Of a stretch of DNA of 64,000 nucleotides, positions 1 through 64,000 are shown piece after piece (the stretch's first letter is position 1; each line of letters starts with the position of its first letter). The stretch spans positions 1,582,001 to 1,646,000 of the forward strand of contig JABWDB010000005.1 in the NCBI GenBank assembly GCA_019614645.1, written 5' to 3'. The notes beneath the pieces were generated by a model. It searched no databases. It was not told where the DNA came from and saw only the letters and a list, made by a program, of their open reading frames with translations. The DNA is from Stratiolaelaps scimitus. Taxonomy: Eukaryota; Arthropoda; Arachnida; Mesostigmata; Laelapidae. Position numbers and translations under genes: made by a program.

Positions 1-134
1 GACCGACAACCCGTTTAGTACACAAGTCCAATTAAAGCCCTGATCAATCATCATCATCATCAATCACTTTTTCACCACACTATTTAACTTGACCCGTGAT
101 TATTTCCTGTGGTCTATTTTGGTGACCCCTACAG

Positions 135-338
135 GCGGCTGTAAAGCAGGGCTACATCGTCGGCATCACTCAGATCTCATTCGTGCCTCGTTACGATGAT
201 GTTGAGATGGAGGGAGACGCTGAGGTTGACGCGGATGCCCAGCCCGGACCCAACACCTCGGCTGCTGCTGCCACCACCGGAGGAACCGATGACACAGCCG
301 CCAACGAGGAGGCGAACAGCAGCGGCGACTCGCAGTAA
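135..338 (+). CDS. 3'-terminal coding exon of an unrecognised gene
   Basis: A splice acceptor (ccctacag) at 134 is followed by an open 67-codon stretch ending in TAA at 336-338. It begins in phase 0 with residues AAVKQGYIVGITQISFVPRY, then an acidic run (DDVEMEGDAEVD) and an Ala/Thr/Ser/Asn-rich low-complexity tail ending SSGDSQ. The first ~25 residues look like a conserved folded segment and the remainder like a disordered acidic C-terminus. I do not recognise the family. The 5' exons lie off the left edge. Ala/Gly-rich codons and a GC-rich exon beside AT-rich flanks support real coding sequence. Reading frames on the opposite strand over the same bases are shadows. Confidence 0.6.
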   Translation, partial: AAVKQGYIVGITQISFVPRYDDVEMEGDAEVDADAQPGPNTSAAAATTGGTDDTAANEEANSSGDSQ

Positions 339-1322
339 TTCTAAGTCAGGAACGAAATCGGGGAGCAAGTCGAGTATAACCCCAGACAGGGCCGCGGACC
401 CCAGGCACGGACAAAATCGGAGGACTTGAGAGAGAGGAGGCCTAGATCTTTCGGAGATGTTTCGCCCCCGGGGGATCGCCTTATAATGCCTTCATTGTAC
501 AAAACACAAGCAATCACAAGCACACAGACGGGACGAGAGACGTGTTACTAACTGCAAACGACCAACAGGCGAAATCCAATCGTCCGGATCAGCCCACACA
601 TTACGAGCCCTAACAACGAACGACTTGCGATAGGGATCTCATATGCATACTCGTCACATTTTTATTCATGCTGCGACGACCTCGAATATTGAGAAGGCAG
701 CAAGACCTTACTGTTGAAGATCTTGACAACGTACCTGAGAACAAAACCAAATTAGTCAAATATGCCCACGATGCAGATATTGATACGCGCAGATATAATC
801 GAACACGGGCGGCAATGACGGAGCGAACACATTGATATCCTGGATGTGTTCGCTTAAACAGGCCGCCCAATGAAAGAACACTCGAAATATGATGCTACCG
901 CGGATTCGGCCGCGGAGGGCCGAATCATTCTGCCGTTGGCGAACAGGAACTCGTTTTGTGAAAACGGACAAAACCCAATATTGTAGCACTGTGCACACGA
1001 GCAACCAGGTACAATTCAATCGTTACAAAGGGATCTGTGATACGAACGACAAAGCTTCACTCCACGCTGTATACAGAATTCACAAAGATATCAGTCCTGT
1101 CATAGTTCACTCTCGAAGAGCACTTTTATAAATAGACATATACAGTTATGGGGGGCAGTTGTTAAATTCACATATTGGACTGGGGAAATTGAGCAATTCG
1201 TCAGTGATACGCGGTGAAAATTTACCGAAATTTTTCAGTCGAACATAACGACAACGCCTGATGTATATTTCGATATCATCATATCACATAGTGTTGTAAA
1301 ATTCCAACAATCAGACAATAAA
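339..1322 (+). other. 3' UTR of the first gene with AATAAA signal
   Basis: No convincing coding sequence follows the TAA at 338. The first canonical poly(A) signal on the plus strand that I see is AATAAA at 1317-1322, about 980 nt downstream, so this stretch is most simply the 3' UTR. An earlier non-canonical signal cannot be excluded. Confidence 0.4.
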
Positions 1323-3470
1323 GAAAAACACTAATCGATAATAAGTCAATCAAGAAACATGTTCTCCTTTTTTATGACGCAGTCGTTTATAATTATTGTT
1401 ATTATTATAATTGTTAGATAATTCTAACCGATATTGGTTTATAAAAATATGACGTTCGGGAAATTATTCCCTGCAGCATCAGCCACAATAGTGTCACTTA
1501 TGTAAGGTCGATAAGCGCAGAAAGTCTAAACTGAACGTCAATTGAATATGTCGTAACATGGCCCTGCGCGAAAACATCGGAGTGCAGTCACTAGCGGTTG
1601 CGTGGACTGGTGTTATGGACGTTATAAGCGAATGATCTCCTATTCATTTTCCGTACACCAATGAGCGCTGATTTTACTACGGTAGAGCCGAAATGCAACC
1701 GCCGAGCACAACGATTGGTCTAATGAAAAATGACTATAATGAAAAGAAGTATATATATATATATATATTAGATATATAGAAATAGGGACTATGCTATAAT
1801 GACAACGGAGTCGCGCGAGACCGTTAGTATTCCCATACTGCTCTCGCGAGGACTGCCGCCGACGGCCTCTGCGATATTCACTCTATGGGAGCAGCAGTTC
1901 TTGTCAGCTATCGCTCGGTATTATTTGTGCCTACATTGAAATAATGTCAAGACTCGCAGTTCTGTTCACCTGCGTCCAAGTGTATCACGAGGCTCGTGAC
2001 ATGGTGCGTTGAACAGCAATATAATCACGACCGTTCGCTTAGATCATTAGATTTATGGAACAGATATAGCTCAAACTCGATAATATGAATTAGACGTATA
2101 AGCGATCATATGTATAATAGGCTTCGAGTTCGCATCGTAGAGAGTATTCATCAACGCTTCATGACCGTCGGTTAATTCAGGTGGACGGACTAGTGTGCAG
2201 TGGAGGACAGCAAAACAATATTTGTTGCCCACAACGACGAGCTCTATTGTGACTTGTATCACTGTGCGAGAGGCATTGTGCTCAATACCGGTTGTCGAAA
2301 ATCGTTTCTGGCCAAAATCCGGCGCTGTCGAGATTTCCTGTATAGCTAACTCCGAACAGAGCAGTCCTTTTGCTGCACTAATCCCTTCACGTGAATAAAC
2401 TAAGGAAAATGCTGATGAACACTCTCTGCCGTGCAATCTTGAAGAGTCGCATTCGCCACCTAGAGATTGGGTGCTGCTGTGGATTGCTAGCGTTTAATAC
2501 TAATTGTGTTATTGGCTATTAGTTCAATCAATATGATGACTATAGCTGGCAAATGCATTTAAATGAAGACACACATACGCACTTATCTTGTAAAATATAG
2601 TACATATATTTCAACCTTTAACAAAAATGACTGAGTATTGCACTCGCTACAGTAGAAAAATATAATATCGCTGCCACTTGCTACAGCGCCCTGTTAATTT
2701 GTCAGATGATATCTAAATTCAACAATTCCGTAGTTCATAGATCGATTGTTGTTAAGGGCAGAGCACGTGGATCAGGTACACATACAAGTTTGAAAGTTAT
2801 GATGAGCTATATCTAAAAAATAATCCCACTCCAAGATGGCTAAATTTGTTCCTGGTTCCTGACTTTTTCTGCAAGCTTTTTCTTCATCTTTACCCAATCC
2901 CTGGACTCCCCCCCCGCTCCGCCGTCAACCAATCTGTCTCACATCTGTGCATATGAAACATCGTTCGTATTAAATAGCAGTTCATCAGGTAAATCTACAC
3001 ACACTGGACCCCTCTTAATGTGAGAGAATCCTGAACTCTGCCGAAATGAGACTGAATTCTACCGAAATGACGAGACATCTGCAATCTTGCAATTATATAC
3101 AAATTTGTGCCACCGCTGCTGCATTCGGCGGATTCCCTCGTGTTTAAGTACTCGGACCAAGTCGCGTTACCTACGCGACCTTCGCAGGACTGATTATACT
3201 CTCAGTCGTGGCTGCTGTTAATTGCCCACGGGCCAAAGGTATCTCGGTTCAAGGCCACTTGAAACGAAATTGGGAAGCCACCTTTAATATCATTGGCTAC
3301 TATTTCCTATTCATTTCGTCACTTTATGAAATTGGCATTATTTTTTTGTTCGTTCTTAATTCTGCAAACACGGATTTGCGCCCGATAAAAGTTCGTTATT
3401 AAACACAGCTGGAAGCAAACGTCGTGACTGAATCACGAAACGAACGGAGCTCTTAAGATGTAAATATGGC
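1323..3470. other. Intergenic interval without a supportable gene
   Basis: Only short open frames with no family signature occur here. A (TA)n tract lies near 1749-1769 and a poly-C run near 2909-2917. It separates the 3' end of the first gene (+) from the 3' end of PEX5 (-), so the two genes converge. Confidence 0.5.
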
Positions 3471-3474
3471 CGGC

Positions 3475-3678
3475 GCCAGAACAAAGTCCAATGTTCCTCT
3501 CTGTGCTCTCTGTCACATGTATCGCGCCAGAACAAAGTCCAATGTTCCTCTCTGTGCTCTCTGTCACATGTATCGCGCCAGAACAAAGTCCAATGTTCCT
3601 CTCTGTGCTCTCTGTCACATGTATCGCGCCAGAACAAAGTCCACTGTTCCCCTCTGTGCTCTCTGGCGAATGTGTTTG
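3475..3678. repeat. 51-bp minisatellite, four tandem copies
   Basis: The unit beginning gccagaacaaagtccaatgt recurs at 3475, 3526, 3577 and 3628, an exact 51-bp period. The first three copies are almost identical and the fourth diverges (ccactgttcccc). Because 51 is a multiple of three, frames stay open through the array on both strands, which produces repetitive spurious proteins. It lies about 30 bp beyond the PEX5 stop codon and so may be transcribed in the PEX5 3' UTR. Confidence 0.9.
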
Positions 3679-3709
3679 TTACAAAAACAGCCGGTACGAT
3701 TCAGCATCA

Positions 3710-6687
3710 TCACACAACCTCGTAGGAGCCACTGAGCGGCGGTGCGGATGCGTCTTGCTTTATAAAGACACGGTTGAGCCTGCCGAGATCTCGGGCATCG
3801 ACGTCAGGATAGAGATCGGCTCGGTTCATAAGGGTTAGGGTCATTCGGAGGGTGTTCCAGATGTTGTCCGACATCGCTGAGCTCCGGGCGATTCCACTTG
3901 CGGCTTCGGCCTTGGCACTATCCTGCGAAGGTGAGATCATGATGCGTAATAGAGCTGTCTGATGAATAATAGCAATATATCTACATAGAGAACACATGAC
4001 CAACTATGTTGATGACTGCACAGACAATTATAGTTCAAGACGTTGCGACCACTTCCTGATAAGCATTCCGTAGGGAGGTTCGAAAATCCACAATACAAGG
4101 CCACGAAACTAATGACAGAGCCACTCATACCTGCAAATTAAGCGCGGTAAGAAAATGCTCCGCTGCTTCATGGTGCGCTCCCAAATTGATGCACGTGATA
4201 CCGAGATTAAATCGAGCCCGGATAAATCCCGGATGTAACTGAAGTGATCGCCGATACGCCTCGACAGCCTCCTCGGAATGGCCGCCGTTCGCTAGCGATG
4301 CACCCAGCCTACAGCACGGAGAGAACCGATGTGGAGAATAGCGATGTAGTTACATAAACAACAAAAAGGTACTGTATTTCCACCGAGACAGAGGCAGCCA
4401 TAAGAACTGCTGAAGAACCGCGCAGCTAATTCTGCTACCGGCCAGATGATTCGCCTAGTGTGATCTACTACAGAGTGTTGTTCACGTTAATCCTTCCCAC
4501 ACTGTACTCACCGATTCCACAGTAAGGAGTCATCGGGTTTGACTGCAACAGCAGCCCGGAAACAATCGACAGCCTTCTCAAAGTCGCCAGTCAGGCTGAG
4601 CAGGACTCCCAGACAGGACTGGATATCGGGATCCGGAGCGTCCGGGTTGATCTGGGCTGCACTAATGTACATGTCCAACACGCGTTTATGCTCCCGACCT
4701 TCTAGTACCGACATAATGTGCGCCTCCTTCGTCTCGGTTCCGGCGGGCTCAGGCGCCGGCTAACGTAGATGTGTGGCAAAAAGTTCCGCTTTAGTATTCA
4801 CAAAACTACGATCGGGTTGACATTGTGCGTTTGAAGTTATTCGGGACAGCATACGACTGCGAGCGAGCCGAATGACTAACGCACAGATTCGAAACAAACA
4901 AATTCATTCAGCAGCTGTAGAATACGCATAAGGATACACCGCCCCGCCCCGCCCCCCGTGTTATCACCGGGTGGGATTTACTTACAATGTGACTTTCTCG
5001 TTCTTACCTGAACAAGATGTCCGTACTTCGGATGGGCGCGAAGCCATTCAGTGAGAACTTCACACGCCTGTCGCTGTAAACCTTCGTTCGTATAGCTGAC
5101 AGCCAGTGCAAGCATAGCGGCAGCATTTTGCGGCTGTAGCTGAAGACACTGACGCAACGCGGCGATGGCCTGCACGTCCTGCTCGTTCTGCGCCTGCGTC
5201 GTACCCAACAATTGCCAGGCTTCGGCGTGCGCGCTGTCCTTTCGAACTGCCGCCTCGAAGAGTAGCACAGCCGAGGGAAGATCACCTTCGCGGAGCTTTT
5301 GAAGGCCCTCATCGAACGGATTCACTACGGCCTCCTCGAGAGGGTTTTGCTCATTGAAGCGGTAGCTCCTATATGATTCCGGTAGTGCCTCGAGCTCCTG
5401 TGCCCAATTTTCACCCATCGAGTTAAACGAGGCGTTGCTCCATGTTTCTGCTAAGTCCTTCCAGAATTTGGTATCGTCTCGTACCGTCGTCTTCTCCGCT
5501 GATTTTTCCTCTTTCTCGAGTTCGCTCGCCCACCGCTCGGCTGTCGCAGCACTGCCCGCCTCACCGCCAATCTGGAAGCGCCGTGTCGTCAGCAGGAACA
5601 AGACTGTTAGATTCGTTCACCGCGGTAAGCTCGTTCCTCGCCATTCGCCCCCGTTAATGTGCACTTGGCTGAATACGTCTACGACTATGCTAACCTGTTG
5701 GGCGAATTTGAAGAAGTCCGTTTTTTGTACCGCCGGTTCGTTCTCACTCCGCACGAAGTCTCTCGCGACCTTCTGTAGTTCAGATCTTTCGTCAGCGTCC
5801 CGTTGTTCACTTTCTGCGAGAATATCCTCGGCCCACTTTCCGCCGCTGGCAGCGGCTGCCTCCTCCACGCGCAGTGCAGACGGCATGAGATGTTCCATTG
5901 GCATTAACATTGGCCGTTCGGGCCCGTACAACTGATGAGCCATTTGCGGCATCGGCATAACGCTACCACCTGCCGAATGATGAGCAAGGCCGGCAGACGA
6001 GGACGCCGCATGCGACCCCGCCGCCATAAACTCGCTGGCCCACGGCCCAGCCTGGAGAGGACGCGCCACGGCCGCAGTACCGAACTCGCGAGCCCATTGT
6101 TGACCGCCTGACGGACCTGCACATTGCATACACCAAAGCACAGCACAGGCTAGACAGAATCGAAGATGAACGTCCTGCTAGGCTGAGAAGATGCGAGAGG
6201 ACTTCTCCTTTTTTCTCTATTAATTCATCAATTCTATCTTATTCCAATACTACAATAATATGGATTAAACACACATCAATTTATATCATCAAGTCGCGTA
6301 ACTGCCACTATAAATAAGACACACCACCGCTACCACCATAATCATTATCCCGACGATCTGCTTGCTTTTAACAAATGCCAAACATTTGTGACACCCGCCG
6401 CGAACCTCGGCGAGTTCACCTCCCTGAGTACCGATTCTGGATCCCAATGAGTACTTGCCATGCCGTTGTTGCTGCTGTTGTTGTCCCGTCGTCTGGTTGA
6501 TCTGCTGCAACAGCTCACCCATATGGAACGTCGTCGGCGCCGAAACAGGACCTCTGGGTACTGCACCGATCGGTGTCACATGCCGGCTGTGCTGTTGAAG
6601 GTGTTCTCGGCCTCGTAGCTGCTGCGATAGCTCGCCGAGCGGATTTTGTGTTCCGCATTGGGGGTCAATCAGCTCGCGCATCGACAT
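3710..6687 (-). CDS. PEX5: PEX5, peroxisomal PTS1 import receptor (six exons)
   Basis: Cytosolic cycling receptor that binds C-terminal SKL-type signals and delivers cargo to the PEX13/PEX14 docking complex. Exons on the minus strand: 6687-6420, 6116-5695, 5571-5008, 4759-4512, 4308-4131, 3922-3710; all phases agree and give about 630 residues (the human protein is 639). The start ATG gives [17 protein letters not shown]; Cys11 aligns with the conserved Cys that is mono-ubiquitinated for recycling. The N-terminal half is disordered with WxxxF/Y-like PEX14-binding pentapeptides (WAREF, WASEF, WAEDI, WASEL, WAQEL). The C-terminal half holds the TPR array: [52 protein letters not shown]. The C-terminal helix [14 protein letters not shown] matches the family end. 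Exon 1 donor is GGGAG|GTGAAC and exon 2 acceptor tgcag|GT, giving phase 1 on both sides. No defect was seen. Confidence 0.95.
4939..4965. repeat. GC-box-like CCGCCCC run in PEX5 intron 3
   Basis: Three consecutive ccgcccc units followed by a C-run lie in the intron between PEX5 exons 3 and 4. They resemble Sp1-type GC boxes but may be simple low-complexity sequence. Confidence 0.4.
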
Positions 6688-7215
6688 TCTGGCCAAAACA
6701 AGATACTGCCAAATGCCGACAATGAAAACAAAACGGTGATATCGTTTAAAACGGCTCATCCTTATCATATCATAGATGGATAAGATGGATATAATTAGCA
6801 AGGTATATAATCGATACGATACCGTTGAACGGTTGCGCCGGTTAACAGCATCGTCGTTAATTGCAAAGACGGTGTAAAATGAATTCAAAGGCGGCCCATT
6901 TGTTATCGTTCAGCTCTCGCCCTGTTTCATAAAAATAATAACACTCCTTAACAAATGCAGGGATGTCGTAAGGCAGATCACGTATACGATATATGTGCAT
7001 TCGGCTCGTGTTCGATTATGCAACAGTAATTCGTAAAGTAGGAGATGAGCCTGCTCCCGGACGCCCTGCTATGGTGCCTTCAGGTCCAGGGCAGGCGCGT
7101 GTATGGTTCACCTTAATCGAATTAAAGCAGGTGCCATCTCTCATCCGCATGAAGTTAAGCGGCAAAACGAAAAGTCCACTTAGCGTGGACACCTTCGAAT
7201 AGATCAAAAATGAAT
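6688..7215. other. PEX5 upstream region
   Basis: Sequence immediately 5' of the PEX5 start codon on the minus strand; it should hold the 5' UTR and promoter. I see no clear TATA box. The open frame at about 6993-7202 (+) has no recognisable family and was not called. Confidence 0.4.
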
Positions 7216-7222
7216 TTTAGGG

Positions 7223-7371
7223 TCGTCTCGAAGCAGCTCGAGATCCAGACCGCCCGGAGCAAAGGTTTCACTCTACACACATACGAGAAAGATGACCTGA
7301 GCAGTGTTGCATGTCAGTCGTTCGAAAATATGGAGCGGATACTTATGCAGCTAGAGAAGCTAATGGTAAAC
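7223..7371 (+). CDS. Candidate isolated exon, unknown
   Basis: Between a possible acceptor (attttag) at 7220 and a possible donor (ATG|GTAAAC) near 7371 the plus strand encodes about 50 residues with coiled-coil-like content: KQLEIQTARSKGFTLHTYEK then ENMERILMQLEKLM. The composition is protein-like and the heptad pattern is plausible. I found no partner exons and no family match, so this may be a fossil exon or chance. Confidence 0.2.
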
Positions 7372-10300
7372 GACAGTGTTCTATAGGGGGGCAAGTGGAG
7401 AACAACCACAAGCACCCGCCCAAGCAAAAACTGATCCAACTCACGCCTATTATATACCAACGTGAAACTCATTCTGTGTCATCGATTCAAGGTTCATATG
7501 TATTTCTCGATTTTTTATTTTTTCGAGCTGCAACTCGTTAACGTGTACTGTAGGAATGGACACACTGAGTCAAATTTGAGGAGACTTTTCTCCACATTTT
7601 TAGCGTTCATCAAAAAAAGACCTCATCATTTCGGCATCGTTCAAAGGTCAACTCTTGACCGAACCTCTAAGGGGGACAGATTAGCAACGAGCGCCCTCAA
7701 CCCCCCGTTGATTCACCTCTCAGCTTCTTTCCATTTCAATCGCAAATTAGTACAATAAGAGTCAATAATGGCCCAATCCCTTAAAACATGCGTGAAGATC
7801 GAGAACGCTTACACCAATTTCCAAAGGCAGTGTGACGCTTATTTTTTTATCGGTTTATGGTTTGCTGTTATCGCCCCACGGTGACGCCTTAAGACTCGAC
7901 TATGGTCTTCGTTCTAGCAACTCTATCCGTTCAAGGATTATTCGAGCATCCCGGAGGGACCCAATAGGTGGGATCTGCTTTATTCAACTCTCCGATCCCA
8001 TTTTTTGCGCTTCCATGTTCTCAGCTCATGTTGTCAGACGGACAACGCGACGGTCGTTGAAGCACACTGCGAATTAAATATTACATCAACTCTTTGAACT
8101 ATCAACTCCGCTGCATCTCCGTATATAGGCAGTATAAAAAGTAACACAAACTCTGCTCGATACGTACGCACACGGAGCTCAGACACAAACACGCATATGA
8201 CAAGAATACTTAGCAAGTCATTCGGCAGGTCAGACTCGACATAACTCGACCGACCGCAAAACGACGACTGGCTGCCACGGGGTCCCAGAGAGGTAATTAA
8301 GAAGACCAATGCACCACATTGTCATGGCACCACGTCAACAGATAGTGTGTGCGAATGTGTGTATGTGTTTGTCCAACTCGAAAACGCTGTGCCTGTCAAT
8401 GTGTGTTTGTTATATCTGCTGCTCCTCAAATGTATAGCCTGGCCTATGGCAAGTTCCCAGGCAGTACAAACAAATCATTACGGGACCGAGATTCGCTCTT
8501 TGCCATCACCGTGATCCTTGCTATTCCTCACACTCGTGTCTATCTTCTATTCAGTATTATCATCAGTCAACGTTTGTCGGGCCATCTCATTCGCATCGTC
8601 TTATCTAAATCGTACCTCAGCACACTGGTAGACACGAATCAGCTGTCAACGAGACGACGTTCGATTTTGCTGCCGCCGGAGGTCTCCGATCGCTCCGAAA
8701 CTACACTGCGAACACACTCGGCGCCGGCGACTGTCTCTCTCCCTCTCTCTCTCCTTCCGGAGCACGAACCACAGCAAGCAATCAAAGTTGAAACTGCGCC
8801 CCAACCAACAGGCAAGCCAGCAATCGCATACGGATCGCCTTGATACTCGCAATAAGACTCATACGCGTTCAACACTAGAGGCTATTCCAGCGGGAGCACC
8901 CGTTCTTCACGCACGCATAATACCACCACCACTATTGAGCATTTCCTAGCAGACACATAGACTCTCTCTCGCATAGAGCGACGGAGCTTGACATCTAAAC
9001 GCCTAAATCATACATCCTGTTAGAGCAGTTGGTTGCTACACTCGTCGTAGCCGATGCGGTGACGCAAGGATCCGTTTTGCCAAAAGGGATCGCACCATCG
9101 TCTACCCTTGCCCCGGATTCATCTCTCACCAGCACGGCCAGTGATAACACAATTCGTTCATTCATCGTCCGTCCCTCCTCCCGTGGCTGACCAGGGCCTC
9201 ATGTGTTCCCTCGCCGCCTGGGGCCTGTCCGTGTGTTGTGGTTGAGACGGAGCGGCGCTCGATCTCCTGTGGCGGCCAACCAACCGACCGCCCGGGTACT
9301 ATCGCACAACGGACGATATAAGGGAAACTCAACGTCACCTGTCAGAGCTAATGAGATAGGCGAATGCAAGAACAGTAATACTAGGATCGTGGTCGTCGGC
9401 TCCAGGTGGCTGCGTATTCGCGCTCAGCGACCTGCCGTGATAATTAGCATTCGCCAATGTGTCTTCGTGTTTATTAGGATATGTCGTGTGGCTTTCGCCG
9501 ATAGTGGAAGTACCACTCACCGTCGGCACCGAACGACAAGCCATCATAACGGCACGCAACAGCAAATCATCTGCCAACACGACGACAAAGAGATGGTTCG
9601 ATATGGAAGAGGTCTCGGTCGCCTCTGCCGCAAGCATATACATATACGTCCTGATATCATGTATTTGATTCCCCTTTCCAGGGGGTGAAATCCCTGTCTG
9701 GGACTGCGTCGTGACTGATAGTTAAGCACCTTCTTATGTCAATCACGGAGTAACAAACAGGATCCGGTTGTGCAGCCAACGCTACCGGACAATCCAAAAA
9801 TAGAAAGTACGATACGTTGATGGAACAATGTTTCTTTAGATCTGTCGCCTTCGAAATTCTTGGAGGGCCAGGAGTTCAGCGTTCGAAGCTTCTACACTCA
9901 CTGGAAGAGAGAGAGAGAGAGAGAGATTATTCTCTGTTACATACAGACCTCGTGAAGAAGAATTTTCAATGAAATCATTTTTAATAGGTACACAAAGAGT
10001 AAAGCGAAATCCATCTTGGGTACGCCTAGAGACTCGGGCGGGGGAAGGGGGAGTCTCAATTTTCCGATAAATGTAACACCCTTGTTGATTATGAACACAG
10101 GTTCACGCGGTACAATTGTTACCCAGATTATATGAAAAATTGAAAATAAGCAGAAATATACATCTATCTATATATATATATATTTCAGGGTTGAAACCCC
10201 CACCTTAGTTCATAACCGTTGTTCTTCTCTTGCTTGGCCGCGCGCGTAAGCTCTCTAATGACAAGAGAGCCGCCGACACCTCAACAACTCCCTCCCGCTC

Positions 10301-11664
10301 GAATCGCAACGCGACGACTTGTCGAACATGCGACAGTGCCCGGAGTTGCCTGGTCTAACTGTCGTCGTCGTCATGGCTACAAGCCAAAATACCGGGGTCC
10401 GGCGCCAGAGTGGTGAGGCGAACGAAGTGAAGAGGAGCGTTTGTGTGTGCAGCGAGAACAACAACGAAACGAGAGCGTTTGCAGCGCCACTCCCGACTGT
10501 CCATCGGTCTGCGTGTCTGGCCAATGATGAGCAACTGCTGCCAGATAACTATATCAGTGTAGCTCAATCGGAGCACCACAGTGAGTGTTTGTGTGAGTGT
10601 TCAGGCGGGCGAGCGAGCTCTACTGCGGCGCGGCGTATTCACGGCTGATCAGTGACAGTGGATTGGTGTGTGGCTTTCAGTTGCCACCAATTGACTCAGG
10701 CCAGCTTCCGTTTGCCACCGTTGGGACCTTTTCGCCGCGCTGAGCGCGGCGCTCAGCATCGGCACTTCGGCGAAACGGACAGCTTTGACGTCGAACGCTG
10801 AATTTGGCTGTCATTCTAGGCGCGACAGCTGAATTATATCTGAGTGAGGAGTGCTCTGTTTTGTGGCTGAGTTGCCGAGATACATGTGTACGTTTGAATA
10901 TACACGTATGTATATCGGAACACGGGTGTTGATGCGGAGCTAGCCCGAAGCTCGAACTGTGAAAACATTTGTGAATAATCCAGGGGTCTGTGCAGGTTCG
11001 CGGGTGCAGGCGCAAGTCACACACGCATTATAGCCAATTGCAATTGTAGCCATCTCCGCTGTTCGCTCGAAAACAATAGACTTCTGTTCTTCTGCAGAGC
11101 GTTCGCCTCTGTGCTCCGACTGTGCCGAGCTGCCGCTGGGCGCCACAGGATACATCACTGTCGCTAAAACGGCTATATATCTAGACAAGTTGACAGCAAT
11201 ACGCAGAACGTCGTGCAGAAGTCGTATCAGTGTGCTATTTCGGGTGACAACCGTGAACTCGTACCACAGTAAATTTTACCATCATCCGTGAATCTGTTCG
11301 ATCTCTGATCGAATATTCCACCCGCCTCCCTATTGTTTGCCCGGGGACATCGGCCGTTGCTTGCCTCGCTCGTTGAAATTTCCTGTGGTTGTATAGCTTC
11401 TGCAGGGGCGCCCCAGAGTATCTAATGCATAGGCTTTGCGTATTTGGACTCGGCACTGTTTAGCGCACAAGTGATCAGCGCCAAAAAGAACAACGTGTCC
11501 AGAGTAGCGGTGTAGCACTAGCGGAGACAGTGAGAACGAGCAGTGAGAGATCGAGCTGCGCAGCTTAGCCGTAGCTGATTGTCATTTAGGAAGGTTGCCC
11601 TACTACTCTTGGATTGAGGTGGACGTTCGTGCAGTGCGTCGTATACGGGAAGCTCATAACGACA
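7372..11664. other. Intergenic / PDE6D upstream region
   Basis: Long frames occur on both strands (for example 8349-8843 and 9203-9688 on plus) but none has recognisable domains or coherent splice structure. A (GA)n tract lies at 9908-9926 and a (TA)n tract near 10172-10187. The last few hundred bases before 11665 are GC-richer and probably contain the PDE6D promoter and 5' UTR; splicing in that UTR cannot be judged. Confidence 0.4.
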
Positions 11665-15863
<4,199 letters not shown>

Positions 15864-16455
15864 ACTAGTAATTATGAAGCCAATTCATGTGTTGCTGCCG
15901 GCGGCGGTCAACCTCTGGCGAATATGTCTCGTCGGTCAGTTATCCAGACGTTAAACAGTGGACGGAGCGGAGCGCATCCAGCAAAATCAGCCCGATCACG
16001 CCAAAGCTGGGCAGACATCGATCATTGAATGAGCTTCTGTTATCTCGCCATCTCGCCATAAAGCAACGTGATCGTATGAGTTGACCATATTTCCCAAATG
16101 ATCGAAATCGATTTCGCCTACACCAACCAATCATTTAGACAGTACACACAGTATCGGTTATGTAGAACAGCAAAATCGACCCACTCTCTAATTGCTGCAA
16201 GCTATATACAGATGCAAGCAGCGACCACCTGACCTCCCGTTCAACCACTTATAGTACCACTGTGGAAAGACGATGAAAATCAGCAAAAGCAGCTCTGCCC
16301 CGATCCGTAGCTACAATAGCTGACAAACGCCATCGCTGTTTATACCTAAGTAGTATATGAATGATAAGAACCTCTCCTCCCCTCGGACCATAGGCCTGAG
16401 GCCTACTCTACGGCGTGAGACGGGCATTTCCGAATGACTTGCAGTGAATAGAGCG

Positions 16456-16461
16456 AATAAA
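16456..16461 (+). other. Candidate PDE6D poly(A) signal
   Basis: AATAAA lies about 590 nt downstream of the PDE6D stop codon, followed by a CAA/TAA-rich simple repeat (about 16478-16520). Confidence 0.4.
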
Positions 16462-17444
16462 CGAATCGTAGTGACAATAACAACAACAATAATAATAATA
16501 ACAATAACAACAACAATAATGTTTTCTAGTGGCTATACGCATCGCGTTATCCTAGCCGACCATCGTTCCTCGAACCTGTTGAGCGACTTTCCCGGCTGGT
16601 GAGTGGACGAGCCGAAAGTACTTCCCCTGCCGCCCCAAGCCTGTTGAATATGATGATGTTATTTATAAAAATACACACAATATGCTATATCGAGAACGAT
16701 TGACGACGCCTTACGAAGAGGGAGCAGCAAGAAACAGAATGAAGATCGTCATATTTGACCACGATTCATCATGTATCGCGCGTGGATGTGAACGTGAATT
16801 AACGACGATATATTATGATGAATTCTGAGCTTACCAGTGAACGCCGGTGTCGTAGCAATGGAGTGGTTACCGTTAAGGTGAATTCAGTTCTTTTTGTTTT
16901 GACAGACAGAGATACCAACAACAATGATAATAACGTCAACAACAACAACAAACGGATCTGCCAGGATTTCGATATCCTGCTGATGAGTCTAGCAAGAGTT
17001 AGTGATGAATGATCACATCTACGATGTATGCAAGATTTATGACCAAGTTAGACGATAGTAGACCTGTTGCTGCTGCAGCGTACACAGGGTCACACTGCCT
17101 GTGGACCTTGTATTCGTTGCATCCGAAGGGCAGCCTTCATTTGAGTAGTACATAGCAGTAATGTTTTGCCCAATGTTAATTTGTTGTTTACCAGTTGACC
17201 AATTCACCGTTACAGTATCAACCTATCTTGTGAATACGAGCTGAAGCAAATGGCCGTGCTTTCTTTTTGCGCAATCTACCTAGTGCCGCTAAAAGCGAGA
17301 TGTGAAAATTCACGTCAATATCCCACAACTCCACCTCCTGCAGAAAAGTCACTGTAACCGTAATCGTGCGTCATTTTTCATTAGCAACGATGAGTCCGTG
17401 CGAATTCATTCGGAGTGATTCGGTAAAGGAACGAGTGAAGCAGT

Positions 17445-17489
<45 letters not shown>

Positions 17490-18436
17490 CATGGTATCGT
17501 AATCTAAGTCCAATTTGAGGGCGAGCATCTATCTATGTATAGCTCGTAGCATTACACGACCGATCTTGACGACATTTTAGACGTCGCTCAATGAGCTGAG
17601 CGGATACACGAATCGTGATAAAAAAAAACGGCGTCTAGTACTATAACCAAATAGGGAGTGCTATGTACACATACCGCGATTTGATCTAAACTCAATGATT
17701 AAATTGACTCAGGAGGGGACATCGAGTCATTGACACCGATTGACGCATTCAAGCCGAGACGCATTCAAAATTGCTAACCCGGTCGTGGCCATTGACCAAA
17801 GGGCGGCATAAGTTGATTACCGAATGCGTTACCTTAATATTGGTTACCCTTCAGAATTTCAGTGTTGGTATATCTTGTCAGGCATCTCTCTCAGAGTGGA
17901 TTTATCTATGCCAAGTGGATGCCAACAGCCCGTCTACGGTGCCCAGCACTATGTGCGCCTCGACGCATACCCATGGACATTCTATGTCATTCTCCGGCAA
18001 TATATCTGCAGTAATCATTATGTGTGTATCCAGCTTATCCATACAGGCGCACTCGTCCCTGCATTAAAACGCTCATTTGACTGGAATGACAACAAGCTGA
18101 TAGGTGGCGGGTTAATCTACGATCGAGATGTGCCCGTCTCGCTATTGTCGCCACCGGCTAGCAGGACTCTTAACCAAACACGTAGCAGCCGGAGATACAG
18201 CCCATCTCTACCGCACGGAGGGATGCCATATAGAATAATACATTGGGGCAATATTTCGTTCTTGGTGGGGCCAGATTACACAAGATGGTCGTGTTGAGTC
18301 TCACATCCGTAACGAGAAACTCATCTGGCGCATGCAACTCATATAGGTTAAAAGTACAATTAGCCGTGTTTGTATTTATCCGAATGAGTGGCTCGGCCTT
18401 CTGCTAGAACGTCTTACCTGTATAAAACAAGAGAGA

Positions 18437-18461
18437 CTTAGCCGCCCAAGCCACCGCGCTG
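18437..18461 (-). mobile_element. SINE fragment (tRNA-like head only)
   Basis: The bases cttagccgcccaagccaccg with flanks match the outer end of the complete SINE at 31096-31240. The remaining tRNA-like body and tail are not present. Confidence 0.45.
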
Positions 18462-19139
18462 TACAGAACTTAATTAGCTGCAGCGAGAGTTCTTGTTTTA
18501 TCTCTACTCGATTTATTTGAGATGCGGATACGTGAGCGTCCTTGCGTATGCCTGCAGAAATGTTTCCAACATCGATCTGTGCTTGTTGCAAAAATTTCCC
18601 ACGACCTGAACGCCGCGCCACGGCTGTGTACTCGAGGGAGCGAAAACATAGAAGACAAAAAATATTGTGCAAATATGCCTTCTACAAATACTGAGCATAC
18701 TGAGTTACTACTGGAGCTGCTAAGTGATTCATTCGTGATGTGATCTATGACCCCCTATTCCCCCCAGTTAGATGACGTGCACACCCAGAGCTTCATGTTG
18801 TGATACTCATAAAGTCATACGTATAACGTGTTAATGAATGAAATAAACAAAATGATAAGCGACCATAATAAATGTATGATCGTTGAATCGTATGAACGAA
18901 ATCTGGCGTACTATATGCTGTAATGTATAAACGTATATTGTAACTGGCAATGTTAGTGGAGACCGCTAACGAAGTTAGGTCACATCGATCGGCGCCAGGA
19001 ACCGACGATGCGGGCCAAATATTTTCGAGCAATTGAAGCAAACTGAAGTGGCCAAGGAACTCGTTCGTTTGTATCATAGTGTAATTGGTATGATGATGCC
19101 AAATTTCGAGGCTTTACACACTGCTAGTGAGGGTGCAGG

Positions 19140-19178
19140 CTTATTCTCTTCCTTACTTCGAGCAAGGAAGAGAATAAG
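19140..19178. repeat. 15-bp perfect inverted repeat
   Basis: cttattctcttcctt (19140-19154) and aaggaagagaataag (19164-19178) are exact reverse complements around a 9-nt loop. Probably part of a decayed mobile element, since SINE-tail-like sequence (tttattgacggaactgca) follows near 19227. Confidence 0.7.
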
Positions 19179-19377
19179 CAAAAGTGGCCCTGACAATACA
19201 ATATACAACACAATACAAACTGCGGTTTATTGACGGAACTGCAACATACATTGCTTGAGTTCTCGTAAAAAAATAATATTATAGGTAAAAGGTGTAAAAC
19301 ATCACACTGCAACAGACGAAGTTACAGTTGACAACATATTATATCCACGCATACATAGGGGCAAATACAACGACACT

Positions 19378-19450
19378 CAGGTTAAGAGTTGAGGCCTGTC
19401 AGATAGAGGAACAGCTGAGGGTCAGCTCGAAAAACAGTTTTTTTGTTAGT
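19378..19450 (+). repeat. Dispersed ~70-bp repeat, copy 2
   Basis: gttaagagttgaggcctgtc and gtcagctcgaaaaacagttt match the copies near 13400 and, inverted, 43490-43560. Confidence 0.6.
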
Positions 19451-19459
19451 GAGGGTGTC

Positions 19460-20165
19460 GACGAAGATAAGCTAGTCCGCACGGATAGTCAACCCCGTTG
19501 AGGTTAATGTTGAGCTGCTATTAGAGATCGCTTTTCTCCTAACAGGTTAAGTAGGCTAGCATAGAACATCTATGTTGATCTCGGAGCAAACGCACAATAA
19601 ACGCCTGCAAAAGCTGGGGTAAACATGCGTGAGCTATCTGGAACCGTGCAGTCTCCAAGGGGCTATTCTACGGGGATCTCAAGGCAGTGAGGTCACAGTG
19701 TGAAGAGATCCTCATTGCGATCCTCGAAGCGTGCTGTCGCACGAGTCAGAGGAAGCTGAATGAGGTGTGCCTTTTAGATGCCTCCTATTTTTGTTTTTAA
19801 TTGTTGTGTATGTGGATGGTGCGCACAAGTACCTCGCACATGTGTTGACCATGGTTCATTGTTCTTTAAGTTCTACAACTTTTCAGTTGTTCTCTTCTCT
19901 AGGGGTATATATATATATATACTTGTTATTGATTAGCCTTCGCATATACACACGCGCATTCGAGATACCAGGGCTAGCGGCAGAAGGACGAAGGACCCGC
20001 AGGACATCTGCCTCGTTGTTCTTCTGGACGTCAGAAACGCCTTCAACCAAATGAGTTGGAGGGTGACACTAAACGCCCTGGAACGACAAGCAACCTCCCG
20101 CAACCTGCGGCGAGCTACTTTGGCGATAGAACGATTTAAGAACGCACTACATACGCCAGTATGGA
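19460..20165 (+). mobile_element. Non-LTR retrotransposon fragment with reverse-transcriptase motif
   Basis: From about 19993 the plus strand encodes DICLVVLLDVRNAFNQMSW, the RT core motif (LxLDVxNAFNxxxW) of R1/Jockey/CR1-type LINEs, continuing in frame for some 55 codons to a stop at 20175-20177. The upstream bases (19660-19760) include a plausible in-frame element remnant (SQCEEILIAILEACCR). No full ORF, endonuclease or tail is present, so it is a dead fragment. Confidence 0.65.
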
Positions 20166-20325
20166 TAGCCTATTAGATAGAGGCGCAATTTGTTCGGACT
20201 GAAGGATAAGATTGGTTAGGTTAGGAATAGGTGGATTTTGGTTTCAAGTCGAAATTTGTAGAGAAAATCTCATCCGTAATAATAGATGGAAAACACTTTT
20301 CAGTGTTATTTCTATCGCCAATATA

Positions 20326-20331
20326 TTTATT
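20326..20331 (-). other. Poly(A) signal of the PDE6D-like gene
   Basis: tttatt on plus is AATAAA on the minus strand, about 93 nt beyond the stop codon of the PDE6D-like gene, a normal spacing. Confidence 0.5.
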
Positions 20332-20423
20332 ATCATGGCATTGTTATTTAGACCTTTATGTTACGTCCAGCAATAAACGGTGCCACCACCATCGCCATGA
20401 CATCCGTCTATTTCCGTATCGCC

Positions 20424-23233
<2,810 letters not shown>

Positions 23234-25400
23234 CTAAAATCCAACAATGACACATATCTGCTAGAGTATTCATGTCACAAGTGATTCCACCCCAAGCAAT
23301 ATATCGTTACAGCAGGTTCAGTCGACACTGGTTATGCTTGCAGGGCGCACCCAAAACGATCTTGTGTACGAAGTGTTCTCGAGTTGCAACGAGACCAATA
23401 TGCATCTTTTTGGCTGTTGAGTTCGGTGATCTTTCACCGATTTGTCGTCTACTCTACGCAGTCACATAGGAATACTATTGTTACATCCCATTGGCTATGG
23501 TATCTGTTTTCGATACTTGCCCACTAGTGATTACCCGCTACTTCGTTCCATAGCACATATATGCGGGTTCATTACACATCCTTTTTGATATGGACCTATG
23601 CGTCACACACATACACGTGGATCAAGCTGTCGCCCTTCTCTTCACACGGATTACAGGCCACATCGCCAGCGAGGCCCGTGAGATAGGGCCCGCGCATACG
23701 TCTACAAAGCTCAAACGTCTCTCGGATTTTTGTTGTTCGGACCCCGAACGGTTGGGCCGAGTCAATCACATTTGAGCGAAAACAAAATCAACTATTCATC
23801 TGCACTCACACTTTGAAGCTCGTCCCAGACTCGGCGCAAACACCGATATCGTGCGTAGCTGGCTGTATGTACCGCAAAAAGCAAGTCTTCACCATCCTGT
23901 ATACGTGTTGTCGCTTGGTCTCTCTCCCTCTTCTGAGCTGTCTATGTATTGAATTCGCTGGAACAGCTGCTAATGTATCCTTGCACATTGCAAACATTCA
24001 CCGGGTGTCGAACAGTTCGATGGATAGCGGCCAACACGGTTTCGAAGCGGTACGTAAGGGACGCTCGAGTACCTTGTCCCCTGTCGTCTGTGAACACCGA
24101 TGTCTTAAAGCAATCGGCAGAACCGACGGCTGCAGTCATTACAGCTTGATGTGGAATCATATGACTCGGCCGACGGCGAGGAGGGAGGTCTCCGTGTCAC
24201 ATTACCATTTTGGCAGTGCAGCCGAAGCTACACACAACCTTTTTTACTTTTTTTTTACAACCTTTTTACTTTTTTTTTACCGAGAACTTAAACATATGTA
24301 TGTATATTGCAGTTCCGAGAATAAACATTTGATTATGATATGATATGATCCAAACGGTGGTTACCGCTCTATATTATACAACAGCGTATGTAGTACAATA
24401 TGTCTTTGTGCTTTTCAGCATGCGGCCATCGAGAACGTCCTTGCACGGTCTGCTTGAGCACGCACGGACAGTTATACGATGCGGTGGGAGGGTACAGCAG
24501 ACGCAGGTCACGTGTCCCATATTACAGAGAACATAGCGTAAATAGCGAATTTAGAAGGAGCGATTTCTAGTATTTCTACTAAGAAATTATTAATATCTGT
24601 GCTATCATATCAAATATCGAATACTTGCGGCTCCTCTCGTTCCCTGCCTATCGTGATATCGTTTGTGCGCTACAATTGCAATTTCTATTAATAAAAACTC
24701 GCTTGAAACCCAAGGAGCTCGCTCATCTCGGCTGGCCTCGTATGTATGAGAACGAATTCTAATCCACCAATGGATTGAAGGTCATATTTAAAGGTAAAGG
24801 TAAAGGTTTATTGGTTTATTGAAGGAGCTGCAATTTTGTTAAGTATTCTTTGTCAATGTATATTTGGGGCCGAAGCTTTATTAACGAAAGCATTTCTCCT
24901 ATATGTGTACGCGATAACACAGTGTTTTTGTTGATTATAAACGTTTACACATCATATTTGTGTCATTAAACAATATTATGGGTTGGCAATAATCAACCGA
25001 ATGCGTGGTTCATCATTCATTCGCATATGTCACCCCGGATGGCTGACCCGTAATGTCACGCAGGCTGTCGAGAACGCACAAGGTGTTCCCCGCTCACTCA
25101 GGCAAGAGGGGTGGCATCTCTTTAAAAGGGCCATCCTTACACGGGTAGCTTCAACGGTACGTCGAGATGGGCGACCTTCTGAACTCGCTTGGCACGTGGC
25201 AAAACGTCGGCAAGGCGCGCGCGTTACAACTCTGGCGATCGTCTGCCACTGTAGGGCGCTATACGCTTAGGATTCACCCAAACCCATACCAGGTTTCTTA
25301 CGAGGTGAGGTCGGCACATATTGAGTCGAGGTTGTATACTGGAGAAGCCACAACCAACACCTGTTACAGAAACCTGGCCATTCTGTTGAGACTAGGAACA
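23234..25400. other. Interval upstream of the PDE6D-like gene
   Basis: Should contain the missing exon 1 and promoter of the PDE6D-like gene, but I could not identify it. Frames such as 23813-24343 (+) show no known domain. A 25-bp tandem duplication (acctttttactttttttttac) occurs near 24238-24281, and a partial SINE at 24791-24843. Confidence 0.35.
24791..24843 (-). mobile_element. SINE 3'-tail fragment
   Basis: aaggtaaaggtaaaggttta and tattgaaggagctgcaattt match the tail and distal body of the full SINE; the tRNA-like head is missing. Confidence 0.65.
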
Positions 25401-25950
25401 GATGTATAGATATTCGTACATACAGGGTAAATGAATCCTAATGGGTCAAAAGTTCTTCCAACGTGACTCCAAATTGGTCCTTGCAGAGCAGGTTCGTTCT
25501 TCGTAGATAGCCGCAGCTCCTGAAACTCTGGGAACATTGTAATTAGCTCTGTGCCCCAGATAGTAGCGTGATAAGCTTTGCTCCTCTGATGCCTATATTC
25601 ATGTAGCATTCTTGGAGGCCTTCGGGTACGAGGACACCACTTGTCTCTAACGAATTCGAAGTACCTTGCCGAATTATGTTCAATGAGTAATGATAGAAGT
25701 TGGGCAAGTATACAGGCCGGTTAGGCAGGGAAGTTCGCCACTCGAAGCTAGGTTTTTTAGCGCCCATTGAAATCAATGCTACACATCGAGCTTGGCGTGT
25801 GATCCGTCTCCTCCGGCGAGTGCCAGCTCGCAGGTGACATCTGAATCGTATCGAACAATCCAATATCCTATGACAGATTTCCTCATATGTGATGACGTTG
25901 GAGTTTTCGAGTAATTGAAACATGCATCGGCTTTGATGTACGCGCAAACG
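25400..25950 (-). mobile_element. Possible BEL/Pao-type retrotransposon relic
   Basis: Two overlapping minus-strand frames cover this region. One contains SHVGRTFDPLGFIYPV, which resembles the (R/Q)xxDPLGxxxPV motif typical of Pao/BEL polyproteins. The upstream frame is Arg-rich without clear motifs. No LTRs, protease or integrase were recognised. The assignment rests on one motif. Confidence 0.3.
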
Positions 25951-26389
25951 CTTTCGATTTAGGGCAGACGCACCGAACGAAATCGATCATGGGGTATAGT
26001 TTAGTTGGTACAAGCATGATGCAAGATGTCGTTTCTACTAGTGAACTATGAGCACGCACCGCAGAGTTCTATGCAGTTGGAATACAATCGTAGGTTATTG
26101 AATATGGATAACCTAAGAATTCGGATGGCAAAGCTCTATAGCCGAGATTTGTCTTATGTTCACGCCTTACCACATTTTCTATGTAACGAAAAAATAGATA
26201 TGGTTCAAAGTGTTGATTATAGTCTTCACCTTTATGTAAGGTGTTACACACAAAAAAAAACCCGCCAGAGAGAACTGACAAAATTGCTTACGCGGCATCA
26301 TATGCATCGTTGATTTGATTTTAACCCAAACAAATTGGCATGCCTCAAGATGGGTTAAAGTATGCCCAAAAGGTCTTACAACGCCGGGT

Positions 26390-26599
26390 CAGTGAGCCTT
26401 CTTTCAAGGACGTGTTGATCTCGTTGAGAGCTTCTTCCTTGACGAAGTGTTTCGTTGTAACGGTATCGCCCTGCAAAGCAGCAATATTTAGTATCTGTCA
26501 AATAGTCCTATAGGAGTGGACATTTGAGCATCGTCTAACTCACCTTATCGATGAGTACGGTCGACTCTTCATCCATGCCCAGCAAGGACTGCGGACTCT
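26390..26599 (-). CDS. Two 5' exons of an unrecognised gene
   Basis: On minus, an ATG at 26599-26597 opens MKSPQSLLGMDEESTVLIDK and ends at a good donor (AAG|GTGAGT, about 26540). The next exon starts after tgctttgcag (about 26472) with GDTVTTKHFVKEEALNEINT and continues LKEGSLTRR to a donor CGTT|GTAAGA near 26383. Both junctions are canonical and phase-consistent. I do not recognise the protein. It could be the 5' end of the downstream PDE6D-like gene, but the outgoing phase (1) does not match PDE6D-like exon 2 (needs 2), so an additional exon or a different gene is required. Confidence 0.4.
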
Positions 26600-26639
26600 T
26601 CATCCTCCCCTCAGAAAGTAAGTTCTTCAATTACTAATA

Positions 26640-29368
26640 ATGACGGGGTTGTTGCAGTCCAATATTGCATTACTCAAGGGTTATATTCGGAGCTCGAAGT
26701 TCATCTCCTCAGGGAAGGCTCAAGAACGAGGCAAACAACGAGAATCAACGAGAAACGGCGGATTCAAGAACAAATTGTTCTGCTCGTGTATACAAAATAC
26801 CGACGTCAGCTCAACACGAAGTTTATATCCCAGTTGCGAATCGGCGAATAACCCTAAATAGACCTATTTCGAAAGGTACCATTTTCCGGATCTGGCCAAG
26901 CATAAATTTATTCTGTAGCAAATAGTCGGAAATTACTAACGTATGACTTGTGAAGTAGCGGCATGGCACTCTCAACGCCTAGTCGAAACTGAGTGCATAC
27001 GAACGTGTCGAAACTACTATAACAAATGCACCACGTGCCGCGGTTCAACAACACGCTGTTCTCACTACGTGGACGCGATGACGTGCAGCTTACATTTCGC
27101 GTGCAGTCTGCCGTGTTCAGGTGCTGCGAACAGTTCAGACAATATGTACGTCACTGTGTACCGCAAAGCGTAGATCGAGGACGCGATGATTCGTTCTGTG
27201 GCAACAGGAACCTTCATAATTTTGATGAACACAAATAATAAACGTGCTAAATTCTAGAACAAAGACGTTCGCTAGATAGACAGACGATTCAAGGCGTACA
27301 TTTGGGATACGGGAAAGATTCAACGAGATTACCATTTGGCTTCGGCCGCATGCAAATGAATGCCCAGCAAGGTATAGTGCACGCGGAGGCCTTGAGTCTA
27401 GACATTTGTGAGCCCCTTAAAGCGTCGTGCGAGCGGTTCGTGCATTAATATGAAGTGGTAGAACACGAAGCATATCAATTACACTCAATGGTCGTTGGGA
27501 TTCGGCTCACGTAGCAACGTCTTGATCTTCTACTGACTATAATACAGTACGATCGGGCCAAAATCTGTTCATCGTTATGACGAAAGTCCAGATTAAACGA
27601 GACACCTCTATGAGAAAGCAAAATACAACCAGCTCAAAATCGTCACCTTAAAACCAGCCGTATCATCCTGGACAACTATCACAAGCAATATATTATTTAT
27701 GCATATATTAACGTAAAAAAAACTCACAGTTGTACTCGCAAAGCACGAACGCCGTAGCAGATATTTATTTCACGTATGATGTGTATGGACTAGCAGCCCG
27801 GGTGCGTTTGGTCAACAATCATTACCAGTGCAGCATCGTGGAGGCCGATAGAAGTTGTTGTTGCTGTTCTTGGTAGAACCGGTCATCGCGGACTATGCTC
27901 CGACATCGGCCATAGCAAGCGAATGGGATACGCGAGGTCGCGTTTCTCAATACAGATGACCACGGACAATAACCCGTAGGAGCACAAGCGGCAACAATAT
28001 TAACCGTTCCTATGATTTTGGTAAGCAAACATCGATTTTCGAGAGTAATCTGCGATATGGACAGCCTGTTCCGCCAAATTTGCAGTTTACTGTTGTTGTT
28101 TCTCTCTCTCTCTCTTCCTATAAATTTCAGTGGACATCGTTGGTAATCACACGACGGCAGTACTATCTCATACCAATATCATGGCTAAACTTTTCATGGT
28201 GTTAAATGATATAACTAATAATGTTGATGTCGTCGTGCTGTTGTACCGCACAAGTGTTACGTAGCCGAAGCCAAATATTGTGTTCCCCGCTAAGCGAATT
28301 TCATTGAAACCACCATCTCCTTGGATTTTTCCGATTGATAATCACGCCGGCCCGGGGGGGATTCTCAATAACATGGTACGATCCCGTATGACTTGCTTTC
28401 GCTGCGACGTTGTCTGCTCGATCAGATGCGCTGGCTATCTCTCGCAGATTTGAACAGCGACCAATGCTGATACTCGAACACACGATGACAGATATATACA
28501 GAAATAACGTAAGTGGTCAGCAGGCCAATTCCAAGAGAGTGTTACCATTGGATTTCTGGTCTAGCAGATGACACAGCCGAGCCTAGAGGACTTAGGTTTC
28601 TTAAAGTGCGCATAGTTTCTCCTGTTCCTCGGATAACCTGCTTGGCGCTCTGTGGTTTTTGCCGAACAGCGACGCCGAAAATTGTCAAACAGAGTATGTT
28701 GAAGAATCTGAAGTGGTCAGATAAAACAAATGTGCCATTACAATATTTCCGTTCGTGTTCGACGCCAAGAGGCGTTGGCCAATGTTTACCATTCTTTGTT
28801 GTTGTTGCTGTTGTTTATTTGCTGTTTGTTGTAGCTGTTGTTCGTTGTTGTTGTTGCTGTTGTTGTTCCTCGTCAGAATAGATCAGAAGATCATTATTAA
28901 ACGTCCACATAGAGGAGCTAGCTAATTATCATATCTGTTCCAACAGTTTAATTTACTTAACATGCTTCTACACAATCGGCTTAACGTGTGTATACACATT
29001 GGCGCTTTTGCAAGGTACCACTCACACTTTCATAATGAATATTCAACGCACTTCAATCGTAGAGCTCACGTCAAAATCGACGATAATAATATTCGACTGT
29101 GTACGCTCCTGCTAGTTGCTAATTGCTCATTAAAAGAAAAAAATTCGCCCAGCTCGTTCGCGATCGATTTTCGTAGGTATTGCTAATCTTGAGGGACACC
29201 CACCCAACGAAGGCGAAATGGTGTCGGGCGCAAATGGCCTGCCTTGGTAAAACTCAACCAATTGTTATAATTGTGGGGCGACAAAACGGCACGCTGTCTA
29301 TGGCGATCGAGCCTCACATGAGCCGAGTCAGCTGGGTAGGCGGAGACAGTTAAGACGAACATAAATGG
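26640..29368. other. Interval with no supportable gene
   Basis: No domain-bearing frames on either strand. Contents include a (CT)n tract near 28099-28114 and a TTG/TGT-rich stretch at 28797-28868. A terminal exon for the kinase-only gene could lie here but was not recognised. Confidence 0.35.
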
Positions 29369-29596
29369 CTAATGTGTGTCACAGCCCATCTTCGATTTTT
29401 CGTTCCGAATGAAATAGCCTTGTGAGTTCAGAGCATGCGACCATCGAATAACCCGTCGTTGTAGATCATTAGTATAGCTTTCGACTAGAATTGTGGGATT
29501 GCTCCTTAAGTCAGCCAAGGCAAAGAAATCGAAGTGCCGACATAACAAAAGCGTTACTTTGCGAATGCCGGAGTATGATTGTGTTTTGCTACTTAC

Positions 29597-32500
29597 AGTT
29601 TCCACAGTGGGACGTAACATCGGGCTTAGGGCGAGCATATTCCGAATGAGTTCGTGTTCTTCGCAGAATTTCTCCTTGAAGCCCTGCAAATCAGTTTGAC
29701 AGTATCTGACACGTATTTGACGTTACACAACATTGGGGTCTGAAGAAGGTATAGAGTTAAACGAAACTTCAGACGGTCTTCTGATACGTATAACAACAAC
29801 AACCATTTCGAATGCACAATTCATCATGCGTTTAGCGTAAATATATCTACAAGAAAAGATACCATACGCCGAAGCATGAGCAAGGTGCATAGGGGTTTGT
29901 GTCTAGCTGTATCTAGGCTGGGCGTTTACGTCGTAAGGTAAAGGTAAGGTAAAGGTAAAGCTTTATTTGTTTATTAAAGGAACTGCAGTTTTTACACTGC
30001 TTTAGTTCTCTTATATGTCACGAGTGGGCAAGCACCTTTACCTCCGGAAAGATGAATTGCTTAACAGCTGTGAGCTTGACAATTCGCTCCATGGATGTCA
30101 CCATTGGCCACAGTAACTCGAAGAGGATTAGCCCGAGGGCATAAATGTCGACTTTCTGACCATACTTCCTTCCGTTCATCTGCTCAGGGGTCATGTACAT
30201 TGTGGTTCCGATACCGTATGTCAACGTGTGCATGTCGGATGTATCGTGACCATTGCCACCTTGTCCTGTTGCGTCGACTTCGACCGGACTAATACTGGAC
30301 CGTCGTAGCGACGTTCTGCCGGTAATCCTTCCGGTGCCCGCTACCAATCCGAAGTCACCGACCTACGGGATTAGACAAGGGTTTATGATCGAAAAAAAAG
30401 GCCTCTCTCTCACAAAGAGTTCGCACAAGAAGATTACAGCAGAGTTCACAGAACGAGCCAGCAGGTTTGGAGTCAAGTTTGATATGCAAGTTTATACGAG
30501 AAGATGTGATTGCACCTTGGATATTTTGATATTTATTATAATTTCACCATAAGCCACAAGCCGTATGCAAGTCGACAGAGGAGCAAGTTGTATTGACATG
30601 ATCTAAGACTAACACAGAGGGACAACTGCAGGGGGAATCTTGAACTATTTGTAGAAAAAAATCCGGAGACGCCAGCAATCGTCAGCCACTTGAGGAACGT
30701 ACGCGCTGAGAGATCTTACGATGTGTTTCTCTGGCAATGAGTGCTTCATTGTACCAGCTTCATTGTGGAATAAATCGGTTGTGATGAATTGATTTAGTAA
30801 TTTGGTGAAATTCATTGAGGAGACGCTGCTCAACGTCCAGGTAGAAATAAATCTCTTAAAATTAGTGATCCGATTGGTGCGCCGCGCTAGTGAAGCTCAA
30901 ATTGTTCTGCGATAGTAAAAAGGCGTTCTTAATTTTGAATTAACAAATTACAAAGTACCTTAATCACGTTGTCCACTCCGGTTTCGAAGAAAATATTTGA
31001 AGGTTTCAGATCGCGATGAACCAGCCCGCACTTGTGTACGCACGCAACAGCCGAACAAATTTGGTAGAACATTTTCAAAACCTGCACACGGAAGCAAAGG
31101 TAAAGGTTTTATTGGTTTATTAAAGGAGCTGCAATTTTACAATGCTTAAGCTCTCTTATATGTCACGCGGCGGGGCTCGAACCTGCGGCCTTTGGCTTCC
31201 GATAGCCAGAGGCTTAGCCGCCCAAGCCACCGCGCTGACAGAAGGAAAGAAACACAAACGAAATACAAATAAGAAAGAACAAATATAATGAAACAAAAAC
31301 ATAAGACAATAGACGCCTCGATCGGCAGCAGCTGGAAAAAAATTCCCGCTTCCCGGTACAATGGTTTAGTTGCTTCGGCTACTATCGAGAAAATTATCAC
31401 CAATTGCTTTGTCTGTCATCAAGGCAAGAGCAGAACAACAGGTAATCTGCGTGAATCTTCAATGAAAACGCGTTCATTTCGACGCTTAGTCAATGCCCGG
31501 TGATTGGTACCTTGTGACGCTGACGTTCCTGAAATGTTTTCGTCTGCGCGAGCCAATCCTTGAGGGACTCCTGTCGGCATAGCTCCATCTGAATATAGAG
31601 ATATGTTGGTCCCTGGGAATATTTCAAATTGTTGAAAGGCACAAAAACCTCGATCATCGTATGCATCGACACTCAGTTTCCCAGTTCTTCTCCGTTTGAC
31701 CTTGTAAAGGAACTTGATTCGTTTATTAAAGGAGATGCGATTTCACAATTCTCTTATATGTCTCGACTTAGTCGACGACTATTCTCTGCTGTTCCTCCTC
31801 TGGTCATAGCAATTCTGCATATTTCACACGAACACTGTATTATAAAATATAATCGATTGATTGTTACTCAGTTTCACAGCGTTGTGTATTGCCATCGTCA
31901 TTCTTTGGGCGTAAGGCAGCGTACGATCGCGAACACAACCTATTACTGAGGCTCACGCCGGGAAGCAACAAAGGTCAGCTAGTCACTTTGCCCCTGTATA
32001 CGAACCCGGATCCCCGCAATCATTTCATTCCTAGAACAAGAGCTGCTGCTGCTGGTGCTTTTCTTAGCGTAGTCACGAGGAGCTGCCAGTGGCCTTGTCT
32101 CACTGTCAGCTACAGCTTCTCTATGGCGAGTAGCTGTAATACAGCCAGAGCTGCAGAGATCGCATAACGTCAATCAAACAAAATCAATTGAACAAATGCT
32201 TCATTAGTAGTTATTATTAATAATTAAATAATTATCAACGTGTCCTAGCTGTAAACAGCAGAACGAGATGCTTGTTCGGGACCCGCGATATAATAGTGTT
32301 GGTATAGACTAGAGGAACTTTTTTATATAACGTTTTTTAACAGTTACATAACATGAGGTGGATCCACTTAAAATGAAACGTGTTAGGCTTAACATACTTG
32401 CTGTCTGTTGGGGAACTGCTGCCGTCCGAGAGGAAATCGATGAAGTCAGACCCTTCCGTTAGGACTGACTCTTCGCCTTCACTGGTGAGTTTACTCGCCC

Positions 32501-33241
32501 TAGGAGTTGTCGTCGCGTTTTGCGCCCTGTCGCGAACGACCATGTCGCTCTTGGAATCGTCTGAGACTCCACCGTTAAAAGAACTGCCGGAGTAGCCTCC
32601 GCTGTCCCGGTGCTCTTGAGTAGCACGGACGGGTTTGTCGGTCTCCGGCGTCAACAGCAGATGGATCATGCTGACGGAGGATGCGCCGAGCGTTCGCGGT
32701 CTCGCACCGTCAATCACTTGTCGTGCGCAGCCACTCATGCTGGGAGACCTTAGCTGATGCTGTGCCGTGTCTTCGATCGACTCGGAATTAGCTGTCCTCC
32801 CTAAGGATGAATGTCAGATGCAGAACGTGTAAAAGAACGCGCAATTTTGGTGATTGTTTTCCCTCTCATATAAAATGATTATACGTAAGGAAACGTGGCA
32901 AGGAAAACGTCTCGCGCGGATCGGAAATCTTCGAAGCATGTCTGCTAGATTCTGGCTGTTGTTAGCAAAAGACAAAATTTGAATCTGCGTGTCTGTATGG
33001 GAACAGGTACGCCACTAACATTCGGTAGGCGTGACATAAATGTCATCTGACAGGTCGCTTTCCCTTAACAATTCCAGGGCAGTCTTCCGGGTAGGGTCCC
33101 TTTGTCGCTGCCACCCAATGGGAGGGGTTTCTAGCCAGGCGTTATAGTACCTGCCGTAGAAATGCGGATAAACACACATCGAGTTATACGTGTGTGTCAT
33201 GTGTTGCAGTTCTCCGTATCTCAATAAGACTCCACCAGCAG

Positions 33242-33277
<36 letters not shown>

Positions 33278-34048
33278 TCTGCCGGTGAAGTCGATAGGTT
33301 CATTATAATAAACATTTTGATAATGTTCAACTGCTGAGTATGCACTCGCCAGTTGGGACTTCTTCTTTTACAAGGTGTTCCTTGTTTTATTAGAAATATC
33401 GATAAATCATCCAATAATTCAAGTGGCAAGTGCCACACGTCTAGCGCCATATATAGGGCGTACCGAACGATGTTTGGGTGATGCAGCTTGGCAAGCGCCT
33501 TCACCTCTCGGAGCACCTTTTCCCGAGTCCTTGTTGTTGCCGGTAGAAGGATTCGTTTGACGGCGTACGAGCACTCATCGATCTTGTTCTGACTCTCATA
33601 CACGACACCGTATCCACCCTATACCAAGTGACGACGACAGCAAGACAGAGCGATGTTCAGTCTTCAGCACAGGCACTTTCACAGTTCACAGCGTCGCCCA
33701 GAGCGGCGGTCTGCATCCCAGACATCCTGAGGTGGTCTGAGACGCTTTCCACGAAGCTCACCTCCCACGTCAATCACTCATACACAAGACGATGCCTCTC
33801 GGTAAGACTATACCCATGTAGGGCTATTTTTGATAACCCCTCCCCACCCAGAGGGAATTAACTAGATTTCATTTACTCTAGAAAGCACCCCGTAATTCCC
33901 ACGGCGCCGCCCAACAACGTATGTACTCTGTTCAGCATTGACGTACCTTTCCAAGACAACGAACGGGCTCGAAATCGGTGAGGTATCGTGACACATAGCT
34001 GCTGAGCGCACTGGTCTTCGGAGGCGGAGCGACCTTTGAATGTGTCAT
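29597..34048 (-). CDS. PERK-derived kinase-only gene (tandem partial duplicate of EIF2AK3)
   Basis: Predicted eIF2-alpha kinase of the PEK family without luminal or transmembrane parts. Exons on minus: 34048-33947, 33618-33464, 33150-33020, 32800-32398, 32150-32006, 31612-31511, 31081-30959, 30362-30042, 29683-29597. All phases agree, giving 523 codons with no stop. Each exon matches PERK exons 10-18 one for one (155 vs 155, 131 vs 134, 403 vs 379, 145 vs 148, 123 vs 120, 321 vs 318, 87 vs 87 nt). Kinase signatures: [13 protein letters not shown] then GGYGVVYE (P-loop), SYAVKRI (catalytic Lys), [20 protein letters not shown], acidic/Ser-rich insert (exons 3-5), [66 protein letters not shown]. 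The ATG has AAC at -3 and follows an in-frame TAG. The end is uncertain: either the donor ACT|GTAAGT at 29597 is used with an unseen last exon, or reading continues to a stop at 29369. Confidence 0.87.
29934..30022 (-). mobile_element. SINE copy next to a kinase splice donor
   Basis: Repeated aggtaa tail units, ttatttgtttattaaaggaa and ctcttatatgtcacg match the SINE body and tail; the tRNA-like head is lost. On minus it begins about 18 nt after the donor of the DFG exon (30042) of the kinase-only gene. Confidence 0.7.
31096..31240 (-). mobile_element. tRNA-derived SINE, complete copy next to a splice acceptor
   Basis: On minus: A-box-like TGGCTTGGGCGGCTAAG, B box GGTTCGAGCCC, body gtgacatataagagagctta, tail ending AAAACCTTTACCTTTGC. 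The tail stops about 12 nt before the acceptor of the HRD exon (31081) of the kinase-only gene. Confidence 0.85.
31702..31768 (-). mobile_element. Degenerate SINE fragment
   Basis: cttgtaaaggaacttgattc, tttattaaaggagatgcgat and ctcttatatgtctcg align loosely with the SINE tail and body. It lies in the intron upstream of the kinase-only exon at 31612-31511. Confidence 0.45.
33242..33276. repeat. (TA)n microsatellite in a kinase-only intron
   Basis: About 35 bp of uninterrupted TA between the P-loop exon and the next exon. Confidence 0.9.
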
Positions 34049-34054
34049 GTTCTC

Positions 34055-35605
34055 CTAGTGAACTGATACGCGCAGTCACCCCAGCTGTGCATTCGACAAA
34101 TACACAACAATATCGACACAGCGGTTCATGCACGATCCACAACAAACGCGTTATTCTGAATGGCGTTCTCGAGGGTCGCTCAGCGTTACCTCTGTTTGAT
34201 TGAGGTACACTCACCCATCAGTCACCTGTCTACGTGCTGCACCCACCTCGATCAAGTTGTCTGAAGTGCACGTAAAGATGAGGTGCATATTGCTTCTTCG
34301 AGCTGGATCTCACCTCTGTTCCTCTCTCACGTTCGGTACCTCGCTGCTAACGGTGGTGAAGCTCTTAATGTATGCGTCATTGTCATATCATGATCGTGAT
34401 GGATTCGACAATTGTATTTTGATTTATGAAGCAAGGGTTCCGCCGGTCAGTCAAAAAAAAGGAATTATAGCATAAACGAGTGGAACTGGTTTTGAACTCT
34501 AAACCACTTTCTCTAATAAGTCTACGCGCAATCGAATCCCACCGATGTGAGCAGCAGATGTAATACGCAACTTTCTAAGCAGGTCCAGCTCATTCAGTTC
34601 AGTGGTTGCAGACGGAAACCTCGACAAGTACTCTGAAGAAAACGGTTCAGATATGCCGACGCCTTATGATATTGTTTATGTTTTGTCTGTTTAAAAACAT
34701 TATTCATCACTGTCTTTCTGGGGCACACGAAAAAGCACCCCCAAATCTTAACTGCATATTCTGTGAATAACTCGAAAGACAAAACACCTATACCGTCGGC
34801 AATAGCAACCATCGGGTCGGTTACAGCTGGCTATAATCGACAGGCTAGGCTGGCTCACCCGCAGAACTCTTTTCCGCGTTTGCCAACACCAACTAGGTTC
34901 GTCTAAACTTTCCTATCGAATCGTATAAATGAACTGAACAGTGAAAACAGCCGGCATTATCGACTTCAAGCAGCGGACCAATACTGTACATATTTATTTA
35001 CACGTCCTCTTTCCGCCGGACATCAGTTTGTCTTTCGCTTCGGGTCTGGCGTGACCACCGCCGTCTTCTTGACGAACATGTCCACAATGGTTACATCATT
35101 TCCACTCGACCACTTGGATTCCCACATATATACCTATAATATTGCTTATCACTGTTCTTGATACTCAATCAGACATTCACCGCGTGACACGGGTGGCCCG
35201 TTCCACGAACGATAGCTTCTCCTCCTCGTCAAGACCGTTGGTGTGCTTTTATCGTCGTTTTCTGGTAGGATTCGTCCATCGTAATTCGTTCTTATCTAGC
35301 GGAGATCACGTAGTCGACAGCATCATACGGCACGGTACCCGATGCTAGCGCCCACAATGGACATACGATAAACACACAATGAAAGTGGACGAAGAATATT
35401 ATGCTTCTATTGGCGATATATGGCAACCGATCAGCGTTCAACGGATACCGTGCTATAATTAATCATATGCGGTGGAATTCATTATTTCCAAACCAAATGC
35501 AGATATACGGTTCTGCCGATTTTATTACGAGGAAAATATAGCCAATCAATAGTAACCTAATTTGGTGGAACTCTTTGAAAATTCGTCGGCATCAGCTACT
35601 CACAC

Positions 35606-35636
<31 letters not shown>

Positions 35637-35968
35637 CCAAGCCATTACAAATTCCATTTGGACAGAGTGAGCTCTTCGCTCACTGCCTGCTGAACTAACT
35701 CGAATGCTAATTTTTCTACCAAGTAGCACACTAACTGCTGCACACCGCTGACATGCACGACTCAATGTAGTTACTACATTTTCAATTAGTGGTGATTAAC
35801 AAAACGGAGTTCACTGTGTCTAGATCTATGTATCTGTTTTGCTGTAAGCTCATCCATTGTCTCTCATCTGTCTCGCTACTCCCTGCCACATACACACAGA
35901 CCACTCGCACCCATCGGCAGCGTTGTCAGATATCAGTAGAAATCGTTCCCCAACAAACTACTGATAGT

Positions 35969-36007
<39 letters not shown>

Positions 36008-37724
36008 CCCTGCTTCTCCTGCAGTAAATTGATGGCTGATATCGTGTAAACGATATGCTCGTTTTCGCAGCGGCGTCACTATTGCGAACGAAATCTCATA
36101 GGAGATGGCTCTCGCTATAGCTTTGGTACTAGTCTTTTTCACTCATTGATTGGTGTCATTGCCGGTCCTTTCATAATTTTCACATTCTACATTCACCTGT
36201 TACTCGGTCAATCATGCTGCTATTGCCATACAATTAATGGTAATAAATTATAGCAAACCGTATTTAAATGTGTGTATAGAGGTGTATTCTGTCCATCGCG
36301 ACGTTCCCAATATGTCGTTCAAGACGATATATATATATATATAACTACGCTAAACATTCGCTGACGAAATGACCCCACATAAATATCACGCATCCGACGA
36401 TGCGTACACATCTATTAAACTCAATCAGCGCCGCTATCGGCCGCGCTGACGAATCACGTTCACACAGAAGGAATCACCGGAGACACCTGTGAAAACATTT
36501 TCCAGATCCCAGTGTACACAAGGCCGGCGACGGTCGAGGTCTGATCCACAGCAGAAATTCATGCAGACCAGCGTACGTATGTGACGGCACAAGAATACCG
36601 GCATTACCCATACACCAAACAAAAGATCAGTGAAATCGTCACCCCAGACCGTATTCACGTTGGGGGATTCAAAGGAACACCGATGTGTGTCATGTCATCG
36701 TTGAACTTTGCCCGCTGACATCGGTCAGCAGCGATTAGCCCACGACCATTTGTAGGTCACAAAACCATTTGAGTAGTAGTGCATTGCTCTCCATTAATGA
36801 ACCCCTCGCTCGCGCTAATTCCTCTCAAATGAATCGTTCGTTGCGTGTGCCACTAACGTCAAAAATTCATAGTCGTTATTCGATGTTTATTATTCATCAT
36901 CATGCGCCTACGGCGGCATGCTGTTCGATTTCAACTCGATTTATGTTACCAGAGAAATTTTGCTAATCATACTTCTACTGTCAATTTTCACGATAATCAT
37001 AATAAGCCGCTCACTACAATGTCGACTCAGTCACACGACTCGAGCGATTCCAATACCCCTAAATTCAAATATACTACGGTTATAGCTTGCTGTAATGACG
37101 TGAGGTGAACAAAAGTCATGGTATCAGCGATTAGCTGAACGGACAAATCGATAAACAGTCTCATGTAAAACGCTCGACGCCTCCGCAGGCGCGGCTCAAT
37201 GCTTAATCACATTTTTCGCTCGAAAGTCCTTCGTGGCTACAGTTTGGCTACATCGGTACGCTGTCAGCGACGCGATGCCTCTCTGTCGATGCAGACTCTG
37301 ATTAAAAGTCAATTACACACATTCATATGAACTGTTTGCTTGGCATACGCCACACGGCACAACTATACGAACACAGCGAGATGGGCGAGCTTCGGATAGT
37401 TGTCGAGTTATTATCACGGATGGCAAGATCGAGTGATGGGAGCACTTTTTTAGTGTCGTACTGATTCATGATTACCCCTTCCTCCACCACCAACAACAAC
37501 AAGCCCCCTTCAGTAACTTGCCCATCACCTACATCTGGTCACGAGGTATGGGCCAGGCCCGCACACGCTTCGTGCCTTTGCAGAAAATGACGAAAACGCG
37601 ACGCTGCAGGTCACAACTCGCCCTTGCTACCGTATGACGAGAGGTGGAGGTGACGATTCTCCGTGTCTTCCTTCCTACACATGTTCCTCTGTCGTGTCCA
37701 GCTCCTTACGACGGCCATCGCCCT
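34055..37724. other. Spacer between the PERK duplicate and PERK
   Basis: No coding sequence recognised over 3.7 kb. (TA)n tracts lie at about 35608-35631, 35972-36005 and 36330-36343. If the kinase-only cassette is an alternative 3' end of PERK, this is intronic; otherwise it holds the promoter of the duplicate. Confidence 0.45.
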
Positions 37725-50886
<13,162 letters not shown>

Positions 50887-53800
50887 GCACCGCTGTCTGA
50901 CCGATCCATGCGCTCGTTCTCGGGGCAGGGGCGTACGGTGCGCTGCTGGCGGAAATCGAGAGGTCGTCGCTGTCCAGACTCGCTTAACGATGCGCGTCCG
51001 CAGACGCCAATCTGTCGACAGATCTCTGCTCTCGCACGATGGAGGATCGAGAATTTGCACCCAACTGCACACAATTTATCACACACGCAAACAAGCACAC
51101 ACGCACACGGATACACCCTCACGATAACAGCCTGATACACTACATTCGAGGAAACTACTGTGGCGCGCTCCTTCTAGCCTGCGCGCGATTAGAAGAGTCG
51201 AAAGACTGGCGCGGGGTGCGAGTCAGCTCAAGGGGCGTTCTTTCTAGAAGCGCGGTCTCCAGCCCCAGCCGCAACGGCAGCCGAGCGATTGGCGCCACAC
51301 AATGTGGTGTGCTAGAACCAAGGAGAAGTACCGCAAACAAACGCGCTCGCAAGCAGAGTCGCGATCAGCCACACAAGCAAATACACACACACACACACAC
51401 AGCAGAGGCCTGCACAGAGAGAGCAAGAGGACGAGAGTACTACGGTGCAGGAATTGCGTGACTTTTCATTCGAGTTCCATCCAGTTATCTGAGGTTGGTG
51501 AAGGATACACTCCGACTCAACTTGGCATGCACAGTGGTAACAATTTCTAGAGCCAGCTATTGACTCGTAGAAGTTGTAGCTGCTAGTTGTTGTTGTTATT
51601 GTACGGTGGTCCAGTTAACGAGGGTTGAGACGGGTCTAAACAGCTGGAGGAAAAGTTCAGCTAGGGGGAGTCTTGGATGGGCAGAGTGGTTCACTCAGCA
51701 GCAGCAGCAGCAGAAGCATCAGTGTTTGCCGTCGACGTGATCGTTGTTGCCAGCATCCGTAACGCGATTGGGGAGATCATCACGCGTAGGCATCAATTGA
51801 ACACTGTTTCCTCTGCTTCGCACGACAAGGGACAAATACATTGAGCGACGAACACGACGCAATCAATACCAATAACAACAGCAGCAGCAGCAGCAGCGGC
51901 GGCATCCAGCAGTCAATCTACAACGAGAACACTAACAACGTTCATTTCCACTCCGGCAGCACTGGTCGATCGTCACGGTCAGCTGCACGAACAGCGATAG
52001 CTGAACAGCAGCACCCTATGAACGTGTCGCGGTGTGGCTCCAGCGCATGGTACGCGTGACGGAGCTCTCAGCTGTTGTCCGACGCAGCACCGACAGCGGC
52101 CAGTTCCAGCGCACGTTTCGAACTCGCTGGAAAAGTTTCAGAGGCGGCAGCGGCGGCGGCGGCGGCGGCGGCAGTAATCGCAATGCAATTGACGAAAGTT
52201 GCTGTTCCCGATCGACTTTCAGATGTTGTCGCTGTTGTTGTGCAAGAAATCGAGAAGGCCACCCTTCTTTGCCAGCTCGCTCGCTCACTCTATCGCCGCA
52301 TAGGGAACGACACGTCCCTTTAGCGCACCACTGCTGTCGCTGCGGCCGCCGCTACAGCACGGATAGGCAGGGGGCGAACTCGACGGAACTAGCGCCAACC
52401 AGGCGAATATCGCCAACGTACCATGTAAGCGAACGGCGGCGGCGGCGGCTGCGGCCGCTGGCTGGCGAGAGTGGCAGCGGCGACGCTGTTGAGCTGTGCG
52501 AATCTGTTACAATAAATGCATCTCTCGGACTGGCCCACAACCTGCGTGCGGTGTATGTTGGAGTATGTTGGATCTTTACTATCCACGATATCGTAGAGCA
52601 ATGATTGGAACAATGAAAGCGGAAAAAGCCACCAAACTGGTGACCCAACATGAAACTGTTGACTGACAAATGTCGTGTCGACGATTGAGCTGACGTTGCT
52701 GTCTGCTCTCAGGCCTGTAACTGCAGAAGCCTACGCGTGTAGCCCGCGGCACAGCTGATCAGGACGCGGGGGCCGGAATTGGCGCCAATCTGGCTGGTTT
52801 CAACCCGAGAGATACTTCGTTACGGTGGCAACGAATGAATGATAGCTGACCACGATGAGTTTCGAGCAATGAGAATTTTGCGATCACTGTTTATAGATGA
52901 CTTTGACGAGCTTTCTCGAACGTTTGTCGAGACAGCGGTGGTAGTCACCGTTAACAGCTAGTTTTACAGCCAGGAAAAAACTGGTCCATAACGATAGTCA
53001 TTTTAATTCGAGTGTTCAGGTCGACAATGCAGTATATTGTCGGCGAAATTGTCTGCACTGCAATTAGTGGCGCACGTGACTTATGATACAATCTAAAGCA
53101 ATTGTGAAGTATTACCACCACCACCACTAAAGATAGTTGAACAAAAAAAACAAAAAATAGATTGACAGACAGCGAACGTGGCCAACTTACCTAGGCACCG
53201 GTTTGTTGTATCTCATCTAAGGACAACGCGAATCAGCAATCCAAAATTCTCTAACACAATGTTGAGTTCGACCACCAAATCAGATGATCATATGATTTGT
53301 GGACGAAAATATTGGTAAACTTTAGCTCGTGGCGCACTCTTGCGTATTCTGCTCTCGGATGGGTTTTCGGAACGTCATCAAACAATGCTTATTTCGCTTA
53401 TATTTACTGTCCGCTGAAACATAGATTAAGTTATATTCTATAACGGCAAAACAAATTAACTGTTGCGGCAAATGAAGAACTCCCTCTTTGATCCAACGAC
53501 ACCATTTACGAAGGATGATTTTCACTGTGCCGAAGGCTGGGTGATCACGGAAGTTGCTAATTATGCCACACGATGTCCATATTGAATGCTAGAATCAGCT
53601 AATTGCACGAAACGCACGCAGACAAAGCTGTTTCGAGCAAACAAAAAACAGCAAGCTGAAAACTAAAATATCAATTTTTTTTATTTACAGCATATTATTA
53701 TATTTGCAAGAAACAAACACTTTCGAATGTTCTTTCGGTTGGCCTTCGTCGCCGATCAGGTATGGTCATCGATGCGATCCAGTGTACGCAGTTCGTCTCA

Positions 53801-55566
53801 GGGGTCGTCTGGACGAGCGGATATGGCAAACTTCGTTGAAGCATTGGTTCGCGCACGGACGGAGCACTACCGCAATCTGCCATTCTGGTCACGGCCAACA
53901 CCGTTATATACTACCTCCAGTAGAGTATGCGCGAGACGACACCTGCCGAAACGAGATCAACACTGCTCCGTGGCGCACTATCAGCACCGTCGTCGTCTGG
54001 TCGAGCAGACGTTCGCTTTGAGCCGCCGTCAATTTCGTCCGCCTCCATCCTGCCTCCCCCTAGAAGCGGCCGTTCGAACCCTTTCCCATGTTGAACTCGC
54101 TGGCGTATGGACCGCCAAATCAACGCAGAGGGGCCTACACAAAGCCGACACGCGTTCACGCGATCCCAGACACCTTTCAACGGCAAACATCTGTTGTTTA
54201 TTCGCTGACGACAACGGTGGCGGCGGCGGCGGCGGCGATAACCGCGAAAACTTGCGCTTTACGGACGGTATCTGACGGTGCCAGCCGCAACGGTAGCGGC
54301 CGCGGCGAATTCTGCAATTCGTCGTCTATAGGCGGCTCATTGACCGAACCATCATTATATACAAGTGACTGCTTTTGAGCAGCCTTTTTGACACGACAAA
54401 GTGGGCCGTCTCCGGTGCTCCGGTGTCCGCAGCGGCGACGATTCGGTCGTTAGAAGCGCTCCCACTGATGCCATTAGGATGGGACGGTGTTAGTGGCGTA
54501 CATTACGACGCAGTGTTCATCAATGGATTTGTTGGAGAGAACCGACGAACACCAGGCGTACCGAAAGCACACACCAATTGACGCTGGTAGGCGCAGACAT
54601 ACGCGCCGCTGAGCCCACAGCTGAGATGCAGCTGACTGCTGCTGCTGGAGTGCTCCAACTCGAATTGTCACTGAAGAAGTTAGTTGTGAAGTGGTTAACG
54701 CTACTGTAGTTTATTGCTAATTAGTTTTCATAGCTGGGTCGACCGATCGTGTCGTCTGGTTGCCTGTTTGGTTCGTGTATTGCTTGTACTTGCCATAAAT
54801 ATACAAATATAGCAATATATATACATATATATATATATGTATATATATATATATGTTAGTGGTGGTTGTGGTGTTGTCGTGTTTGTACTTACAGCAGCAG
54901 GCGGGAGGTATGTTAAAGAGGCGGGCAATGGAAGTTGCTGCAAAGTAGGGAAACAATGGATACAGGAACTGATTAAGCTAATCGCTGCCACTAATACAAC
55001 CAGCTCTAGTAAGCTGTGCGTGCTTTTGTCTATTGGTGAGCTGTTCGTATTGGGAAGCGGCTATTCAGATCGGCTGGTGGGATCGTCGACCATTTCATCG
55101 ATAGACAGGTGCCGCTTAGCACGTTCTATCTTGCATGGCTATTTGCAATTTGTCCATTGAGTTGTCCATGCAGTGGGCATCCATATCGTATGCCGGCGAG
55201 CTATATATTATATTCAGATGAGTGGTTCGTCATCATGTGAAACAGTGACCCGCCAATTAGTGATCAATCACCGCACCAGTGCACGCCACGGTCTGCAGTC
55301 AATAATTACAGCATTGAATTACTCTTGTCACAGTCGGTGACACCGTTAGTGCAATAGCTCATGTATACATGCATTTCTATTCGATGTGTAGCAATATATA
55401 CGCGCATAGAATGGCAGGGGCTGATGTACAACACCTGGAAAGAAAAACACATGTCCTGCTTTCTAGCTAGGATGACAGCAAGAGCGCTAATGTGAATGAT
55501 GTTAATGTGAACGTTGTGTTATTTATCCTCTGGCCACCAGCAGCACCACCCTGGCCGTATGTGGAG

Positions 55567-55613
<47 letters not shown>

Positions 55614-56600
55614 AACGATTGTCAGCACCCCCAATGCAAAGCGTTTTATTCGAGGGGAGATGATAACTCTAATTTTTGACAACTTCAACTCGCGTGAGTG
55701 TTCTGTTGGTGAGACAGACCCTATTCGCGACGATCAAGTCGACAAGTCGACACTGGTCACTGATGATGCCGACAGAACTGCCACGCAATAAGAATAATAT
55801 TAATAATAACAATAGGTTATAAATGGGACGAAGGTAGAGCGACGGATCGGTTTTCGGAGATGTAGTGATAGCAGGAGTCGACACGATCGCAATTCATTCA
55901 ACGTCGTCACACGTACGTGTGTGTTTTGTGTGTTTTCAGGTGACAATAAATCTAGATACTGCATCGGGACGTTACAGTGAGAGGCTTCAGCATTGGACAA
56001 TTGTCAGAGAAGCAGGCGCATTTAGAGGCTACCGCTGTAACACAAGCTGTACAAGGCCATAAGCGTGTTGCCACTAGCTAACCTCGATCTGCCCTCTCAG
56101 CTGATCGGTCCTGATCGGATTTATCTCGCAGCAATCAATCGATCTATCCCATCGTGTTGTTGTTGGTCACGAATTTCCACTTTTCCGGAGAGGCGCCCTG
56201 TCCCCGAAAGCAACAGCAGCGCTGGCAACAGACAAGATTTTTTACTATTTGCGGCGTTGGATTCGCTGTGTGCGAAAATGAGCTGTGTTTAGTTACAGAA
56301 GTAGTTGCCTGAATAGCCGGTAGCAGTACAGCCACTGAAATGACAATGAACTGTCACAAGAGCAGCAGCAGCAACAACAACAACAGCTATTGCAACAACT
56401 GTTATACTACGAACTTCTATGCACTGACTTCTTCTATAATATCATAGTTCAGCCCGCATCGCGCTGCTCTTTAATTTCGACCTCGGAGAATTCAGCTCAA
56501 CCAAACCCAATTCGACGCTACTCAACGACGTCGTTCCGCTGTTGCGAATCGGTATCGTTGCCGAGCACCCGTTGATTTATCTACGTAGCGAAGCGGCTGC
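50887..56600. other. PERK upstream region, no supportable gene
   Basis: Should contain the PERK promoter and 5' UTR (minus). Low-complexity: (CA)n near 51389-51400, CAG runs near 51699-51714 and 51880-51900, a GGC run near 52145-52175 and (TA)n near 55571-55611. The 182-codon frame at 53727-54275 (+) and others are Arg/Ser/Gly-rich without recognisable domains and are not called. Confidence 0.4.
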
Positions 56601-58709
56601 CAGCAATAGGCTCGTGTTGCTGGCTTTCCCCACCTCCACCATCGCCGTCGTAATCGGCCTGTTCATGTCGACGAAACAGCAACAGCATCAGCAGCAGCAG
56701 TAGAGGTGATCGCAGCTCAGCTCATTTTCCCACCTACCGACCGAAACAGCATCATCACAGCGAACTGTGTAACTTCGTGTCTGGCTGTCTTCTTCATAAC
56801 ACAGCCACTGAACCTCGCGACTACCTACATCCTTGCCAAGTTCTGTGGGCAAACCCCTCACCTCTCTCCCCCTCTCTCTCTCTCTCTCTGATTTTTCTGC
56901 CTGCTCGGTCTTGTAATGACGCTAGCCCCCACAGAGGAGACTACTACTACAACAACTAATAACTAAGTCGCGGACGCAGCCGCTTTTCTGCCGCTTCCAT
57001 CTCCACCGTCGACTGGTTCGCCTCCGTCGAACCCGTGTTGGATACATACTACAGCTATTAGTTCGTTGTGAGAGAGCGTGGACTCATCGTCGTGTCGTCG
57101 TCGTCGTACGAAACCGTCCAGGGTTGAGCGGTCCTGCCGACCGAGGCAAGGACAATACTCGCCGTCCGTCCGAAGTTTGTCCGCAGCTGTCTTTCCTTGC
57201 CTATGGTCCTGCCCCCCCCCCCCCCCCCCCGCTGCCGCCCCCCACCGCCGTCCCCCCCGACTCGCCGTGTTGGTGCTTGCTGTGGCGGGAACGCGATTTG
57301 CAGCCTTCGCCATTTCCCGCTTGAGTCCTCGGCACGGCTCCCTCCTCGAATCTCTAAACCTATCTTTATGTCGCTCCCCGTTGTCGCACTGTCCGTTGCC
57401 GTCACGTAAAATCCCTCCTCTGTCTGTCCGCCCGTCCGCCCATGAGAAGGCTTTCTTCTACTATCTTCCCTCCACGCACACCTCTGGTAGTTTTCCGTAC
57501 CATTGCAAGAAGTGGCGGAACAGAAAAGCAGGGCAGTCTTCCGTTCGTTCGTACGCGCGTACCTACGCACGTTCACAAGGCTGCTTGCAGTGTCGGCCGT
57601 AGCAGGACAGTCGCATCATTGCGATCGGTGGCCAGACGCACAGAAGGACGGATAGAGAAGACGAGCTTGTAGTTCGCGGGCTCCGAGCCAGACGGCGCTG
57701 CGTGCGCAAAACATTTCACTCTCTCGGAAGGTGGGTGGGTGTGTGTGTGTGGGTGCGCGCGCGCGAGCGCACAGCTCCTCACCAGGCTGCCATCGTCTCC
57801 GCTGGTGCTGCTGCTGCTTCCACCGTCACCGCGACCACCACCACCTTGGCTAGTCTCGGCTTAGCTCGGGCCCACTGCCTTGCTCTCGCTGCCTCTCTCT
57901 CTGGCCGCTGCCCTGCGTTCGCTCTGCTGCTAGCAGGTTTAGTGGTCGTAGCGGCCGACGCCGCCGCCGCCGCCGCCGCCACCGCCGCCGCCGTATGTGG
58001 TGGCTGAGACAGCCGCTGCTACCCCTATTGCGCCGGCCGACCGACCGACAGACCGACCGCTCTCGCAAGTCTCTTCTCTGCCCCTTGCCTTGGCCTGCGC
58101 GCCTTTCTCCTGCGCCCCCCCTCCCCCCCCTGTTCTGGCCTGCTCTGCTCCACTCTGAGCGCCACCGGGCACCGCCGACACCGCCGACGGAAGACCCGCT
58201 GCCGCCAACTAACTTTGCTCTCTCGCGGCGGTGTGCCCTGCCTCTCCCTCCCGAGCCAGCCGTGTGTCGACTCTTCGACACAGACTCTACTACGACTACT
58301 ACGCGCTCTCCTCAACTCGCGCTGTGGCTGACGGTCCGTCTGTCCGACGGTCCGCCTGCCAACCTATCCCTCGCTCTCTCTCTCTCTCTCTCTCTAGATC
58401 TCTGAGTGTGCTGTGCCGTGCTAAGGCCCTGCTGGCTCCGGCTGTCTGAACTGCCTGCCCGTCCGTCTGAGTCCGTCTCGGGGCCGGAGTCGAGTCGAGT
58501 CGAGCTGAGTTGAGTTGCCTGCGCGTCCGTCGGCAATGACGGTGCTCGGTCCGGTCCACCGCCTGTGCCAATCATGCTGCTGCTGCTGCGTTGGTAAGCA
58601 AGGTGAAGTTGGAGAGAACGCCGTGAGCAGCGGTTTGATGTCCTGCTTCTGCTGTTAGTGCTGTGCCAATCACGGTACTGGCTTACGGGTGGTGTGCTAC
58701 CTCCACGGC

Positions 58710-58750
<41 letters not shown>

Positions 58751-61667
58751 GCCGTAACAGTCGTCATCGTCGTTTCGTGTGCAGCGAGTTGTGTTGTTCA
58801 GCGGGTGGTTCCGTTTAATCTGGCTGACTGACTGGCTGGCTGGCCCGCTCGCCAGATCTGGCCTTACAGCTTGTGTCAGCCCGCAAGTGGCCAGCACATC
58901 CAGCGGCGCAGTCGCCGAGTAAACGGCCTCTAGCGAACAGCGGAGGCAGTTCGAGGATAACGCCAACAGCCTAACTAACGCCAGCGATGAGCCCACGGTG
59001 GGTGAACCAGACGAACACAGAGTGAGAAAGTGGTCAGAGATCATCAGAGCGACAACTGAGTCGACGTCGGCCAGCCACAGTCTGCGAGCGGCAACAGTGG
59101 CGGCCTGTAGAAAATCCCGTATTCTGTCTCATCGATCTCTCTGATCTGCTCGAGTCTGACCTGTATCAGCTGTGGCAGCGTTACGATATGAGAGCGACTT
59201 GACTGCCGTCTCGTTGCCGTTGCTGTCGCCGTTACGGGTGCTGCTGACCAGGCCGGCAGTCGAAGAGCTTTCTGTGAAGACGAGAGGATATCACCGCCGA
59301 AACCACCCGAAGTCCGATCTCATCTCTCGGCCCAGAGCAACGGCCACTACCACATCGAGCCAGCTGCACGGCAGTGTGCAGCAGTCTGCTGGCGAATGGT
59401 GTCAAACCACGGCGCTAACCGCGGGCTGCGCAACGATTACACAGAGAGAAAGCGAGGCGACACAAGCGGGAAAAATGAAGATTGTCGGATAGTAATTGAC
59501 GTCGCAGGATTCAGATCGTCGGTCGGCGTTGCACAGTGAATTGAGACGCATTGTTCTGCGCGGTCGTCCATGTTGAGCTCCAAGCGAATCGCGCCTTCCT
59601 GCCAGATAGATATATAGATATACGGGTGGCAGGGCAGGAAGGCTGCATAAGTCTAATGCGGCTCAAAAGAGCAATAACAAGGTGAACAGACACAGATCAG
59701 ACGATATACAAGAAGCCATAGCCCACCGTGACTACGGGGCAGGCGATACGAGTCCCGAAGTACGGGAATAGCGAAGGGTGGTGCGTGCTTCGCGCTGGCC
59801 GCAACGAAGGCCAACGCGCCACCGTAGTCGCTGACTACTCAACCAGTGTTCAGCCAGAAGAACTAACTCATTGACGACAACAACAAACAACAACAACAGC
59901 AACAATAACAACAACAACACCGCCCCGATCTCTGATCATCCTTACCCCGTGCTCCCCTCAAATCTGCCGTAGTCAAAACCCCACAGTTATCAATCAATGC
60001 AGCGGAATCAGTTGTCAGTGAATGTGTGAAGTTGTGTCAGTGTTATAGCTAGAGTGACCTGCTTGTTTGATCCAATCTCGGCATCACCACCACTCATTGT
60101 TGTTGTTGTTGAGGAAAAGAAGAGGTCGATCAGTTGTCGCGGCAAACGTGCCTGGTGAAGTCTCACAAGTGCTCTCGACGGAAGAGAAAATAGTCAGCCA
60201 GTGGTGGCCAAGCGGGACGAGTCAGAGGCGACACGACCAAGGGTGAAGGGTCTGCAATCACCTCTGGGCGCTGAACCCCCCCCCCCCCCCGTCCCCCAGC
60301 GTTGAACCCGCGACGAAGCAGGAAGAAAGCCACAACAGCTCCTACTGACGACCTCGCCTGCTCGTCACCCGTCTCGGATTATCTCTATCCGCGTGTCCCG
60401 GAGCGATGGAGCGGCGCTGGCCGTTTACTAGCGGGCAACAAGCACAAGAAGACGAGCCGTATCAGCAACACTGTCACAACTGCCACCCCCATCAACATCA
60501 GCACCAGCAGCAACTTCAAGCGCAGGAAGCGGGCTATGTGCTTCGACCAGCAACGACACTCTCTGCAGCTACAACTACAATGCTGCCACAGATACCACTA
60601 CATAACGTCGGCGTTGGGCTCACTGCCGCTTTTGTTGCAGCTGCTGCTGCTGCTGACGCCGCTAATGTCGACGACAACAGTGTAGCTCTGATTATTCCCG
60701 CAAGACGAGTGGCCCACCGTTGCTGTTCCGAGGAAGACGTTGCTCGACGTTCCTCGCGAGCTGTTGCAGCCTGCTGAGCTACGACGGTACTGGAAAGAGC
60801 GAGTGGAAACTAGAGGCGGACTGCCCGCAAGAAACGCTCGAGAAGCGACGGATCAGGCGATATATACCTCTCGCTCTCTCTCTCTCTTTCTAGATATATA
60901 TATATATACAAGGGGAGAAAGAGAGAGTGTTCGTGTGTGAAGGAGGAATAAAGAAAAGAAACATAGGGGCCAAGTAGCAGGAGGCCAGTCTCTCTCGCGG
61001 GAACGCGAGGTACGGAAAGGGAAGAGGTCCAGGGAGAAACATCGGAGCAACGCAACTAGGTTTCTTGGTGGCCGTCTCTCTGTCTCTCTCTCTTCCTCTC
61101 TCCTTTTACCGACCGACCGGCAACGCGAAGGATTGTCGTTTTCGCGTCGATTTCTTGATTGTCGTCAAGAGTCGACCGAGCTCAATCAGTGCCAGTCAGC
61201 TAGCTGGTCGGCCTGTTAGTCTGCGAGTTGGTAACATCGAGCACATTCGACAGATTCGACATCTGTCGTCACTGGCCGACTCTGCAGTTTGTTTGGCAAC
61301 AACGGCGGCAGCAGCAGCAGTAGCAGCACTGGGTCGTCCGTCCAACGAGCACAGATAGATCGCGCGCGAAGAAAAGCAGGTGCCGCCGATACAAAGACGT
61401 ATTCGCGCACCACTCGTGACTGTGCTGTGGGGGCGGGCTATTGATGAGCGGGGTGGCTAGAGCTCACGGGGTGGCCCGCGACGAGAGCAGAGCCGAGCGG
61501 ATTTCATCGACTGGAGCGTAACAGGAATAGTTTATGAGTGCGTATCGTTGTGAGCCAGGAGACATTAGCAGGAGAGGAAGTCTACCAACCAAGTGCCGAA
61601 AGAGACGTCTGTTGGATAACAACTGTCGCTCACTTCACTACAAAATTATCTATATACATATATATAG

Positions 61668-61704
<37 letters not shown>

Positions 61705-62369
61705 CCTTTGCATAAAAATTTATACATATATATATATATGTGTATATATGAAGCAGCGCATACTGATATAAGTATATAGAAGAACCCAGAAGCGGAAATC
61801 GACAGCTCGCAGTGGCCACATTCGGCCGACGGAAAACACAAAACAAAATCGGACTACCGAACAAACAATCCCAGCCAGCCGGCTGTCTGCGATCCTCCGG
61901 TCAAGCAACTTATGCGCCCAACTGCCGCTTGTCAACGACCGCCTGACCCGCGCCAACTCTGTTCGCGCGGCTGCCACCCGTTGCGAGCCGACGAAGTGCT
62001 CCACTCGGTCTGCTTGCTTGGCTTCCGCCTCCGTGGTGCCGTGTTGCCCCCGTGGTGTTTGGTCCACTGTGGTGGAGCCGTGTGCGCGGTGTAGTGCCGA
62101 GAAATTCGTTCAGTGCCGCTGACCTCACTGAGGTCTGCACCTGTATCTGCTTGTGCGCGCGTCAGTGAGACGATTACGGTAACAGTGTTTGTTCAGTGGT
62201 GGTTGTGGTGGCGGCGGCGGCGGCAGTAACAGCAGCAGCAGCAGCAGCCGGTGTCGTTGGAGGTGCTGCTGTTCGCGTCCTGCTCAGCCGAGTGTCTGTG
62301 TGTAAGTGTGTGAGTGCTTGTGTGCCTGCCTAAGCCTAGCGATCCACGAACGAAGAGCGGCGCGACATC
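56601..62369 (+). promoter_or_regulatory. GRK2 upstream region: GC-rich, repeat-dense promoter/5' UTR
   Basis: CpG-rich and packed with simple repeats: (CT)n at about 56871-56888 and 58373-58396, C(19) at 57212-57230, GCC run near 57958-57992, CTG run near 58709-58748, C(15) at 60276-60290, GGC and CAG runs at 62209-62248. The bases just before the ATG (gcgcgacatc) are consistent with a 5' UTR. The transcription start and any UTR introns cannot be read. Small frames such as 60406-60777 could be upstream ORFs. Confidence 0.4.
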
Positions 62370-62482
62370 ATGGCGGACCTGGAGGCCGTCCTAGCCGACG
62401 TCTCCTACCTCATGGCCATGGAGAAGTCGAAATCGACGCCCGCTGCCAGAGCGAGCAAAAAAATCGTCCTCCCGGACCCCAG
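62370..62482 (+). CDS. GRK2: GRK2 (G-protein-coupled receptor kinase 2), first coding exon
   Basis: A 113-nt exon beginning with ATG in a strong context (catcATGG) encodes [20 protein letters not shown], continuing [17 protein letters not shown]. This is the near-invariant N-terminus of GRK2/GRK3 (beta-adrenergic receptor kinase; Gprk1 in flies), the helix that contacts the activated receptor and the kinase lobe. It ends at donor CCCAG|GTACGA in phase 2, the same exon boundary as in vertebrates (next codon completes Ser). The RGS-homology, kinase and PH domains lie beyond the window. The product phosphorylates agonist-bound GPCRs and binds G-beta-gamma. Confidence 0.95.
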
Positions 62483-64000
62483 GTACGAGGAGAGGAACAT
62501 CTACATCGATTCATTGACATTGAGGGGTATCAGAATATTCACCGTGCCACTTTCTAATAATAATAATAATAACTACAGTATTACTATTGCTACGACAATT
62601 ACAATTACGTGTGCCGTTAGCGCACAGTCGACATCACAGCGTTCGTTGTTATCAGCATCAATGTTAGTTATCCATATTCGCAGTGATTGTTAGCCACTGG
62701 CACTCGTATGGCACCAAGGGTGTTTATGAAGATAGAGAGTGAACGCTGTCGCCTGTAGTGGAAACGTGCAGCAAACGTATCTGACACGGGAAATAGCAGA
62801 ATAGCGAGGCGAGCGTGAGCACAAGGGGTATGTATGCATAACCGCTGGAGGGATAAGACAATTCGAGCTTTCCAGTAACAACGGTACACTCCCACCAGCG
62901 TGGTAACTATACATAGCTATCAATCAATTCAAACAGGAGAAGTTTCTCTCTATTTAACATGTAGTAATATTAGCAATTGTTTTGATCTCACCCTGTACCC
63001 CAAGATCACGTATTACTGGAGTTCTGGGACGCGCGGGGTGGTGTTGAGTGTGGGAGCCCAACAGAACAGATCACACTGCTAGCGAGTTCGCAGAATGCAT
63101 ATGGCATTGTGTCAGTTGAAGCTGCCTAGATTCGACCAATTCGGCCCGAATCTCTGCCGCAGTTCCACACGTCCGAGCGGAGTCCGCTCCACGCGTGCAT
63201 TCGACACGAGATCAGCACACGACATAATCTATAATGGATAGGTCCATCGAATACGATGCTCATCGACTCGTCTCGTGAGGCTGAAGATCGTCGGAGGCAC
63301 AGTTCTCCTCGATTGACTTTTTACTATCACAATACATCAATGATTAGTATAGTATACTATGCGGCGCGGCAGATGCACACACGTAAATATGCACATCAAA
63401 TTGTTACGCGCGTAATACGCATAGAGTGATACGGGTACGATTTTGGCTACTTGTACGGTCGGTGTAACGCTCAGCAATCATGTGAATACGATAGGCCCAT
63501 ATCGTTCAAGCAGGAAAGGCAGCACCCGCCTTATAGGAGGCGCAGTGTTTTTGCCTCTGCGGTGAATCCTACACAGGGTATATGGCTGGTGTTGGAATCA
63601 CTATCGCTGTCCACATCAACGGGCACCGTCCCTACGCTGGCGCCGTAATAGGCATATGCCCTCTCTGATTTTGGTTTCTACACGATCGTCATCGTCACAA
63701 CTGGGTCGCTGCCCTTATCTCCTCGGTGAACTCTGAATACATTTATGAGTAATTGCAAGATTCAGGGACTCATCCACGCCTCCGTTATCCCAGTATATAT
63801 ATATATATATATATATGCTCCGCCCTCCGGGCGGCACGTTTCTCCCACGCAGACTTCAATAACCCATTACGAGTCGGCACGAGAGCGGTTGCATGCCGGG
63901 TTAAAGCCAAATACAGTCCCAGCTCGTTGACGCAAAAGCAGGGGCCCTTCGCCCGACCAGCTCCCCGAGTCACTGTGCTCTCATCAACTGACCAGCCGGC
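62483..64000 (+). other. Start of GRK2 intron 1
   Basis: No second exon with the expected RGS-homology sequence is seen before the window ends. It holds an AAT-type repeat near 62556-62575 and (TA)n near 63794-63816. Confidence 0.6.

What the first reader, a model, noticed from the sequence alone, without database searches (positions are those of the whole stretch)
29597..34048. A second, kinase-only PERK gene in tandem with full-length PERK
Nine exons reproduce PERK exons 10-18 with conserved phases and near-identical lengths. The copy lacks the signal peptide, luminal sensor and transmembrane helix but keeps the P-loop, catalytic Lys, [11 protein letters not shown] and PEQ motifs, with no stop or frameshift over 523 codons. 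Animals normally have one PERK. A soluble PEK-type kinase would be uncoupled from luminal ER-stress sensing and could act as a new eIF2-alpha kinase.
Basis: partly seen in the sequence, partly recalled or inferred. Interest (0 to 1): 0.88.

Follow-up and report, generated by a model that had tools for sequence, protein, structure and literature searches.

The report
Sensorless PERK kinase copy in mite
A mite genome carries, right behind its normal ER-stress sensor kinase PERK, an old and apparently intact second copy of only the kinase half, which would make an enzyme that can no longer feel stress inside the ER; whether it is switched on in the animal is not yet known.

Summary
On the minus strand a full PERK gene (copy A, about 50.9-37.7 kb) is followed by a second kinase half (copy B). 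I found a tenth, terminal exon at 28707-28561, so B is a 571-codon frame with its own stop. All nine introns have the same phase in A and B. No luminal or transmembrane exon belongs to B.

B is old and constrained: about 70% core identity to A with saturated silent sites, dN about 0.19, no stop, 45 of 45 invariant PERK kinase residues kept. A is the orthologue of Varroa and Tropilaelaps PERK. B branches outside that clade (100) and inside Galendromus (95); an A+B pair is rejected by the AU test only (p = 0.0245; KH and SH do not reject). No B orthologue is among 241 proteins fetched.

Most likely B is a working, sensorless eIF2-alpha kinase. A cassette spliced onto A's membrane exon is not excluded. 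Expression is untested. Kinase-only EIF2AK3-like proteins also occur in three aphids, so the architecture is not unique.

The parts
33947..34048 (-). copy B exon 10 (first coding exon), ATG at 34048; a possible phase-0 acceptor lies at 34054
33464..33618 (-). copy B exon 11: glycine loop, AVKR lysine, alpha-C Glu
33020..33150 (-). copy B exon 12 ([10 protein letters not shown])
32398..32800 (-). copy B exon 13: long kinase-insert linker, poorly conserved
32006..32150 (-). copy B exon 13b: linker; supported by phase and length, fair donor; tentative
31511..31612 (-). copy B exon 14 (YLYIQMELC)
30959..31081 (-). copy B exon 15: HRDLKPSN catalytic loop
30042..30362 (-). copy B exon 16: DFG, activation-loop threonines, TPEQ, alpha-G (TSMER)
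29597..29683 (-). copy B exon 17 (LRPTVET)
50158..50757 (-). copy A: first luminal PERK exon region as aligned to Varroa PERK (signal-peptide-like stretch, by eye, just upstream in the same open frame, to about 50.9 kb)
43108..46757 (-). copy A: further luminal exons (pieces 46757-46566, 45765-45634, 45207-44995, 44111-43977, 43281-43108)
42402..42614 (-). copy A exon 9: transmembrane helix, phase-0 donor at 42402
37725..42234 (-). copy A exons 10-18 (42234-42082, 41758-41604, 41435-41302, 41076-40698, 40206-40059, 39701-39528, 39126-39007, 38782-38465, 38366-38280, 37853-37725): kinase half, the homologous unit
31097..31237 (-). tRNA-headed SINE-like element in a copy B intron, ending about 15 bases before the exon 15 acceptor
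29938..30020 (-). tail of the same repeat, starting about 21 bases after the copy B exon 16 donor

Best explanation
Copy B is a protein-coding, lineage-restricted paralogue of PERK made by tandem DNA duplication of the cytosolic half of the gene (exons 10 to 18, stop codon included). It encodes a roughly 571-residue PEK-type kinase without luminal sensor and membrane anchor. Shown by sequence: open frame, matching gene structure, all invariant kinase residues kept, long-term purifying selection. Inferred: it is translated from its own ATG, stays in the cytosol, is activated by back-to-back kinase dimerisation and loop autophosphorylation, governed by its abundance or by whatever binds its divergent linker, and phosphorylates eIF2-alpha, so it feeds the integrated stress response without ER-lumen input.
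For: Ten exons, one open frame, nine of nine intron phases shared with A. tblastn of full Varroa PERK at E up to 10 shows, between 28.0 and 37.7 kb on either strand, only kinase-half matches and one 24-residue plus-strand match at E = 3.5. The most hydrophobic 19 residues of the 571 in B reach 1.65 (a kinase helix; A's kinase half 1.68) against 2.22 for A's transmembrane exon. 45 of 45 columns invariant in 32 PERK rows (gaps ignored) are kept in B, against 37 of 45 in the second, degenerate Halotydeus kinase; of columns conserved in at least 90%, B keeps 94 of 99 (changes Y128C, T161A, V169I, L173M, S176T), among them loop threonines 166 and 171, alpha-G columns 207, 209 and 210 (T, M, E) and D at column 6. 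dN about 0.19 against saturated dS (1.6-2.0 by two methods, undefined by NG86, YN00 failed); 31 of 84 fourfold sites identical. Neutral mutants: 0 of 300 stop-free at 0.2 subs/site. A at -3 before the ATG. That an isolated PERK kinase domain is switched on by dimerisation and phosphorylates eIF2-alpha is shown with the Fv2E-PERK chimera (PMC5482508, passages).
Against: No transcript, promoter or protein evidence. No orthologue found: of 241 proteins fetched (the best 120 each), 17 have a kinase core scoring higher to B than to A, by at most 36 points and at low totals (PKRs among them), and the best scorers to B are the A-type mite PERKs; yet the tree would place the duplication before the Varroa-Tropilaelaps split, so loss or missing annotation must be assumed. 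B evolves much faster than A (branch 0.56 against 0.01, stem of A+Varroa+Tropilaelaps 0.07), and the regions outside the core share only 52 of 247 aligned residues with A, which fits relaxed constraint or a new role. A SINE-like insertion ends about 15 bases before one B acceptor.
Confidence: 0.55

Rival explanations
1. B is not a separate gene but an alternative 3' cassette of the PERK gene: transcripts start at A's promoter, skip A exons 10-18 and splice the transmembrane exon onto B exon 10, giving an ER-anchored sensor with a second kinase domain.
For: Same strand, downstream, all phases equal; A's exon 9 donor is phase 0 and scores highest, jointly, of 18 donors (12.64 left out of the model); B's frame opens exactly behind an AG at 34054, also phase 0. 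Duplicating exons 10-18 without a promoter would give just this.
Against: The 34054 acceptor is weak (1.02, 76th percentile of all minus-strand AGs; 3 of 18 accepted sites score lower when left out of the model). The splice would have to skip about 8 kb with ten exons and AATAAA motifs at 36891, 35526 and 34998. B has an ATG six bases further in.
Confidence: 0.2
2. B is a silent or decaying duplicate: under selection for a long time but now unexpressed or on its way to loss, as may already have happened in the Varroa-Tropilaelaps line.
For: No B orthologue among the proteins fetched, long branch, unconserved linker, SINE-like repeats next to two B splice sites, one fair donor.
Against: No stop or frameshift in 571 codons, all 45 invariant residues kept, GT and AG at every modelled intron end. 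A neutral copy would show stops by 0.1-0.2 subs/site, so any loss of function would be recent.
Confidence: 0.15
3. B is an active kinase with a changed job: different substrate, or a modulator of A by heterodimerisation.
For: Fast evolution and a linker unlike A's. B keeps the SRYLTDF and IVRYY stretches that I recall as dimer contacts in PKR, so pairing with A is possible.
Against: The alpha-G columns 207, 209 and 210, recalled as part of the eIF2-alpha docking site in PKR, are unchanged, which favours the old substrate.
Confidence: 0.1

Closest known systems
PERK / EIF2AK3 of Varroa destructor (P0123) and Tropilaelaps mercedesae (P0001)
   Same: Same kinase family; A is the clear orthologue (236 and 237 of 254 core residues); B has 169 and 173 of 254.
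   Different: B lacks luminal sensor and transmembrane helix; it keeps the P of the PEQ motif where A, Varroa and Tropilaelaps have H.
Kinase-only EIF2AK3-like proteins of aphids (Metopolophium P0072, Macrosiphum P0080, Myzus P0083)
   Same: PERK-type kinase with 48-52 residues before the glycine loop and no hydrophobic segment there.
   Different: 365-417 residues; they form their own clade (100) far from B, so the origin looks independent. Only protein records were seen, not their genes.
Halotydeus destructor EIF2AK3 prediction (P0122)
   Same: A mite; short N-terminus without hydrophobic segment, PERK-type kinase domains in tandem.
   Different: Both domains in one predicted protein; the second has HRN and DFA in place of HRD and DFG and keeps 37 of 45 invariant residues; neither groups with B.
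PKR, GCN2, HRI (cytosolic eIF2-alpha kinases)
   Same: What B would work like: soluble eIF2-alpha kinases.
   Different: B lies among mite PERKs, not with the two PKR rows or the one GCN2 row; Pfam finds only kinase families in it. HRI was not in the tree.

Membership tests
PERK (EIF2AK3) kinase-domain family | Kinase domain groups with PERKs in a tree | tested here: met
   B+A+Varroa+Tropilaelaps 95, with Galendromus 96, with P0127 100
PERK (EIF2AK3) kinase-domain family | PERK kinase invariants and catalytic residues | tested here: met
   45 of 45 invariant columns kept
PERK (EIF2AK3) kinase-domain family | PERK exon structure and intron phases in the kinase half | tested here: met
   Nine of nine intron phases shared with copy A
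PERK sensu stricto (ER-stress sensor) | Luminal sensor domain | tested here: not met
   No luminal match near B in tblastn of Varroa PERK at E up to 10, apart from a 24-residue plus-strand match at E = 3.5
PERK sensu stricto (ER-stress sensor) | Transmembrane helix (and signal peptide) | tested here: not met
   No hydrophobic segment above a kinase helix in 571 residues (hydropathy scan only, no signal-peptide program); would be met only if A exon 9 is spliced to B
eIF2-alpha kinase | Phosphorylates eIF2-alpha Ser51 | not testable with these tools
   Loop and alpha-G residues retained; activity unknown
Expressed gene | Spliced transcript | not testable with these tools
   No RNA data for this species were at hand
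Processed pseudogene | Intron loss, disabling mutations | tested here: not met
   Introns retained, frame open

The most novel reading that the evidence does not exclude
A mesostigmatan mite lineage has used one tandem half-gene duplication to gain an additional eIF2-alpha kinase input: a sensorless PERK that triggers the integrated stress response from the cytosol, either as its own gene or as an exchangeable kinase cassette behind the ER sensor, giving one sensor two kinases with different linkers.
Probability: 0.45. Interest if true: 0.7.

Novelty: new variant of a known kind. Interest (0 to 1): 0.55.

Why it matters
Stress inputs to translation are few: a table of 12 arthropod genera lists PERK and GCN2 as found in all, HRI in 10, PKR in none (presence only, not copy number; PMC7917218, passage with Table 1). 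A PERK kinase freed from its lumen sensor would be a natural version of the laboratory Fv2E-PERK chimera, and would show how a new eIF2-alpha kinase arises by losing, not gaining, a sensor. It makes two questions testable: what activates a sensorless PEK kinase, and whether a tandem 3' half-copy becomes a new gene or an alternative cassette. It also cautions against RNAi or inhibitor work on PERK in mites that assumes a single kinase.

Tried and rejected
Assembly duplicate: rejected, because A and B differ at 31% of core nucleotides and introns do not align. Retrocopy: rejected, because introns are kept in phase. Pseudogene of long standing: rejected by the open frame and the neutral simulation; recent silencing is not. 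PKR/GCN2 origin: rejected by the tree. Recent duplication within this species' line (A+B sister, 14.6 log units worse): AU p = 0.0245, but KH p = 0.059 and SH p = 0.22 do not reject it; B outside Galendromus (AU p = 0.386) or outside P0127 too (p = 0.172) is not rejected, and B's long branch could pull it outward. Models without exon 13b and with a phase-0 donor at 32394 were tried and dropped: that donor scores -0.58, the 57th percentile. The first terminal-exon profile match was marginal (E = 0.032 among 197 candidates; fourth of 1,435 over both strands, behind three frames of A itself, the next frame at 7.2 against 8.4 bits); the anchored comparison made it clear, though in local alignment to the Galendromus tail it ranked only third. 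An exon-16 search for B orthologues gave 3 hits, the best an A-type exon (score 388 to A, 216 to B). Summed BLAST scores over the full kinase halves favoured B in 31 of 241 proteins, fish PERKs among them; the core-only comparison (17 of 241, small margins) replaced it. NCBIfam gave distant bacterial kinases below every cut-off. Structure prediction was not used. Literature: ten searches; in the rows listed I saw, by title and abstract start, no paper on a PERK duplicate or kinase-only PERK gene in an animal. One trypanosomatid review holding the phrase 'PERK paralog' (PMC9684732) was not opened, and the library omits most subscription journals. Of three papers I read passages only: PMC7917218, PMC10597351, PMC5482508.
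Full report
WHAT IS THERE. The window is from a mite, judged by copy A: it matches PERK of Varroa destructor (P0123) piece by piece, with 236 of 254 kinase-core residues identical, and 237 of 254 for Tropilaelaps mercedesae (P0001). I did not identify the species. Copy A runs on the minus strand from a signal-peptide-like start near 50.9 kb (by eye) through luminal exons (50.8-43.1 kb), a transmembrane exon (42614-42402) and the kinase half to a stop at 37725. Copy B follows on the same strand.

COPY B, STRUCTURE. A profile search of acceptor-led open frames downstream pointed, marginally (E = 0.032), to 28707-28561. Compared ungapped from the first residue with the C-terminal exons of A, Varroa, Tropilaelaps and Galendromus, this frame scores 29-33, while the best other frame of the 1,430 kept scores 12-15; in local alignment it is first for A, Varroa and Tropilaelaps and third for Galendromus. 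With it, B is 571 codons plus stop, 34048 to 28561, and the Pfam kinase profile is matched to its last position. All nine introns share the phase of the corresponding A intron; intron lengths differ, and only exons and a SINE-like repeat align between the copies (E up to 0.001). So the duplicated piece is the whole cytosolic half of the gene, exons 10 to 18.

NO SENSOR. tblastn of full Varroa PERK at E up to 10 finds luminal and transmembrane exons for A; between 28.0 and 37.7 kb, on either strand, it finds only kinase-half matches and one 24-residue plus-strand match at E = 3.5, taken as chance. The most hydrophobic 19-residue stretch in B's 571 residues (1.65) is the normal kinase helix; A's transmembrane exon reaches 2.22.

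IS IT ALIVE. Core comparison of 257 codons: 179 identical residues, nucleotide identity 0.79, 0.84 and 0.44 at the three codon positions, 31 of 84 fourfold sites identical, dN 0.19-0.20, dS 1.6 (LWL85) to 2.0 (ML), undefined by NG86, and YN00 failed. Silent sites are thus saturated while the core protein is 70% kept; outside the core 52 of 247 aligned residues agree. Neutral mutants of A carry on average 5.5 stops at 0.1 and 9.2 at 0.2 substitutions per site; 2 and 0 of 300 were free of stops. Of 45 columns invariant in 32 PERK rows, B keeps 45; the second Halotydeus domain, a likely pseudokinase, keeps 37. Of 99 columns conserved at 90%, B keeps 94 and A 97. Pairwise dN/dS cannot be split between A and B here, and a recent loss of expression would leave no mark.

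AGE AND ORIGIN. The tree (37 rows, 254 columns) has A+Varroa+Tropilaelaps without B at 100, these with B at 95, and with Galendromus at 96 (the support values printed under the drawing are shifted by re-rooting, the values here are read from the unrooted tree). Two clean derived states of A, Varroa and Tropilaelaps are absent from B (I for M at column 91, H for P at 177), while B shares others with them against Galendromus and ticks (for example E at 92 and A at 193). Forcing A+B together is rejected by AU (p = 0.0245) but not by KH (0.059) or SH (0.22); deeper placements of B are not rejected. Taken at face value the duplication is older than the Varroa-Tropilaelaps split and the copy was lost, or is not annotated, there. 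Searches with B (proteins of about 262-833 aa; 532-1692 aa; exon 16 alone) listed the best 120, 120 and 3 hits; over the 241 distinct proteins the highest core scores to B belong to A-type mite PERKs, and the 17 that prefer B do so by at most 36 points at low totals. Searches scored only about 8,000 candidates each, so an orthologue lower down or unannotated could be missed. B's long branch (0.56) is a further reason for caution.

HOW IT MAY WORK. A PERK kinase domain is activated by forced dimerisation and phosphorylates eIF2-alpha (Fv2E-PERK mice, PMC5482508, passages). B keeps the SRYLTDF and IVRYY stretches, the two loop threonines and the T-M-E of helix alpha-G; that these are dimer, autophosphorylation and eIF2-alpha docking sites is recalled from PKR and PERK work and not from a call. 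I therefore favour a cytosolic eIF2-alpha kinase set by its abundance or by partners of its linker. The alternative, in which A's transmembrane exon is spliced to B, is in phase and would keep ER anchoring; the acceptor needed (34054) scores 1.02, lower than 15 of 18 sites in use. The ATG at 34048 has A at -3, and TCAGTT lies just upstream, which resembles the arthropod initiator as I recall it; neither is proof of a promoter.

COMPARED WITH WHAT IS KNOWN. In Ixodes, PERK, GCN2 and HRI are the eIF2-alpha kinases described, without PKR, and PERK acts through eIF2-alpha (PMC10597351, passages); a survey table marks PERK as present in the mite Leptotrombidium (PMC7917218, passage). Kinase-only EIF2AK3-like proteins exist in three aphids without a hydrophobic N-terminal segment, and Halotydeus has a predicted sensorless protein with two PERK-type kinase domains; both lie elsewhere in the tree. 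So loss of the sensor in PERK-type kinases seems to have happened more than once, and copy B is a new variant of that kind, with both genes side by side and identical intron phases.

LIMITS. No RNA, no second genome, no own-genome search. The exon 13b model is tentative. Interest is set for a sound, well-preserved sensorless PERK of unproven expression.

Noticed in passing
31162-31237 (minus), with related tails at 31186-31097, 30020-29938 and 38063-37966: A tRNA-headed SINE-like repeat (ARAGORN calls a tRNA-like unit) with a shared tail; copies sit in introns of both PERK copies, two of them within about 15-21 bases of copy B splice sites.
   Followed up: partly
P0001, P0123 and copy A, core column 177: The mite PERKs A, Varroa and Tropilaelaps have SHEQ where nearly all PERK rows have SPEQ, while B (TPEQ), Galendromus and the unnamed P0239 keep the proline.
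   Followed up: partly
P0122 (Halotydeus destructor, 916 aa): Predicted protein with two PERK-type kinase domains in tandem and no luminal part; the second has HRN and DFA, a likely pseudokinase.
   Followed up: partly
P0121 (Phthorimaea operculella, 1631 aa): PERK prediction with many near-identical repeats of kinase-half segments; probably an assembly or annotation artefact.
   Followed up: no
4978-6177 (minus): Reading frames that look like a peroxisomal import receptor (PEX5-like, by eye); Pfam confirms only TPR repeats in 4981-5616.
   Followed up: partly
3473-3665: A 51-base tandem repeat, 3.8 copies, 98% matches, open on both strands.
   Followed up: no
25364-25720 (minus): Frame resembling a BEL/Pao-type retroelement polyprotein by eye (FDPLGFIYPV); no Pfam match.
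   Followed up: partly
39330-39501 and 47667-47780; about 33245-33278 (sequence): TA microsatellites inside introns of both PERK copies.
   Followed up: no
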